Source of the DNA: Winogradskyella schleiferi
GTDB taxonomy: Bacteria; Bacteroidota; Bacteroidia; Flavobacteriales; Flavobacteriaceae
Reading direction: 5' to 3'
Length of the DNA stretch: 64,000 nt
Assembly (NCBI RefSeq): GCF_013394655.1
Contig: NZ_CP053351.1
Span: 4,318,001 to 4,382,000, forward strand
Below the pieces are notes generated by a model, which ran no database searches, was not told where the DNA came from, and was given only the letters and a program-made list of their open reading frames with translations. Of this stretch, positions 1 to 64,000 are shown one piece after another. Numbering within the stretch: the first letter of the stretch is position 1; each line of letters begins with the position of its first letter. The translations under genes and the position numbers were made by a program.

Positions 1-1030
1 ATACTTAGCAGCATTCACAATTCCTTTAGTTTGTTTTTTAGGATTAACACTCAGAGGCTATTGGGTTTGGGCAACACCATTTTATGCGTTTGTTTGTATT
101 CCCATTTTAGAACTTATTTTTCCAATAGATACCAATAATTTGAAACCTGATGAAGTTGAAAGTAAATTAAAAATTAAGTTGTTTGACTGGTTGCTGTATT
201 TGAATCTTCCAATTGTTTTTAGTTTGGTTATTTATAGTCTTTTTACAGTTTCAAACGTAGCACTGCTAACTTACGAATTTGTCGGTATCATTTTTTCCGT
301 TGGTATTGTTTTGGGTGTTAATGGCATTAATGTCGCTCACGAACTCGGGCACAGACAAGCTACAAACGAACGCTTTTTGGGTAAAGCACTACTTCTACCC
401 GCTTTTTATATGCACTTTTATATTGAACATAATTTTGGTCATCATTTACATGCAGCCACTCCGGAAGATCCTGCAACGGCACGCTATAACCAAAATGTAT
501 ACTCCTTTTGGTTCACCTCAACATTTCGGCAATATGTTAATGCTTGGAAAATTCAGCTTAAGTTGTTGAAAAATAGAGAATCCCGATTTCTCAGTATTTA
601 CAATGACCTATTTTGGTATTCTATCTTTCAAATAGGCTATGTAATTGCCATTGCATTACTATTCGGTACCTCTGCTTTACTATTTGCTGTTTGCGCTGGA
701 ATTGTTGGATTTGTTCTTCTCGAAACCGTTAATTATATTGAACATTATGGGTTATTAAGGTTGAAAACAAAATCAGGACGTTATGAACGTGTTAAGGAAA
801 TGCACTCTTGGAATTCTAATCACGTTATTGGGAGAATTGTGTTATATGAATTGACTCGACATAGTGATCATCATTACAAATCCTCAAAAAAATATCAAGT
901 TTTAGATTGCCATAGCGAAAGCCCACAAATGCCTTTTGGCTATCCAACGTCTATGGTTTTGGCTATGATTCCGCCTTTATGGTTTAAGATTATGAATAAA
1001 CGAGTACCAAGGAAGATGATTGTTGAATAA
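1..1030 (+). CDS. alkB: Alkane 1-monooxygenase (AlkB family), 5'-truncated by window edge
   Basis: The reading frame is open from base 2 to the TAA at 1028-1030, so the N-terminus lies outside the window; a TTG at 140 is only an internal codon. It shows the histidine clusters of membrane diiron hydroxylases: HELGHR near 338-355, EHNFGHH near 425-445 followed by ATPEDPATAR, NYIEHYG near 731-751, and RHSDHH near 857-875. Family enzymes hydroxylate the terminal carbon of medium-chain alkanes in the inner membrane, using electrons from rubredoxin. Several hydrophobic segments lie between the clusters. No rubredoxin domain is fused at the C-terminus and none is encoded nearby. A related xylene or fatty-acid hydroxylase is less likely because the NYIEHYG block is typical of AlkB. 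Confidence 0.9.
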   Translation, partial: YLAAFTIPLVCFLGLTLRGYWVWATPFYAFVCIPILELIFPIDTNNLKPDEVESKLKIKLFDWLLYLNLPIVFSLVIYSLFTVSNVALLTYEFVGIIFSVGIVLGVNGINVAHELGHRQATNERFLGKALLLPAFYMHFYIEHNFGHHLHAATPEDPATARYNQNVYSFWFTSTFRQYVNAWKIQLKLLKNRESRFLSIYNDLFWYSIFQIGYVIAIALLFGTSALLFAVCAGIVGFVLLETVNYIEHYGLLRLKTKSGRYERVKEMHSWNSNHVIGRIVLYELTRHSDHHYKSSKKYQVLDCHSESPQMPFGYPTSMVLAMIPPLWFKIMNKRVPRKMIVE

Positions 1031-1212
1031 GATTTTTAAGAGACTAATTTTTTGTCAAAATTCGTGCATTTCTTTTCAAACCAGTGAATCCCTCCCAAAT
1101 AGCGGGATTAGTTCAACTAACTATTTAGAATGGATTGTTTGGCAACTTGTAAAAATAGTGTTTCACTAAAAAAACTTCATGCTTCGCACTTCCAACTTCG
1201 AAGCTATAATTT

Positions 1213-1220
1213 TATCTTTG
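1213..1220 (+). promoter_or_regulatory. Putative -7 promoter element of gltX
   Basis: TATCTTTG matches the Bacteroidota -7 consensus TAnnTTTG. It would place the transcript start about 20 nt before the ATG at 1246 and 47 nt before the preferred gltX ATG at 1273. No clear -33 TTTG element is visible. Confidence 0.5.
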
Positions 1221-1272
1221 TACAAGATTCTGAAATAAATTCAGGATGACAAACTATTACTATTTTCCAGTT

Positions 1273-2808
1273 ATGTCTAAAAAAGTACGTGTGCGATTTG
1301 CACCAAGTCCAACAGGACCATTACATATTGGTGGTGTGAGAACCGCTTTATTCAACTATTTATTTGCCAAAAAACAGGGTGGCGATTTCGTGCTTCGTAT
1401 TGAAGATACAGACCAAAACCGTTATGTTGAAGGTGCAGAAGCTTATATTGTTGAAGCATTAAATTGGTGTGGCATTTCCTTCGATGAAGGCCCGCATTTG
1501 ACTGTCAGTGCAGGCAATAAGAACGGAAAATTCGGTCCTTACCGACAAAGCGAACGCAAAGATTTATATAAACAATATGCGGACGAATTAATTGCCAATG
1601 GCAACGCTTATCATGCTTTTGATACGGCTGAGCAATTAGATGGACACAGAAAAGGCCACGAAGCCGAAGGCAAAACCTTCATCTACAACTGGCATAACCG
1701 TGAAAAAGGCCGTTTGATTAATTCTTTGGTTTTGCCTGAAGCGGAAACGAAAGCTAAAATTGATGCTGGTGAGGACTATGTGATTCGTTTTAAATCACCT
1801 CAAGATAAAACCTTGCATCTTACGGATACTATCCGTGGCAATATGACCATTGATACCAATGTATTGGACGATAAAGTTCTCTTTAAAAGCGATGGTATGC
1901 CAACCTATCATTTGGCGAATATTGTAGATGACCATCTAATGGAAATCACGCATGTGATTCGTGGTGAAGAATGGTTACCATCTTTAGCCTTACATCAATT
2001 ATTATATGATGCCTTTGGTTGGGAAGCACCTGAATTTGCACATTTACCGTTGATTTTAAAACCAACAGGAAAAGGAAAACTTAGCAAACGTGATGGCGAC
2101 AAAATGGGCTTTCCTGTTTTTCCTTTAGAATATACAGCTCCAGATGGTAATGTATCTATAGGTTATAAGGAAGAAGGTTATTTTCCTGAAGCTGTTGTCA
2201 ATTTCTTGGCGTTTTTAGGTTGGAATCCTGGTACGGAACAAGAAATTTTCAGCTTAGAACAATTGGTTTCGGATTTTGATTTAGCACGCGTAAATAAAGC
2301 AGGTGCGCGATTTGATCCAGATAAAACCAAGTGGTTCAATCATCATTATATGCAACAACAGCTAGATTTGGATTTGGCTGCACAATTTAAAGCGATTCGA
2401 CCAGAATTGGCGGACTTTGATATCAATTATATCGCTTTAGTGGTTGGTTTAATAAAGGAACGCGCCACATTTGTTCAGGATTTTTGGGAATTGAGTCACT
2501 TCTTTTTTACAGCGCCAACGTCTTATGACGAAAAAGCGTCTAAAAAAGCTTTGAAGGATGAAACTCCCGCACTTCTTCAAGAAGTAATTCGCATTGTTAC
2601 AATAACAAAGGAATTTACGGTTCAAAATTTACAAGCTAAAATTAAAGGTTGGATTACTGATAACAATATCGGATTTGGTAAAGTAATGATGCCATTACGT
2701 TTGGCTCTGGTTGGTGCTTTACAAGGACCTGATGTTTTTGATATAATGTTTATGATTGGGAAGGCTGAAACGGTTCAGCGTATTGAGAGATTGATTAAAG
2801 AGAAATAA
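1273..2808 (+). CDS. gltX: Glutamate--tRNA ligase
   Basis: Class I aminoacyl-tRNA synthetase charging tRNA-Glu (possibly also tRNA-Gln in relatives, but a separate glnS is present at 7780-9783). The N-terminus has the HIGH-type motif PSPTGPLHIGG, and KLSKR near residue 269 is the KMSKS-type loop. Length from this start is 511 residues, usual for the family. An upstream in-frame ATG at 1246 would add nine residues (MTNYYYFPV) unlike other GltX N-termini, so the ATG at 1273, which gives MSKKVRVRFAPSPTG, is preferred. The catalytic Rossmann fold and the helical anticodon-binding half are both complete. A perfect palindrome follows within 5 bases of the stop. Confidence 0.96.
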   Translation: MSKKVRVRFAPSPTGPLHIGGVRTALFNYLFAKKQGGDFVLRIEDTDQNRYVEGAEAYIVEALNWCGISFDEGPHLTVSAGNKNGKFGPYRQSERKDLYKQYADELIANGNAYHAFDTAEQLDGHRKGHEAEGKTFIYNWHNREKGRLINSLVLPEAETKAKIDAGEDYVIRFKSPQDKTLHLTDTIRGNMTIDTNVLDDKVLFKSDGMPTYHLANIVDDHLMEITHVIRGEEWLPSLALHQLLYDAFGWEAPEFAHLPLILKPTGKGKLSKRDGDKMGFPVFPLEYTAPDGNVSIGYKEEGYFPEAVVNFLAFLGWNPGTEQEIFSLEQLVSDFDLARVNKAGARFDPDKTKWFNHHYMQQQLDLDLAAQFKAIRPELADFDINYIALVVGLIKERATFVQDFWELSHFFFTAPTSYDEKASKKALKDETPALLQEVIRIVTITKEFTVQNLQAKIKGWITDNNIGFGKVMMPLRLALVGALQGPDVFDIMFMIGKAETVQRIERLIKEK

Positions 2809-2812
2809 TTCT

Positions 2813-2845
2813 AGACCTTTCAGGTTTTGAAAACCTGAAAGGTCT
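2813..2845. repeat. Perfect 33-bp palindrome (REP-like)
   Basis: Two 16-base arms (AGACCTTTCAGGTTTT and its exact complement) surround a single central G. The palindrome lies between the gltX stop and the next ATG (2852). A second element built on the same core (CCTGACAGG/CCTGTCAGG) lies at 59832-59860, so this looks like a dispersed palindrome family. It may also act as a transcript-processing or attenuating hairpin, but there is no T run. Confidence 0.8.
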
Positions 2846-2851
2846 GAAAAT

Positions 2852-3868
2852 ATGAAAAACATGAAGTCATATTTTTTTATTCTAGTGATTCTTCTTTGCT
2901 TTTGCACTTCATGTAAAAATGAAAAAAAAGCAGATACAAATTCAATTGAAAAAGAATTGCCTTTACACAATAAACGTGTATTGATTTTAGGCAATAGTAT
3001 CACACAACATGGTGGTTATGTGGACTTTATGGAATATTATTTAAGAACACACTATCCTGATAATCAATTAGATATTATCAGTATTGGTTTATCTGGTGAA
3101 ACTATTTCTGGAACTTCGGAATCTGGTCGTGATTTTCCTAGACCAAATGTTAGAAAACGATTAGACAGTGCTTTACACATCATAAAACCAGAAGTAGTTT
3201 TGGCGTGTTATGGTATGAATGATGGCAACTACCATCCACTGGATAGTTTAAGGTTTGAAGCCTACAAAAAGGGGATTTTAGAATTGAAAACCAAGGTTGA
3301 AACGCATGGTGCTCAACTTATTTTGATGACTCCGACGGTTTTTGACCCTAATCCAATTGAAAATCGTGTGTCGAAAGCAGGTGAACCTTATGAATATTGG
3401 CATCCTTATTATAAATATAATGACGTATTAACCGTTTATTCAAATTGGTTGTTGAATCTAGAAACAGAAGCATTACATGTCGTGAATTTACACCATCATC
3501 TGGATTCTATTTTGACAACTATGAAGCGTATAAAATCAGATTCCACGTTTGTGCCAGATGGTGTTCATCCCAACAAAATAGGACATTTCTATATGGCTAA
3601 AAAGATTCTAAATGATATATATCCTGAAATTACCATTGAAAATCCTAATTTGGAAATTGAACGTTTAAAAGACAATTCACTTTATGAGTTAATACGTAAA
3701 CGACGTGAATTGCGCTCTGAGGGTTGGCGTAATTATGTTGGTTATACTAAAAATGGTGACACTATAAAATCTGATGATATTTCATCGGTTAAAGCGGAAG
3801 TGGAATTGTTGGATGATGAAATTCATTCGTTAACAATAAGATTGCCGCGTCCTTCGTCCTCGCAATGA
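2852..3868 (+). CDS. SGNH/GDSL-family hydrolase, lipoprotein
   Basis: The N-terminus has a basic-hydrophobic signal ending in a lipobox (CTSC-K, Cys near residue 21), so the protein is probably a membrane-anchored lipoprotein. SGNH blocks are visible: GNSIT near residue 47 (block I Ser), a Gly-containing block (SGETISG), GMND near 120 (block III Asn), and DGVHP near 236 (block V Asp/His). Family members are esterases, including carbohydrate deacetylases; the substrate cannot be read. An alternative ATG at 2861 also precedes the signal. The last ten residues (RLPRPSSSQ and preceding) are encoded by a dispersed repeat also present at 15565-15595, suggesting the original stop was lost. Confidence is high for family, low for substrate. 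Confidence 0.88.
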   Translation: MKNMKSYFFILVILLCFCTSCKNEKKADTNSIEKELPLHNKRVLILGNSITQHGGYVDFMEYYLRTHYPDNQLDIISIGLSGETISGTSESGRDFPRPNVRKRLDSALHIIKPEVVLACYGMNDGNYHPLDSLRFEAYKKGILELKTKVETHGAQLILMTPTVFDPNPIENRVSKAGEPYEYWHPYYKYNDVLTVYSNWLLNLETEALHVVNLHHHLDSILTTMKRIKSDSTFVPDGVHPNKIGHFYMAKKILNDIYPEITIENPNLEIERLKDNSLYELIRKRRELRSEGWRNYVGYTKNGDTIKSDDISSVKAEVELLDDEIHSLTIRLPRPSSSQ

Positions 3869-3872
3869 CATT
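3839..3872. repeat. Dispersed repeat copy overlapping an SGNH gene 3' end
   Basis: The segment starting AGATTGCCGCG and ending CGCAATGACATT matches 15565-15595 (AGATTGCCACG ... CGCAATGACATT). The arms ATTGC and GCAAT are complementary. It encodes the last residues and stop of the preceding gene. Confidence 0.7.
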
Positions 3873-3972
3873 ACCTCTCTCATAATCGTAGTTCATTTCA
3901 AATAGTCTCAATAATAATTTAAAATAACTTACTTTTAGTGTTTCTTATTTTTTCAAACTTAAACAACACGTT

Positions 3973-4905
3973 ATGGGTAATTTTATCTTAGTTCCTATTC
4001 TAATTTTTGGATTAGTCATATTAGCTTCATCCTTTTTTTTAGTGAAACAACAAACCGCAGCGATTATAGAGCGTTTCGGTAAATTTCAAAGCATTAGACA
4101 TTCTGGCTTACAAATGAAAATCCCTCTAGTAGATAAGGTTGCTGGTCGATTGAGTTTAAAAATTCAACAATTGGATGTTATCATAGAAACCAAAACTTTG
4201 GATGATGTATTTGTAAAACTGAAAGTTTCTGTGCAGTATAAAGTCGTTACAGAACGTGTATATGATGCCTTCTATAAATTAGATTATCCGCATGAACAAA
4301 TTACAAGTTATGTATTTGATGTGGTACGTGCCGAAGTGCCAAAAATGAAATTAGACGATGTTTTTGTAAAAAAAGATGATATTGCATTAGCCGTAAAAGC
4401 AGAATTAAATGATGCCATGATGGATTATGGCTTTGATATTATTAGAACTTTAGTTACTGATATTGACCCAGATCCTCAAGTAAAAATAGCTATGAACCGG
4501 ATAAATGCGGCAGATAGAGAAAAAACAGCGGCTCAGTATGAAGGTGATGCGCAACGTATTTTAATTGTTGAAAAAGCAAAAGCGGAAGCCGAAAGTAAGC
4601 GTTTACAAGGACAAGGTATTGCAGATCAACGACGCGAGATTGCTCGAGGATTGGAAGAATCCGTGGATGTTTTAAATAGAGTTGGTATTAACTCCCAGGA
4701 AGCTTCTGCATTAATCGTTGTTACCCAACATTACGATACCTTACAAGCTATTGGACAAGAAACCAATAGTAATTTGATTTTATTACCGAATTCGCCACAA
4801 GCAGGTAGTCAGATGCTCAACGATATGGTCGCTAGTTTTACAGCTAGTAACCAGATTGGTGAAGCTATGAAAGCTCAAAAAAATAAAAAAAAGGACGATG
4901 AATAG
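3973..4905 (+). CDS. SPFH/Band 7 domain protein (stomatin/QmcA-like)
   Basis: 310 residues: a short N-terminal transmembrane segment (about 4-24), then an SPFH domain beginning TAAIIERFGKF and including the conserved region DVVRAEVPKMKLDD. A long charged helical region rich in EKAKAEAE follows, with a hydrophobic stretch near 240-260. Family members oligomerise on the inner face of membranes and organise microdomains or regulate proteases. No NfeD partner is present. Instead the stop codon overlaps the next gene's ATG by 8 bases (ATGAATAG), implying translational coupling with an exported protein. A hydrolase function is not implied. Confidence 0.9.
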   Translation: MGNFILVPILIFGLVILASSFFLVKQQTAAIIERFGKFQSIRHSGLQMKIPLVDKVAGRLSLKIQQLDVIIETKTLDDVFVKLKVSVQYKVVTERVYDAFYKLDYPHEQITSYVFDVVRAEVPKMKLDDVFVKKDDIALAVKAELNDAMMDYGFDIIRTLVTDIDPDPQVKIAMNRINAADREKTAAQYEGDAQRILIVEKAKAEAESKRLQGQGIADQRREIARGLEESVDVLNRVGINSQEASALIVVTQHYDTLQAIGQETNSNLILLPNSPQAGSQMLNDMVASFTASNQIGEAMKAQKNKKKDDE

Positions 4906-5419
4906 AGTAAAAAAAATAGTGTTTTTGGTCATTTTAGCAATAAGCACCAATCTATTTTCCCAAACCAAAGCAGAGGCCCTAAAAGATGCTAAAATAACCT
5001 CAAAAGCCACATTAGATATGGATTTTGAAACGGTTCTTAAACATACGCTTCCTTCCGTTTTGGAAATGATGGGTGGAAAAGATGCTGCCTTAAACGTTTT
5101 ACAAACAACTTTTGATGGCATGAAAGCTCAAGGCTTTGTGTTTGAAAAAGCAGATGTCAACGGTGTGTCCGAAATTGTAAATGAACAAGGTCAGTTTCGC
5201 TGCGTTATTGAAGGTTTTAATCAGATGGTAATGTCTGGACAACGTATTTCCTCTAAAAGCTATCTTTTAGGTATCTACAATGAGGTTGATAAACATTGGT
5301 GGTTTATTGAAGCCAAACAACTTAAAAATACGGATTTAACTGAAAAAGTTCTACCGAATTTTGAAACTCAGCTCAATATTCCTGAAGATGATATGAAGGT
5401 CGAAGCGATAGAAGATTAG
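4898..5419 (+). CDS. Exported protein of unknown function
   Basis: 173 residues with a signal peptide (about 1-22, cleavage after FSQ). The mature part is mixed alpha/beta and acidic and I do not recognise a family with confidence. It resembles small flavobacterial periplasmic proteins that use a DUF-type fold around a hydrophobic core. It overlaps the upstream SPFH gene by 8 bases, so the two are probably coexpressed. Downstream is one arm of a terminator whose other arm has been displaced by an insertion sequence (see 5435-5447). Confidence 0.75.
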   Translation: MNRVKKIVFLVILAISTNLFSQTKAEALKDAKITSKATLDMDFETVLKHTLPSVLEMMGGKDAALNVLQTTFDGMKAQGFVFEKADVNGVSEIVNEQGQFRCVIEGFNQMVMSGQRISSKSYLLGIYNEVDKHWWFIEAKQLKNTDLTEKVLPNFETQLNIPEDDMKVEAIED

Positions 5420-5434
5420 TTAAAAAATTTACTC

Positions 5435-5447
5435 ACAAAAACCTCGA
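5435..5447 (+). terminator. Left arm of a terminator split by an IS element
   Basis: ACAAAAACCTCGA is exactly complementary to TCGAGGTTTTTGT at 6895-6907. The 1.4-kb insertion sequence lies between the arms. Without it, the arms would form a 13-bp A-tract/T-tract hairpin between two convergent genes (4898-5419 plus, 6920-7411 minus), a typical bidirectional intrinsic terminator. Confidence 0.7.
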
Positions 5448-5460
5448 TAAGTTAATAGAG

Positions 5461-5480
5461 TGAACCCAAAAGCTTAGACA
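5461..5480. repeat. IS3 left terminal inverted repeat
   Basis: It matches the complement of 6864-6883 at 17 of 20 positions and starts with TG as IS3 ends do. Confidence 0.75.
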
Positions 5481-5483
5481 AAT

Positions 5484-6340
5484 TTATAATTTATTTTGAT
5501 AATGATGAGTTCGATACTCTATCGGGCTCATTCCTTTTAAATTTAGTTTAATCCTGTCCCTGTTATAATAATCTATATACTCCTTTATATCAGTTTTTAA
5601 CTGGGATATGGATTTGTATTTATTCAAGTAAAACAATTCAGATTTTATAATTCCAAAGAAATTTTCTATTACTGCATTGTCTAAGCAATTTCCTTTACGA
5701 GACATACTTTGGGTGATCCCTTTTTCTTGTAATAATCTTTGGTATTGCTTCATTTGATATTGCCAACCTTGATCTGAATGTAATATTAATTCGGTCTGGC
5801 CAGGAGTCTCTTTAAAAGCCTTTTTGAGCATTGACACTACCTGTTTAAAATTAGGTTTTTCAGAGAGTTCATAACTTATTATTTCTCCATTGTACAGATC
5901 AATTATTGGCGACAGGTATAGCTTATCTTTAAAGACTTTAAATTCAGTAATATCAGTTGCCCATTTTTGATTGGGCAAATGGTTTTGAAATTACGTTGTA
6001 ATATATTGGGTGCCGTTTCACCAATTTGCCCCTTATAAGATTTATATCTTTTAGCTCTTATACGGCTTTTTAAACCTAGTTCTCCCATTAGCTTGAGTAT
6101 GGTCTTGTGATTGATCACAAAACCTCTCTTATTGATCTCTAGAGTTATTCTTCTATAACCGTACCTGCCTTTATGACGATGATAAACCTTGCTGATTAGT
6201 TGCTTTATCTCTTTATATTTATCTTCTAGATTATTTCTTTTTCGATGATAATAATAACTGCTTCTTGCCATATTGGTATGTTTTAGTAATAGTTCCAAAT
6301 CATACTTATGCCTTAATTCTGTTATGGCTTGCGTTTTTTG
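5484..6340 (-). pseudogene. IS3 transposase OrfB (DDE integrase core), frameshifted
   Basis: The N-terminal part (frame ending in a stop at 5903) contains the HTH_21-like region with MARSSYYYHR and GRYGYRRI. The catalytic part (frame ending at 5484) has TDITEF (first Asp), HSDQGWQY (second Asp), and DNAVIENFFGIIKSE (Glu, 35-residue spacing), so all three catalytic residues survive. The two halves are out of frame near 5970-5980: one base is missing in the codons expected for CPNQKWATD. No ATG opens the reading frame; it would normally be entered by -1 frameshifting from OrfA near the A-run at 6333-6339. A sequencing or assembly error is the main alternative to true decay. Confidence 0.85.
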
Positions 6341-6820
6341 CTTTGCTCTTCTTGAATTAAGGCTTGTAACTTTTTTAGCAAGTCCAGTTCTGCCCGTAAG
6401 GATTCATTTTCCAATTAGAAGTTCTTCCTCTCTAGTTAACGGTTTGCTGGATTTCTTTTTTGCTCTCTTAAACTGCATAGATTTTGGTTTCCCCCTAGAT
6501 TTATTGTTTAAGCCTTTGATACCTGACTTTTTGTAGGTCTTCTGCCAATTCATAATTACAGATTTAGTAGGAATATTAAACTTCAAACAAGCTTGACTAA
6601 AAGATAGCGAATCTTCTTCAATAGCTTCTAAAACTTTGATCTTGAAAGGTAAACTGTAGACTTTGTTTTTTCTTGGTAACAACGCTTTTTTGCCATATTT
6701 CTCATAAAAACGAATCCAATCATGAAGTGTTGTGTGATGACAACCATTTAATTCTGAAACAGCTTCCACTGTTTGATGATGATTTAAAACTTGCTTTACG
6801 CAACGAAGTTTTAAATTCAT
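6322..6820 (-). pseudogene. IS3 OrfA (helix-turn-helix protein), frameshifted
   Basis: From the ATG at 6818-6820 the frame carries two helix-turn-helix units (VEAVSELNGCHHTTLHDWIR and FSQACLKFNIPTKSVIMNW), then terminates at 6404 after EELLIGK. Removing one of two adjacent cytosines (6411-6412, plus strand) restores the leucine-zipper-like stretch LLIENESLRAELDLLKKL found in intact relatives, with a stop at 6322. This is therefore a one-base insertion. An upstream ATG at 6889 lies outside the inverted repeat and is not the native start. OrfA normally binds the IS ends. Confidence 0.82.
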
Positions 6821-6863
6821 AACTATACTTAGCTTTTCTTCCCATAAAAACACATTTGAATAG

Positions 6864-6883
6864 TGTCTAACTTTTTGGGTGCA
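6864..6883. repeat. IS3 right terminal inverted repeat
   Basis: The minus-strand reading TGCACCCAAAAAGTTAGACA pairs with the left end at 5461-5480. Confidence 0.75.
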
Positions 6884-6894
6884 GTTCATAATTT

Positions 6895-6907
6895 TCGAGG
6901 TTTTTGT
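6895..6907 (-). terminator. Right arm of the IS-split terminator
   Basis: TCGAGGTTTTTGT is the exact complement of 5435-5447. It lies just downstream of the minus-strand DUF1761 gene, whose termination it would have served before the insertion. Confidence 0.65.
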
Positions 6908-6919
6908 TTTATATTTTAA

Positions 6920-7411
6920 TTATAGACCACAAAGAATACTTCCCATAACGGTCAAGGTCACAATCCAATAACCAGCATTTACAAAAATATATTTGGTGCT
7001 TTTACGTTCAAAAAGTGCAATAGTCCCAAGAATTGGAAGCGCTCCAAGTACGCCAAATATAGCACCATGCAGTGCACCGTGTTTATAAGTTCTAAATGCA
7101 TTGCCATACTCTGCCATAAAAGCATCAAAAGAGGTGTTTTTCACAAGTTCTGGATTTCCTCCTACCATGCCAAAAGCGCCCCATTGATGGTTTGTAAATT
7201 GCATTAATAAAATACTTAACATCACAGCAAAAAGTAATGCTAAGCCAAATATAACAGCAATGTTGCCGCTTTTCATACGTTCTTCGGTCATTCCTGCGGC
7301 TCGCATCCAGGTGATTCCGAATCCGAATTTTGGATTGTACCATAATGCTCCGATAAATAAAGCTGCAACTGCTGCTATCGGAATTGCGATTGGATTAATT
7401 GGTAATTCCAT
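6920..7411 (-). CDS. DUF1761 family membrane protein
   Basis: 163 residues with four predicted membrane helices. The N-terminus (IPIAAVAALFIGALWYNP) and GITWMRAAGM match the DUF1761 family, and the C-terminal half repeats the hydrophobic pattern with GAIFGVLGALPILG. The molecular function of the family is unknown. It stands alone, convergent with the SPFH pair; the shared terminator is interrupted by the insertion sequence. Confidence 0.88.
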   Translation of the reverse strand: MELPINPIAIPIAAVAALFIGALWYNPKFGFGITWMRAAGMTEERMKSGNIAVIFGLALLFAVMLSILLMQFTNHQWGAFGMVGGNPELVKNTSFDAFMAEYGNAFRTYKHGALHGAIFGVLGALPILGTIALFERKSTKYIFVNAGYWIVTLTVMGSILCGL

Positions 7412-7454
7412 ATTGTTTAGATTTTTAGTTGGTTAATAAGAATTAAATGTACAA

Positions 7455-7487
7455 AAAAACCTCAGAACTGTGGATTCTGAGGTTTTT
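7455..7487 (-). terminator. Intrinsic terminator downstream of the 70-residue ORF
   Basis: Arms AAAAACCTCAGAA and TTCTGAGGTTTTT (13 bp, perfect) flank the 7-base loop CTGTGGA. The A/T-tract ends make it usable in both directions. Confidence 0.85.
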
Positions 7488-7508
7488 ATTGAATACAAAA
7501 TAAAAAGA

Positions 7509-7721
7509 TCACTGACCGTCTTCTTTGTATTTATCTCGCTTTTCTTTGAGCTGGTTCAAATAATTCTTTAAATCCTCTTCATCTAAACTTGCACTATTAA
7601 TGGAACCCGAAGGCAAAGTACTTTTGGTTTCATCCAAGTAATTTTGAAGTTCAGGATAATTATCTTCAGTATCCCTTGTAACTGTTGAAATTTCTGTGAG
7701 TATTTTTTGAGATTTATTCAT
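7509..7721 (-). CDS. Small soluble protein of unknown function
   Basis: 70 residues, highly charged, no signal peptide or membrane segment, probably helical (LDEEDLKNYLNQLKEKRDKY). It lies 58 bases downstream of glnS on the same strand and is followed by a strong terminator, so it is likely a real gene cotranscribed with glnS. I do not recognise a family. Confidence 0.65.
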   Translation of the reverse strand: MNKSQKILTEISTVTRDTEDNYPELQNYLDETKSTLPSGSINSASLDEEDLKNYLNQLKEKRDKYKEDGQ

Positions 7722-7779
7722 AATTAATGGCGTAGTATTAAAGTTATATATTTTAACTCTTACAATCTCAAATTAAATG

Positions 7780-9783
7780 TTAAACTTCAGAAGCTTCAGT
7801 CACTAAAATCTCATTTTTATCTTCCTTCGCTTTAACTATAAATTCATCGATAGCATCATTGCGTTGCAAGCCATTTTTAAGCAACACTTTTAACGCAATT
7901 AAAACAGCGATACGTGTGCCTGCTTTTTTTACTGCAGTGCCAAATAAGGGCTCTAAATCGTCGTAACTGACATTTTTTGCAAGCTTTTGTATTTCTGCTT
8001 TGGTTTTTATTTGTTTTTCTTCAGAATAGTTGGTGTATTTCTTACCTAATTGTTGAATCACACTAATAGCAGATCGCTTTTGTTGTTGAGGCTTGGACTT
8101 GTTCTGATTATTTTTTGGTTTAGGCTTTTGTTTTGCCCAACTATCTCTTAATCCCACGGTTTTGTTGAACACCAATTGTTCTGGTGTGGAATCATCATCA
8201 ACATTAAAATAGCCTAAGCGTTGAAATTGGAACCGCTCTCCTACTTTGGCATCTGCCAAACTTGGTTCTACATAACCCGTTTTGATGGTTAAGGATTTGG
8301 GATTTAGATATTCCATAAAATCCTTGTCCTTGTCCGTATCTGGCGACTCGTGCATAAATAAACGGTCATATTCCCTAATTTCGGCGGTAATGGCATGTTC
8401 TATCGACACCCAGTGCAACGTTCCTTTTACTTTTTTAGAGGTGTCTTCATCATAGGTGCAATGGATTTCAGTAATGTTTCCATTAGCATCTTTTTCAACA
8501 CTATTGGCTTTGATGATGTAGGCGTTTTTTAAACGGACTTCGCCTTCCAGTTGTAACCTAAAAAACTTAGCACTAGCTTCTTCCTTAAAATCTTCTTTTT
8601 CAATATAAATTTCCCTTGCAAATGGCACTTTTCTATAGCCCGCAGATTCGTCTTCCTGGTTATTTTCAGCTTCTAACCATTCAACTTTGTCTTCAGGATA
8701 ATTGGTAATGACAACTTTCACTGGATCTAAAACGGCCATCACACGATTGGCTGTTTTATTCAAATCCTCACGAATGCAGAATTCTAAAAGTGATACATCA
8801 ATCACATTTTCACGTTTAGCTACACCAACTTTTTCAATAAATTTTCTGATTGAATTTGGTGTGTAACCACGACGACGCAAACCAGAGATGGTTGGCATAC
8901 GTGGATCATCCCAACCTGAAACGATACCTTCTTCCACCAAGCGCAATAACTTACGCTTGCTCATTATGGTATAACTGAGGTTTAAACGTGCAAATTCCCT
9001 TTGTTTTGGTGGTAATGGTAGTCTGTCACTACTGTATTCGTAAACATTATCTCTAAACCAATCGTAAAGTTTTCTGTGTGGCTTAAATTCCAGAGAACAT
9101 AAGGAATGTGAAATTTGTTCCAGATAATCACTTTCCCCATGGGTCCAATCGTACATTGGATAAATACACCAATCGTCGCCAGTTCTGTGGTGATGTGCAA
9201 ACATAATACGATACATAATAGGATCTCGCATTAGCATGTTTGGATCTTCCATGTCTATTTTAGCACGAAGGACATGTGTACCAGCGGGAAATTCTCCAGC
9301 TTTCATACGTTGGAATAAATCTAGATTTTCTTCAACACTTCGATTTCTATATGGACTATTTGTACCTACTTGTGTTGGTGTCCCTTTTTGCTCTGCCATA
9401 GCTTCCGAAGATTGGGAATCTACATAAGCTTTACCATCTTTTATCATCATAATAGCCCAATCGTACAGCTTCTGAAAATAATCGGACGAGTACAATTCAT
9501 TTTCCCATTGATAACCTAACCAAGCAATATCTTTTTTAATGGCATCGACATATTCTTGTTCTTCTTTAGCAGGATTGGTATCATCGAATCTTAGATTCAC
9601 TGGTGCATCGTACTTCTCTCCTAGCCCAAAACTAATACCAATGGCTTTGGTATGTCCGATGTGCAAATAGCCATTTGGTTCTGGTGGAAAACGAAAACGT
9701 AGTTTTTCTTTTGGTAAACCGTTTTCTAAATCTTCTTCTATGATGTGCTCAATAAAATTGAGTGACTTTGTTTCTTCTGACAT
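7780..9783 (-). CDS. glnS: Glutamine--tRNA ligase with C-terminal extension
   Basis: 667 residues. The class I signature PEPNGYLHIGHTKA occurs near residue 33 and the KMSKS-type loop IMSKRKL near 270. The anticodon-binding beta-barrels follow, with RLGYFNVDDDS near 540. After residue about 560 there is a basic, low-complexity linker (KPKPKNNQNKSKPQQQK), then about 100 mostly helical residues. Bacterial GlnS usually ends near 555, so the tail is extra; it may be a YqeY-like RNA-binding domain as in Deinococcus GlnS, but that is only a resemblance. Having both glnS and gltX implies direct Gln-tRNA charging. Confidence 0.95.
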   Translation of the reverse strand: MSEETKSLNFIEHIIEEDLENGLPKEKLRFRFPPEPNGYLHIGHTKAIGISFGLGEKYDAPVNLRFDDTNPAKEEQEYVDAIKKDIAWLGYQWENELYSSDYFQKLYDWAIMMIKDGKAYVDSQSSEAMAEQKGTPTQVGTNSPYRNRSVEENLDLFQRMKAGEFPAGTHVLRAKIDMEDPNMLMRDPIMYRIMFAHHHRTGDDWCIYPMYDWTHGESDYLEQISHSLCSLEFKPHRKLYDWFRDNVYEYSSDRLPLPPKQREFARLNLSYTIMSKRKLLRLVEEGIVSGWDDPRMPTISGLRRRGYTPNSIRKFIEKVGVAKRENVIDVSLLEFCIREDLNKTANRVMAVLDPVKVVITNYPEDKVEWLEAENNQEDESAGYRKVPFAREIYIEKEDFKEEASAKFFRLQLEGEVRLKNAYIIKANSVEKDANGNITEIHCTYDEDTSKKVKGTLHWVSIEHAITAEIREYDRLFMHESPDTDKDKDFMEYLNPKSLTIKTGYVEPSLADAKVGERFQFQRLGYFNVDDDSTPEQLVFNKTVGLRDSWAKQKPKPKNNQNKSKPQQQKRSAISVIQQLGKKYTNYSEEKQIKTKAEIQKLAKNVSYDDLEPLFGTAVKKAGTRIAVLIALKVLLKNGLQRNDAIDEFIVKAKEDKNEILVTEASEV

Positions 9784-9901
9784 TTTTCAGGTATTAGGTA
9801 TTGGGCATTAGGACTACGCAAAATTACATAAATTGTACATCAATAGTGTAACTTTTCTATACCTGATTATACTAATACTATGAATAAAAATTATATTTAA
9901 T

Positions 9902-10102
9902 ATGCATTATAAATGTCCAAAATGCAATAATACCACATATGAAGTTGGCGAAATGAGAGCTACAGGTGGTACATTATCTAAAATATTTGACGTTCAGAAT
10001 AAGAAATTTAGCTCTGTTACCTGTAAAAAATGCAGTTATACTGAGTTTTATAAGGCTAAAACTGGTGCACTTAGTAATATTTTTGATTTATTTACTGGTT
10101 AA
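9902..10102 (+). CDS. Zinc-ribbon nucleic-acid-binding-like protein (DUF2082 type)
   Basis: 66 residues with two cysteine knuckles, CPKC near residue 4-7 and CKKC near 46-49, and the family-typical middle GEMRATGGTLSKIFDVQNKKF. Such proteins are predicted zinc-binding nucleic-acid binders; no function is established. It is divergent from glnS. Confidence 0.8.
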   Translation: MHYKCPKCNNTTYEVGEMRATGGTLSKIFDVQNKKFSSVTCKKCSYTEFYKAKTGALSNIFDLFTG

Positions 10103-10158
10103 ATAAAACAGATAACAAACCACCTTTAATTAGAAATTAAGAATCAAGACTTTTAGAT

Positions 10159-10166
10159 TACTTTTG
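10159..10166 (+). promoter_or_regulatory. -7 promoter element immediately upstream of folB
   Basis: TACTTTTG fits TAnnTTTG and ends only 4 bases before the folB ATG (10171), so the transcript may be leaderless. No -33 element is evident. Confidence 0.45.
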
Positions 10167-10170
10167 CATC

Positions 10171-10533
10171 ATGGGAACAATAAAAGTTGAAAACATAAGA
10201 GTCTTTGCCAATCATGGTTGCTTAAAAGAAGAAACAGCGATTGGTAGTGATTATAGAGTAGATTTGGAAGTTAAGGCCAATTTAAAAACGTCTTCAGAAT
10301 CTGATGCCTTGAGCGATACAGTAGATTATGTGCTACTAAATAGAGTGGTTAGGGAAGAAATGGCTGTTCCGTCTAAACTTTTGGAAACGGTTGCCAAACG
10401 TATTTTAGACCGTGTTTTGGGTGAAGCTTCTTTAATTACTAAAGCCACAGTTGCCGTGAGTAAAATTAATCCTCCCATTGGTGGTGACGTTGAGATGGTT
10501 ACCATTAAAATGACCAAAAAACGAAAAAAGTAA
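10171..10533 (+). CDS. folB: Dihydroneopterin aldolase
   Basis: 120 residues. FolB converts 7,8-dihydroneopterin to 6-hydroxymethyl-dihydropterin and glycolaldehyde in folate synthesis, as a cytosolic octamer. Visible signatures: VENIRVFANHGCLKEE at the N-terminus (active-site loop), DTVDY near residue 50, LLETVAKRI near 73 (catalytic Glu region), and KINPPIGG near 100 (pterin-binding Lys/Pro loop). Length is normal. It lies just upstream of tRNA-Cys on the same strand, but the tRNA has its own promoter. Confidence 0.94.
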   Translation: MGTIKVENIRVFANHGCLKEETAIGSDYRVDLEVKANLKTSSESDALSDTVDYVLLNRVVREEMAVPSKLLETVAKRILDRVLGEASLITKATVAVSKINPPIGGDVEMVTIKMTKKRKK

Positions 10534-10563
10534 TCCTATGTAGCTTAAAAAGTATATAATTTA

Positions 10564-10571
10564 TATATTTG
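10564..10571 (+). promoter_or_regulatory. -7 promoter element of tRNA-Cys
   Basis: TATATTTG is an exact TAnnTTTG match 13 bases before the tRNA. The same TTGCACTC tail follows the putative promoter of the tRNA at 56044. Confidence 0.65.
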
Positions 10572-10584
10572 CACTCTCATTTAA

Positions 10585-10655
10585 GGTGTCGTGGCCGAGT
10601 GGCTAGGCAGTGGTCTGCAACACCATCTACAGCGGTTCGAATCCGCTCGACACCT
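10585..10655 (+). tRNA. tRNA-Cys (GCA)
   Basis: The 7-bp acceptor stem GGTGTCG/CGACACC pairs perfectly. The D stem GCC/GGC, anticodon stem GTGGT/ACCAT with loop CTGCAAC (anticodon GCA), and T stem AGCGG/CCGCT with TTCGAAT loop are all intact. The discriminator is T and CCA is not encoded. A terminator follows directly. Confidence 0.95.
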
Positions 10656-10657
10656 CT

Positions 10658-10688
10658 AAAACCTCTAAGGAAACTTAGAGGTTTTTTT
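10658..10688 (+). terminator. Intrinsic terminator of tRNA-Cys
   Basis: Arms AAAACCTCTAAG and CTTAGAGGTTTT (12 bp) flank a 4-base loop, followed by a T run. Confidence 0.88.
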
Positions 10689-10701
10689 ATTCTTAATTTT
10701 T

Positions 10702-10809
10702 ATAAAAAATTAATTAAACTCTCTCACCATCTACAGCGGTTCTTCCAACTTTTTGGTGCGTTGGACATCTCAAGAAACCTTCAACTTATGTTGAGGGTTT
10801 TTTATTTTT
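10702..10809 (+). repeat. Degenerate tRNA-Cys/terminator echo, copy A
   Basis: It begins with a 17-base block (ATAAAAAATTAATTAAA) that recurs at 10908-10924. It contains 18 bases identical to the anticodon-to-T-arm part of tRNA-Cys (10725-10742 equals 10621-10638). It ends in a terminator-like hairpin (CCTTCAAC/GTTGAGGG then T run, 10778-10803). No cloverleaf can form. Confidence 0.65.
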
Positions 10810-10907
10810 AAATTTTAAGAAAATTTAGATTAAGATTTACACCGTTTGAATCAGACATGAATTTTACGCCTCAATAGCCTATCAGAAAATTTAGAAGTTT
10901 ATTATTG

Positions 10908-11013
10908 ATAAAAAATTAATTAAAGCCTTAATCCAGCTAGAGCAATTCTCTTTAAAATTCGCAACGTTCGACACCTTGACAAACTTTCAACTTATGCTCA
11001 GGGATTTTTATTT
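10908..11013 (+). repeat. Degenerate tRNA-Cys/terminator echo, copy B
   Basis: It starts with the same 17-base block as copy A, then has GTTCGACACCTT (10966-10977), matching the tRNA-Cys 3' acceptor end CGACACCT, then CTTTCAACTTATGCTCAGGGATTTTTATTT, colinear with copy A. Together 10656-11021 holds no gene. Confidence 0.55.
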
Positions 11014-11021
11014 CTTGTGAT

Positions 11022-11705
11022 TTAATCAATAGGATTAACCCGTTCAATTTGTTCAATACTTTTTTCATAAACCGTAGGAAAAAGACCTTGAACCAATAGA
11101 AAAATACCAAAAATCAAAATTACTAAAGCCACTATTTTCTTGGTCTTAAAAATACGTCTTGGTGTCAATTTGCTTCGTAAGCGTTTTGCGGCGGCAATTT
11201 TTACTAAATCAGTTAGGAAGTAGGAAATGAGCATCGTTGAAATAAAGATGAGTACACCATTTTCTGAGTTTGTAATGGATGTTCCTATAACTATAAAACC
11301 CAACCAGCCTAAGAGTACACCAATGTTGATAAAATTGAGTAGAAATCCTTTTACAAAAAGTTTTCCGTAGTCTTTTTTTGGCAATTCTATGCTATGATGT
11401 TCCCTAACAATAGAACGGAATGATTTTGAGGTTTTTATAAAGCTAATAAGCCCATACACAATGAGTAAAACACCACCAAAAACCAGTAGTTTCGGATCGT
11501 CCTTTATTTTATCTAAAAGCGTGTCTGTACTTAAAAAGATGACAAAGATAAAAACAATGTCGGCGAAAATAACACCCAAATCGAATATAACAGCACTAGT
11601 AAAACCTTTGGTCGCACCTGTTTCCAATAACACAAAAAAAACAGGACCAATGGTAAAAGCTAAAATAATTCCGAACGGAATCGCTGTTAAGATATCATCT
11701 AACAT
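11022..11705 (-). CDS. LysE/RhtB-family translocator
   Basis: 227 residues with six predicted membrane helices. The N-terminus (IPFGIILAFTIGPVFFVLLETGATKGF) carries the LysE-family signature, and FLLNFINIGVLLGWLG forms the second conserved helix. Family members export amino acids such as lysine, threonine or homoserine; the substrate is not predictable. It is the last of four minus-strand genes, 43 bases after the GIN-domain gene. Confidence 0.9.
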   Translation of the reverse strand: MLDDILTAIPFGIILAFTIGPVFFVLLETGATKGFTSAVIFDLGVIFADIVFIFVIFLSTDTLLDKIKDDPKLLVFGGVLLIVYGLISFIKTSKSFRSIVREHHSIELPKKDYGKLFVKGFLLNFINIGVLLGWLGFIVIGTSITNSENGVLIFISTMLISYFLTDLVKIAAAKRLRSKLTPRRIFKTKKIVALVILIFGIFLLVQGLFPTVYEKSIEQIERVNPID

Positions 11706-11748
11706 GTATAAACTACTGTTTACACAAATGTAAGAAACTAAGCCGAGT

Positions 11749-12420
11749 TTACATACGTTTTATTTTTCCACCTAGTATGGTGCTCTCATCAATTTGCTCT
11801 GGATTACCGTAAATATATACCGTTCCACCAGCTTTAACTTTGGCAATCACTGTTTCGGTAGCATTTACTTTTGCTTCTCCAGCAGCATTAATACTAACTT
11901 CTGCTTTTTCGGTAATAAAGTCTCTACCATTAAAAACACCACCTGTATAAATAGAAATATCCTGATTTTTTGAGCTTCCAGTAACATGGATAGACCCTCC
12001 AGTTACAGCTTTAAAATTTGCATAAGTCGTTTCTAAATCTGCCGTAATTTCTCCTCCTTCTTGCACACTTAAATCTATTTCGTATTGTTTAATCACGTCA
12101 TTTACGGTAATATTGGCTCCTTCGTTGGCATCAATGACATCTACATTGACGTAATACAGTGTTACTGTAGTATGATTTCCATCAAAAATTTCTTTTAAAG
12201 TCATTCTTATTTTGAGGGTGCCGTTGTTATTTACAACTTCAACATTTTTAGTGTTTTCGCCGGAAATGATGACTTTATTTTCATCAGAAGATACCATTTT
12301 AACGTGAATCAAATCAAACACTTTTACCGTTTCAAATTCGCCAAGCTTTTTTTCAATGGATTCTTGGGCATTACCATTATAACCCAAAGTCAATGCTATT
12401 AATAATATTAAATATTTCAT
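11749..12420 (-). CDS. Exported GIN-domain (DUF2807) protein
   Basis: 223 residues with a signal peptide (cleavage after GNAQ, about residue 19). The rest is a repetitive beta-structure typical of DUF2807 putative auto-transporter adhesins, with the conserved start FETVKVFDLIHVKM and runs such as GEAKVNATETVIAKVKAGGTV. Function is unknown; it probably faces the periplasm or surface. It sits 12 bases after a small membrane-protein gene. Confidence 0.85.
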   Translation of the reverse strand: MKYLILLIALTLGYNGNAQESIEKKLGEFETVKVFDLIHVKMVSSDENKVIISGENTKNVEVVNNNGTLKIRMTLKEIFDGNHTTVTLYYVNVDVIDANEGANITVNDVIKQYEIDLSVQEGGEITADLETTYANFKAVTGGSIHVTGSSKNQDISIYTGGVFNGRDFITEKAEVSINAAGEAKVNATETVIAKVKAGGTVYIYGNPEQIDESTILGGKIKRM

Positions 12421-12432
12421 GTTTATAATTCT

Positions 12433-12669
12433 TTATTTTAAAGTAATTACTTTTTTACTGAACAACCATTTGAGTTGAATTTCGTCGCCTGATTGTTTCT
12501 TAACAATGCGTCTTTGTGGTGATAAAATTACAGTAATAATGGCCGAAATTGCCGTTAATACGTAGATATTGATATCCTTAAATACCATTTGAATTCCGAA
12601 TCTTACGACTAGATAAGTAACGCCAAATATTAAGAAAACGTATAAACCTGCTTTTGTGCTTGTCTTCAT
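12433..12669 (-). CDS. Small membrane protein of unknown function
   Basis: 78 residues, two predicted helices (about 8-28 and 34-52), then a basic cytoplasmic tail. Only 2 bases separate it from the YbjQ gene upstream and 12 from the GIN-domain gene downstream, supporting an operon. No recognised family. Confidence 0.7.
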   Translation of the reverse strand: MKTSTKAGLYVFLIFGVTYLVVRFGIQMVFKDINIYVLTAISAIITVILSPQRRIVKKQSGDEIQLKWLFSKKVITLK

Positions 12670-12671
12670 TA

Positions 12672-12971
12672 TTATACGGATACTTTTACTGCTGTTCCTG
12701 TTACGGAAACCATGGCATAATTACTGGTTGTAAGTTCGATTTCAACTTTAATGCCAACTATCGCATTTGCTTTTAAATTTGCTGCATTATTTTGTAAGGT
12801 TTGAAATGCTTCTTCCTTTACAGCTTCTATACTATTTTGCAATTTGGTATAATATTTTGAAGTACTAAAACCCATAGCAACAGTTTCTTTATTGATTGCG
12901 ACACCTGTAACTATACCTAAGTAATTTATGATGTTATGGTTTTCTATGGAATTGGTTGTTGTTAGGATCAT
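12672..12971 (-). CDS. YbjQ/UPF0145 heavy-metal-binding domain protein
   Basis: 99 residues. The pattern YLGIVTGVAI at the N-terminus, a central helix (IEAVKEEAFQTLQNNAANLKANAIVGIKVE) and the closing VSVTGTAVKV match the YbjQ fold, a pentameric protein of unknown role. It is first in the 12971-11022 gene run. Confidence 0.88.
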   Translation of the reverse strand: MILTTTNSIENHNIINYLGIVTGVAINKETVAMGFSTSKYYTKLQNSIEAVKEEAFQTLQNNAANLKANAIVGIKVEIELTTSNYAMVSVTGTAVKVSV

Positions 12972-13125
12972 ATTGATATTCCTTTTTTCACAAAGATTAC
13001 ACAGATTTTCATGGATATAAATGTGAAAATGATTTATTGATTTTTGAAATGAACTAATGTCAATGTAAAACTAAAAAAAAATCCATTTGTAAAATGAATT
13101 CTTTCATTCTAAATACATTTTTTAC

Positions 13126-13250
13126 ACGAATTTCACGAATTAGCACAAATACAAATTTGATCAAAAACGATTAGTGATTATTAGTGAAATTCTTATCACT
13201 TTTTTTTACTGAAAACTGAGACCCGCCCGAACGTGCCTTTTCGGTACGGG
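13126..13250. repeat. Intergenic dispersed repeats
   Basis: The 12972-13267 gap holds no gene. ACACGAATTTCACGAATTAGCAC near 13126-13148 matches, in reverse, the region near 53699-53724 (ACACGAATTTCACTAATTGGCAC). At 13224-13250 an imperfect hairpin (GCCCG...CGGGC) lies downstream of the 12971 promoter region and just past the rnr stop. Confidence 0.55.
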
Positions 13251-13267
13251 CAGGCTGCGACCGTAAA

Positions 13268-15502
13268 CTAATCCGGTTTTCCGACCATATAAAAATCCAA
13301 ATGCTTCTTCGTTAAATCTGCATTTTTAACTTTTACAATAACTTCATCCCCAAGTTGATACATAGTTCCTGATTTTTTACCAATCATAGCATACTGGTCT
13401 TGGTCAAACTGGTAATGATCATCTTTCATATCCCGCACACTGACCATGCCTTCACATTTATTGGAAATAATTTCTATATAAATTCCCCAATCTGTAACTC
13501 CAGAAATAACACCCATAAACTCTTCGTCTTGATGATCTTGCATAAAACGAATCTGCATGTATTTAATCGAATCACGTTCGGCTTTAGTCGCTAAATATTC
13601 CATGTTACTTGAATGCTTGCATTTCTCTTCGTAAATCTCTTCGTTAGCGGATTTTTCACCATCCAAATAACGTTGTAATAAGCGATGCGCCATCACATCT
13701 GGATAACGACGGATTGGCGAGGTAAAGTGACTGTAATAGTCGAATGCTAAACCATAATGCCCAATATTGTGTGTGGTATATTCGGCTTTAGACATGGTTC
13801 TAATCGTCAGCGTATCCACTAAATTTTGTTCTTTTTTTCCAACCACATCTTTTAGTAAATTATTTAAAGACGAAGCGATACCACCTTTATCTTTAAAATT
13901 TAATTTATGTCCAAAACGGGCCACAACGGTTTGCAATTGTGCTAATTTGGCTTCGTCTGGTTCATCATGTACACGATAAACGAAGGTTTTCTTTTGTTTT
14001 CCGACAAATTCTGAAACCTTTCTGTTGGCCAACAACATGAATTCCTCTATCAATTTATTAGCATCCTTACTGGTCTTAAAGAATACACCAACTGGATTTG
14101 CTTCTTCGTCCAGATCGAATTTCACTTCCACTTTATCAAAAGAAATCGCACCTTCTCGCATTCGCCTAGAACGCATTTTTTTGGCAAGATCATTCATTTT
14201 TAATACGGCAAAAGCAATATCATTTGAGGTTTTGTATTGTTGTTCGGTTAAAGAAACTTCAGATGGAATTGTAGTATCAATTTTTTCTGGGTTCTTTTGC
14301 GCTTCCACTGCGCTGAGTTTGACATTGCGCTCTATAATTGCCTGTGCTTCTTCATAAGCAAAACGGGCATCAGAATAGGTTGCTGTTCTTCCGAACCATT
14401 CCTTTTTAATTTCGCATTTATCATTCATCTGAAACACGGCAGAAAAGGTATATTTTTCTTCATGTGGACGTAATGAACAGGCGCCATTTGACAACACCTC
14501 TGGTAACATTGGTACAACTCTGTCTACTAAATAAATAGAGGTGGCGCGTTCGTAAGCTTCATCGTCCAAAACTGTTCCTGGTTGTAAATAGTGGGAAACA
14601 TCTGCGATATGAATTCCTATTTCATATAAGCCGTTATCTAAAATTTTAAAGGATAAGGCATCATCAAAATCCTTGGCATCTTTTGGATCTATGGTAAAGG
14701 TTAAATCTTTACGCATGTCTCGTCGCTTGGCTATTTCTTCAGCCTTAATTGACGTATCTATTTTATTGGCGAAAGCTTCAACTTCTTGAGGAAATTCGCT
14801 TGGTAAACCATATTCTGCTAAAATTGCATGGATTTCCGTACTGTGTTCTCCTGGTTTTCCTAAAACCTCAATTACTTTACCATTGGGCGAATCAGCTTTT
14901 TCTGGCCAATCTTCCAAAGCTACCAACACTTTATAACCATCTTCGGCTTTCATGGTTTTATTGATAGGTACAAAAATATCGGTGTACATTTTGTTGCTAT
15001 CCACTACCACAAAGGCAAAGTTCTTTTTCTCATGAATTTGAATGGTTCCAACATATTCCGTTTTTGCACGTTTAATAATATTGGTAATTTCTCCTTCTTG
15101 TTTCCCTCTATGCTTTCTTTTATAGGCGTAGAATTCTACTTCGTCACCATTTAAAGCTTTATTAATGTTGTTTGAAGCAATGAAGATATCTTCTTCAAAA
15201 TCGTCTGAAATTATATAACCATTTCCTTTTGAAGCTAAATCTAAAATACCTGTATGATATTCGGTATTTACGATGGCTTTAAATTTACCACGATCTACTT
15301 CTTCAATCTCTTGTTTTGCTTTAAGCTGTTGTAGTTTTTTTATAATCTGATTGCGACTACTGGCATCGTTGACGCCTAGTTTTGCTGCAATTTGTTTATA
15401 GTTGTAAGTTTGGTTTCTATCTTTTTTTAAAATACCAAGAATTGTATTTGTGAGGTTGGAAATCTTATTGTTTGATGATTTCCTTTTTTTCTTTTTTGTC
15501 AT
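13268..15502 (-). CDS. rnr: Ribonuclease R
   Basis: 744 residues: N-terminal winged-helix region, two cold-shock-like RNA-binding domains (about 70-230), the RNB catalytic domain with TIDPKDAKDFDDALS near 262 (four Asp that bind metal), the SHFTSPIRRYPDVMAH motif near 600, and a C-terminal S1 domain from about 655. The highly basic N-terminus (TKKKKRKSSNNK) is usual. RNase R is a processive 3'-5' exoribonuclease that degrades structured RNA. Monocistronic; a dispersed repeat lies upstream. Confidence 0.96.
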   Translation of the reverse strand: MTKKKKRKSSNNKISNLTNTILGILKKDRNQTYNYKQIAAKLGVNDASSRNQIIKKLQQLKAKQEIEEVDRGKFKAIVNTEYHTGILDLASKGNGYIISDDFEEDIFIASNNINKALNGDEVEFYAYKRKHRGKQEGEITNIIKRAKTEYVGTIQIHEKKNFAFVVVDSNKMYTDIFVPINKTMKAEDGYKVLVALEDWPEKADSPNGKVIEVLGKPGEHSTEIHAILAEYGLPSEFPQEVEAFANKIDTSIKAEEIAKRRDMRKDLTFTIDPKDAKDFDDALSFKILDNGLYEIGIHIADVSHYLQPGTVLDDEAYERATSIYLVDRVVPMLPEVLSNGACSLRPHEEKYTFSAVFQMNDKCEIKKEWFGRTATYSDARFAYEEAQAIIERNVKLSAVEAQKNPEKIDTTIPSEVSLTEQQYKTSNDIAFAVLKMNDLAKKMRSRRMREGAISFDKVEVKFDLDEEANPVGVFFKTSKDANKLIEEFMLLANRKVSEFVGKQKKTFVYRVHDEPDEAKLAQLQTVVARFGHKLNFKDKGGIASSLNNLLKDVVGKKEQNLVDTLTIRTMSKAEYTTHNIGHYGLAFDYYSHFTSPIRRYPDVMAHRLLQRYLDGEKSANEEIYEEKCKHSSNMEYLATKAERDSIKYMQIRFMQDHQDEEFMGVISGVTDWGIYIEIISNKCEGMVSVRDMKDDHYQFDQDQYAMIGKKSGTMYQLGDEVIVKVKNADLTKKHLDFYMVGKPD

Positions 15503-15530
15503 TTAATTTGTAATCTTATTGAATGTAATT

Positions 15531-15592
15531 GTCATTCGGAATGAAACGAAGAATCTCTTAAAGTGAGATTGCCACGCTGCGCTCGCAATGAC
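15531..15592. repeat. Dispersed REP-like repeat upstream of rnr
   Basis: The element begins GTCATTCGGAATGAAACG and ends CGCAATGAC; its ends are complementary (GTCATT/GCAATGAC). Its right half matches 3839-3872. Confidence 0.65.
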
Positions 15593-15685
15593 ATTTTTAA
15601 ACTTAATTAAGGCGAAGAGAGGTTATTAAGTTTGGTGCAAAGTTACGTTATTAAAATGAAATAGTGTTTAGTTACCGTTAAATTA

Positions 15686-15722
15686 ATGCAAAAGCACTGT
15701 AAAATTTACAGTACTTTTGCAT
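15686..15722 (-). terminator. 37-bp palindrome, probable terminator
   Basis: Arms ATGCAAAAGCACTGTAAA and TTTACAGTACTTTTGCAT (one mismatch) around one base, 20 bases past the stop of the T9SS gene at 15742. The loop is minimal, so it is not a classical hairpin loop, but the position fits a 3' end structure. Confidence 0.55.
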
Positions 15723-15741
15723 ATTAAATTAGTTGCTAAAA

Positions 15742-17190
15742 CTATTTTACGATTAGCTTTTTAGAAGCTTTTCCTTTATTGGTTTCTATTTCTACAACGT
15801 ATAAACCTTTTGAAAATATTGAAGAATCTATAGTCGTTTCTTTAGAGGTTAAAACTAACTGTCCTAAGTTATTAAAGATGTTTACGTTTTTTAATTCCAA
15901 ATTATTTTCTAATTGAATTGTCAATTTTTTTTTTGTTGGGTTTGGATATAAATTAAAGTTTTTTTTAAGTGATCGCTCTTCTGTTGACAATACATCTGAT
16001 AAATCGTAAACCCTTACATGACCAGAGGCAATTCCATTATCATCACTAGATCTTGCTCCAATAGCCACAATACTGCCATCACTGGATAAGCTTACGCTTC
16101 CTCCACTGCTATCACCTGCTTCCTCACCATCTATATCTGAGCCTATTTGTACCCAACTACCTGATTGGTTCTTGTAAACCCGCACATGTCCTGATAAGCT
16201 TCCATTTCCATCATTACCTCGTGCTCCAATAGCCACAATACTTCCATCACTGGAAAGACTTACGCTTTCTCCACTAAAATCCTCTGCTTCCTCACCATCT
16301 ATATCTGAGCCTACTTGTACCCAACTATCTGATTGGTTCTCGTAAACCCGCACATGACCTGAACTAATTCCATTTCCATCATTACTTCCAGCACCAATAG
16401 CCACAACACTGCCATCACTCGATAAACTTACGTTTGTTCCCATGCTATCACTTGCTTCTTCTCCATCGATATTTAAGCCTACTATAACCCAATTACCAGA
16501 TTGGTTTTCATAAACCCGTACATGACCTGATAAACTTCCAATAGCCACGATATTTCCATCGCTCGATAAACTTACGCTATTTCCACAACCATCACCTGCT
16601 TGCCCTCCTTCTATATCTGAGCCTAATTGTACCCAACTACCTGATTGCTTCTCATAAACCCGCACATGACCTGAACTAATTCCATTTCCATTGTTACCTA
16701 CTGCTCCAATAGCCAAAATACTACCATCACTCGATAAACTTAAACTTCCTCCACTGCCATCACCTGCTTCCTCACCATCTATATCTGAGCCTACTTGTAT
16801 CCAACTACCTGATTGGTTTTCGTAAACCCGCACATGACCTGAATTACTTCCATTTCCATCATTCCATGTTGCTCCAATAGCAACATTACTGCCATCACTC
16901 GATAAGCTTATTCTCCATCCACTTATATTGTTTGCTTCCTCACCATCTATATCTGAGCCTACTTGTACCCAACTACCTGATTGGTTCTCGTAAACCCGCA
17001 CATGTCCTGATAAGCTTCCATTTCCATCATTACCTCCTGCACCAATAGCCACAATACTTCCATCACTGGATAAACTTACGCTTTCTCCACTAAAATCACG
17101 TTCTGCCTCTCCATCTATATCTGCTCCTATCTGTGTTTGAGAGAATGAAATAAAAGGAAGGATTAAAAAGAAGAAAATTAAATTTTTCAT
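15742..17190 (-). CDS. T9SS-secreted protein with seven FG-GAP-like repeats
   Basis: 482 residues. Signal peptide about 1-18 (ending SFSQ). Residues about 22-398 are seven repeats of 56 residues, each containing SVSLSSDGSIVAIGA, SGHVRVYENQSGSW and GSDIDGEEA, so a seven-bladed beta-propeller is plausible. Acidic DGNG loops could bind calcium. The fourth repeat lacks eight residues (around AIGSLSG). The C-terminal 80 residues (NLYPNPTKKKLTIQL ... GLYVVEIETNKGKASKKLIVK) are a type A T9SS sorting domain, so the protein is exported and probably surface-attached. No enzyme motif is visible. Confidence 0.88.
   Translation of the reverse strand: MKNLIFFFLILPFISFSQTQIGADIDGEAERDFSGESVSLSSDGSIVAIGAGGNDGNGSLSGHVRVYENQSGSWVQVGSDIDGEEANNISGWRISLSSDGSNVAIGATWNDGNGSNSGHVRVYENQSGSWIQVGSDIDGEEAGDGSGGSLSLSSDGSILAIGAVGNNGNGISSGHVRVYEKQSGSWVQLGSDIEGGQAGDGCGNSVSLSSDGNIVAIGSLSGHVRVYENQSGNWVIVGLNIDGEEASDSMGTNVSLSSDGSVVAIGAGSNDGNGISSGHVRVYENQSDSWVQVGSDIDGEEAEDFSGESVSLSSDGSIVAIGARGNDGNGSLSGHVRVYKNQSGSWVQIGSDIDGEEAGDSSGGSVSLSSDGSIVAIGARSSDDNGIASGHVRVYDLSDVLSTEERSLKKNFNLYPNPTKKKLTIQLENNLELKNVNIFNNLGQLVLTSKETTIDSSIFSKGLYVVEIETNKGKASKKLIVK
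16003..17127 (-). repeat. Tandem intragenic repeats, unit 168 bp
   Basis: Seven near-identical 168-bp units encode the propeller repeats of the 15742-17190 gene. Long stretches are identical between units (for example the ACCTGATTGGTTCTCGTAAA block). Unit 4 (about 16452-16595) is 24 bp shorter. Confidence 0.85.
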
Positions 17191-17719
17191 AATAAAGTAG
17201 TTTATTACAAAGATAAACTAATATATTTTTGATTAGAATTTTAGACTTATCAACACATATATACATATTATCATTTTTCTTTTAAAATTTAAAAAATAAA
17301 ATGATGGTTATTATAGTCTGTTAATAGTGCCTATAACTTTATTGTTTTTTCTTTTGATTACTCGTAGTTTACATTTTACTATAGTTTAGTTAACATTAAT
17401 TTTACATTTAAGTACTTCATTTTAAAGCTAAATCAAAAAGCTATTAACAGCTGTTGATAACCGATGTTAATATAAATGACTGATATGTTTTTAGAAAAAA
17501 ACTGTTCACTTCTCTATAAATGATACTTAATAACTCACTTGAAAAAAATAGCTAACTAATTAGGTTATCTCGTCTGTATTTTGGTTTGGAAAAATAACTG
17601 GATAAACCTAATTTTAGTTTTAAAGAGTTGTGAACACTTATTAACAAGTAATGAGTGATTCTATTAACCGACTTTTATTATTTGTAACTTTGTGTTTATA
17701 AAAGTTAAATAATTAAAAA
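17191..17719. other. 529-bp AT-rich divergent gap with DnaA-box-like cluster (candidate oriC)
   Basis: No gene is visible. TTATCAACA occurs at 17247-17255 and, reversed, at 17452-17460. TATTAACA-type 8-mers occur at 17319-17326 (reverse), 17442-17449, 17465-17472 (reverse) and 17639-17646, with a variant CTATTAACC at 17661-17669. 17441-17460 is two such boxes back to back. Genes diverge from the gap (rnr and T9SS gene left, rpiB-CDF-GNAT right). DnaA boxes are TTATCCACA-like in most bacteria. This is a candidate origin only; dnaA is not nearby. Confidence 0.35.
17685..17692 (+). promoter_or_regulatory. -7 promoter element of rpiB
   Basis: TAACTTTG matches TAnnTTTG, 27 bases before the ATG at 17720. 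Confidence 0.55.
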
Positions 17720-18154
17720 ATGAATATCTCAATAGGAAACGACCACGCAGGACCAGATTATAAGTTTGCCATCGTAAAACATTTGGAAGACAAAGGTTAC
17801 ACGATTAACAATTACGGAACCGATACTTTAGATAGCGTGGATTATCCAGATTTTGTGCATCCTGTAGCTAAAGATGTGGAAGCTAAAAAAGTGGATTTCG
17901 GAATTCTAATTTGTGGTAGTGCTAATGGTGTAGCAATGACAGCTAATAAATATCAACATGTAAGAGCTGGTGTGTGTTGGACAAATGAGATTACAGAGCT
18001 GACACGTCTGCATAATAATGCTAATATTATCTGTATTCCAGCACGATTTACTTCTATACCACAAGCCATTAAAATGGTAGATACTTTTCTAACAACTAAA
18101 TTTGAAGGCGGTCGTCATCAAAATCGTGTAGATAAGATTCCATTAGCATGTTAG
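17720..18154 (+). CDS. rpiB: Ribose-5-phosphate isomerase B
   Basis: 144 residues. RpiB interconverts ribose-5-phosphate and ribulose-5-phosphate (pentose phosphate pathway) in the cytosol. Family marks: NDHAGPDYK at the N-terminus, YPDFVHPVA near residue 42, ICGSANGVAMTANK near 65-78 with the catalytic Cys66-type residue, RLHNNANI near 98, and FEGGRHQNRV near 130. LacA/LacB (galactose-6-phosphate isomerase) is a paralogous alternative, but no tagatose genes are near. Confidence 0.93.
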   Translation: MNISIGNDHAGPDYKFAIVKHLEDKGYTINNYGTDTLDSVDYPDFVHPVAKDVEAKKVDFGILICGSANGVAMTANKYQHVRAGVCWTNEITELTRLHNNANIICIPARFTSIPQAIKMVDTFLTTKFEGGRHQNRVDKIPLAC

Positions 18155-18178
18155 GTATCAATTTTAAATTGATATAAA

Positions 18179-19093
18179 ATGGGACATTCACACGATCATA
18201 ATCATTCCCATAGTAACGATCTAAATGGCCGTAATCTCTTAATTTCAATATTTCTGAATGTTGCTATAACCGTGGCACAGATTATTGGTGGTTTATTGTC
18301 TGGTAGCTTAGCTTTGTTGAGTGATGCACTTCATAATTTTAGTGATGTAGTCTCTTTAGTCATAAGTTATGTTGCTAATAAATTAGTAAAACGAAAAGCG
18401 TCTTTAAAACGGACTTTTGGTTATAAACGCGCTGAAATTTTGGCGGCTTTTATCAATGCAGCCACTTTAATTGTTGTTGCGGTTCTTCTCATTATTGAAG
18501 CTGTAGAACGTTTTCAGGATCCACAACAAATTGAATCTAATTTAGTGATTTGGTTGTCTGCTGTTGCTATTTTAGGCAATGGTTTTAGTGTGTTATTATT
18601 GAAAAATAATGCAGAAGATAATATGAACATGAAAAGCGCTTACCTGCATCTATTGACTGATATGATGGCAAGTGTAGCCGTTTTGATTGGTGGGTTACTT
18701 ATGAAATTTTATCAAATTTGGTCGATAGACAGTGTATTGACCTTTGTTATCGCTATTTATTTAATTTGGATGGGATTCGATTTATTAAGATCATCTACAA
18801 AAGTGCTTATGTTATTTACCCCAGACACTATTCCAGTGGATCAAATTGTAAATAAATTGAATAGCTTTGAATCCATTAAAAATGTACATCATGTTCATGT
18901 TTGGCAATTGAATGAAGAAGAAATTCATTTTGAAGCGCACATTGATTTTGAAAAAGATATTTCATTATCAGAATTTGATGTTATTCTGACAGAAATTGAA
19001 GACTTTATATTTCATAATTACGATATCAATCATGTAAATATTCAACCAGAATTTAGCAAAATTGATGCTAAAGACGTGATTGTACAAGATTAA
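18179..19093 (+). CDS. Cation diffusion facilitator, zinc/cobalt exporter (CzcD/ZitB type)
   Basis: 304 residues. A His-rich N-terminus (GHSHDHNHSHSND) is followed by six predicted membrane helices. SLALLSDALHNFSDV in helix II and HLLTDMMASVAV in helix V hold the paired His/Asp metal sites. The C-terminal cytoplasmic domain (from about 210) includes HHVHVWQL, typical of CDF proteins. Expected role: proton-driven Zn2+/Co2+/Cd2+ efflux. It is 25 bases after rpiB; the gene at 19124 follows by 31 bases. Confidence 0.93.
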   Translation: MGHSHDHNHSHSNDLNGRNLLISIFLNVAITVAQIIGGLLSGSLALLSDALHNFSDVVSLVISYVANKLVKRKASLKRTFGYKRAEILAAFINAATLIVVAVLLIIEAVERFQDPQQIESNLVIWLSAVAILGNGFSVLLLKNNAEDNMNMKSAYLHLLTDMMASVAVLIGGLLMKFYQIWSIDSVLTFVIAIYLIWMGFDLLRSSTKVLMLFTPDTIPVDQIVNKLNSFESIKNVHHVHVWQLNEEEIHFEAHIDFEKDISLSEFDVILTEIEDFIFHNYDINHVNIQPEFSKIDAKDVIVQD

Positions 19094-19123
19094 TACAAGA
19101 AGACTATTTTTGAATTATTTATA

Positions 19124-19564
19124 ATGGTAGATATAAAAGTAAAAACTTTTCAAGAATTAACATTACAACAACTCTACGATTTACTTCAGCTAAGAAGTGA
19201 GGTATTTGTGGTAGAACAAGATTGTGTATACCAAGATGTTGATGGAAAAGACCAAAAAGCACTTCATGTCTTAGGATATAGCGGACAAAAATTAGTGGCT
19301 TACACCAGACTATTTAAACCTGGCGACTATTTTGAAAAAGCAAGTATTGGTAGAGTAGTGGTTAGGTCTCATGAACGAAAATTCAAATATGGTAATACTA
19401 TTATGAACGCTTCAATAGAGGCCATTAAAACACATTATAACGAAACTGAAATTAAAATTTCTGCACAGTGTTATTTAAAAAAGTTTTACAATAATCTTGG
19501 ATTTATTGAAGTAGGAGAGGCGTACTTAGAAGATGGCATTCCGCATATTTCAATGTTGCGTTAA
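19124..19564 (+). CDS. GNAT N-acetyltransferase, ElaA family
   Basis: 146 residues. The ElaA-type N-terminus LQLRSEVFVVEQDCVYQDVDGKD and the acetyl-CoA loop GRVVVRSHERKFKYG (Q/RxxGxG/A-like) fit the family. The substrate is unknown. It is last in a run of three plus-strand genes. Confidence 0.87.
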   Translation: MVDIKVKTFQELTLQQLYDLLQLRSEVFVVEQDCVYQDVDGKDQKALHVLGYSGQKLVAYTRLFKPGDYFEKASIGRVVVRSHERKFKYGNTIMNASIEAIKTHYNETEIKISAQCYLKKFYNNLGFIEVGEAYLEDGIPHISMLR

Positions 19565-19580
19565 TTAGATAGTATTCAGA

Positions 19581-20420
19581 TTATTTTTCTTTATCATAAA
19601 TTCGAGTCACTAAGATTTCCACACGTCTATCTAATTCTGGTTTACCACCAAGTGGTTCTTTTCTTCGCATACCGACAAATTTCATTCGGTAATGTTTAAC
19701 CCCTTTTTTCTCGAGATAATCATAGACATATTTTGCTCTCGCCACGGAAAGGTTTCGCTTTTTTGTTTTACGGTCCACAGCATCTCTATTTCCTTGCGTG
19801 CAGCACACATGGCCTTCAATTGTAAAATAAATATTAGTACGTTCTGCCAGAACTTCTGCTATTTTATCCAGTACCTTCTTAGAATCTTTTGTTAAATAAC
19901 TATAGCCTGTTCTAAACAGTAGATTTTCGAGTAAAATTTTGTCACCTTCCTTTAGATCGCCTTTTAATATATCAGCAGCTTCTAGTGTTTCCTTTTTTTC
20001 TTCTTTGGGTTTTGGTGGAAAAACAGGCGTGACTATAATTTCAACTTTACGGTTTAGTCCGCGAATTTTACTAAGATTTTCTTCATGAACAATATTGACT
20101 AAAATTTTACCCTTCCCGTCCACATTGGTAATTACGGATTCGTCAAACTCATTATTCGAAAAAACCTCTTTTATGGCATCAGCTCGGTTCTGGGATAAAA
20201 CCAAATTATAGTTATCGCTTCCTCTATCATCTGTGAAGCCGTATATGGAAATTTTTCCAATATCTATATCTTCAATTTTAGATAAAAAGAGCAATAATCG
20301 ACTATGCTCAGTTTCGGGAATATCGTGCTGATCGGTTTCAAAATAGACTTCGTGTTTCAGTTCTTTTTGAGAGAAAGAGAGCTGAAAACAAAGGCATAAA
20401 AAGACAATTAGGGGTTTCAT
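19581..20420 (-). CDS. Exported protein with two OmpA-like peptidoglycan-binding domains
   Basis: 279 residues, signal peptide about 1-17. Two OmpA_C-type units are visible: about 20-130 (IYGFTDDRGSDNYNLVLSQNRA) and about 160-275 (FTIEGHVCCTQGN, LSVARAKYVYDYLEKKGV, GGKPELDRRVEI). OmpA_C domains bind peptidoglycan in the periplasm. The second unit carries a Cys-Cys pair in the loop usually occupied by TD. No beta-barrel is present, so it is not a full OmpA porin. Confidence 0.86.
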   Translation of the reverse strand: MKPLIVFLCLCFQLSFSQKELKHEVYFETDQHDIPETEHSRLLLFLSKIEDIDIGKISIYGFTDDRGSDNYNLVLSQNRADAIKEVFSNNEFDESVITNVDGKGKILVNIVHEENLSKIRGLNRKVEIIVTPVFPPKPKEEKKETLEAADILKGDLKEGDKILLENLLFRTGYSYLTKDSKKVLDKIAEVLAERTNIYFTIEGHVCCTQGNRDAVDRKTKKRNLSVARAKYVYDYLEKKGVKHYRMKFVGMRRKEPLGGKPELDRRVEILVTRIYDKEK

Positions 20421-20582
20421 GTGTTATTTTATATTGTTGCCATCTGTCACATGTAAACTTTAATAATGCTATTAATTTAAAAAAATTGAGAAAATTAATA
20501 TAATTATGTCGGTTATGTTTTTAATATAATTTTACTACTTACTGAAAACATTTATGAGGCTAAATATAGAAAAAAATAAGTT

Positions 20583-22217
20583 CTATCTCAAAATACTCGC
20601 GTACTGAGTAGGATTATTAATAATATTCAAGGCCTTTTTTATTTCAGCATTATGAGCCGTATAATAGGTATATAAACCTTCACTGTAGAAATAACGCTTA
20701 ATAATTTCATCAGTTAGCAATGATTTTAATTGCGTTTTATTTTCGTCAATAGCATTGGACTTATAAGACTGTAAAGCCTCGGTTAAATCTTTGTATTCTG
20801 ACGAAATAACAGCATCTAGTTCTTCTTCTTTTGCAACCTTAATGGCATTTGTTAAGGCTTTTTCGGTTTTGGTTTCAAAACTAAAACCACTGGTTTTTAC
20901 ATAATTTTTAAATTTTTTAAATTCAGCATCCGACAATTCAAAACTTTGTAAATCTTCAACTTTATGATTGTAATAATAATCTGTTGAAAAGTTAAATACT
21001 AAATTTTCATTCGATATGGCTTTAGTAATTGGAGTTTGCTTGGCAAATTCGACTTCAATATCTGGCTGTACACCTCCACCATCATATACATCGCGTCCAC
21101 TTCTGGTTTTAAAGGCATTATAATTTTCTTGTCGGGTTCTTGTAGCTTTTCCATTTTCATCACGATTCCAATAATCCAATGCCTGAATACAACGGCCAGA
21201 CGGCGTATAATATCTTGAAATGGTAATCTTCATTTGGGTCCCATAAGTTAAAGGTTTTGGTCGTTGCACCAAACCTTTTCCGAAGCTTCTTGTTCCGACG
21301 ACAACAGCACGATCCATATCTTGCAAAGCACCAGAAACAATTTCACTCGCTGAAGCACTGCTACCATCTATTAAAACAACTAGTGGAATTTCGGTATCAA
21401 TAGCTTCACGTTGGGTATAATAAGTTTTGTTGTATTTCTTTACTTTAGATTTGGTTGTTACAACCAATTGATCTTTGGGTACAAAGATATTGGTTACATT
21501 GACCGCTTCATGAAGTAAACCTCCAGGATTTCCCCTGAGATCTAAAATTAATTGAGTGGCGCCTTCATTTTTTAAGGCTTTAATGGCTCTGATAGTTTGA
21601 GAAGAGGCTTTGTCATTAAATTTTCTAAGCACTACATAACCCGTTTTATCATCGACCATAGAGTAGTGTGGTACCGCTTTTATTTCTAAGGATTCTCTAA
21701 TAATCTTTACCGTTTTGATTTTGCCTTGACGCTTATAGGTTATGGAAACCTCTGTACCAGCGGCTCCTTGTAATAAGTTGGCGGCATCATCTTTAAAGTC
21801 AGCAACGGTAACATTATCTACTTTTATGATTTCGTCACCAGCTTTAAGTCCGGCTTTATCAGCGGCATAATTTTGGTAAGGTTCTACGATAACCAATTTG
21901 TTTTTTAAAGTTAAAACCCTTGCTCCAATACCAGTATAATCACCAGCGTTATTGATTCTAGAAGCTTCTACATCCTGTTCGTTATAAAATTGCGTGTAAG
22001 GATCTAAATCGTCTAACATACTTTTAATAGCCGTATCCATGAGGTCACCTGGATTGGTATCATCAACATAGTTCATGTTGATTTCCTTGAACAATGTTGT
22101 GAAGATTTCTATTTGCTTGGCGATTTCAAAAAAGTCATTTTTAAAAGCTGTGGTGCTAAAAAAGATGAGTATGGCCAAGGCTGGAATTAGTAATTTTTTA
22201 TGTAGCAGGTTTTTCAT
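20583..22217 (-). CDS. S41 family C-terminal processing peptidase
   Basis: 544 residues with an N-terminal signal or anchor (about 1-22). PDZ domain about 90-165 (GIGARVLTLKNKLVIVEPYQN). The S41 core has LRGNPGGLLHEAV near 228, the catalytic Ser in DGSSASASEIVSGAL near 288, and the Lys in GTRSFGKGLVQ near 313. Such proteases trim proteins in the periplasm. Its ATG overlaps the rnpA stop by one base (TAATG), so the two are translationally coupled. Confidence 0.93.
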   Translation of the reverse strand: MKNLLHKKLLIPALAILIFFSTTAFKNDFFEIAKQIEIFTTLFKEINMNYVDDTNPGDLMDTAIKSMLDDLDPYTQFYNEQDVEASRINNAGDYTGIGARVLTLKNKLVIVEPYQNYAADKAGLKAGDEIIKVDNVTVADFKDDAANLLQGAAGTEVSITYKRQGKIKTVKIIRESLEIKAVPHYSMVDDKTGYVVLRKFNDKASSQTIRAIKALKNEGATQLILDLRGNPGGLLHEAVNVTNIFVPKDQLVVTTKSKVKKYNKTYYTQREAIDTEIPLVVLIDGSSASASEIVSGALQDMDRAVVVGTRSFGKGLVQRPKPLTYGTQMKITISRYYTPSGRCIQALDYWNRDENGKATRTRQENYNAFKTRSGRDVYDGGGVQPDIEVEFAKQTPITKAISNENLVFNFSTDYYYNHKVEDLQSFELSDAEFKKFKNYVKTSGFSFETKTEKALTNAIKVAKEEELDAVISSEYKDLTEALQSYKSNAIDENKTQLKSLLTDEIIKRYFYSEGLYTYYTAHNAEIKKALNIINNPTQYASILR

Positions 22218-22591
22218 TAGTCAGCGGTTTTGTCGATAAATTTCCGAAACAACAATTTCATACTAGTATCTAGTTTATCAAAAGTTGTACCATCTTTACT
22301 AAGGTACAAAATCATAAACGCAAAAGAAGAAGAACTATTGTTAAAATATTGTGGTTTATTTAGTCTATATGCTTCACGAAGCAAACGTTTTATCCGATTT
22401 CTAGAAACCGCAGTTTTGTGCAACCGCTTGCTTACGGAAACGCCTGTTTTGAGTTGTGAACCATCTTCGAATTCGGTTTTAAAATATACTAATCTGAGCG
22501 GATAAGCTGTTACTACTTTTCCTTCTGTAAAGAGCTGTTCAATTAGCTTCTTGCTTTTTAGTTTATCTTTTTTTGAATATTTGAAGTTCAT
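22217..22591 (-). CDS. rnpA: Ribonuclease P protein component
   Basis: 124 residues. Conserved RNA-binding region VSVSKRLHKTAVSRNRIKRLLREAYR is the RNase P protein signature. It assists the M1 RNA in cutting the 5' leader of pre-tRNAs. In many bacteria rnpA sits beside rpmH; here it instead precedes an S41 protease. Confidence 0.94.
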   Translation of the reverse strand: MNFKYSKKDKLKSKKLIEQLFTEGKVVTAYPLRLVYFKTEFEDGSQLKTGVSVSKRLHKTAVSRNRIKRLLREAYRLNKPQYFNNSSSSFAFMILYLSKDGTTFDKLDTSMKLLFRKFIDKTAD

Positions 22592-22768
22592 GAGTGGAAT
22601 TTCGATTGGTAAAAATAGAAAACCTCATCTATTTGATAGTGATTTATGTACATAATCTCTAAATAAAGTCATTTCATCTAAAAATAGGCTTTTGAAAGAA
22701 TTTTTTTTCAAAAGAATCTATATTTGGTTGACAACTAAACCGCAATTTTCCTAACATTTTAACTCCAT

Positions 22769-25700
22769 ATGGCTAAAAATTACTTCACTTTTTTAGTATT
22801 TATAGTATTATTTATAAATGTAAACGCACAAAATTTATATTGGTTTCAATCCGAAATAAAGCAGACTAATATTTCAAATTCTGAGATACCTTCGGAATAT
22901 GCGGAATTTACTTTAAATACAGCATCGTTGCTAAAAGATTTTGCAAAAGCTCCTGATCGCTTATTACAAAAACAATCTCAGATTGTAATTTCTTTGCCTA
23001 ATGAAAATGGAGTTTTAGAAAGATATCAACTCTTTGAAGCTTCTAACCTTCATCCAGAATTAGAAGCAAAATTCCCCGAAATAAAATCTTATATCGGAAA
23101 AGGACTAGATAATGGTGCAACCGCGCGTATTAGCTATTCGCCATCGTTAGGACTAAATGCTTCAATTTTAAATCTAAATAGGCCTACAACACTTATTGGG
23201 TCTTTAGATAATACAAATGGAATATATGCGGTTTTTTCAAGAGATGAATTAAATACTACCAGTTCAGATTTTGAATGTGCTACTATAGAATCTGCAAGAA
23301 GAGCAATTACGTCTTCCAGATTAGACAATAGAAATGCAAATGATAGTAACTTAAGACGATACAGAGCAGCTATATCAACCACAAGTGAATATTCACAATT
23401 CTTTCTTGATGGTACTGAAACAACGGATGAAGAGCGCAAGGAAAAAGTTATAGCAGCATTAAACCTATCCCTAACAAGAATCAATGGGATTTTTGAACGG
23501 GATTTTGGAGTAACGATGCAATTGATTTCAAATAATGATGACATCATTTTCTTGGATAGTCCAACAGACCCTTATAATGTCGATAATTCTGTAATTCAAA
23601 ATACAATAGATGCCACTATTGGCGATTCTAATTATGATGTAGGCCATTTATTTGCTTATGAAGGTTCTATTTACGGAAATGCTGGTTGTATTGCCTGCGT
23701 GTGCACACCAGGCGCTAAGGGAAGCGCATATACTGTACATAGTGATCCTAGTTCAGACCATTTCAACTTAATTGCCAGTCATGAGTTTGGACACCAATTT
23801 GGTGGTTGGCATGTTCAAAGTACCTCAAATTGTAGAAGCTCAAATGGACTTCAGGAGGTAGAACCAGGAAGCGGTAGTTCAATTATGGGATATGCTGGAA
23901 TTTGTTCACCAAGTGTTCAGGATGCTCCAGATGATTATTTTAATTATGTAGATATTAGAGATGTGGCACAATGGACCATTAACGATAGTTTTTGTGCAGA
24001 AATTATTGGATTAACCAATATAGCTCCAATAGTAAGCGCAGGTAACGATTTTACGATTCCGAGGTCAACCGCCTTTATATTAGAGGGCACAGGAAGTGAT
24101 TCTAATGGAGATCAGTTATCATTTTGCTGGGAAGAAAACGATCCTGAAAATCCGTTTAGTTCAGACACGCCACAACCAACTAGGCAATTTGGACCTATGT
24201 TCCGATCAAAACTACCTGTTTCAAGTCCTGACCGTTACATGCCACAAATAGCTGATGTGGTAAATGGTAATTTAACGCCAACATGGGAAATGCTACCTTC
24301 AATAAGTAGAACGATGGATTTCGTGCTTACGGTTAGAGATAATAACCAAAACGGCGGACAAACTGCTTCTGATGAAATGACTGTTACCGTAACAGATACT
24401 GCTGGCCCTTTCGTTGTAACCTCCCAATCTACAAACGACATTTGGAATGTAGGCGAAAATGCTACAATTACTTGGGATGTTGCTAATACCAACGTCGCTC
24501 CTGTAAATGCAACCGAAGTAGATATTCTCTTATCTGTTGATGGAGGTTTTACGTATCCTTACACCATAGCAACTGCGATTGCGAATGATGGCTCAGAGAC
24601 TATAAATATTCCTAACGTACCTACGACTACTGATGCAAGGGTTATGGTTAGAGGCGCAAACAATATCTTTTATGCGATTAACAGTTCTAATTTCGAAGTA
24701 CAAGCATCTGAATTCGTAATGAATTTTACAGAGACAAACTTGGCGGTCTGTAAGCCAAATGAAGCCGTTTATAATTTCACCTATAACACCTTTTTAGAAT
24801 TTGATGAAACGACTGTTTTTTCAGCATTAAACCTTCCAACGGGAGCTAATGCAACTTTTAGTCAATCTTCCGCTATGGACGATAATACAACTATACAGGT
24901 TACAATAACCAATACAGCTCTTATAGCTAATGGTTCCTATGATATAATCATAAACGGAACTTCGGATACGGCAGAAAAGAACATTACCATTACATTAGAA
25001 GTTTATGATGATAATTTATCAGCCCCTACACTCCAATTTCCAGAGGACAATGCTTCTGCGGTAGATGTTAACGGAACTTTTACATGGCAAGACGATGTCA
25101 ATGCTGCGAATTACGAAATAGAAATAGCATTGGATGCTAGTTTTAATTCCATGGTCTTATCTGAAACTACTTTTAATAATTCTTATGATGTACTGGGTTT
25201 AAATTATAACACCGTTTATTATTGGCGCGTGAGAAGTGTAAATGATTGTGGAATAAGTTCATATTCCAACGTAAATGAATTTATCACATTTTGTGTTGCT
25301 CCTAGTGATATTGTTTTAACTAATATTTTATCAGATTCTGCAGAAGTCAGTTGGATAGAAAATGGAAATGCCACTTCATGGGAAATTGAAGTGGTTGAAA
25401 TTGGAAATGTACCAACAGGTGTCGGTGTTTCAACCTCCAATAATCCATATACGATCAATGGTGTAAACTCGCTAACATCTTATGATTTATATATAAGATC
25501 CGAATGTGGCGGCGGAAATTATAGTGATTGGACAGGGCCAGTAAGCTTTACTACGGCAGCTAATTTTTGTAATGGAGATCATTTTTATGATTCAGGTGGT
25601 TTAGATGGAAATTACTCAAACGGAGAATTTATTACGACTGTTATAGCTCCTTCTACTGGAAATAATAGTATAACTGTTGTTTTCAATTCGTTTGAATTAG

Positions 25701-28700
25701 AAAGCGGATGGGATTACTTATATGTATATGATGGACCAGATAATAATGCACCAATTTTAGGACAATTTACTGGAACTGCAAATCCAGGCCCTTTTACCTC
25801 ATCAGACCCTTCGGGAACTTTAACGTTTTTGTTTACTTCCGATGGAAGTGCTACTCGCAGCGGATGGGACGCAACGGTAACATGTCAATCTATTTCTTGT
25901 CCTAATCCAACCGATTTAATAGCAAATAACATCACACTTAATTCGGCAGATGTAAGCTGGACAGCTAGTGGAAATGAATCAATTTGGGAGCTAGAATATG
26001 GATTAACAGGCTTTGCTCAAGGCACGGGGACGATTATTAATACCAATACTAATCCAACGACTTTAAACGGTTTAACTTTTGAAACAACTTACGATATCTA
26101 TTTTAGAGGTAATTGTGGTGCTAATCCTGGCGAAGATGATAGCAGCTGGGTAGGACCTTTAACATTTTCGACCTTAGGCTTAGAAGCTCCAGGCTATTTA
26201 ACAGCAGAATTGACAGATGAGACTCTTGGTGAAGTAACCTTAAATTGGAGCGAACCCAGCGCTTTTGTAGGAAGCTGGATGTTATTTTATGATTTTAACT
26301 GTGCAGACAACTATTTTCAAACAGAAATTATTTTTAATGGCGATGGTTCTTTTATACTTCCAGATTTTAACGACTCGGGAACTTGGGTATTGGAAGGTGA
26401 TCAATTGACTTTTACTTTTCCTGGTGGTTTTTCGTATAGTGGTACTAGAAATGGTGATTATGTGGTGGGAACTAACGACGCAGGAGGTTGTTGGTATGGT
26501 ACAAAAAACAATACCGATGGTTTAATAGCATATACATCTGGAGCATTAGATGTTTTTGGACAACCAAATTCTAACGAGAACCAAGTGGTCCAAGTAAATG
26601 TGTCTGGATTATCTTTTATAGAATATAATTTATATAGGGACGCTCAACTTCTTACAACAACTACAGAAACAGCCTACAATGACACTTTACCGGATTATGG
26701 AGTTTATGACTATTATGTTACGGCTGTTTATGATGAAGGCGAATCAATACCTTCTAACATTGAAACAGTAGAATGGGTTTCATGCCCAGAACCAATAGAT
26801 TTTGTTGCGACAAATCCTTCTGCAGATAGTATAGATCTTAGTTGGATAGTTGGAGGAAGTGAAACCTCTTGGGAATTGGAGTATGGTATTTCTGGTTTTA
26901 CCATTGGTGCAGGAAATACAACAACAACAAATTCAAACCCTTACACCTTATCGGGTTTAAACTCTTCGTTTGATTATGATGTATATATTAGGGCTAATTG
27001 CGGTGCAAACTCTGGTGAAGATGACAGTCATTGGGTAGGTCCTGTGTCATTTACCACTTTAGTAGATTTTTGCAGTGGTGATCATTTTTATGATTCAGGT
27101 GGAGTAAATGGTAATTATCAAAATGGAGAAGATATCACTACAGTTATTGCACCTTCTGATGGTAATAATAGTGTAACGGTTATCTTTAATTCATTTCAAA
27201 CAGAAAGCTGTTGCGATCGTTTGTGGGTTTATGATGGCTTGGATAACAATGCACCTTTAATAGGCCAATATGGCGGGACAACAATTCCTAATTCATTTAC
27301 ATCAAACAATCCTTCAGGAGCGTTAACCTTTAGATTTACCTCAGACGGAAGCGTTACAGGCAGTGGTTGGGACGCAACGGTAACTTGTGAATCCATTACC
27401 TGTCCAGATGTAACTAACATTGTAGTAGATGGTATTACTCAGAATTCAGCAGATTTAAGTTGGACAGCAGGAGGAAATGAATTATCATGGGAAATAGAAT
27501 ACGGATTAACAGGTTTTAGCCAAGGAACAGGGACTTTTATTGATGCATTAAATCCAGAATTTGCGTTAACAGAATTAAATTCCTCAACAACTTTCGATGT
27601 ATATATTCGCGGTAACTGTAGTGTAAATCCTGGAGAAGACGCCAGTAATTGGATAGGACCAATTTCGTTTACCACTTTACCTGATTTTTGTAACGGAGAT
27701 CATTTCTATGATTCAGGTGGTGCAAATGGGAACTATCAAAATGGAGAGGATATTACAACGGTTATTGCACCATCTGATGGTAATAATAGTGTAACGGTAA
27801 TCTTTAATTCATTTCAATTAGAAAGCTGCTGTGATTATTTAAGAGTGTATGACGGCTTGGACATTAACGCACCTTTCATCGGTCAATATAATGGCTCAAC
27901 AATTCCAAGTTCTTTTACAGCCGATAATCCATCAGGAGCATTGACGTTTAGGTTTACTTCAGACGGAAGTGTTACTGGCAGCGGTTGGGATGCTACTGTA
28001 GTTTGTGAAACTATTTCTTGCCCTGACTTATCGGACTTTGTAGTAAACAATGTGACTCTAAGTTCAGCTGATTTAAGTTGGATCGCAGGTGGTAGTGAAA
28101 TGGCATGGGAAATAGAATATGGACCAACCGGTTTTATGCCAGGCAATGGCACAACTATAATTTCGAATACAAATCCTTATGCTTTAGAAACCCTCGATTT
28201 AGCGACAACTTACGATGTCTATATTCGTGGTAATTGTGGTGCAAATCCTGACGAAGACGATAGCAATTGGATAGGACCATTAGCCTTTACAACCTTAGAT
28301 ATAACGTCTCCAAGCTATTTGGTCGCGGAACTTACCGATGCATCGCAAGGGGAAGTGACTCTAGATTGGGGAACGACCACAAATTTTGTTGGAAACTGGT
28401 TATTAAACTATGATCACGATTGTACCAATAGCTATAATCAAGTAGAAACTACGTTTAATGAAGATTATACGTTTTATTCAGCATCTGGTGGTTCCGGTAC
28501 TTGGGAAATATTAGAAAATCAGATTACATGGACTTATGTTCGTGGCTTTCAATACACGGGTACTTTAACAGGAAATTATATGGAAGGCACCATGGGAACT
28601 AATGGCTGTTGGTTTGCTGATAAAATAGAAGCTACAGACTATATCAATTATACCGTTGGTAATATATCAAGTACGGGAGAAATAAATCCCAATGCCAATG

Positions 28701-29152
28701 AGCAAATTGTAATTAACGCTGCAGCATTTGGGTTTTTAGAATATAATATTTATCGAAATAATGTATTCTTAACGTCAACCACCGAAACAACCTACGTTGA
28801 TATGCTAACGGATTCAGGTACTTACGATTATCATATTACTTCGGTATTTAGTGAAGGAGAATCTGAAGCGTCTAATATAGAAACCATTGTTTGGGAAAGC
28901 TTAAATGTAAAAGACAATGAATTTGAAGGTATTGATATATTTCCTAACCCTGTTACTTCAGAATTAAATATTAATTCAACTACCATTGTTGAGTCTATAG
29001 AGGTGTACTCTGTGCTAGGTCAGAAGATAATGGATATCAAATCAAACGGAAATAACAACAGCCTAGATATGACTCAATTGGAGTCAGGAACATACGTTGT
29101 TAAAGTTTGGTCCCATCAACGATTTAATATTTACAAGGTCATTAAGAAATAA
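22769..29152 (+). CDS. Giant T9SS metalloprotease with CUB and fibronectin-III modules
   Basis: 2127 residues. Signal peptide about 1-20, then a propeptide-like region, then a reprolysin-type catalytic domain with the zinc motif HEFGHQFGGWH at about 338-348. A PKD-like region (about 415-545) and Ig-like segments follow. Next comes an array of fibronectin-III-like domains and three CUB-like domains starting with (F)CxGDHFYDSGG at about 932, 1434 and 1640. Two further FN3 units (about 1145-1335 and 1850-2045) are each interrupted by a lipocalin-like insert of about 100 residues. The C-terminus (IFPNPVTSELNIN to VKVWSHQRFNIYKVIKK) is a T9SS type A sorting domain. Secreted or surface proteolysis is the likely role. 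Confidence 0.88.
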   Translation: MAKNYFTFLVFIVLFINVNAQNLYWFQSEIKQTNISNSEIPSEYAEFTLNTASLLKDFAKAPDRLLQKQSQIVISLPNENGVLERYQLFEASNLHPELEAKFPEIKSYIGKGLDNGATARISYSPSLGLNASILNLNRPTTLIGSLDNTNGIYAVFSRDELNTTSSDFECATIESARRAITSSRLDNRNANDSNLRRYRAAISTTSEYSQFFLDGTETTDEERKEKVIAALNLSLTRINGIFERDFGVTMQLISNNDDIIFLDSPTDPYNVDNSVIQNTIDATIGDSNYDVGHLFAYEGSIYGNAGCIACVCTPGAKGSAYTVHSDPSSDHFNLIASHEFGHQFGGWHVQSTSNCRSSNGLQEVEPGSGSSIMGYAGICSPSVQDAPDDYFNYVDIRDVAQWTINDSFCAEIIGLTNIAPIVSAGNDFTIPRSTAFILEGTGSDSNGDQLSFCWEENDPENPFSSDTPQPTRQFGPMFRSKLPVSSPDRYMPQIADVVNGNLTPTWEMLPSISRTMDFVLTVRDNNQNGGQTASDEMTVTVTDTAGPFVVTSQSTNDIWNVGENATITWDVANTNVAPVNATEVDILLSVDGGFTYPYTIATAIANDGSETINIPNVPTTTDARVMVRGANNIFYAINSSNFEVQASEFVMNFTETNLAVCKPNEAVYNFTYNTFLEFDETTVFSALNLPTGANATFSQSSAMDDNTTIQVTITNTALIANGSYDIIINGTSDTAEKNITITLEVYDDNLSAPTLQFPEDNASAVDVNGTFTWQDDVNAANYEIEIALDASFNSMVLSETTFNNSYDVLGLNYNTVYYWRVRSVNDCGISSYSNVNEFITFCVAPSDIVLTNILSDSAEVSWIENGNATSWEIEVVEIGNVPTGVGVSTSNNPYTINGVNSLTSYDLYIRSECGGGNYSDWTGPVSFTTAANFCNGDHFYDSGGLDGNYSNGEFITTVIAPSTGNNSITVVFNSFELESGWDYLYVYDGPDNNAPILGQFTGTANPGPFTSSDPSGTLTFLFTSDGSATRSGWDATVTCQSISCPNPTDLIANNITLNSADVSWTASGNESIWELEYGLTGFAQGTGTIINTNTNPTTLNGLTFETTYDIYFRGNCGANPGEDDSSWVGPLTFSTLGLEAPGYLTAELTDETLGEVTLNWSEPSAFVGSWMLFYDFNCADNYFQTEIIFNGDGSFILPDFNDSGTWVLEGDQLTFTFPGGFSYSGTRNGDYVVGTNDAGGCWYGTKNNTDGLIAYTSGALDVFGQPNSNENQVVQVNVSGLSFIEYNLYRDAQLLTTTTETAYNDTLPDYGVYDYYVTAVYDEGESIPSNIETVEWVSCPEPIDFVATNPSADSIDLSWIVGGSETSWELEYGISGFTIGAGNTTTTNSNPYTLSGLNSSFDYDVYIRANCGANSGEDDSHWVGPVSFTTLVDFCSGDHFYDSGGVNGNYQNGEDITTVIAPSDGNNSVTVIFNSFQTESCCDRLWVYDGLDNNAPLIGQYGGTTIPNSFTSNNPSGALTFRFTSDGSVTGSGWDATVTCESITCPDVTNIVVDGITQNSADLSWTAGGNELSWEIEYGLTGFSQGTGTFIDALNPEFALTELNSSTTFDVYIRGNCSVNPGEDASNWIGPISFTTLPDFCNGDHFYDSGGANGNYQNGEDITTVIAPSDGNNSVTVIFNSFQLESCCDYLRVYDGLDINAPFIGQYNGSTIPSSFTADNPSGALTFRFTSDGSVTGSGWDATVVCETISCPDLSDFVVNNVTLSSADLSWIAGGSEMAWEIEYGPTGFMPGNGTTIISNTNPYALETLDLATTYDVYIRGNCGANPDEDDSNWIGPLAFTTLDITSPSYLVAELTDASQGEVTLDWGTTTNFVGNWLLNYDHDCTNSYNQVETTFNEDYTFYSASGGSGTWEILENQITWTYVRGFQYTGTLTGNYMEGTMGTNGCWFADKIEATDYINYTVGNISSTGEINPNANEQIVINAAAFGFLEYNIYRNNVFLTSTTETTYVDMLTDSGTYDYHITSVFSEGESEASNIETIVWESLNVKDNEFEGIDIFPNPVTSELNINSTTIVESIEVYSVLGQKIMDIKSNGNNNSLDMTQLESGTYVVKVWSHQRFNIYKVIKK

Positions 29153-29178
29153 AACGATACTTATAATGATTCATAGGA

Positions 29179-29212
29179 AACAAAAAGCGCAATTTTAGTT
29201 GCGCTTTTTGTT
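29179..29212. terminator. Bidirectional intrinsic terminator
   Basis: Arms AACAAAAAGCGCAA and TTGCGCTTTTTGTT (14 bp, perfect) surround TTTTAG, between two convergent genes (22769-29152 plus and 29236-31035 minus). Confidence 0.9.
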
Positions 29213-29235
29213 TAAAAATAAGTTATGTTACTAAT

Positions 29236-31035
29236 TTAGTTTGTTAGTTCATTATTAGCGCGATTTACATCTGCCATCATTTTGGAAGCATCAATCTCAA
29301 CCGATTCAATCTCCTTTTTAGCCTCAAAAGAATACGTTGGCATTGCCCAAGCCCAATCACTAATGATAGTGGCAGAAGTTGGTTTTTCGCCACGCATCAT
29401 TTGTAAAGGAATATAAAAATCTTCTGTTGTACCATCTATGTAGGTTACGGAAAGGTCAATAGGCATTGGCATTAAACCTATACGCTCTAAAGTAACGGAT
29501 TTTCCTTCGATCAATTTTACACCATAATCAATAGTGTTTGTGGTTTGTGCAAAATCAATAAAATACCAATCGAGTTCAAAATCAGTAATGCGTTCAGCAG
29601 TTCTAATTATATCGAACGGTTTAGGGTGTTTAAAAGAAAAATCATCAAAATACTTTTTAATGGTTTTCTTTAAATTGTCCTTACCAATCACATAACCTAA
29701 TTGGGCTAAAAATACAGCACCTTTATTGTAAGCTGCAGCACTATAAACTTGGTTGAATTCATAGCGATCCGAGTGCGTGGTTAAAGGTTGTTCAACCCCA
29801 GAATTAGCCAAAGCTAAATACCCTCTGTATGACCCTTCAAGCGGATTGGGTTTTTTGTCATTGCGAAGCGAGTTCATGGCCAACGCCGAAATATAACTTG
29901 TAAAGCCTTCATCCATCCATTCATGTTTTGTTTCATTTGAAGCTAACAAAAACTGAAACCATGTATGTGCCAACTCATGTGCTGTAACACCCAATAAACT
30001 TCCATAGCTGCGCTTTCCGGTAATAAGCGTACACATAGCGTATTCCATACCACCATCGCCACCTTGGATTACAGAATATTGATCATAAGGATATTGTCCA
30101 ATGTTTTCATTAAAGAAATCCATTAACATAGCGGCTTCTAATGGTAACTTTTTCCAATTGTCCAAATAGTGTTGTTCTAGATCTTTTTTATAGTAAAAGT
30201 GGAGTAGTGGACCATTTGGCATTTGAAAGGTATCGTGAATAAAATCAGGATCCACAGCCCAAGTAAAATCATGCACTCTTGGTGCTTTAAAATGAAGGGT
30301 TTTCTTTCCAGATTTTACTTTAGGTTCCCCTTGAAGATAGCCTGTGCCACCAACAACATAATCTTCATCAATCGTTAATTTTACATCAAAATCGCCCCAA
30401 ACTCCATGAAACTCCCTTGAAATATAAGGATCTGCATGCCAACCTTCTTCATCGTATTCCGCTAATTTAGGGTACCATTGTGACATGGATAAGGCAACAC
30501 CTTCTTTATTATTTCTACCCGAACGACGAATTTGAATAGGCACTTGCGCATCAAAATCCATATCGAATGTGACCTTTTCTCCTGGCTGAATAGGTTTGTT
30601 TAATTGTACTTCTAAAACTGTTCCGACCGTTTTATGAGAAATAATCGTTCCGTTTTGTTTTAGTGAATTCACTTTAATATAACCAATCTCGTTTGGTTGT
30701 AATTTACTAATGCGATCACTAATTTTTGGACTAGGATCTTTTATAGTAAGCGAGCGCACATCCATTTCGCTTCCAGGTTGAAAAGCATTGAAATATAAAT
30801 GATAGTACACACGGTTTAATACATCTGGAGAATTGTTGGTATACACCAACTTTTGCTTACCCTTATATTTATAGGTATTGACATCCATATCAATTTCCAT
30901 GGCATAATCGACGTGCTGTTGCCAGTATCCATTATCAGAGACATTAGATGCTTTGCTTGTATTGGTTGACTGTTTTGTAGATCCACAAGAGGCTAGAATT
31001 AAAAGAGATAAAAGGCTTATAGTGAAATGTTTCAT
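29236..31035 (-). CDS. M1 family metallopeptidase, lipoprotein
   Basis: 599 residues. N-terminal lipobox (LILASC-G, Cys near residue 17). The gluzincin motif HELAHTWF occurs near residue 352 with the third ligand Glu in WMDEGFTSY about 19 residues on, and the substrate-binding exopeptidase signature GGMEYAMCT near 326. M1 enzymes remove N-terminal amino acids; this one would be membrane-anchored facing the periplasm or surface. The upstream S8 peptidase gene lies 143 bases away on the same strand. Confidence 0.93.
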   Translation of the reverse strand: MKHFTISLLSLLILASCGSTKQSTNTSKASNVSDNGYWQQHVDYAMEIDMDVNTYKYKGKQKLVYTNNSPDVLNRVYYHLYFNAFQPGSEMDVRSLTIKDPSPKISDRISKLQPNEIGYIKVNSLKQNGTIISHKTVGTVLEVQLNKPIQPGEKVTFDMDFDAQVPIQIRRSGRNNKEGVALSMSQWYPKLAEYDEEGWHADPYISREFHGVWGDFDVKLTIDEDYVVGGTGYLQGEPKVKSGKKTLHFKAPRVHDFTWAVDPDFIHDTFQMPNGPLLHFYYKKDLEQHYLDNWKKLPLEAAMLMDFFNENIGQYPYDQYSVIQGGDGGMEYAMCTLITGKRSYGSLLGVTAHELAHTWFQFLLASNETKHEWMDEGFTSYISALAMNSLRNDKKPNPLEGSYRGYLALANSGVEQPLTTHSDRYEFNQVYSAAAYNKGAVFLAQLGYVIGKDNLKKTIKKYFDDFSFKHPKPFDIIRTAERITDFELDWYFIDFAQTTNTIDYGVKLIEGKSVTLERIGLMPMPIDLSVTYIDGTTEDFYIPLQMMRGEKPTSATIISDWAWAMPTYSFEAKKEIESVEIDASKMMADVNRANNELTN

Positions 31036-31177
31036 TTAATTTTTTCTTAATTGCTTAAAATCGTTATTAGAATTGTCTCTGCTATTTTAGTATTTAAAGA
31101 AATGAAGTTATCGGCAGTCATATAGAAACCACTAAACAACTTAATCTCTTAATAACCTAAAGAATGAAAGCCATTTA

Positions 31178-32779
31178 TTATAGTTTCGAAGCCATTATTA
31201 AAGCATTATAAGCATTCACTATTCGTCCTGTTTTAGACAAATCTGAAAAAGCCATTACATTAGAAGCATCTCCACCCACAACGACTTTGGTTGCGATTGG
31301 TAATCCAGATTCTATGATCACTTGTTTAACCTGAGCCGCTGTTAATTTAGGATAATAAGAGCGAATTAGTGCGGCAACACCTGCAACTGCAGGAGACGCC
31401 ATTGACGTACCACTATTTGACTCATACTCGTTTTCTGGCACAGTAGAATAGATATCGGAACCTGGAGCAAAAACATCCACATTATTTTTTCCGAAGTTAG
31501 AAAAATCAGAAACAATCTTAGATCCATATTTGGAAGTTAAAGAACCCACTGTGATGTATGTATTTGAAATTTCAGCAAAATTTACATTATCATCTGGGAA
31601 ACTTGGTTCTGAATCTATGTTTTTACCGTCATTACCAGCAGCATGTACAAATACCACATCATTATCAGAAGCATACTTAATAGCATCTCTTACCCAATCT
31701 GCATGAGGAGAAAATGATTTCCCGAAACTCCCATTAATGACTTTTGCACCATTATCTACGGCATAACGAATGGCCAACGCTATATCCTTATCGTACTCAT
31801 CTCCATTTGGTACGGCTCTAATCGCCATTATTTCAACGTGGTTTGCTACACCATTCGCTCCTTTTCCATTATTACGTTCTGCAGCAATAATACCAGCAAC
31901 ATGCGTTCCATGGGATTCCGATTTTTTTAAGGGTTTTACGTTGCCGTTGCCATAACCTTTATTAGATAAATCGTTGATGTCATCTCCAGTTTTGCGACCA
32001 GAAAAGTCTTTGTTTAAGTTATAGTTTAAACGCTCATTAATTTGTACTAATATATCATTGATTTCTTCCGAAGCCTCTGCTAAACTTGAACCGTTGGCAT
32101 TTACATTTTGAGCAATTTGAACCGCTTGAGCCAGATTTTGATCTTCTGTTTTTATAGCATTTACCTCTTTAGTGGTATACTCTTTTTTTCCAAGATGTTG
32201 GCTTAAGGTTTCATCTGCTTTATTGATCACCTGAGCAATTTGATCGTATTGCGTTTTGCGACTTATCCACAATTGATATTCTTCTTCATATTTTGCTTTG
32301 GCAGCTTCATAATTTGGATTCGTTTTATCTCCAGAAGCTAAAATACGCACGTATTCCAGTTGCTCGTCATAACCATCTCCTAAGAAATTCCAACCATGCA
32401 TATCATCTACATAGCCATTTTTATCATCATCTATACCGTTGTTGGGCTTTTCGTCTTTATTGGTCCAAATCACGCCATCTAAATCTTCGTGGTCAATGTC
32501 AATACCAGAATCTATAACGGCAACGATGACTTTTTCTCCTTTTTTGTTTTTAATGATTTCAGTATAAGCCTTATCCACACTCATTCCAGGAATAGTGTCT
32601 TTAACAAGGTCTAAATGTCCCCAATTTTTGGTTTCCGCATCTGTTAAATCGGTCACTTTTAGAGGTGATGTATCTATATTTTCAATTGGAGTAGAAAGAA
32701 TTTCTCCAGTGCTACCACATCCCAAAAATAATGTACCTGCAACTACGAGATAGGCTATTAATCTTTGATTTAATTTCAT
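31178..32779 (-). CDS. S8 family subtilisin-like serine protease, lipoprotein
   Basis: 533 residues. Lipobox LFLGC-G (Cys near residue 21). Catalytic Asp in AVIDSGIDIDHEDL near residue 92, His in SHGTHVAGIIA near 290, oxyanion-type Asn in HAAGND near 380, Ser in NSGTSMASPAVAG near 459. Between the Asp and His motifs lies a roughly 150-residue helical, charged insert (about 130-285) that is longer than in typical subtilisins. It is 22 bases downstream of the MBL hydrolase gene, so probably cotranscribed. Confidence 0.93.
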   Translation of the reverse strand: MKLNQRLIAYLVVAGTLFLGCGSTGEILSTPIENIDTSPLKVTDLTDAETKNWGHLDLVKDTIPGMSVDKAYTEIIKNKKGEKVIVAVIDSGIDIDHEDLDGVIWTNKDEKPNNGIDDDKNGYVDDMHGWNFLGDGYDEQLEYVRILASGDKTNPNYEAAKAKYEEEYQLWISRKTQYDQIAQVINKADETLSQHLGKKEYTTKEVNAIKTEDQNLAQAVQIAQNVNANGSSLAEASEEINDILVQINERLNYNLNKDFSGRKTGDDINDLSNKGYGNGNVKPLKKSESHGTHVAGIIAAERNNGKGANGVANHVEIMAIRAVPNGDEYDKDIALAIRYAVDNGAKVINGSFGKSFSPHADWVRDAIKYASDNDVVFVHAAGNDGKNIDSEPSFPDDNVNFAEISNTYITVGSLTSKYGSKIVSDFSNFGKNNVDVFAPGSDIYSTVPENEYESNSGTSMASPAVAGVAALIRSYYPKLTAAQVKQVIIESGLPIATKVVVGGDASNVMAFSDLSKTGRIVNAYNALIMASKL

Positions 32780-32801
32780 TTCTTCTTGTTGTTTTTATTC
32801 T

Positions 32802-33662
32802 TTATTTAAATAGGTTTTTTGTTGTAAAGGTTTCATTAAGCCTTACTCCTTTTTCGGTATGCTTAACGGTTATAATTTCGTTGTGTGCATCATGCTCTAA
32901 AAAGAGATAAAAATTTTGATCAGCTGCCATATTCAGAAACGACTCTTTTTCATCGAGTGTTAATAATGGTCTGGTGTCATAACCCATCACAAATGGTAAT
33001 GGTAAATGGCCCACGGTTGGTAGCAAATCGGCCATAAAACAAATGGTTTTACCTTTGTATTGTATCATCGGAATCATCTGTTTGTCGGTATGGCCATTGG
33101 CAAAGAAAATGTCGAATCCTAAAGCTGAATTTTTTAAAATATGTTGCTCAGGGACGTCCGTAAACTTCAATTGCCCACTTTCTTCCATTGGTAATATATT
33201 TTCTTTTAAGAAGGACGCAGCTTCTCTTCGGTTGGGTTCTGTTGCCCATTTCCAATGGTCTTTATTGCTCCAAAAATGAGCGTTTTTAAAGGCGGGTTCG
33301 TAACCGGTTCGGTTTTTGTTCCATTGAATACTACCTCCACAATGGTCAAAATGAAGATGTGTCATAAATACATCTGTAATATCATCTCGATGAAATCCGT
33401 GCGATTCTAAAGATTTATCAATACTATCATCTCCGTAAAGAAAGTAATAGCCATAAAATTTATCGCTTTGTTTATTTCCCATTCCGGTATCAATCAAAAT
33501 GAGACGATCGCCATCTTCGATTAACAAACAACGTGCCGCAATGTCAATCATATTGTTATTATCCGCAGGATTGGTGCGTTGCCATAGCGATTTCGGTACC
33601 ACGCCAAACATGGCACCACCATCGAGTTTAAAGTTTCCAGATTGAATAGGATATAACTGCAT
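32802..33662 (-). CDS. MBL-fold metallo-hydrolase
   Basis: 286 residues from the preferred start at 33662 (MQLYPIQSGNFK); an upstream in-frame ATG at 33689 adds nine residues. Metal motif THLHFDHCGGS near 113, a distal His/Asp pair (NGHTDKQM near 198, FMADLLPT near 214) and EHDAHNE near 257 fit the lactonase-like branch of the metallo-beta-lactamase fold. Quorum-quenching lactonase activity is possible but not shown. Confidence 0.88.
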   Translation of the reverse strand: MQLYPIQSGNFKLDGGAMFGVVPKSLWQRTNPADNNNMIDIAARCLLIEDGDRLILIDTGMGNKQSDKFYGYYFLYGDDSIDKSLESHGFHRDDITDVFMTHLHFDHCGGSIQWNKNRTGYEPAFKNAHFWSNKDHWKWATEPNRREAASFLKENILPMEESGQLKFTDVPEQHILKNSALGFDIFFANGHTDKQMIPMIQYKGKTICFMADLLPTVGHLPLPFVMGYDTRPLLTLDEKESFLNMAADQNFYLFLEHDAHNEIITVKHTEKGVRLNETFTTKNLFK

Positions 33663-33875
33663 TTTCGAAATTTTTAAAAAGTCTTGCAAATTACTAAAAG
33701 CTTTAAACTAATTGTTGTTAGTCCCAATAAATTAGAGGATTTTTAACAAAAAAGAACGGCATTATCTTATCTATAAAATTCGTTTGAAGGTTTTGTATTT
33801 GTTAAAATCTGAAACCCATAAATGCCTTCATGTTCTAAAAAATAATTACTTTTAGGTAGATAAAAAGCATGAGCA

Positions 33876-34235
33876 ATGAAACGAATCGTAAAGTCACCGT
33901 TAAAAATAAAGAAGATAAAACTCTTGCGTTTTGGTCGCGATTTTAAACCTGATCAAGAAGTTATTTTAAGAGACTATTTGGCCATAGAGCGCACACGTTT
34001 GGCTAATGAACGTACGCTTTTGTCTTACATTCGTTCGTCTCTGTATTTATTATTGGGCGCCATTGCCCTGTTTCAATTAAAAGAGTTTGCCAATTTTGAA
34101 TATCTAGCACTAACGGCACTAATTTTTAGTGTTATATTTTTTATAATAGGCGTCTATCGTTTTACAATATTGAAAAAGAGCTTAAAACGTGTTTATTATC
34201 AATCTGAAGAAAAAGAAGACTCTAAAAATGAATAA
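33876..34235 (+). CDS. DUF202 (YidH-like) membrane protein
   Basis: 119 residues. The signature DYLAIERTRLANERTLLSYIR precedes two membrane helices (about 58-75, 82-102). Function unknown. The start is uncertain: an ATG seven bases upstream in another frame opens only a 23-codon ORF. The ATG at 33876 gives a basic N-terminus. Confidence 0.8.
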   Translation: MKRIVKSPLKIKKIKLLRFGRDFKPDQEVILRDYLAIERTRLANERTLLSYIRSSLYLLLGAIALFQLKEFANFEYLALTALIFSVIFFIIGVYRFTILKKSLKRVYYQSEEKEDSKNE

Positions 34236-34416
34236 CAATAATATAGGTTTTATGAAATTTTGCTTTTTAATTCAGCAATATTTCCATGTTAGTTAAACCT
34301 CAAAACACTTAAAATAATTATTTCAACTTTTTACAACGATACTTTGTAGTGCTATAAATTCAATTGAAGCCTTTTATAAAAGTATAATTTAGTATTTTCA
34401 CGCAAAAAGTAACTCT

Positions 34417-36321
34417 ATGTTAGAATTAGCAGGAATCATTATCCTTGGAATATTAGCACAATGGGTCGCTTGGAAATTTAAAATTCCAGCGATTTTACCA
34501 TTAATATTAATAGGGTTGTTAGTTGGTCCTATTGCGGCTGAATTTTTAAGTGCAGATGGTAGTAAATGGATAGAGCCAATGTGGATTGAGCCAGAATTGG
34601 ATGCCATAGGAAAACCTGTTTTAGATGAGCATGGAAAACCAATTCCAGGCAGAGGTCTTTTCCCTGGAGAAAGTCTTTATTATTTTGTGTCTTTGGCCAT
34701 AAGTATCATTCTGTTTGAAGGTGGTTTAACGCTAAGGAAATCGGAAATTAAAAATGTAGGACCAGTCATTACCAAACTAATAACCGTAGGTTCTGCCATT
34801 ACTTTTTTAGGATCTGGTATTGTAGCTTATTATATTTTTGACCTTAGGTGGGATTTATCTTTCTTATTTGCAGGTTTAATAATCGTAACTGGACCGACGG
34901 TAATTACGCCAATTTTAAGGAATATACCTCTTAAAAAGGATGTTTCTACGGTTCTAAAATGGGAAGGTATTCTTATTGATCCCATTGGAGCTCTAGTTGC
35001 CGTTTTGGTATTTGAATTTATTAGTGTCGGAGGCGATAGTGGCTTTACAAAAACTGCGCTTATTGAGTTTGGTAAAATTGTGCTATTTGGTACGACTTTC
35101 GGATTCACTTTTGCGCATGCTTTGGCTTTTGCAATTAACAAAGGGTTTATACCTCATTATTTATTGAATGTGGTCTCGCTGTCAACGGTATTATTGGTGT
35201 TTGTAGAGTCTGAGTTATTTGCACATGAGTCTGGTTTATTGGCCGTTGTGGTTATGGGAATGGTATTGGGAAACAGTAAACTCGAAAACCTAAAAGAACT
35301 ATTATACTTTAAGGAATCGCTCAGTGTATTATTGATATCCATATTATTTATTCTTCTGGCGGCAAATATCAATATTGATGATTTACTGTTGCTTTACACT
35401 TGGAAAACCGCCATACTTTTTGCTATCGTTGTCTTTATAATTAGGCCATTGGCCGTTTTTGTAAGCACTCATGGCTCTAAACTGAATTTAAACGAAAAAC
35501 TCTTTATAAGTTGGGTAGGTCCACGTGGTATTGTAGCTGCAGGTATTGCTTCCCTTTTTGGAAGTAAACTAATGCGAGATGGAGTGGAAGGTGCAGAATA
35601 TATTACACCTTTGGTATTTATGATCGTTTTAGGAACGGTTTTGTTAAATGCAACTACTGCACGTTTATTCGCGAGATTAGTTGGTGTATTTTTAACAAAA
35701 TCTAATGGTATTTTAATTGTAGGCGCTTCAAAATTGCCACGATTATTAGGACATTATCTTGTTAATAATGGCAGACATGTTGTATTAATAGACAGTAATC
35801 AAAATAACATAGATAAGGCGGAGGAGTTAGGACTTGACGCCATAAATTCCAACATCTATTCAGACACACTTTCTGATAATATTGAATTGAATGATGTTGG
35901 TTACATTATGGCAATGACTGGCAATTCAGACATTAACTCCTATGTGATTGAAAAATTCGGTAAGGAATTTGGTGAAAATGGTTCTTATAGATTAGTGACT
36001 TCGGACGAAATGAATAACCCAGAAAAGAGCCCAGAAGAAGGCTTGTTTTCTCCAACAGATGATTATATTAATTTATCAGAAGTGACTCGTAAATATCCAG
36101 CCATACATGAAATTGAACTAGACGATAAGGCACATTATGAAAGTCTTATGGAAATGGCGAGTAAGGATAGATATATGATTCCTTTATTTCTGAAGGATAA
36201 TGAAGGAGAACTTCATATTATTTCGATTCACCATACCAAATCAGATAAAATCGCCGAAGGCTTTAAATTGGTTTATTTAGGTAAACCTTTTGATGTAGAA
36301 AAGGTGGTTTCAGAGGATTAA
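34417..36321 (+). CDS. Cation:proton antiporter (CPA1 type) with TrkA-like C-terminal domain
   Basis: 634 residues. About twelve predicted membrane helices in residues 1-410, with the ion-binding region near 180-200 (GPTVITPIL, LIDPIGALVAVLVFEF) and GPRGIVAAGIAS near 370. After about 425 a Rossmann-like TrkA-N domain (GILIVGASKLPRLLGHYLV) suggests nucleotide control. Likely Na+/H+ or K+/H+ exchange. A poorly conserved loop (residues 46-90) follows helix two. A terminator follows at 36326. Confidence 0.9.
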   Translation: MLELAGIIILGILAQWVAWKFKIPAILPLILIGLLVGPIAAEFLSADGSKWIEPMWIEPELDAIGKPVLDEHGKPIPGRGLFPGESLYYFVSLAISIILFEGGLTLRKSEIKNVGPVITKLITVGSAITFLGSGIVAYYIFDLRWDLSFLFAGLIIVTGPTVITPILRNIPLKKDVSTVLKWEGILIDPIGALVAVLVFEFISVGGDSGFTKTALIEFGKIVLFGTTFGFTFAHALAFAINKGFIPHYLLNVVSLSTVLLVFVESELFAHESGLLAVVVMGMVLGNSKLENLKELLYFKESLSVLLISILFILLAANINIDDLLLLYTWKTAILFAIVVFIIRPLAVFVSTHGSKLNLNEKLFISWVGPRGIVAAGIASLFGSKLMRDGVEGAEYITPLVFMIVLGTVLLNATTARLFARLVGVFLTKSNGILIVGASKLPRLLGHYLVNNGRHVVLIDSNQNNIDKAEELGLDAINSNIYSDTLSDNIELNDVGYIMAMTGNSDINSYVIEKFGKEFGENGSYRLVTSDEMNNPEKSPEEGLFSPTDDYINLSEVTRKYPAIHEIELDDKAHYESLMEMASKDRYMIPLFLKDNEGELHIISIHHTKSDKIAEGFKLVYLGKPFDVEKVVSED

Positions 36322-36325
36322 ATTT

Positions 36326-36355
36326 AAAAAACAGAAGCTAATAACTTCTGTTTTT
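36326..36355 (+). terminator. Intrinsic terminator of the antiporter gene
   Basis: Arms AAAAACAGAAG and CTTCTGTTTTT (11 bp) around CTAATAA, ending in a T run. Confidence 0.88.
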
Positions 36356-36461
36356 AGTATCTCAATTTTTTAAACCTGAGTAGAATCTTTCTTGTTAGTC
36401 TACACTACATTTTTTTTATGTTAGGTCAAATTATAAATTTTGAAAGTGGGTCTGATTGTAT

Positions 36462-38879
36462 TTAGATTTTCATCAGTTTTCTTGAGACTGAAATATTTTC
36501 ATCATTAATCCCTTTAACTATATATATGCCAGATTGCAAATCTTGAATTGATATTGAATAGGATTTTGAGTGTTTAACAAGCTTTCCTGTAATATCAAAC
36601 ACTTCAATCTTAGTGATAGTTTTATGGGAAAAAGAAACTAAACCACTTGTTGGGTTTGGGTATAATTTTGCTGATGATAAATCTACTTCAACAGATCCAA
36701 TACCTAGTGTTTCTGTAGTTATAAGAACTAGCTCATTATTATTTCTACACACTACGTTAAATTCGTAATCAGTTCCACCAAAGGACGATGTAATTGTAGT
36801 TGGTAAATTGCAGCTATTTATAGTATTAGAGGTGGTTAATATTACGAACTCATCATCCACTTCAGGACTAAACCCTAATACAACATTTAAATCTCCTTCT
36901 AAATCGGCGCTACCATCTATGGCTAATAAGTCGTGTTCTACACCTTGAATTAAACCATTCAATTCAATCTCTAAAACCGAATTTGCTGTTGAGGGATAAT
37001 CACCAATAAGCGTCAATGTACCTGGTGATGCTCCAGGCCCAAAAGTACCATTGTTAGTGAAATTTCCGGCCGAAGGTAATTCTATAACCCCAGTTCCTTT
37101 AATGATACCAGAAATTTCGTTATTTAATACCCCAGAAAAGATAAAACTATCTGATGCAGCTTCTATGACTCCATAATTGTTAGTTGTAGCACTAATAGTT
37201 GGAAATCCTGCTGGTACATTCCGACTAATTATTCCAAAATTATTTAAAACATTAGGGGCTGTTCCAGTTGTGCCTATTGCAGACCCTGTAGATTGAAAAG
37301 TGATGATTCCTGTTGAGTTGTTATTAATAGTAGAACCAGTTCCGATAAGAATATCGCTAGCTCCTGTCAACTGCAAAACACTTTCATTATTTAATGTCGT
37401 AGCTCCAAGAATGCTAGAACTAATGCCTGTTGATTTTGTAATGGTATTTAAATTAGTTAGTACACCACCACCATCTAAGTTGCCAGATTTCCAGTCAACG
37501 ACTCCACTTCCAGAAAAGTCGAAGGCGGCAGAAGAATTAACAATTAATGGATCATCCCAAACAATTAAACCATCATTGATTCCCGTTAAGCTACCTGTTA
37601 TTGCTATGGGCATAAGCCATTGCAACTTAGATCCTGAGGCTACATTTATAACAGTGTTTGCTAATGTGGTGTTTGCATTGTTTAAACTCAATGTACCTAT
37701 ATCTACTTGAATTGTGCCTCCAAGCTCATTAAGCTGTGCCCATATAATTGATTGATCATCCGTATCGGGAAAAGAGGTTTTTATTAAGCCAGAATTATTG
37801 AATAGGTTGGGAGTGCTTCCTGTGCTTCTAATTTCTGCTCCATCTGTTTTTATGTCAATTAGTCCAGAAGCATTATTATTTAATACAGAGCCAGCACTCA
37901 GCACCACATCAGTTCCTGTAGTAAATCGTATTTCACCTTCATTATCTAAAGTAGTGGCATTTTTGATTGTTGTTAGAGCACCACCTTTTTTGTCCATTAT
38001 AGACAAATTTGTTAATGTTCCACCACCATCTAAATTACCATTAATCCAATTGATAATATTATTTCCAGAAAAGTTAAAAACAGCCGTAGAAGTCACAAAA
38101 ATATCTCCGTTCCAATTTAAATCTCCATAAACAATGCCTGTAAGAACTCCCAAAACATCCATGGGACTATTTAAGTTTAATGTAGCACCAGCAGACACAT
38201 TAAATTCTGCACCCATTAAATTTACATCTGTATTATTTAGATTTAATATACCAGTATCAATTTGAAATATACCATCTTGATTTATAATATCGCAGGCAAT
38301 AAAGCCTTGGTCTGTTGGATTTGGAAACGATGTTTTTATGGTTCCTTGATTGATTAAATCACCTGATGAAGCGCCGAATTGACTACCATTAGTTTTAAAA
38401 TCAATAATACCAGTTCCAGAATTATTAAGGACACTATCAGAGCTTATTCCAATCGCACCACCTACCATATTTATGGTTCCAGGGTTATTCAGTTCTGTAG
38501 ATCCGGATAAATCAAATGAGAAATACGACATATTTATGGTGCCGCTATTTAGTAGTGTACCTCCGCCATGTAAATCGCCCGAGACCCAATTTACCACAAC
38601 ATTATCCTCAAATTCAGAAGGGTTAGCAATGATTAGAGAAGATGTAACATTTAATACTGAGTTGCCTTGAACTTCAATAGATAATATGTTTGCTGGTGTG
38701 TCTAATGTTACCACAAACCCAGACGGAATTAGCACATCATCTGAAGGTGCTGGAACAGTTCCTGTCCAATTGTTTTCATCAGACCATTTGTCATCTATTG
38801 TTCCCGTCCAAATATTTTGTTGGGCGGACAAGTGGATTGAAACTAATAGAATTAACGGAAATAATAGTTTTGTTTTCAT
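36462..38879 (-). CDS. T9SS-secreted beta-helix surface protein
   Basis: 805 residues. Signal peptide about 1-19 (ending SAQQ). A WTGTIDDKWSDENNWTGTVPAPSDDV region follows, the common opening of flavobacterial T9SS adhesins. The central 600 residues repeat units such as LNNSGTGIIDFKTNGS and TLNNEGEIRFTTG, characteristic of right-handed beta-helix or solenoid proteins. The last 80 residues (KLYPNPTSGLVSF ... GIYIVKG) are a type A sorting domain. No catalytic motif is seen; an adhesin role is an inference. The next gene pair upstream encodes a two-component system; palindromes in between may be its targets. Confidence 0.85.
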   Translation of the reverse strand: MKTKLLFPLILLVSIHLSAQQNIWTGTIDDKWSDENNWTGTVPAPSDDVLIPSGFVVTLDTPANILSIEVQGNSVLNVTSSLIIANPSEFEDNVVVNWVSGDLHGGGTLLNSGTINMSYFSFDLSGSTELNNPGTINMVGGAIGISSDSVLNNSGTGIIDFKTNGSQFGASSGDLINQGTIKTSFPNPTDQGFIACDIINQDGIFQIDTGILNLNNTDVNLMGAEFNVSAGATLNLNSPMDVLGVLTGIVYGDLNWNGDIFVTSTAVFNFSGNNIINWINGNLDGGGTLTNLSIMDKKGGALTTIKNATTLDNEGEIRFTTGTDVVLSAGSVLNNNASGLIDIKTDGAEIRSTGSTPNLFNNSGLIKTSFPDTDDQSIIWAQLNELGGTIQVDIGTLSLNNANTTLANTVINVASGSKLQWLMPIAITGSLTGINDGLIVWDDPLIVNSSAAFDFSGSGVVDWKSGNLDGGGVLTNLNTITKSTGISSSILGATTLNNESVLQLTGASDILIGTGSTINNNSTGIITFQSTGSAIGTTGTAPNVLNNFGIISRNVPAGFPTISATTNNYGVIEAASDSFIFSGVLNNEISGIIKGTGVIELPSAGNFTNNGTFGPGASPGTLTLIGDYPSTANSVLEIELNGLIQGVEHDLLAIDGSADLEGDLNVVLGFSPEVDDEFVILTTSNTINSCNLPTTITSSFGGTDYEFNVVCRNNNELVLITTETLGIGSVEVDLSSAKLYPNPTSGLVSFSHKTITKIEVFDITGKLVKHSKSYSISIQDLQSGIYIVKGINDENISVSRKLMKI

Positions 38880-38935
38880 AATGTATGGTTTTAAATTGAT
38901 TAGTGTAAAACTACATCAACAAGGTGCTTTTGGGC

Positions 38936-38953
38936 AATACCAGAGTTCAGGTA
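38936..38953. promoter_or_regulatory. Imperfect palindrome, first copy of an 18-bp direct repeat
   Basis: AATACCAGAGTTCAGGTA, identical to 39129-39146. With the next bases it has arms AATACC/GGTATT, so it could bind a dimeric regulator. It lies about 57 bases before the ATG of the T9SS gene at 38879. Confidence 0.45.
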
Positions 38954-38978
38954 TTTTTTGAAAATGTCGATTAATGCA

Positions 38979-39008
38979 AAGAGGCTTTAATCTAACTTAA
39001 AGCCTCTT
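38979..39008. repeat. Perfect 12-bp-arm hairpin
   Basis: AAGAGGCTTTAA and TTAAAGCCTCTT separated by TCTAAC. It is not followed by a T run on either strand, so it is not a clear intrinsic terminator. Confidence 0.6.
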
Positions 39009-39045
39009 CTCTCAAGATAATTGTTAATCAATTTAAAACATACAT

Positions 39046-39116
39046 CTTGACAATTTTACTTCAAGAATAATTGATTAATAGCAGTATTATATTCTGAAGT
39101 AAAAATAAGTCAAGAC
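39046..39116. repeat. Long imperfect inverted repeat
   Basis: TCTTGACAATTTTACTTCAAGAATA (39046-39070) pairs with the complement of TATTCTGAAGTAAAAATAAGTCAAGA (39091-39116) over nearly the whole length, with a 20-base loop. Confidence 0.6.
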
Positions 39117-39128
39117 TGTATGGACTTC

Positions 39129-39146
39129 AATACCAGAGTTCAGGTA
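39129..39146. promoter_or_regulatory. Imperfect palindrome, second copy of the 18-bp direct repeat
   Basis: Exact copy of 38936-38953, six bases beyond the stop of the histidine-kinase gene. Confidence 0.45.
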
Positions 39147-39152
39147 GATTGT

Positions 39153-40967
39153 TTATTTTGGAATTGTGATGAGAATAGATGTCCCATAATCGATTTTTGA
39201 ATCAATCTCTAACTTTCCGTTAATTTGATGAATTCTGGAGGTTATATTTTTTAAACCAAGTCCTTTTTCGTTGGTTTTAATATTAAATCCTTTTCCGTCA
39301 TCTTCAATACTTATAGTGGCATAAGTATCATGACCGATTAATTGTATATCAATATGTTTTGCTTTTGCGTGTTTTAAAATATTGTTGAGCGTTTCTTGAA
39401 CAACTCTGTAAAGTTGTATTTCTATGTTTTCCTCTAGATTTTGGGGAAAATGATAGCTGTTAAAATTTACTGTCAAAGAGGTCTGACCTGATAAATTAGT
39501 AGCCAAATCTGAAACAGCATTTTCAAATCCAATGAGTTTTAAGTCTGAAGGTGATATTTCGTGGGATAAGTTTCTAACATCATCACAAATTGTATTAATA
39601 GCATCGGTAAGGTCATGGTCCTTAAATTTGTCTGAAACAACACGTTTTAAGTAACTTAATTGACTTCCAATATTATCGTGCAATTCTTTACTTATCCGTA
39701 TTCGTTCATTGTCTTCCCCTTTAATAAAAGCCGTTAGGTTTTTCTTTTCTTCGATTACTATTTTTTCGGATAAAGAATTGCGCTCCTCATAGATATCTTT
39801 CACCATTAAAATTACAGTAAATGTTAAAAATAGTATTTCTAAAAATGAGGAGTAAAAAACAATTGGCAAACCATATAGCATTGTATTAACTAAACCATAG
39901 CTATGATAGAGAATAGTTATACAAACTCCCGAAATCATAAACACATAAGCTATAGCAAAAAATGATGAGCGTTTAAAATTGGTTTTAAAGTACAAGATAA
40001 TTTCTATGGTAATGAGTATTGTCATTATTAAAAAAATAGCGTACCAAAGGTTCATTAATACTGTAACGTATTGCTCAAATAAGTTTGTAAAAACGAAATG
40101 AATTAAAATTCTAATGGAGACAAGTGCAATTAATAGAATATCTATAGCCTTTTTTAATTGCGGCATATAGACTTTAGCTTCTAGGATTTTTTGAGAAAAA
40201 ATAACAAACAACAATAACGAAATTTCACTAAATAAAACATAATGCTTGTATTTGCTAAATACATCTGATTCACTAAGAAATAATTGTGAAAATAAACCAG
40301 TATAAGAACTTATAAAGAGTCCAAGAAAAATAATATAAAAAGCGTAAATAAGATAACGCCACCTTCTTAAAATATAGAAAACGAACAAACTAAAAAATAC
40401 GGATAGTATACTAATACCATAATACAACCCAATTAGAATTAACTGAATAGAGCTTTGTTTAATAAACCTAGACTCTCTTTTTAAATAGGCAGATGTAACT
40501 AAGGGTTTGCCTCGTTCCTTCTTCAATTGCAATTGAAAGGATGCAATTTCTAAAGGCTTTAAATGAATAGGGAAAGCAAAAAGGCGATGCTCAAGCGACT
40601 TATTAGAAACGTTAAAATCAATACCTGTTTTATATTGTTGAATTAAAGTTTCATCAAAATGTTTAAATAAAATTATCTCATTTATAAGAGCATTAGACAA
40701 CTCTAGAATCAAATTTTTAGGCTTGTTCTCAGTATTTCTTATTGTAAACTCAATTGTGTTTAACTCATTGTTAAAACCGAAATAGAAATAGGAGCGCTCA
40801 TCGACTGATTGTTCTCCATTTATTTTCGCAAATGTTTTGAGATTTACGTTTTGAAAATTTGAATTTACATTAAGAGTGTCTACTTGTTGAGCTATTGAAC
40901 TCAAATGGTATCCGAAATTCAAAATCAAAAGGATTAAAATACGTCTATGAAAGTAGTTGTTTTTCAT
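39153..40967 (-). CDS. 7TMR-DISM sensor histidine kinase (NarX/LuxR-type)
   Basis: 604 residues. Signal peptide about 1-26, a periplasmic beta-sandwich-like domain (about 30-165), seven predicted membrane helices (about 175-390), then a cytoplasmic HisKA_3 domain with phospho-acceptor His in ISKELHDNIGSQLSYL near 430 and an HATPase domain with TLNNILKHAKAKHI, IEDDGKGF and GLGLKNI. The 7TMR-DISM layout usually senses carbohydrates or other ligands. It overlaps the response-regulator gene by 23 bases, so they form one operon. Confidence 0.92.
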   Translation of the reverse strand: MKNNYFHRRILILLILNFGYHLSSIAQQVDTLNVNSNFQNVNLKTFAKINGEQSVDERSYFYFGFNNELNTIEFTIRNTENKPKNLILELSNALINEIILFKHFDETLIQQYKTGIDFNVSNKSLEHRLFAFPIHLKPLEIASFQLQLKKERGKPLVTSAYLKRESRFIKQSSIQLILIGLYYGISILSVFFSLFVFYILRRWRYLIYAFYIIFLGLFISSYTGLFSQLFLSESDVFSKYKHYVLFSEISLLLFVIFSQKILEAKVYMPQLKKAIDILLIALVSIRILIHFVFTNLFEQYVTVLMNLWYAIFLIMTILITIEIILYFKTNFKRSSFFAIAYVFMISGVCITILYHSYGLVNTMLYGLPIVFYSSFLEILFLTFTVILMVKDIYEERNSLSEKIVIEEKKNLTAFIKGEDNERIRISKELHDNIGSQLSYLKRVVSDKFKDHDLTDAINTICDDVRNLSHEISPSDLKLIGFENAVSDLATNLSGQTSLTVNFNSYHFPQNLEENIEIQLYRVVQETLNNILKHAKAKHIDIQLIGHDTYATISIEDDGKGFNIKTNEKGLGLKNITSRIHQINGKLEIDSKIDYGTSILITIPK

Positions 40968-41580
40968 TCACAAGCTTTATCAAATCTATGGAGTTATGAA
41001 CATCTAGTTTTTTAAAAATATTTTTTTTGTGGGTTTCAACAGTGTAGGTACTTATAAAAAGGTTAGTCGCAATTTGAGGTACGTTATTGCCCTTCATTAA
41101 TTCTATGATAATTTCTTTTTCTCGCCGTGTAATTTTTATTTTTTCGAGAAAACCATCGTTTTCAACAACATTGTTTTTTACACCTTTTCCAAGATAAAAC
41201 ATTTTACTTTCAAAGACACTGTCTAAAGCTCTAAGTAAATCTTCAGAAGAACAATTCTTCAATAAAAAGCCATTACCATTATTCTGTTTTACTTTTTTTA
41301 CAATACTATCCTTATTGTACATGGTAAGGATTATAACTTTTATTTCAGGATCATATTCCTTTACTTCATTAAGAATATCTAAACCGTTTTTATTGGGAAG
41401 ATTTAGGTCCAGTAAAAGCACATCGGGATTTTTAAGTTTTACTGCTGGCAAAACTTCGTTACCGTTTTTAACGTAATCTAAAATGGTGTAATCAGGCTGG
41501 TTTTTGAAAATGGAAATGAGTCCATCAATAACAATTTGATGATCTTCGCAAATGAGTATTTTTTTTGTTGGGTTATTCAT
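40945..41580 (-). CDS. NarL/FixJ-type response regulator
   Basis: 211 residues from the ATG at 41580 (a further in-frame ATG at 41598 adds six). Receiver domain with phospho-Asp in VLLLDLNLPNKNG near 56 and the acidic pair in CEDH near 9. C-terminal LuxR-type HTH starts at ITRREKEIIIELMKG and includes STYTVETHKKNIFKKL. The partner kinase overlaps its 3' end. Candidate DNA targets are the 18-bp palindromes at 38936 and 39129. Confidence 0.92.
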   Translation of the reverse strand: MNNPTKKILICEDHQIVIDGLISIFKNQPDYTILDYVKNGNEVLPAVKLKNPDVLLLDLNLPNKNGLDILNEVKEYDPEIKVIILTMYNKDSIVKKVKQNNGNGFLLKNCSSEDLLRALDSVFESKMFYLGKGVKNNVVENDGFLEKIKITRREKEIIIELMKGNNVPQIATNLFISTYTVETHKKNIFKKLDVHNSIDLIKLVNEKQLLS

Positions 41581-41627
41581 GGTTTTATAACCTACCAAGA
41601 AAGATACTAAAAAAAGAATAAGTGTTA

Positions 41628-41696
41628 TTAATCGTTAAGTTGCAAAACCGCCATAAAAGCCCGCTGAGGTATTTCCACATTACCTACTTGACGCAT
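41628..41696 (-). pseudogene. Duplicated 3'-terminal fragment of lepA (23 codons with stop)
   Basis: The minus strand reads [22 protein letters not shown] then stop, against [22 protein letters not shown] at the true lepA C-terminus (41888-41956). No upstream coding sequence follows the homology, and it ends at a hairpin (41699-41718). A gene remnant, not translated. Confidence 0.85.
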
Positions 41697-41698
41697 AA

Positions 41699-41718
41699 AT
41701 TCCTGCGAAGGCAGGAAT
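41699..41718. repeat. Perfect palindrome ATTCCTGCGAAGGCAGGAAT
   Basis: 8-bp arms around GAAG. The same arms occur at 41865-41884 with a different loop (TTTC). Confidence 0.85.
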
Positions 41719-41864
41719 CTCAATAAGCGACCCCCTGTTTTTGAGCTACTGACCTTTATATTTAATGCCATATAGAATTAAAGCTTTTCCAATATAGAGA
41801 CGTATATAGGATAAAGGATACTATTTTTTTAGCCTTATTTTGGAACTGTTTTCTGAAGTTTGAG

Positions 41865-41884
41865 ATTCCTGCTTTCGCAGGAAT
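41865..41884. repeat. Perfect palindrome ATTCCTGCTTTCGCAGGAAT
   Basis: Same arms as 41699-41718; it lies three bases beyond the lepA stop. The complementary loops mean the two copies are in opposite orientation. Confidence 0.85.
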
Positions 41885-41887
41885 TTG

Positions 41888-43684
41888 TTAGTCGTTTAAC
41901 TTCAAAACCGCCATAAACGCCTGCTGAGGTATTTCTACATTACCAACCTGTCTCATACGTTTCTTACCTTTTTTCTGCTTCTCCAATAATTTGCGTTTAC
42001 GTGAAATATCACCACCATAACATTTAGCAGTTACATCTTTTCGTAATGCTTTTACGGTTTCACGTGCAATGATTTTTGCTCCTATGGCAGCTTGAATAGG
42101 AATATCAAATTGCTGACGCGGAATCAATTCCTTCAACTTTTCACACATCTTTTTGCCAATATGATGTGCATTATCGGCATGAATCAACGCAGAGAGCGCA
42201 TCTACAGGTTGTGCATTTAATAGGACATCTAATCTTACTAATTTCGAAACCTTCATACCTATTGGCGAATAATCGAAAGACGCATAACCTTTAGACACTG
42301 TTTTTAAACGGTCGTAAAAATCGAAAACAATTTCTGCTAATGGCATTTCAAAAATCAACTCTACACGTTCGGTGGTCAAATAGGTTTGATTTACAATCAT
42401 ACCACGTTTTTCTATACAAAGACTCATAACGTTGCCAACAAAATCAGACTTGGTAATAATGGTCGCTTTAATGTAAGGTTCTTCAACACGGTTAACCGTT
42501 GTTGGTTCTGGTAAATCACTCGGATTGTTAACTATAAAAGGTTCGTCCGGATTTTTATTGGTGTAGGCGTGATACGAAACGTTTGGAACCGTTGTAATTA
42601 CGGTCATATCAAACTCGCGCTCTAAACGTTCTTGGATGATTTCCATATGTAACATACCTAAAAATCCACAACGGAAACCAAAGCCTAAGGCCGCAGAGCT
42701 TTCGGGTTGAAACACTAAGGAAGCATCGTTTAATTGTAATTTTTCCATAGAGTTTCTCAACTCTTCGTAGTCTTCGGTATCCACAGGATAAATTCCTGCA
42801 AAAACCATTGGTTTAACATCTTCAAACCCTTCAACAATATTGGTGGTTGGGTTGGCGAAATCGGTAATGGTATCTCCAACTTTAACCTCTTTGGCTGTTT
42901 TGATTCCAGTAATTAAATACCCAACATCACCAGCTTTCACACTTTGTTTTGCAACCTGAGTTAGTTTTAAAGTCCCAACTTCATCTGCATAATATTCTTT
43001 ATCCGTCGCAACGAATTTTATTTTTTGTCCTTTTTTAATTTCTCCATCAAAAACCCTAAAATAAGTTTCAATACCTCTAAATGTATTGTAAACAGAATCG
43101 AAAATCAAAGCTTGTAACGGGGCATCAACATTTCCCTTTGGCGCAGGAATGCGTTCGATAATAGCTTTTAAAATATTTTCGACACCAAAGCCCGTTTTTC
43201 CACTGGCGTGAATTACTTCTTCTGGGTCGCAGCCTAAAAGATCAACAATATCATCGGTAACTTCTTCTGGATTTGCACTTGGGAGATCCACTTTGTTCAA
43301 CACTGGAATGATTTCCAAATCATTCTCTAAAGCCAAGTAAAGGTTAGAAATGGTTTGTGCTTGAATACTCTGTGCAGCATCCACAATTAACAACGCACCT
43401 TCACAAGCTGCAATAGAACGGGAAACCTCATAAGAAAAATCAACATGACCAGGTGTATCGATAAGGTTAAGCACATATTTTTCGCCATCTAATTCATAAT
43501 CCATCTGTATGGCGTGCGATTTTATGGTAATGCCACGTTCGCGCTCCAAGTCCATACTGTCTAAAAGTTGCGCTTGTTGTTCGCGAGCCGTTACAGAACC
43601 GGTTACATCGAGTAAGCGATCGGCTAAGGTACTTTTTCCGTGGTCTATATGTGCAATAATGCAAAAGTTACGTATGTTCTTCAT
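41888..43684 (-). CDS. lepA: Elongation factor 4
   Basis: 598 residues. GTP-binding motifs: [13 protein letters not shown] near 10 (P-loop), ERGITIKSH near 48 (switch I), DTPGHVDF near 77 and NKVD near 131. EF-4-specific C-terminal region [20 protein letters not shown] and final MAVLKLND. LepA is a ribosome-associated GTPase acting during initiation or back-translocation. A TAnnTTTG element lies 52-59 bases upstream. The last codons are duplicated at 41628-41696. Confidence 0.97.
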
Positions 43685-43735
43685 GTCTCTTTCTAAAGCA
43701 ATGAACTCGTTTAAAATAGTTCAATAAGTAATTTG

Positions 43736-43743
43736 CAAATATA
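43736..43743 (-). promoter_or_regulatory. -7 promoter element of lepA
   Basis: TATATTTG on the minus strand matches TAnnTTTG. Confidence 0.5.
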
Positions 43744-43858
43744 ATCGATTTCTTGTGCATTTGCGTATCTAATTACAACAATAAAAACACAAGCAATTAC
43801 GGAAAAACCGTAATAAAAAGTAAAAAACAATCATTATCTTGCGAGACAAACCAAATTC

Positions 43859-46303
43859 ATGATTGTTCGCCTACGGTATTATTTAAGTGTATGTCTTTGT
43901 ACACTATGTTTTATGGCTTTTGCGCAAGATTTTTCAGTTTCAGGACAGGTTTTAGACGCCAACAATGAACCTATTACATTAGCTAATGTTATTCTATTAG
44001 CTGAAGATGGTAGCGCTTTTATAAAAGGCACCTCAACCGAGGAAGCTGGCTATTTTGAGATCAATAATTTGGCTTCAGCTACCTATTTTATCAAAATCAC
44101 CTATGTTGGATTTGAAGCATTTACACAAAAAATCATTTTAAGAGGAAATTTGGATCTCAAAAAAATTCAACTTAACGAAATTCCTGAAAGTTTAGATGAA
44201 GTTACCGTTATTGCCAAAAAACCAACCATAACGCGTAAACCAGACCGTTTGATATTCAATGTAGAAGGCACAGCTTTAACAGAGGGTTCAACGCTTAGTG
44301 TTCTTAAAAGTACGCCAGGCATTATAGTTTCAGAAGGCGGTATTACTATTAAAAGTTCGCCAGCTACGGTTTTTATTAATAATAGACGTGTACAATTAAC
44401 TTCTGAAGAACTCATTACGTTGTTGGAAAGTGCACCAGCCAATAGCATAAAATCGGTTGAAGTCATTACAAATCCACCAGCAAGTTATGATGCTGATTCT
44501 GGTTCCGTCATTAATATTATTATGAGTAAAAACTTGGCAACAGGTTACAGAGGGAGTGTGTTTACCAATTATACACAAGGGGTTTTTCCGAGATATAATG
44601 CAGGAACAAGCCATTATTTTAAAAACAATAAAGTCAATCTAAACATTAACTATAGTTATACAAATAGTAAGATTAATAGAGACCAAGATGACACGGTTAA
44701 CTATTTAGAAAATATAAATCCTAATCCAGAAGAAGAAAGTATTTATGAAATAGATGAAATTTATAAATCTAACGTGAATAGAAACACGTGGTCTGAGACC
44801 CACAACCTCAATCTTAATTTCGATTATTATTTAGATGATAAAAATACGTTAAGCCTTACTAGTACAGGTTTATACTCGCCTTATTTTAAATATCAGATTA
44901 GAAATAATACCAATATTACAGACGAAAACTTAGTGTTTCAATCCCGATTTACTGCCGATAATCTGTCCAGAGATAACAAGTATAATATTGGAACCGATTT
45001 AATCTTTAGACATGATTTTGAGAATAGTGCAAACCTAACGTTTAATGCTCATTATACAATTTACGATTATGACCGTGACCAAAATGTGATCACAAATAAT
45101 TTTGATATTAATAATATGTTTGTGAATAGTTCGGAATTCAACACTGTTTCTAATCAAAACACCAATATCATAACTGGGAAAATGGATTATAATCTGCCAA
45201 TAAGTGATACTTCTAATTTTGATGCTGGCGTAAAATATTCGAACATAACCACGGATAGCGACATTACCAGATTAGATATAATAGGTGGTTCAGAAGTTGT
45301 AAACACAGCTAATACAGATGCTTTTAAATATGATGAAAAAGTATTTGCGGCATATTCTAATTATATAAATACTTGGGATAAATGGGGATTGAGTTTGGGC
45401 CTCAGAGTTGAGCAGACCAATATTGAAGGTAAATCAGTAACATTGAACGAAACGAATACTCAAGCTTATTTTAATTGGTTTCCAAATGCAAGTTTGTCCT
45501 ATCAAATATTAGAAGACCTAAATATTTATGGAAACTATAAGCGAAGCATTTATAGGCCAAGTTATACAGACTTAAATCCATTTACATTTTTTTTAAATGA
45601 AAACACAGTAGTTTTAGGAAATCCAAATTTAGTGCCATCTTACCGAGATCACTATAAACTAGGAACAAGTTTTTTAGAGCATTTTGTGGTTGAAGCCTAT
45701 TATATGAACTATGATGGCGATATTGTGGAGTTGCCTAGGCAAAATAATGAGACTAATGTGATTGCTTTTACACCAACCAATCTAGATAAAAAAGTAGAAT
45801 ACGGTTTCGACTTTATATTTGATTATTACCCAACGAACACTTGGAATCTCTATTTTGTAACTTCATTTTACAATATTTCTGAAGAATCAAATTTTGGAGA
45901 AGGATTTGTAGAACAAGAGCAATGGTCTAATTATAGCGTATTGATGAATAGTATATCCTTTTTAAAAGATCAAAGTTTAAATATAAATCTCACATTGACT
46001 TGGGCTGGTAAAAATTTACAACAATTTCAAACTGTTGAAGATCGCTTAATTTCAGAATTTAGTATTTCAAAATCAATTTTTAAGAAAAAAGGAATTGTTT
46101 CATTATCAGTTGAGGATATTTTTAACCTTCAAGACTATGATACCAATACGAATTATTTAAACCAATCAAGCTCTAGTTCTATAGATTCAGATAACCGTTA
46201 TATCAAACTAGGTTTCCGCTACAATTTTGGTAATACCAAACTCAACACTAACGAGCGTACTACAAGTGCAGAAGAACGTGAGCGACTTAAAGATTTAAAC
46301 TAG
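43859..46303 (+). CDS. Outer-membrane beta-barrel receptor (TonB-dependent type)
   Basis: 814 residues, signal peptide about 1-21. A carboxypeptidase-regulatory-like beta domain (about 25-105) and a plug-like domain (about 115-215, containing PRDxx-type VEVITNPPASYDADSGSVINI) precede an OMP_b-brl_3-type barrel. The last segment (YIKLGFRYNFG) ends the barrel, followed by a hydrophilic tail (NERTTSAEERERLKDLN). Such proteins import ligands across the outer membrane; the ligand is unknown. No SusD partner is adjacent. Its stop is shared with the convergent gene. Confidence 0.9.
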   Translation: MIVRLRYYLSVCLCTLCFMAFAQDFSVSGQVLDANNEPITLANVILLAEDGSAFIKGTSTEEAGYFEINNLASATYFIKITYVGFEAFTQKIILRGNLDLKKIQLNEIPESLDEVTVIAKKPTITRKPDRLIFNVEGTALTEGSTLSVLKSTPGIIVSEGGITIKSSPATVFINNRRVQLTSEELITLLESAPANSIKSVEVITNPPASYDADSGSVINIIMSKNLATGYRGSVFTNYTQGVFPRYNAGTSHYFKNNKVNLNINYSYTNSKINRDQDDTVNYLENINPNPEEESIYEIDEIYKSNVNRNTWSETHNLNLNFDYYLDDKNTLSLTSTGLYSPYFKYQIRNNTNITDENLVFQSRFTADNLSRDNKYNIGTDLIFRHDFENSANLTFNAHYTIYDYDRDQNVITNNFDINNMFVNSSEFNTVSNQNTNIITGKMDYNLPISDTSNFDAGVKYSNITTDSDITRLDIIGGSEVVNTANTDAFKYDEKVFAAYSNYINTWDKWGLSLGLRVEQTNIEGKSVTLNETNTQAYFNWFPNASLSYQILEDLNIYGNYKRSIYRPSYTDLNPFTFFLNENTVVLGNPNLVPSYRDHYKLGTSFLEHFVVEAYYMNYDGDIVELPRQNNETNVIAFTPTNLDKKVEYGFDFIFDYYPTNTWNLYFVTSFYNISEESNFGEGFVEQEQWSNYSVLMNSISFLKDQSLNINLTLTWAGKNLQQFQTVEDRLISEFSISKSIFKKKGIVSLSVEDIFNLQDYDTNTNYLNQSSSSSIDSDNRYIKLGFRYNFGNTKLNTNERTTSAEERERLKDLN

Positions 46304-47409
46304 TCTTGCCACTCTGCAATAAACAAATTTGTATCGCGTCCACCACCATTATTTCGGTTAGAAGAAAACGCCAAATATTTCCCGTCATTTGAAAATACAG
46401 GAAACGCATCAAAAGTTTCACCATGCGTTACACGCGTTAAATTCTTCCCATCAATATCAATTAAATACAAATTAAAAGGAAAACCACGTTCCGCTTCAAA
46501 ATTAGAAGAGAATAAAATCTTTTCGCCAGAAGGATGAAAAAACGGACTCCAATTGGCATTTCCTAAATCTGTTAATTGTCTTAATTCGGAACCATCAGCA
46601 TTACAAATGTAAAGTTCCATATCTGTTGGTTCCACCAAACCTTCAGCCAATAACTCCTTGTAGTCTTTTATGTCTTGTTTGGTTTTAGGTCGTGATGAAC
46701 GGAAAATTAATTTAGTGCCATCTGGCGAAAAGAAAGCGCCTCCATCATAACCCAATTCGTGAGTAATTTGTTTGACGTCAGAGCCATCAATATTCATGGT
46801 GTACAATTCCAAATCGCCACTTCTAGTTGACGTAAACACAATTTTATCGCCTTTTGGAGATACGGTTGGTTCCGCATCATAACCGACTTCATTGGTAAGT
46901 TGGTTCACAATATTCCCCTCTAAATCAGCGACAAAAATATCATAGCTATCATAGATGGGCCAAATGTATTTGCCGTTTTTTCTAAGTGGAGTGTCAGGGC
47001 AATCATCGCCGCCAAGATGTGTAGAAGCGTAAATTATATGTTTGTTATCAGGAAGAAAATAAGCACATGTGGTTCTGCCTTTTCCTGTACTAATCATTGG
47101 AGGAGCAATGCTATCTGTAAAGGTGTCATTGGCATCCATTAGAAACATTTGGTCACAACCGACATTCCATTTCGCATTATTGGATTGAAACACCAATTGC
47201 TTATCATTAAAACTCCAGTATGCTTCCGCATTATCGCCTCCAAATGTCACTTGCCGTATCGATTTAAAATGGGTTTCCTCTGGATAGATTAATGGGTTTT
47301 TTGTTTCCTTCGCATCTATTTTAGTTTCAGAAGAAATTTTGGAAATGTTTTCATTTTTACAAGACGAAAACGTAACTAATAGAATTAAAATAACAATGAT
47401 TCTGTTCAT
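46300..47409 (-). CDS. PD40 beta-propeller lipoprotein (TolB-like)
   Basis: 369 residues. Lipobox TFSSC-K (Cys near 17). Several PD40 units such as DAEPTVSPKGDKIVFTSTRSGDLELYTMNIDGS and DGGAFFSPDGTKLIFRSSR. Such proteins often act in outer-membrane or periplasmic protein complexes; no peptidase motif is present. Its stop codon overlaps that of the receptor gene (46300-46303 CTAG). Confidence 0.87.
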   Translation of the reverse strand: MNRIIVILILLVTFSSCKNENISKISSETKIDAKETKNPLIYPEETHFKSIRQVTFGGDNAEAYWSFNDKQLVFQSNNAKWNVGCDQMFLMDANDTFTDSIAPPMISTGKGRTTCAYFLPDNKHIIYASTHLGGDDCPDTPLRKNGKYIWPIYDSYDIFVADLEGNIVNQLTNEVGYDAEPTVSPKGDKIVFTSTRSGDLELYTMNIDGSDVKQITHELGYDGGAFFSPDGTKLIFRSSRPKTKQDIKDYKELLAEGLVEPTDMELYICNADGSELRQLTDLGNANWSPFFHPSGEKILFSSNFEAERGFPFNLYLIDIDGKNLTRVTHGETFDAFPVFSNDGKYLAFSSNRNNGGGRDTNLFIAEWQD

Positions 47410-47559
47410 AAGGATGTATTATAATAAGTGGCAATTAATGCCTAATTTTGCCCAAAAATAAGATTTAGTGATGAAATGAGCCATATTCTACAGTCTAAAT
47501 TAAATTGAGTTTTAATGGCGAATTACAATTTACCGAATTAATTAAATGCACATTTTGAA

Positions 47560-48804
47560 ATGAAGAAATTAGTCTTTTTATTGGTTTTAGTAGGATTATT
47601 ATCGTGTAAAAATGAACCTAAAGTTGCCGAAAACAAAATTAAAGAGGATGTTGCCTTTTTAGCTGATGATAAGCTTGAAGGCCGTCAAACGGGAACACAA
47701 GGTGAAGTTTTGGCTTCAGAATATTTGGTAAAACGCTTTGAAGCCATTGGACTTCAGCCCAAAGGAACAGAAGGGTTTTTACAATCCTTTTCGTTTAAAC
47801 CCAAGACAGATCCGCATAGCGAAGTGGAATTTACAACGAATGCAGACAGTACGATTACAGGTCATAACGTCATAGGTTTTATTGACAATAAGGCTAAAAA
47901 TACCATCGTTATTGGCGCACATTACGACCATTTAGGGTTTGGAGGTGAAGGTTCACTTTTTAGAGAAAAGGAAAAAGCCATTCACAACGGAGCAGATGAC
48001 AATGCAAGTGGTGTTGCAGTGCTTTTAAATTTAGCAAGCCGATTAGTAATGCAAAACAATAACTCTGAAATAAAAGACAACAACAACTATTTGTTCATGG
48101 CATTTTCTGGAGAGGAGATGGGACTTTTAGGATCTAACTATTTTTCAAAAAATCCAACGATTGAAGCCGAATCCATAAACTATATGATAAACATGGATAT
48201 GGTTGGCAGAATGAAAACCGATAGCACATTGGCTGTTTATGGCACAGGAACGTCGCCGATGTTTAAACAAACTATAAAAGCAAATAATGAAAAATTCAAA
48301 ATAGTTGAAAACGAAAGTGGTGTAGGACCAAGCGATCACACGTCTTTTTATTTGATTGATATTCCGGTGTTGCATTTTTTTACTGGTCAGCATGAAGATT
48401 ACCACAAACCAAGTGATGATTCTGAAAAGTTGAATTATGAAGGCATGAATCTCATTTCAGACTACATATACAATATTATTAGGGATTTAGATGATAATGG
48501 CGAATTAGCGTTCAGAAAAACAAAGAACGAAAGTGAAGAAACGCCACGATTTAAAGTGGGCTTAGGCGTAGTACCAGATTATCTATACGACGGAAAAGGG
48601 ATGCGAATCGATGGAACACGTGAAGACACTCCAGCGTTTAATACAGGTTTGCAAAAAGGTGATATTGTCCTAAAATTAGGAGATAGTACTATTACAGATA
48701 TGATGAGCTATATGCGCGCCTTATCTGTTTTTGATAATGGCGATGAAGCCGATATCACGGTAAAGCGAGGCGAAAAAAACATTGAAACAAAGGTTAAGTT
48801 TTAA
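47560..48804 (+). CDS. M28 family metallopeptidase with PDZ domain, lipoprotein
   Basis: 414 residues. Lipobox GLLSC-K (Cys near 16). Zinc residues: His in GAHYDHLG near 121, Asp in DDNASG near 146, Glu pair in SGEEMGLLG near 183, Asp in NMDMVGR near 211, and a late His in VLHFFTGQHEDYH near 275-282. The C-terminal 95 residues are a PDZ-like domain (GDIVLKLGDSTITD). M28 enzymes are aminopeptidases. Confidence 0.93.
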   Translation: MKKLVFLLVLVGLLSCKNEPKVAENKIKEDVAFLADDKLEGRQTGTQGEVLASEYLVKRFEAIGLQPKGTEGFLQSFSFKPKTDPHSEVEFTTNADSTITGHNVIGFIDNKAKNTIVIGAHYDHLGFGGEGSLFREKEKAIHNGADDNASGVAVLLNLASRLVMQNNNSEIKDNNNYLFMAFSGEEMGLLGSNYFSKNPTIEAESINYMINMDMVGRMKTDSTLAVYGTGTSPMFKQTIKANNEKFKIVENESGVGPSDHTSFYLIDIPVLHFFTGQHEDYHKPSDDSEKLNYEGMNLISDYIYNIIRDLDDNGELAFRKTKNESEETPRFKVGLGVVPDYLYDGKGMRIDGTREDTPAFNTGLQKGDIVLKLGDSTITDMMSYMRALSVFDNGDEADITVKRGEKNIETKVKF

Positions 48805-48833
48805 TCTAAAAAAGTCGACTCAAAAAATTAACG

Positions 48834-48841
48834 TAAATTTG
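48834..48841 (+). promoter_or_regulatory. -7 promoter element for the 48873 gene
   Basis: TAAATTTG matches TAnnTTTG, 31 bases before the ATG. Confidence 0.5.
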
Positions 48842-48872
48842 CCGTTCAATAAAACTCAATTTCCCTTTTAAA

Positions 48873-49460
48873 ATGAAAAAAATCGTATCGCTTTTCTGCC
48901 TCTTTACATTGTTAACTGCTTTTACTTGTGAAAACGAACCTTTGGATAACGGCATAGACCTAACGGATTCAAGCAATAATAATGCATTGGTTGGTACTTG
49001 GGATTTAACTGATTTTGATGTGACCCTTGGCAGTACAACAAGCTTCAGTGGAGAATCTTTTATCACTGATATCGATATTGAAAGTACAGAAGAAAATTAT
49101 GTCTTAAACTTAACGCCGAGTAATTTTACGACTAATGGTAGTTATTCATACGATACCAATATTGTGGTCAATGGAGAAACCTTTTCATCTGAACCTTATA
49201 CGCTAGAAAATGTTAGCGGAAGTGGATCCTATTCTGTTAATGGAAATGAAATGACAATTGATGGTTCGTTTTTTGAATTTGAATTTGAAGGCGCGGAAGA
49301 AACGTCACTAAGCGGTGAGCAAACTGTCACATTCTCAGTTTCTGCAGATGGACAAACACTGACATTTACACAAGATGAAACAACGTCTCAAACAGATCCT
49401 ACAACGGGAACTGTAACAACTAGCACCACGAATTCAACTTCAATTTGGGCTAAACAATAG
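48873..49460 (+). CDS. Exported or lipoprotein with lipocalin-like features
   Basis: 195 residues. Signal ending LTAFTC-E suggests a lipobox (Cys near 19). ALVGTWDLTDFDVTL opens a lipocalin-like or calycin beta-barrel pattern common in flavobacterial lipoproteins, ending DETTSQTDPTTGTVTTSTTNSTSIWAKQ. Ligand unknown. Confidence 0.7.
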   Translation: MKKIVSLFCLFTLLTAFTCENEPLDNGIDLTDSSNNNALVGTWDLTDFDVTLGSTTSFSGESFITDIDIESTEENYVLNLTPSNFTTNGSYSYDTNIVVNGETFSSEPYTLENVSGSGSYSVNGNEMTIDGSFFEFEFEGAEETSLSGEQTVTFSVSADGQTLTFTQDETTSQTDPTTGTVTTSTTNSTSIWAKQ

Positions 49461-49577
49461 TCCTTTTCGATTCTGAGATACTCCTAAAGTAGATTTTATA
49501 AGGTTATCGATGCTCTGGTTGAACGCAATAGAGCTTTTTCATTGTGCTAAATCCAAAAAGGATTAAAAGCGTTCATT

Positions 49578-49979
49578 ATGAAAATATCCCAAACAGCAAT
49601 TATTACTAAAATACACTTGATTATTTCTGTATTGATAGTAATTCCTGTTTCTTTAGTTTATGGTTTCAATCCAAGTTCTGAATTTGATATTGATTTAAAT
49701 ACCGTTGACGAGCATAATTTCTTCAAAGCTATAATGGGTTTGTATTTAGGTTTTTCCATCTTATGGATTTTAGGAATTTTTAAAGCCAATTTTTTAAAGA
49801 TGGCTTTAATTTCCAATATCATTTTTATGTTAGGTTTGGGTTTAGGAAGAGGGTTGAGTTGGATTATTGATGGCACACCAACTTTTGGTTATCAATTTGG
49901 AGTATTTGCAGAATTGTTTTTAGGGGTTTATGGAATTTGGGCGTTAAGATTAAATCATCATGCTACCACAAATTCCTAA
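49578..49979 (+). CDS. DUF4345 family membrane protein
   Basis: 133 residues with four predicted helices. Conserved elements HNFFKAIMGLYLGFSILWI and GLGLGRGLSWIIDGTP fit DUF4345, of unknown function. Its 3' end overlaps the convergent mini membrane-protein gene by 30 bases. Confidence 0.83.
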   Translation: MKISQTAIITKIHLIISVLIVIPVSLVYGFNPSSEFDIDLNTVDEHNFFKAIMGLYLGFSILWILGIFKANFLKMALISNIIFMLGLGLGRGLSWIIDGTPTFGYQFGVFAELFLGVYGIWALRLNHHATTNS

Positions 49980-50150
49980 GCTAATTATCACATAAACAGC
50001 CGCCAGAATAAACAAAATTTTTGCTGCTTTTTTACGTTTCTTTAGAACCGCGAATCCAATAATCGTCATTAAAATAGCTGGGCCAAACATTATGGCAATG
50101 ATTAAAATAATTAAGCCATCTAAATTCATATTTCCTTCTAAAAGTATCAT
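49950..50150 (-). CDS. Mini membrane protein 2 of the radical SAM operon
   Basis: 66 residues from the ATG at 50150, chosen because this start aligns with its paralogue at 50161-50364; alternatives at 50159 and 50192 are possible. Two predicted helices, a short basic loop (KKRKKAAKILF) between them, and a C-terminus VYVIISLGICGSMMI that mirrors ALISAGICGGTML in the paralogue. Last gene of the operon starting at 52500. Confidence 0.65.
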   Translation of the reverse strand: MILLEGNMNLDGLIILIIAIMFGPAILMTIIGFAVLKKRKKAAKILFILAAVYVIISLGICGSMMI

Positions 50151-50160
50151 AAATTTCATT

Positions 50161-50364
50161 TTAAAGCATTGTACCGCCACAAATACCCGCACTGATTAAG
50201 GCGTAAACTGTTGCGGCAATCAAAATCTTTTTACCTTTAATTTCATTTTTAGAATAAACAACAAACCCATATATAAATAGTAATATAGGCATAATAATCA
50301 TTAGAAAGACTATTATAAAAATACCAAATTCCCAACCACTTCCTTGATTAAATAAAGTGATCAT
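50161..50364 (-). CDS. Mini membrane protein 1 of the radical SAM operon
   Basis: 67 residues: two predicted helices separated by YSKNEIKGKK. Its ATG overlaps the TGA of the radical SAM gene (ATGA, 50361-50364), so translation is coupled. It is paralogous to the next gene in the same operon (shared pattern KKIL-x-AAxVYxxISxGICGxxM). No family is recognised. Confidence 0.7.
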   Translation of the reverse strand: MITLFNQGSGWEFGIFIIVFLMIIMPILLFIYGFVVYSKNEIKGKKILIAATVYALISAGICGGTML

Positions 50365-51755
50365 ACGATTTCGTTTCTAAGTTCTACCAATCGCGCTTTT
50401 TTGTCATCACGATAAAACAAGTTCATCGTTTCAAAAGGTATAATTTTATTATCCTTATCTACGATATGCACACAAGATTTTTTAATAGCTCTAACATCAA
50501 AATTATAGGCATCAATGAACTGCATAATGATGACCCTAAACAAATTATCATAACCCAAACTTGGCGCATCAATATTAGGCAGACAGCACATAATAGATTT
50601 CAAATTTTCTTCGGCAACTTCAACTGAATTTCCTGTGCTGAACAATTCAATCATTTTTTCTTGAATTTGATTATCCTGTTCGTATATAATGGTGTTTTTG
50701 CTATTGTCGAGTAAATCGTTTGGATTTATATATCGCGTTAATGGAAAAACCTCCGCTCCTAATTTTAAAGCATAACCCATAACTAATGCATCAGGATTGC
50801 AAGGTACAGGCAATAAATCGTCTGGATTAAAAATATCGGTTTGTTCCATGATTTTACGTCGTACTTCGGTCAACGTCATGCGATCTGTTTCAGGATTAAA
50901 ATTATCTAAACGTCCTACAATTTGAGTGGGTTGTAAGGTTACTCCTCTTACGCATTTTTGTTTTAGGGCATATTCTATAATCTCTCCAATTTCATTATCA
51001 TTCAAACCTTTTTGAAGCGTTACCACCAATGTGGTTGACAGGTTTAATGTGTTTAAATTTTCTATAGCTTGTTTTCTTATATCATTTAAATCAGCGCCAC
51101 GAAGTTCCCGTAGAACGCTATTTTTAAAAGAATCAAACTGAAGGTAAATTTCAAAATCTGGGGCATAGGTTTTTAAACGCTTTGTGAATTCAAAATCCTT
51201 TGCGATTTTAATACCATTAGTATTCAACATTAAATGTCTAATAGGTAAGGATTTTGCATAGTCCATAATCTCCCAAAACTGAGGATGGATTGTGGGTTCG
51301 CCACCTGAAATCTGCACCACATCTGGCTCTTTTTCATTTTTCACAATAGTGTCCAGCATGGCCTTAACTTCCGCCAAAGTTCTATGTCTACCGTAGGTTG
51401 GAGACGAACCAGCATAACAGGTAGGGCAGGTTAAATTGCAGCGATCGGTCACTTCGATAACGGTTAAGCAGCTGTGTTGCTCATGATCTGGACACAACCC
51501 ACAATCATAAGGACAGCCATAATGCGTTTTTGTATTGAAGGTGTAAGGTGTTTCACTAGGTTTGTTATAGTTTCTTATGTTTTTGTAATATTCAATATCA
51601 TCCGCAATAAGCACTTTGGAATTGCCATGTTCGTTGCAACGTTTTAGCATGTAAACGTTATCGTTTTCAAATACGATTTTCGCATCAACACGCCTTAAGC
51701 ACTCAGGACATAAACTCAAGGTAAAATCGTAATAGGTATAGTTTCTAACTGGCAT
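50361..51755 (-). CDS. Radical SAM enzyme of the MJ0619/Tes type
   Basis: 464 residues. N-terminal cysteine-rich region LCPECLRRVDAKIV (residues 15-29) and GCPYDCGLCPDHEQHSC (80-96) precede the radical SAM CNLTCPTC (104-111) that holds the 4Fe-4S cluster, and GGEP (about 148-151). The C-terminal half has PVPCNPDALVMGY and CCLPNID cysteines. This order matches the archaeal MJ0619 family, whose Tes member couples lipid tails to form tetraethers. Overlaps the Lgt-like gene by 11 bases and the next gene by 4. Function in this bacterium is inferred, not shown; pterin methyltransferase-like activity is an alternative. Confidence 0.85.
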   Translation of the reverse strand: MPVRNYTYYDFTLSLCPECLRRVDAKIVFENDNVYMLKRCNEHGNSKVLIADDIEYYKNIRNYNKPSETPYTFNTKTHYGCPYDCGLCPDHEQHSCLTVIEVTDRCNLTCPTCYAGSSPTYGRHRTLAEVKAMLDTIVKNEKEPDVVQISGGEPTIHPQFWEIMDYAKSLPIRHLMLNTNGIKIAKDFEFTKRLKTYAPDFEIYLQFDSFKNSVLRELRGADLNDIRKQAIENLNTLNLSTTLVVTLQKGLNDNEIGEIIEYALKQKCVRGVTLQPTQIVGRLDNFNPETDRMTLTEVRRKIMEQTDIFNPDDLLPVPCNPDALVMGYALKLGAEVFPLTRYINPNDLLDNSKNTIIYEQDNQIQEKMIELFSTGNSVEVAEENLKSIMCCLPNIDAPSLGYDNLFRVIIMQFIDAYNFDVRAIKKSCVHIVDKDNKIIPFETMNLFYRDDKKARLVELRNEIV

Positions 51756-52500
51756 ATTTTAACTTCTGAAAGATGAATTTATAATAGTATATCCAACAAA
51801 TTACACATAAAAGTTGAATGGTGCTCAACCCAAAGACAAAAAACACATTTGGTTTTAAAAACTCCATAAAAAACCGAAAACCGAAATAAAACAACATAAA
51901 TAGTTTGAAAAGGTCTCCATTTTTTAAGGCTGAATACTTACGAATCCATTTCAAACAAAAGAATAAAACAAATAAAAAAATCAGTTCGTAAAGCGATGTC
52001 GGATGACGAATCAAACCATCGCCCAAGTCCATTCCAAAAATTGATGTTGTTGCTTTTCCATAGGTAAATTCGTTTATTCCAGATAAGAAACAACCAATTC
52101 TACCGATAATAATACCAACGATAATAGGAAACACAAACAAATCGCCAGAAGACTGTTTTTCTCCAATAATTTTCTTTGCGGATTCGACACCAAGCAAACC
52201 GCCGAATAATCCTCCCATTATAGTTTTGGTGTTGAGCAATTGTAGCACGCCTTGTTGTGAAAATTCAATAAGGGGATTTTCTAAAAGACCAACTAATCGT
52301 GAACCAATTAAAGCGCCTAATGCAGCACCAAGAATAATGGATAATCGGTTATTTGAGGTAATTATATCATTGCCTTTTCTCCTCAGAACCACGTAATACC
52401 TAAAGGCAATGAAAAATGCCAAATATTCTAGAATAAGATGAATATTCAGGTGGTAACCAAAAACTGTAGGTTCAAAAGGAATTTGCAAATTAACTTTCAT
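51745..52500 (-). CDS. Divergent Lgt-like (prolipoprotein diacylglyceryl transferase fold) membrane protein
   Basis: 251 residues from the ATG at 52500; an earlier in-frame ATG at 52527 would add nine residues. About seven membrane helices. Lgt signatures present: GRIGCFLSG near 141, RHPTSLYE near 169, and a late FRFFMEF near 214. At the loop that in E. coli Lgt reads HGG, the sequence is LFGGLLG, so His103 is replaced by Phe; the Asn of GRIGNF is a Cys. Both are known to be important in Lgt, so a canonical activity is doubtful. Cotranscribed with the radical SAM gene. Confidence 0.8.
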   Translation of the reverse strand: MKVNLQIPFEPTVFGYHLNIHLILEYLAFFIAFRYYVVLRRKGNDIITSNNRLSIILGAALGALIGSRLVGLLENPLIEFSQQGVLQLLNTKTIMGGLFGGLLGVESAKKIIGEKQSSGDLFVFPIIVGIIIGRIGCFLSGINEFTYGKATTSIFGMDLGDGLIRHPTSLYELIFLFVLFFCLKWIRKYSALKNGDLFKLFMLFYFGFRFFMEFLKPNVFFVFGLSTIQLLCVICWIYYYKFIFQKLKYAS

Positions 52501-52542
52501 TTTAGTAAGCATTGAATATACATACATTACTTAAAAATATAT

Positions 52543-52550
52543 TAGCTTTG
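52543..52550 (+). promoter_or_regulatory. -7 promoter element of dusB
   Basis: TAGCTTTG matches TAnnTTTG, 17 bases before the dusB start. Confidence 0.55.
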
Positions 52551-52567
52551 CATCAAAATTAAAACAC

Positions 52568-53560
52568 TTGGTTAAAATAGGCGACATAGAATTACCAGAC
52601 TTTCCATTGCTTTTGGCTCCTATGGAGGACGTTAGCGATCCACCTTTCCGTGCGTTATGCAAGGAACAAGGTGCAGACGTCGTTTATACGGAGTTTGTCT
52701 CTAGCGAAGGTTTAATTCGTAATGCGGCAAAAAGCGTTATGAAACTGGATATTTATGAAAAGGAACGACCTGTTGGGATTCAGATTTTTGGTGCCAATAT
52801 GGAAAGCATGCTGCAGACCATTGACATTGTCGAAAAGTCAAATCCAGATATTATAGATATTAATTTTGGTTGTCCTGTTAAAAAAGTAGTATCCAAAGGC
52901 GCAGGAGCAGGAATTCTGAAAGATATTTGTCTCATGGAACAGCTCACTGCCGAGATGGTTAAGCGCACCAATTTGCCAGTAACGGTAAAAACCAGATTAG
53001 GTTGGGATCACGATTCCATAAAAATTGTTGAGGTGGCAGAACGCTTGCAAGATGTGGGCTGTAAGTCTATTGCAATTCATGGCAGAACCAGAGCACAAAT
53101 GTATAAAGGGGATGCGGATTGGAAACCAATTGCCGAAGTGAAAAATAACCCAAGAATGCATATTCCGGTTTTTGGAAATGGCGATATCGATACACCAGAA
53201 CGTGCGGCAGAAATGCGCGATGCTTACGGGTTGGATGGCGCAATGATAGGACGAGCCACCATCGGAAACCCATGGTTTTTTAAACAGGTAAAACACTTTT
53301 TTGAGACAGGGGAACACTTGGCACCAATTTCTTTAGCCGAACGTGTGGAAGCCGCAAGACGCCACTTACAGATGGCCATTGATTGGAAAGGGGAAACGTT
53401 AGGCGTTTTTGAAACCCGAAGACATTATACCAACTACTTTAAAGGCATTCCTCACTTTAAGGAATACCGCATGAAAATGGTAACTAGTGACGACTCTAAA
53501 GATGTATTTGCTGCTTTTGATGAGGTTTTGGACAAGTTTTCGGATTATCAGTTTGTGTAG
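52568..53560 (+). CDS. dusB: tRNA-dihydrouridine synthase B
   Basis: 330 residues. The start is a TTG, chosen because it gives MVKIGDIELPDFP, the family's usual opening. Motifs: APMEDVSDPPFR, NFGCPVKKVVSKGAGAG with the catalytic Cys near 96, KTRLGWD near 140 and IHGRTRAQMYKG near 167. FMN-dependent reduction of tRNA uridines in the cytosol. Divergent from the Lgt-like operon. Confidence 0.94.
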   Translation: MVKIGDIELPDFPLLLAPMEDVSDPPFRALCKEQGADVVYTEFVSSEGLIRNAAKSVMKLDIYEKERPVGIQIFGANMESMLQTIDIVEKSNPDIIDINFGCPVKKVVSKGAGAGILKDICLMEQLTAEMVKRTNLPVTVKTRLGWDHDSIKIVEVAERLQDVGCKSIAIHGRTRAQMYKGDADWKPIAEVKNNPRMHIPVFGNGDIDTPERAAEMRDAYGLDGAMIGRATIGNPWFFKQVKHFFETGEHLAPISLAERVEAARRHLQMAIDWKGETLGVFETRRHYTNYFKGIPHFKEYRMKMVTSDDSKDVFAAFDEVLDKFSDYQFV

Positions 53561-53629
53561 AGAATAAAGCGCCAAACCACAAAAATCAAATTCCAAAAAG
53601 CAATGTCAGTAATTCTTTAGCTTTTTTCT

Positions 53630-53763
53630 GAGAGTCTCTGTGTGAGCTCCGTGAATCTCAGCGTAATATTTTAAGAACAGAGCTATGCAAGCAGATTAGT
53701 GCCAATTAGTGAAATTCGTGTCTGCTTTGTCTTTTTAATCCGTAAAAATCGGTGGTTAAAAAT
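53630..53763. repeat. Intergenic dispersed repeats
   Basis: The gap after dusB holds no gene. 53699-53724 (GTGCCAATTAGTGAAATTCGTGT) matches the complement of 13126-13148; the neighbouring GAGTCTCTGTGTGAGCTCCGTG and AATCCGTAAAAATCGGTGG are segments typical of flavobacterial intergenic repeats. Confidence 0.5.
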
Positions 53764-54966
53764 CTAACTCTGTATCAATCCATGTGTTATCCGTTGAGAA
53801 GCAATCTTAGAAGCCAAAATCCCTAAAGCAAAAATCGTTGCTAACACAATAAGAACATTTAAAAAATTAATTCGGACTGGATAAGCCAAATCTGGTGTTA
53901 ACATTACCAGTTCAAAAGTTTGCTGTAAAAACACCACCAATAATCCAATAGAAACACCAATAATTCCGCTAACAACAGTCATTAAACTCCCTTGTAAAAA
54001 GAAAATGGATTTAATGGTTTTAGTTTCTGTTCCTAAGTTGAATAAGGTATTCAATGATTTCTTTTTGTCTAAAATCATCATAATAATGGCGCCAATGACG
54101 TTGAAAAGTGCAATAATAATAACCAAAGTAAAGATGAGGTAAATGGCCAGATTTTCGGTATTCAACATTTTAAAAAGAGCATCATTGAGCTCAGCTCTAT
54201 TTTTTAGATTGAATTTATTTCCGAAGGCCGCTTCAAGTTGCGTTCTTATATTTTCTTCATCGGCATCAGGTGTCAATTTGAGTTCTAAAGCACTTAATTG
54301 TTCAGTATTATAACCCAATAAGCGTTTGGCGAGTTCAATATCTGAAAAGATGTAGTTGTTGTTCAGCTCCTCGTTGATTTCAAACAATCCCACATTATTT
54401 ACATAAACCGAATTATAATAACCTTTAGGAGAACTCGCTTGTCCTTTTCCAACTTTAGGAACATAAAGCGACAAAGGTTTTAGATAATCAAGAATCCCGA
54501 AAGACAGATTATTGGAAATTCCCCAACCGGAAACGACCTCATTACTTTCAGGAGTAATCCAATTCCCTTTGGTAACCATGGTATCAATATTGGTAACGTT
54601 TAGGTAGTTTTCATCCACACCTTTTAAGGTCGCCAAGAGATTTTTATTTTCAGATTTAATAATGATGCGTTCCTCAATAATTTCAGAATGATTTGCAATC
54701 CCTTCAATTTTTAAAAACGCGACTTTATCGTTTTCTGTCCATTGAAATGATTTGCCTTTAGAAGGCATTAATTTTAAATCTGGATCTACAAAAGACGAAA
54801 ATTCAAGGCTAAAATCCTTTAACCCTGCAAAAACTGAGAGTACAATAAAAAGAGCCGCAGAGGCAATAACAACGCCACCTGAAGCAATTAGGGTCATTAT
54901 ATTTATAGCATTGTTACTGCTTTTAGAAAACAGATAACGTTTTGCTATATATAATGGAAAATTCAC
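53764..54966 (-). CDS. FtsX-like ABC transporter permease (LolC/E type)
   Basis: 400 residues. N-terminal helix (about 25-48), a large periplasmic domain (about 50-265), then three C-terminal helices (about 275-295, 325-350, 368-390) with LFNLGTETKTIKSIFFLQGSLM, the coupling-helix region of the LolC/E family. The ATPase is not adjacent. Likely part of a lipoprotein-release or related export system. Confidence 0.86.
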   Translation of the reverse strand: MNFPLYIAKRYLFSKSSNNAINIMTLIASGGVVIASAALFIVLSVFAGLKDFSLEFSSFVDPDLKLMPSKGKSFQWTENDKVAFLKIEGIANHSEIIEERIIIKSENKNLLATLKGVDENYLNVTNIDTMVTKGNWITPESNEVVSGWGISNNLSFGILDYLKPLSLYVPKVGKGQASSPKGYYNSVYVNNVGLFEINEELNNNYIFSDIELAKRLLGYNTEQLSALELKLTPDADEENIRTQLEAAFGNKFNLKNRAELNDALFKMLNTENLAIYLIFTLVIIIALFNVIGAIIMMILDKKKSLNTLFNLGTETKTIKSIFFLQGSLMTVVSGIIGVSIGLLVVFLQQTFELVMLTPDLAYPVRINFLNVLIVLATIFALGILASKIASQRITHGLIQS

Positions 54967-55365
54967 TTAAGATTTTTTACGCTTACCTAATAAATCTGGA
55001 TTTTCGAGAGGATTATCTTCGCCCTTAAGTGAACGTTCAATACCATCAATATATTCTAAAGAATCGTCAATAAAAAATTCCAGCTGCGGCATACGTCTGA
55101 GTTGATGGCGTGTGCGTTGGGATAATTCGTGTCTAATAAGGGGTTTATTGGATCTAATACCTTCCAATAAAGGTTGTGCTTCTTTATTCGGAAAAATACT
55201 AAGATAGACTTTCGCCACAGATAAGTCCGTAGTGACATTCACTTTACTCACGGATATGATAACACCTCGCAAACCACCATCGGTAGCTGCTTTTTGTAAT
55301 ACTTCCGCCAAGTCTTGTTGGAGGATGCCTCCTATTTTTTTTTGTCGTTGCGTAAATTCTTCCAT
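54967..55365 (-). CDS. rbfA: 30S ribosome-binding factor A
   Basis: 132 residues. RQKKIGGILQQDLAEVLQ at the start and a KH-like fold with LSVAKVYLSIFP and LRRMPQLEFFIDDSLEYIDGI. RbfA matures 16S rRNA. It abuts the permease gene (start 54966, stop 54967), so both are in one unit. Confidence 0.93.
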   Translation of the reverse strand: MEEFTQRQKKIGGILQQDLAEVLQKAATDGGLRGVIISVSKVNVTTDLSVAKVYLSIFPNKEAQPLLEGIRSNKPLIRHELSQRTRHQLRRMPQLEFFIDDSLEYIDGIERSLKGEDNPLENPDLLGKRKKS

Positions 55366-55479
55366 AATAAAAGATCATTAATCATCTGCAAAAGTAGAGG
55401 ATATTTAAGGATTATCTTATTTTTGAGTGTAATTTATTAAGAAGGCTTCCGCGTTTTTCGGATTCTCAAATTAAAGATT

Positions 55480-55493
55480 CCCGATTTCTCGGG
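55480..55493. repeat. Short palindrome CCCGATTTCTCGGG
   Basis: 5-bp arms around TTTC, 8 bases before the ATG of the epimerase gene; a common flavobacterial intergenic hairpin. Confidence 0.5.
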
Positions 55494-55501
55494 ACATAAA
55501 T

Positions 55502-55906
55502 ATGAAAAAAATAGAACATATAGGAATTGCCGTAAAGGATATAGAACGTTCCAATAAATTGTTTAAATCGTTATTTGGAACGGCACATTATAAAATTGAA
55601 GATGTGGAAAGTGAAGGTGTTAAAACCTCGTTTTTTAAGTGTGGCCCTAATAAAATTGAATTACTTCAGGCCACAAATGAAGAAAGTCCCATTGCAAAAT
55701 TTATAGAAAAAAAAGGAGAAGGGATGCATCACATTGCTTTTGCAGTTGATGATATTGAACAGGAAATTGAGCGCCTGACCAAAGAAGGTTTTACGATGAT
55801 TCACAAGGAACCTAAACAGGGAGCAGATAACAAGTTAATCGCTTTTTTACATCCAAGATCGACTAACGGTGTTTTAATTGAGTTATGCCAAGAGATAAAG
55901 GCGTAA
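55502..55906 (+). CDS. mce: Methylmalonyl-CoA epimerase
   Basis: 134 residues, VOC fold. The N-terminal EHIGIAVKDIERSNKLFKSLFG, MHHIAFAVDDIE near 79 and a late Glu (VLIELCQE) supply the metal ligands (His/Gln/His/Glu). Converts (S)- to (R)-methylmalonyl-CoA, linking propionate or branched amino-acid breakdown to succinyl-CoA. No mutase gene is adjacent. Confidence 0.92.
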   Translation: MKKIEHIGIAVKDIERSNKLFKSLFGTAHYKIEDVESEGVKTSFFKCGPNKIELLQATNEESPIAKFIEKKGEGMHHIAFAVDDIEQEIERLTKEGFTMIHKEPKQGADNKLIAFLHPRSTNGVLIELCQEIKA

Positions 55907-55944
55907 AACGATTTATTTTTCTTGTAGAGTTTTAAAATATGTAG

Positions 55945-55952
55945 TAATATTG
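55945..55952 (+). promoter_or_regulatory. -7-like element upstream of the tRNA region
   Basis: TAATATTG (one mismatch to TAnnTTTG) followed by CACTC, as in the tRNA-Cys promoter. It lies directly upstream of a remnant tRNA 5' half, 90 bases from the intact tRNA. Confidence 0.4.
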
Positions 55953-55995
55953 CACTCGCTTTTAACTAAGCGCAAAATTAACAGCAATGTTAATT

Positions 55996-56039
55996 GGTTC
56001 CATAGCTCTCCACGATAGTCATCGGGAGGTTATAGCACC
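55996..56039 (+). pseudogene. Partial duplicate of the 5' half of the downstream tRNA
   Basis: GGTTCCATAGCTC (55996-56008) matches tRNA bases 1-13 (GGTCCCATAGCTC) with one change, and GGTTATAGCACC (56028-56039) matches GGTTAGAGCACC of the D-arm. In between, a short palindrome-bearing insert (CGATAGTCATCG) replaces part of the D-loop. Confidence 0.65.
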
Positions 56040-56043
56040 AAAC

Positions 56044-56117
56044 GGTCCCATAGCTCAGTTGGTTAGAGCACCTGACTCATAATCAGGTGGTCCTTGGTTC
56101 GAGCCCAAGTGGGACCA
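56044..56117 (+). tRNA. tRNA with anticodon CAT (Met elongator or Ile2)
   Basis: All four stems pair (acceptor GGTCCCA/TGGGACC, anticodon CTGAC/GTCAG-type CCTGA/TCAGG around CTCATAA, T stem CTTGG/CCAAG with TTCGAGC). Discriminator A; CCA not encoded. The C4-G69 and C5-G68 pairs are the feature TilS uses to choose tRNA-Ile2 over tRNA-Met in E. coli, so lysidine-modified Ile2 is slightly favoured. Confidence 0.93.
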
Positions 56118-56120
56118 CAA

Positions 56121-56163
56121 AAGTCGTAAGATGCTGTAACAGTAGATTACGGCTTCTTTTTTT
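56121..56163 (+). terminator. Terminator downstream of the tRNA
   Basis: AAGTCGTAA (56121-56129) pairs with TTACGGCTT (56147-56155) with one mismatch, followed by a T run. Confidence 0.7.
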
Positions 56164-56214
56164 TCCCGTTATTACCTATACTATTTAACACCCGTTAATA
56201 AAATAGTTAATAAA

Positions 56215-56904
56215 ATGGCAAAAAAGATTTTTTTACCCAATGGATGCTCCACGAGCACCCCATCCGTTAATCCAATAAACTGGAAGACAGGAGGTCAAAG
56301 CCTTCTAGACAAGCCATGGCGCATTCAATATTATTTTTATCCTGAGAATGGCAGTAAAGCCAACCTAATTGTAGTAAAGGGGATGAATGAGTTCAAAGAC
56401 CTTACCGATTGTAGACGTGCAACTAAGGCTATTATAGATAGCGATTTAGAAGCTTTAAAGAAGGGTTATAACCCAATATCTAAGAAATTTGTTAATGAAA
56501 TTAATAGGAATTCGCAATTACACCCTTACTTAGATTTTATTTCTGCTTTTCGAATAGCTTTAACTAAAGTAAAATCAACTAAAAAGCATCGTAAGGAGAT
56601 GGAAATATGTATTAATTGATTAGAAACAAAAGTCGTTAAGTTGCATTTACAGAATGTAGTTATGGAACAATTAAATAGGCGTCAATTAAAGCAATTAATT
56701 GAAGCGTGTAATCTTCCAAATAGTTATTACAATAAGTATTTATCCTATCTTTCTCGGATATTCGTGGAGCTAGTTGAATTTGAATGTTGTGAATTCAATA
56801 TTGTACGGGATATCCGAAAGCGCATGGTCATAACCAAGCAAAGAGAGATACTAACTACAGTTGACTATAATGCTGTCATGAATCATCTTTACAACCATCA
56901 CTAG
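56215..56904 (+). pseudogene. Truncated tyrosine-type integrase (arm and core-binding parts)
   Basis: One reading frame with a single in-frame TGA at 56617-56619. The first part (WRIQYYFYPENGSKANLIVVKGMNEF ... LKKGYNP) looks like the arm-binding domain of Bacteroidota phage-type integrases, and the second (NSYYNKYLSYLSRIFVELVEFECCEFNIVRDIRKR) like the SAM-like core-binding domain. The catalytic Arg-His-Arg-Tyr domain is absent. It begins 98 bases past the tRNA 3' end, where integrases commonly sit. No integration activity is possible. Confidence 0.75.
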
Positions 56905-56922
56905 AGGAAAACATTTAGCTAA

Positions 56923-57045
56923 TTTTTTAAAGAAGGCGAATTAAGTAAAGAAGCAACTGTCGCAAAATATGCGATAGTTCAAAAAGAAGGAGAAAGAGAA
57001 GTTACTAGAGATTTAGAACATTATAATTTATTGTTGTTTTCTTGA
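56923..57045 (+). pseudogene. RhuM-family protein fragment
   Basis: FFKEGELSKEATVAKYAIVQKEGEREVTRDLEHYNL matches the internal segment of RhuM-like proteins, but only about 40 codons remain between an in-frame TAA and the TGA at 57043-57045. RhuM genes are common on mobile elements. Immediately follows the integrase remnant. Confidence 0.6.
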
Positions 57046-57250
57046 GGCTTATAGTATCAATATTCGTTTAGTTTTAATTGATATCATATATTATTGAATT
57101 AACCCTAATGTGTTTCATAAATTTCCTGATATTTGTAATTGATGATTAACGTGGCACTTTATTTTGCTAATATATTGCAAGTTAAATGTTTGCTTAGATA
57201 AGCTCGTCTTGGATGGCTAGACAAGAGAAATCTAATGAAACTACTAAAAT

Positions 57251-57333
57251 GCAGGTGTAGCAGAATTGTAGGGCACTCTATACTTAGGATTTGGTGCCTC
57301 GCGATGTGAAAGTTCGAGTCTCACCTCTCGGAC
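57251..57333 (+). pseudogene. Degenerate tRNA-Leu (TAG)
   Basis: A type II tRNA shape is recognisable: ACTTAGG anticodon loop in the tRNA-Leu context, an extra arm, and a T arm GTGAAAGTTCGAGTCTCAC. The 5' GCAGGTG cannot pair with the 3' CTCTCGG, and the D-arm is shortened. Probably non-functional. Confidence 0.6.
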
Positions 57334-57790
57334 TTTTTCAACTGCAAAATAGAAGACCATTAAGTTCTTAGAAATGAGCGAAATTTGTTTGGATACAACC
57401 TAGGTACAATATTTTAACACATTATAAGGCCTATTTGCATTTGAAGTTAAATAGTTTCTTTTCGTCCTAATTTCAATTTGTTAATATAAATCTTTGTGAA
57501 ACTTATCAGAATTTAGATTTAATAATCAGTAGGTTAGTATTTAGTTTTCTTGTCACTATTTTTATAATGCCTAATCTAAATTTATTGTTTGGTTAACGAA
57601 TTAAATAAAAACTGGTATCAAATCGTTTAAACGTTCGTTTTATATTAATACCTGTATAATAAAAATTATGAATAATTATCCGTTTAAAGCATAACAGGGC
57701 AGGATAGACTTTCTTAATTTGGTAATTACTTTTACAATCGACTTTATAAGTTAAAAAAGTATATATTTTTAGTCATTTAAAAATAAAATA
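57334..57790. other. AT-rich gene-free gap
   Basis: No ORF, tRNA, repeat or clear promoter is visible in this 457-bp stretch before the uronate operon. It probably belongs to the decayed insertion. Confidence 0.6.
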
Positions 57791-58618
57791 ATGAGCAAAA
57801 CTATTGTATTAACTGGAGCAGGAGGAGTCTTATGTAGCACTCTTGCAGAAGCGCTATCAAAACAAGGACATAAAGTAGCTGTACTAGATTTAAGAAAGGA
57901 AGCGGCAGATAAAGTTGCTGAAGCTATAAATAAAAATGGAGGCAACGCCATTGGTGTAGAAGCCAATGTTTTAGAAAAAGACTCTTTAGTTACATCTAAA
58001 AAAGTGGTCAATGAGGCCTTCGGAAAAGTTGATATTTTAATTAATGGCGCAGGAGGCAATCATCTATTAGGGACAACATCTAACCCGTTTTTTGAAATGG
58101 AAGATTTAAAAAATACCACTGAAGGTTTCAAAACATTTTTCGATTTAGACCCAAAGGGAATAGAGTTTACATTCAACCTTAATTTTTTAGGAACATTAAT
58201 CCCAACACAAGTTTTCGCTGAAGATATGGTTGGTCGCGAAGGATGTAGTGTATTGAATATATCGTCAATGAATGCCTTTACACCTTTAACTAAAATTCCA
58301 GCCTACAGTGGTGCAAAAGCAGCTGTGTCGAATTTTACACAGTGGTTGGCGGTTCATTTTTCCAAAGTCGGTATTCGTGTTAATGCATTAGCACCTGGTT
58401 TTTTCTTAACCGACCAAAACCGTTCGCTTTTAACTAATGAAGATGGGAGTTTAACACAGCGCGGTCAGCAGATTATTGACCAAACACCGATGAGTCGTTA
58501 TGGTGAGCCTGAAGATTTAATAGGCACTACCTTATGGCTGTGTGGCGAAGGTGCAGAATTTGTGACAGGAGTAGTAATACCAATTGATGGTGGATTTGCT
58601 GCCTATAGTGGAGTTTAA
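57791..58618 (+). CDS. SDR-family D-mannonate (fructuronate) oxidoreductase
   Basis: 275 residues, Rossmann-type dehydrogenase: TGAGGVLCS near 8 (cofactor loop), NGAGG near 87, catalytic Tyr/Lys in YSGAKAA near 178, and a late GEPEDLIG region. In uronate operons this SDR replaces UxuB, reducing fructuronate to mannonate with NADH. It immediately precedes uxuA (11 bases), which uses mannonate. Substrate assignment rests on context. Confidence 0.8.
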
Positions 58619-58628
58619 AAAACAGAAC

Positions 58629-59825
58629 ATGAATTTAAAATTAGAACAGACATGGAGATGGTATGGTCCTAACGACCCAGTCTCTCTTTTAGATATAAAA
58701 CAATCTGGTGCCACTGGAATTGTATCGGCTTTACATCATATTCCAAATGGTGACGTTTGGACAGTATACGAAATCAAAAAACGTAAAGCAGAAATAGAAG
58801 GCGTTGGACTAACGTGGTCTGTCGTAGAAAGTGTGCCTATTCATGAGAACATTAAAACAAGATCAGGAAATTTTGAAACTTACATTGAAAATTATAGGCA
58901 AACGCTTTTAAATTTGGGTGAATGTGGTATAGATATTGTATGCTACAATTTTATGCCAGTATTAGATTGGACACGTACCAATCTCGATTATGAAGTAGAT
59001 GATAAATCTACTGCACTGCGTTTTGAAGCTGCTGCTTTTGCTGCTTTTGAATTGTTTTTATTGAAACGTCCAGGTGCTGAAAACGATTATTCTGAAGCTC
59101 AGAAAAAAGAAGCTGAAAACTATTTGGAAAACGCTTCCACCGAAGCCCAAAAACAGCTTATCAATAATATTATTGCTGGTTTACCAGGTGCTGAGGAAGG
59201 TTATACGTTGGATGAATTCAACCAAATTTTAGCAACTTACAATACTATTGGACCTAAAGAATTGAAAAAAAACCTTTTTTCATTCCTTTCGGAAATTATA
59301 CCTGCAGCAGAAAAAGCAGGAGTATTGATGTGCATTCATCCCGATGATCCACCATTTCCAATTTTAGGATTGCCGAGAGTCGTCAGTACTGAGCAAGATA
59401 TTGTCGATCTATATGAAGCGGTACCAAGTCATAATAACGGATTAACATTCTGTACAGGTTCTTTTGGTGTTAGAGCAGATAACGATTTGGTCGGTATGGT
59501 AGAGCGTTTGGGAGACCGTATTCATTTTATTCATTTACGAGCTACCAAACGAGATGCCGAAGGCAACTTCTACGAAGCCGATCATTTGGAAGGTGATGTG
59601 GATATGTTCGAAGTGATGAAAGCTTTGATTGAAGAACAATTAGAACGCAAAAAGAACGGTAGAAAAGATATTAGAATGCCGTTTCGTCCTGACCATGGTC
59701 ATAAAATGTTGGACGATTTAAACAAGAAAACAAATCCTGGATATTCAGGTATTGGACGTTTACGAGGCCTTGCCGAATTGCGCGGTTTGGAACTTGGGAT
59801 TAGACGTTCGCTTTATAACCATTAA
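58629..59825 (+). CDS. uxuA: Mannonate dehydratase
   Basis: 398 residues from the ATG at 58629; the frame also opens at 58584 inside the upstream gene, but [19 protein letters not shown] is the usual UxuA start. Conserved [18 protein letters not shown] near 251, [11 protein letters not shown] near 281 and [10 protein letters not shown] near 361. Dehydrates D-mannonate to 2-keto-3-deoxygluconate (KDG). A dispersed palindrome follows the stop. Confidence 0.95.
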
Positions 59826-59831
59826 TAAGAT

Positions 59832-59860
59832 ACCTGACAGGTTTTTGAATCCTGTCAGGT
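59832..59860. repeat. REP-like palindrome (CCTGACAGG family)
   Basis: ACCTGACAGG and CCTGTCAGGT (10 bp, perfect) around a 9-base loop, between uxuA and kduI. Related to 2813-2845. Confidence 0.75.
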
Positions 59861-59886
59861 TTAAATAATTAAGACAAAAACAAATT

Positions 59887-60726
59887 ATGTCAACAACATT
59901 CGAAACAAGATACGCTTCAAGTCCAAAAGCAGTGAAGCAATATGATACTATACAATTAAGAGATGAGTTCCTTATTGACGATTTATTGCAAAACGGGAAA
60001 ATTAAATGGGTATATACCCATTATGATCGTTATATGGCTGGTGGTGCTATGCCTACTTCAGACTTAAAGTTAGAAACCATAGATCCGCTAAAAGCAGAAC
60101 ATTTCCTTGAGCGTCGTGAATTGGGGATTATAAATGTTGGTGGAGATGGAAGCATTGTCGTTGATGGTGAAACATTTAAAATTAACCATAAAGATGCGCT
60201 TTACATTGGTATGGGTGCAAAAGAGGTGGGTTTTAAAAGTGACGATACTAGTAATCCTGCAAAATTCTATATGAATTCTGCACCAGCACACAAAGCTTAT
60301 CCAACTAAAAAAACAAGTTTAGCCGAAGCCAATAAAATTGAATTGGGAAGTCTTGAAACAGCTAATCACAGAACAGTTAGTCAGATGATAATTGGCGGTA
60401 TTGTAACTACTTGCCAATTGCAAATGGGAATGACAGAACTTAAAACAGGAAGTGTCTGGAACACCATGCCTGCCCATGTTCACGATAGACGTATGGAAAT
60501 TTATTTCTATTTGGACGTACCAGTAAACCAAGCGGTATGCCATTTTATGGGACAGCCACAAGAAACGCGTCATATTTGGATGCATAATCATCAAGCGGTT
60601 ATTTCACCACCTTGGTCTATTCACTCTGGTTCGGGAACATCTAACTATACCTTTATTTGGGGAATGGCTGGTGAAAACTTAGACTACAACGACATGGACG
60701 TTGCAAAAATCACAGATTTAAGATAA
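59887..60726 (+). CDS. kduI: 5-dehydro-4-deoxy-D-glucuronate isomerase
   Basis: 279 residues, bicupin fold. Zinc ligands in HVHDRRMEIYFYLD near 197 (His, His, Glu) and a fourth His in WMHNHQAV near 232. Isomerises 5-keto-4-deoxyuronate from unsaturated uronates of pectin, alginate or ulvan breakdown. One base separates it from kduD. Confidence 0.95.
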   Translation: MSTTFETRYASSPKAVKQYDTIQLRDEFLIDDLLQNGKIKWVYTHYDRYMAGGAMPTSDLKLETIDPLKAEHFLERRELGIINVGGDGSIVVDGETFKINHKDALYIGMGAKEVGFKSDDTSNPAKFYMNSAPAHKAYPTKKTSLAEANKIELGSLETANHRTVSQMIIGGIVTTCQLQMGMTELKTGSVWNTMPAHVHDRRMEIYFYLDVPVNQAVCHFMGQPQETRHIWMHNHQAVISPPWSIHSGSGTSNYTFIWGMAGENLDYNDMDVAKITDLR

Positions 60727-60727
60727 T

Positions 60728-61522
60728 ATGTCTCAAGAACTATTCAATATAAAAGGAAAAGTAGCTCTTGTTACCGGAAGTACACATGGACTAGGTATGG
60801 CTATGGCGATGGGACTTGGGAAAGCTGGTGCTACCATAGTGGTTAACGGCAATTCTTCCCAAGAGAAAATAGATAAAGCCGTTGCGGACTATAAAAAAGA
60901 AGGTATTAACGCAGTGGGTTATAAATTTAATGTTGCTGATGAGAACGATGTCAAAATTAACATTAGTAAAATTGAAAATGAAGTAGGTATCATTGATATT
61001 CTAGTTGATAACGCAGGAATCATTAAACGCACACCTTTAGCAGAAATGGAAGTTGAAGATTTTAAGCAAGTTTTGGATATCGATTTGGTAAGTCCCTTTA
61101 TTGTTTCAAAACATGTGGTAAAGGGTATGATGGAACGTAAAGAAGGAAAAATAATTAATATCTGTTCCATGATAAGCCAATTGGGTCGAAATACCGTTGG
61201 AGCTTATGCTGCCGCAAAAGGCGGTTTAGTGATGTTAACCAAAAATATGGCAACGAAATGGGCGCGATTCAATATACAGGTCAATGGTATTGGACCAGGT
61301 TATTTTGCAACATCACAAACAGCACCAATACGTGTTGATGGTCATCCCTTTAATGACTTTATAGTCAATAGAACACCTGCAGCAAAATGGGGCGACCCAA
61401 ATGATTTGGCTGGAGCTGCTATTTTTTTAGGCTCAAAAGCTAGTGATTTTGTCAACGGTCATATATTATATGTTGATGGAGGTATTTTGGCAACCATTGG
61501 GAAGCCATCGAATGAATTATAA
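60728..61522 (+). CDS. kduD: 2-deoxy-D-gluconate 3-dehydrogenase / KduD
   Basis: 264 residues, SDR fold. TGSTHGLGMAMA near 17 (cofactor loop), NAGI near 95, YAAAKGG near 162 (catalytic Tyr/Lys). Reduces 2,5-diketo-3-deoxygluconate from KduI to KDG. Together with uxuA both branches feed KDG. A truncated regulator follows. Confidence 0.93.
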   Translation: MSQELFNIKGKVALVTGSTHGLGMAMAMGLGKAGATIVVNGNSSQEKIDKAVADYKKEGINAVGYKFNVADENDVKINISKIENEVGIIDILVDNAGIIKRTPLAEMEVEDFKQVLDIDLVSPFIVSKHVVKGMMERKEGKIINICSMISQLGRNTVGAYAAAKGGLVMLTKNMATKWARFNIQVNGIGPGYFATSQTAPIRVDGHPFNDFIVNRTPAAKWGDPNDLAGAAIFLGSKASDFVNGHILYVDGGILATIGKPSNEL

Positions 61523-61573
61523 ATCACTAAAATGAAGTCAGTTATAATTTAAAGTATAGATAATATTTGCCTT

Positions 61574-61693
61574 ATGAAACTTGCAACATTGTTAAAGACA
61601 GAAGATTTTGATGTTCAAAAGGATATAATTTCCAAAATTAATGATTTAATAAATCTTAAAAATTTAGAACCAGGAGACAGTTCCTGCCTCTAA
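61574..61693 (+). pseudogene. Truncated GntR/FadR-type regulator (N-terminus only)
   Basis: MKLATLLKTEDFDVQKDIISKINDLINLKNLEPGD is the opening of a GntR-family winged-helix regulator, which in intact form continues with a Pro-Ser-Glu block. Here the frame runs into foreign sequence at about 61678 and stops at 61693. UxuR/ExuR-like regulators often follow such operons. It cannot bind its ligand. Confidence 0.7.
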
Positions 61694-61894
61694 ACGATAA
61701 TCCTTTAAATCAATTTGATGGACTCCCTTTCCCTCGGTGACAATCAGAAGCGCAAAGAATGATAGTCTATGCGGATGCATAGGATTATGGTCTTTAATAG
61801 TGGGTACCATTTTAAAAAAATCGGTTAGATCCAACAACTCAAAATCCTTTTTGTTATCGTCACCTTGAAATGATATGTTAGGAATGTTGTTCAA
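61664..61894 (-). pseudogene. Truncated AraC-type regulator (N-terminal cupin part only)
   Basis: Minus-strand frame NIPNISFQGDDNKKDFELLDLTDFFKMV ... HPHRLSFFALLIVTEGKGVHQIDLKDYRLEAGTV resembles the cupin sensor half of AraC-family proteins; the HTH half is missing. The last residues (SWF) derive from the reversed GntR sequence. Only a TTG start is available, 7 bases past the kefB stop. Confidence 0.65.
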
Positions 61895-61900
61895 ATATTA

Positions 61901-63781
61901 TTATTTCTTTTTCAATTGCTTTCTAATATGCTCACTATCCCAATGATTATCCAGCTCAACAATTCCTCTTTTAAAATCTTCTTCAAGTAATTTTTCTTGT
62001 TCTGCCAATTCTTTTCGAGCCTCAAAAATATAATCTTCGTCTCGCTTTGGTTGTTTAGCTAATCTACGTAGGCTTTCTTCATCGTATTTTATGAAATTTT
62101 GGGCTTGTCTAGCAACGGTGTATTTTCTAAAGCCTAATTTGTTTAGCACATCACTAGCTAATGCTAAAGATGTATCTAACGATTCTCTATATATGTTTTC
62201 GATTCCAAGATTAACCAAGTCATAGGCATCATAACGGTTTTTTGCACGAATCATTAATTCTACTTGAGGATAATTATCTTTTACCAATTGGGTTACTTTC
62301 TTTGTAACGCTAGGATTATCAATAGCACAAATTAAAATTTTGGCTTCCGCTATTCCGGCAGATTCTAATAAATCTAATCTCGTTGCATCACCATAATAGA
62401 CTTCAAATCCCATTTTACGTAGAAAGTCCACACGGTTAGAATCAAAATCTAAAATAGTAGCCTCTACACCATGCGAACGCAAAAAACGCCCAACCGTACT
62501 TCCAAAATGACCAAATCCAACCAAAATAACCTTTTGTGATTTAGCAATATGGTCCATTGGTCGTTTGATAGATTCTTTGGTACCTACTTTTGGCAGAATA
62601 AACCGCTCATTTAGCATGCCCAAAATTGGTGATAAGGACATGCTAAGAGCAGTAATGACCAATAAAATGTCCATTTGTTCTTGTTCTAAAATATTAAGTC
62701 CAAATGCGAACGACAACAATACAAATGCAAATTCACCGATTTGCGATAAATTAAAGGTGAGCAATAATTTTTGGTCTAATTTTAGCTTAAAAATATGACC
62801 AACTACAAATAGCACAATTGCTTTTAACGCAATGACTGAAATTAGAATTCCTCCAATAGTTAATGGACTTTTAGCAATGACTATAAAGTTAATGGATGCA
62901 CCAACTGCCATAAAAAACAGTCCTAATAATAGATTTTTGAAAGGTTCTAAGGTACTTTCCAATTCGTGTTTAAATTCACTATTAGACAAAACCACGCCAC
63001 CCAGAAAAGCACCTAAAGCTGGACTAATCCCAACAAATTCCATTAAATACGATATAGAAAATACAATTAAAAAAGCAGCAGCTATCAGTAATTCGCGCAC
63101 GCCAGTTTTAGCAACTTTCCGTAGCATTGGCACAATTAAATATTGACCAGCGACCACAATTAAAACAACAGATAGAATAATGGCTAACGTTTGAAACCCT
63201 AAGGGTAAACTTTCTAGTAAACTGACTTCTGCTGGATGGTCTCCGGTTGTTGCAACGCTATTAGAACTAGACAACAAAGGCAAAACACCAAGCATAAAAA
63301 TAACAATGATATCCTGAAACAATAGTATTGAAAATGATGATGATCCAGATGTGGTTTCCATCATACCCTTTTCTTTAATGGTTTGCATGGCAATTGCTGT
63401 AGAAGATAGTGCTACGGCCATAGAAATGACCAAAGCCACAGTAGAATCATAACCCAAGGCAATGAATAATCCGTAAGACAAGAGCATAGTTAGGCCTACT
63501 TGAAGGCCTCCCATTCCTAAAATGGTTTTTCGCATTTGCCAGAAGTTCTTGGGTTCAATTTCTAAACCAATTAAAAAGAGCATCATAACCACGCCAAATT
63601 CGGCAAAATGCAATATATCATCACCTTCTTCTCCAATAAACCCTAAGACGTAAGGACCAATTAAAACTCCTGCTAATAAATAACCAATAACAGAACTTAG
63701 TCCGACACGTTTCGCTATAAAAACACAAATTATAGCTCCTGCAAGGAAGACTATAGCTTCAAAAAGTAAACTTCCTGTCAT
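61901..63781 (-). CDS. CPA2 potassium:proton antiporter with TrkA-N domain (KefB/KefC-like)
   Basis: 626 residues. About twelve helices in residues 1-385 (VIGYLLAGVLIGPYVLG near 33). TrkA-N domain with VILVGFGHFGSTVGRFLRSHG near 410 (Rossmann) and IRAKNRYDAYDL near 500. The C-terminus is charged and helical. Kef systems release K+ in response to glutathione adducts. Its ATG is one base beyond the stop of the following (upstream) kefF-like gene, so they are coupled. Confidence 0.9.
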   Translation of the reverse strand: MTGSLLFEAIVFLAGAIICVFIAKRVGLSSVIGYLLAGVLIGPYVLGFIGEEGDDILHFAEFGVVMMLFLIGLEIEPKNFWQMRKTILGMGGLQVGLTMLLSYGLFIALGYDSTVALVISMAVALSSTAIAMQTIKEKGMMETTSGSSSFSILLFQDIIVIFMLGVLPLLSSSNSVATTGDHPAEVSLLESLPLGFQTLAIILSVVLIVVAGQYLIVPMLRKVAKTGVRELLIAAAFLIVFSISYLMEFVGISPALGAFLGGVVLSNSEFKHELESTLEPFKNLLLGLFFMAVGASINFIVIAKSPLTIGGILISVIALKAIVLFVVGHIFKLKLDQKLLLTFNLSQIGEFAFVLLSFAFGLNILEQEQMDILLVITALSMSLSPILGMLNERFILPKVGTKESIKRPMDHIAKSQKVILVGFGHFGSTVGRFLRSHGVEATILDFDSNRVDFLRKMGFEVYYGDATRLDLLESAGIAEAKILICAIDNPSVTKKVTQLVKDNYPQVELMIRAKNRYDAYDLVNLGIENIYRESLDTSLALASDVLNKLGFRKYTVARQAQNFIKYDEESLRRLAKQPKRDEDYIFEARKELAEQEKLLEEDFKRGIVELDNHWDSEHIRKQLKKK

Positions 63782-63782
63782 A

Positions 63783-64000
63783 TTAATAAGAGAGTATTGG
63801 TAAGTCGTTTACAAAAAAACAATCTGATAATGCTTCTTGCTTAAAATCTGATTTTAAAATATCCAAAAGCACTTCATATTGATTGGCATAGTTTTCTAAA
63901 TTCTCGTCAGACAAGGTGTGTGTCCCCATCACTGCAAAAGGTGGTAAATAATGCATGCCGCATAATTTAGCGGTTTGCTCAAATGGTCTTAAAAACTGAT
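63783..64000 (-). CDS. KefF/KefG-like NAD(P)H quinone oxidoreductase, truncated by window edge
   Basis: Only the C-terminal 72 codons are in the window: FLRPFEQTAKLCGMHYLPPF then ENYANQYEVLLDILKSDF and the stop at 63783-63785. The pattern matches flavodoxin-fold ancillary subunits that gate Kef antiporters, fitting the coupled kefB. Confidence 0.8.
   Translation of the reverse strand, partial: QFLRPFEQTAKLCGMHYLPPFAVMGTHTLSDENLENYANQYEVLLDILKSDFKQEALSDCFFVNDLPILSY

Follow-up and report, generated by a model that had tools for sequence, protein, structure and literature searches.

The archaeal tetraether lipid synthase Tes (GDGT-MAS, MJ0619) joins the tails of free lipids. Bacterial homologues of Tes have been noted with their function unassigned (PMC9433317, PMC8941075, PMC11868695), and membrane-spanning lipids have been proposed as their products (PMC8941075, PMC11868695). 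Mss, a bacterial membrane-spanning lipid synthase, couples acyl tails and, according to its authors, shows a Tes-like catalytic architecture in modelled structures (PMC13274423). Another named family, the radical SAM (seleno)protein TrsS, has been included among selenoprotein families (PMC13188914). Here we describe a gene cassette in which a Tes-type radical SAM enzyme is encoded together with a membrane enzyme resembling Lgt, the prolipoprotein diacylglyceryl transferase, and with small membrane proteins that carry a conserved lipobox-like cysteine. No description of a cassette with these three components was found in the literature searched.

The cassette lies in a 64,000-nucleotide stretch of the Winogradskyella schleiferi genome, referred to as the window. 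An initial annotation had proposed four overlapping or abutting genes, and these are indeed present on one strand (Table 1). The end of the Lgt-like gene (51745) and the start of the radical SAM gene (51755) overlap by 11 nucleotides, the radical SAM gene stops within an ATGA (50361-50364) that also holds the start codon of small protein 1, and small protein 1, which ends at 50161, is separated by one or ten nucleotides from small protein 2, depending on whether the latter starts at 50159 or 50150. The two small proteins are 43% identical. The 3' boundary of the Lgt-like gene was placed correctly in the initial annotation, but its start at 52500 is better set at 52488 within a reading frame open from 52527, because the resulting length of 247 amino acids is that of 81 of the 120 homologues listed. 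The nearest named radical SAM proteins are from Psychroserpens, Lacinutrix, Winogradskyella and other Flavobacteriaceae. A convergent DUF4345 gene (49578-49979) and small protein 2 overlap by 30 bases at their 3' ends (window 49950-49979), and the DUF4345 C-terminus is different in a sister genome without the cassette. The host genome, a single contig of 4.56 Mb, also encodes two LspA-type peptidases that score above cut-off (G000:C1:4079735-4080301 and 641651-642088), neither of which is near the cassette.

Table 1. Features of the cassette, in window coordinates
Feature	Position	Strand	Description or basis
Lgt-like membrane enzyme	51745..52488	-	247 aa from ATG at 52488; ORF open to 52527
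Tes-type radical SAM enzyme	50361..51755	-	464 aa
Small membrane protein 1	50161..50364	-	67 aa; two hydrophobic helices; Cys62 near C-terminus
Small membrane protein 2	49950..50159	-	69 aa; two hydrophobic helices; Cys64 near C-terminus
Small protein 1, codon of conserved lipobox-like Cys	50179..50181	-	Sequence and conservation
Small protein 2, codon of conserved lipobox-like Cys	49968..49970	-	Sequence and conservation
Block missing in same-genus genome G368	49948..52542		Alignment to L101

The comparison with Tes suggested by the initial annotation yielded a fold match, and the overall fold of the archaeal enzyme is shared by the cassette radical SAM protein. We aligned 48 cassette sequences after removing duplicate loci and setting aside that of genome G212. 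The rubredoxin-type site of Tes (C9, C12, C33 and H36) corresponds to C16, C19 and C40, present in all 48 sequences, and to H43, present in 47. The N-terminal cluster of Tes (C73, C77, C80 and a histidine that we infer to be H83) corresponds to C81, C85, C88 and H91, each kept in 47 of 48, and the CX3CX2C radical SAM motif is present throughout (C106, C110 and C113, 48/48). The labile ligand Met439 corresponds to M411, which is Met in 44 sequences, Thr in three and Lys in one. However, the strictly conserved Tyr459 of Tes is not kept (Ile in 45 sequences, Val in two and a gap in one), and Cys470 is mostly replaced by Glu. Beyond Tes, the cassette enzymes have two new cysteines that are invariant, Cys319 and Cys96, and commonly a CC pair at positions 390/391. 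The host enzyme, at 290.3 bits, misses the curated Tes cut-off of 450. TrsS (NCBIfam NF045646) is the best-scoring named family, with a match of 333.7 bits over nearly the full length. This too is below its cut-off of 490, as are the scores of five cassette members from other loci (314 to 382).

The Lgt-like protein shares the fold of Escherichia coli Lgt (5azb) and keeps both donor-binding arginines, R143 and R239, in all 45 sequences. It differs at other positions. N146 is Cys in 45/45; H103 is Phe according to a local alignment that is weak in this region; the HGGL motif lacks its histidine in the seven rows inspected; and Y26 is replaced by Ile or Leu, depending on the alignment. The family also has an invariant cysteine of its own in a GRxGC motif (45/45), and its score of 45 bits misses the curated lgt cut-off of 118.9. 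N146C and H103Y/W/F have been reported in other Lgt proteins, the former in distant ones (PMC13251419). Since residues that the E. coli enzyme requires are changed, transferase activity of the Lgt-like protein is not assured. The fold and the two arginines would also suit a second prolipoprotein transferase that serves ordinary lipoproteins with a donor altered by the radical SAM enzyme. However, the host genome encodes a canonical Lgt elsewhere (201.5 bits), the paralogue accompanies the radical SAM gene in each of the 20 family genomes and in 31 of the 32 phylum genomes that have it, and the cassette contains a dedicated candidate acceptor of its own. We regard this as the least probable of the explanations considered.

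The small proteins have two to four hydrophobic helices and matched no Pfam family above cut-off among those tested. To assess their cysteine, adjacent ORFs that run in the same direction, are 45 to 150 amino acids long and have two or more helices were chosen blind to its presence. A cysteine occurs within the last 18 residues in 88 of these 95 ORFs versus six of 20 other small ORFs from the same loci (Fisher p 8e-9), a comparison in which the background is small and uncurated, its rate of 6/20 is not low, and the 95 ORFs are related to one another. Such a cysteine is absent from all 13 large membrane ORFs that end in a helix. In four of the seven exceptions (L155 and L177 contribute one each, L163 two) another helix ends in a lipobox-like Cys; the remaining three, a pair from L116 and another from L163, are without a lipobox-like helix-end Cys.

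A non-redundant profile was made from 105 small proteins selected for a Cys among their last 18 residues, so that its 105/105 cysteines are present by construction and 88/95 is the independent value; five of 66 rows from family loci (one each from L009, L019, L023, L031 and L060) had been removed by hand as unrelated or wrong-frame ORFs. Position -2 relative to the Cys is Gly in 79 sequences and Ser in 15 (94/105). Position -1 is Ile in 21, Thr in 19, Ala in 17, Val in 15, Ser and Leu in eight each, and Gly in six. In 95 of the 105 proteins the region ahead of the last helix has a higher net charge than the tail, and in four a lower one; by the positive-inside rule this bias predicts that the Cys lies outside. 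Judged by sequence, the cysteine is placed as in a lipoprotein signal peptide, except that it is mostly C-terminal. Whereas the classical lipobox has a small -1 residue (Gly, Ala or Ser), that of the cassette proteins is often bulky (Ile, Val or Leu), and LspA often would not accept such a residue. Because of this, LspA cleavage is probably no part of the pathway for many of the small proteins. In a bin titled Moraniibacteriota, both small proteins (L114:5440-5943 and 8762-9241) have a similar extra N-terminal soluble stretch before the lipobox-like helix.

The invariant Cys of the Lgt-like GRxGC motif raises the alternative of a redox or metal-binding role for the small protein, in which its own cysteine would work with that of the Lgt-like protein, for example in a disulfide or as a thiol carrier. 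We consider this very unlikely. The context of the small-protein cysteine, with Gly or Ser at -2, a long hydrophobic helix and a basic start, is lipobox-like, and in 62 of the 105 proteins it is the only cysteine.

We examined the linkage of these genes, a check that the initial annotation had proposed for other Bacteroidota, in a Flavobacteriaceae sample of 149 genomes with a single genome for each genus. Twenty of them have a full-length radical SAM gene (E below 1e-250), and the identical 20 have an Lgt-like gene (E<=1e-15). The genes are linked beyond chance: in all 20 loci the Lgt-like gene lies upstream of the radical SAM gene and at least one small protein, assigned by position, lies downstream (one in 11 loci, two in eight and four in one). 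The number of small proteins thus varies, and the four-gene arrangement is the version of this genome. In one locus (L007, genome G044) an additional 247-aa gene sits between the Lgt-like and radical SAM genes. The variable copy number would be in keeping with a radical SAM peptide maturase of RiPP-like type acting on the small protein, with one to four copies as precursors and the Lgt-like protein handling or lipidating the product. Peptide maturases such as SuiB and SkfB are among the structure matches of the radical SAM enzyme, although they rank behind Tes, and we hold this explanation to be improbable.

A similarity search with small protein 2 found relatives in 21 family genomes, namely 19 of the 20 with the cassette, G072 and G003. 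The twentieth cassette genome, G113, has a diverged small protein at the expected position. G003, which is 80% complete, has the small-protein match and neither enzyme partner. G072 contains a decaying cassette (G072:C7:758594-759047) with radical SAM fragments interrupted by stops and a small-protein match with an in-frame stop; no Lgt-like match was found in that genome. The same-genus genome G368 aligns, in L101, to window positions 53561-52543 and 49947-48499, with 23 unaligned bases in between. Because the cassette lies no more than 1.5 kb from the same Dus gene in 12 of the 20 family loci, that of the host included, the whole block looks to have been lost from G368.

Across a phylum sample of 395 genomes, the radical SAM gene (E<=1e-40) is found in 33, the Lgt-like gene (E<=1e-25) in 32 and both in 31. 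In G242 a weaker Lgt-like match (3e-14) is adjacent to the radical SAM gene, and G180 and G414 keep both enzyme genes on different contigs. Weak Lgt matches (1e-12 to 2e-16) in ten more genomes without the radical SAM gene were taken for other Lgt proteins. G165 carries an orphan Lgt-like gene (L082:1423-2268, 47% identical) with no radical SAM match at E<=1e-40.

A contig scan found at least 569 confirmed relatives, of which the best 80 were retained. Their record titles include Bacteroidota, Cyanobacteria, Clostridium, Ktedonobacteria, Alphaproteobacteria and others, many being metagenome bins that are possibly misbinned. Two loci, L111 and L139, are without an intact radical SAM ORF, leaving 78 loci from these best 80 of at least 569. 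An Lgt-like gene is present within the examined flank in 71 of the 78 and in none of the other seven. By strict rules an adjacent small multi-helix ORF is present in 65 of the 78; on looser inspection seven of the 13 misses have a small protein and six remain without. Some of the loci that miss a partner are on short or cut contigs. Distances between radical SAM sequences correlate with those between Lgt-like sequences (r 0.91, 109 loci; best of 999 permutations 0.20), a value to which common descent contributes. No fusion of a small protein to the Lgt-like protein was found among the loci inspected. In a Clostridium lacusfryxellense record the radical SAM gene (L109:4947-6314) contains an in-frame TAA, which reflects either a pseudogene or a sequencing error. 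A Ktedonobacterales bin (L128:4510-5828) has three consecutive small membrane ORFs between the Lgt-like and radical SAM genes, one of which has an N-terminus resembling, by eye, a zinc ribbon.

The preserved Tes fold, together with most of the named ligands, also suggests that the cassette could make a free membrane lipid with tail-coupled or otherwise altered acyl chains, where the Lgt-like and small proteins would do no more than bind, orient or pass on the lipid and the cysteine would be structural. Such a product would match that of Tes, which acts on free-lipid tails, and the membrane-spanning lipids proposed for bacterial homologues (PMC9433317, PMC8941075, PMC11868695). However, neither the constant lipobox-like Cys of the small proteins nor the tight coupling to the Lgt-like gene is explained in this way. 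In addition, genome G212 has a Tes-like radical SAM gene only, with no Lgt-like match in the genome at E<=1e-12 and no such small protein among the ORFs inspected beside it, and this enzyme keeps the equivalents of Tyr459 and Cys470, though not of Met439. In this one genome, it is as if the free-lipid type needs neither an Lgt-like protein nor a small protein. A free lipid as the product is unlikely, although it carries some weight.

A deep branch of cassettes (L102 to L106), from records titled Ignavibacteria, Mangrovibacterium, Clostridium and Paceibacterota, has the order radical SAM, ICMT-type methyltransferase, DUF4395 protein, Lgt-like and small protein. In L102 the methyltransferase matches the isoprenylcysteine carboxyl methyltransferase (ICMT) family PF04140 at 49.9 bits (cut-off 24) and also the phospholipid methyltransferase family PF04191 at 41.4 bits; it falls below the NCBIfam isoprenylcysteine cut-off (81.3 versus 160). 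The DUF4395 protein scores 33.4 bits. The best-known substrates of the ICMT family are S-lipidated cysteines. This neighbour is not among the four genes of the host cassette.

The strict gene coupling, together with the two folds of lipid type and the lipobox-like Cys, leads us to propose, tentatively and with a probability of roughly 45%, that the cassette is a dedicated protein-lipidation unit combining cysteine lipidation of the small protein with radical modification of the lipid. The small membrane protein would be the acceptor, its helix running from a basic cytoplasmic side outward to the lipobox-like Cys. The Lgt-like protein, with its two lipid-donor arginines, would move a diacylglyceryl or related group onto this Cys. 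Either before or after the transfer, the radical SAM enzyme may abstract hydrogen from the ends of acyl tails and then couple or otherwise modify them, giving a very small membrane protein whose lipid anchor would be unusual and perhaps tail-linked. The ICMT-type neighbour of the deep branch is counted in favour of protein lipidation. Counted against it are the expected cytoplasmic location of the radical SAM enzyme, given a Cys predicted outside, the replaced Lgt residues, the changes at Tyr459 and Cys470 of Tes, the bulky -1 residue, the loci without an Lgt-like gene (7/78) or a small protein, the three small ORFs lacking a lipobox-like Cys, the 6/20 background rate, the absence of fusions, the orphan gene of G165 and the ambiguous family scores of the ICMT-type gene of L102. 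The initial annotation had suggested an unusual membrane lipid or lipoprotein anchor, and this is supported in part: the gene unit, the folds and the conservation of the cofactor ligands and of the Cys are shown by the sequences, and the acceptor role, the donor lipid, the radical step and the sequence of events are our interpretation.

The cassette, which is retained or missing as a whole, suggests an undescribed mode of lipid-tagging membrane proteins. A broader form of this proposal, possible but doubtful, is a second bacterial lipidation pathway apart from Lgt-LspA-Lnt, in which a dedicated Lgt paralogue would act, with no signal-peptide cleavage, on the helix-end and often C-terminal Cys of multi-span microproteins, and Tes-type tail coupling would yield a macrocyclic or membrane-spanning anchor welded to the protein. 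If protein lipidation is correct, it represents a new route for this modification and calls for caution in taking every bacterial Tes homologue as a sign of membrane-spanning lipids. The accessible text on Mss, which we liken to the cassette by description only, names no Lgt-like or small-protein partner (PMC13274423). Unlike Tes, the cassette radical SAM enzyme has both, and one branch of the bacterial Tes homologues gains fixed partners and a concrete candidate acceptor.
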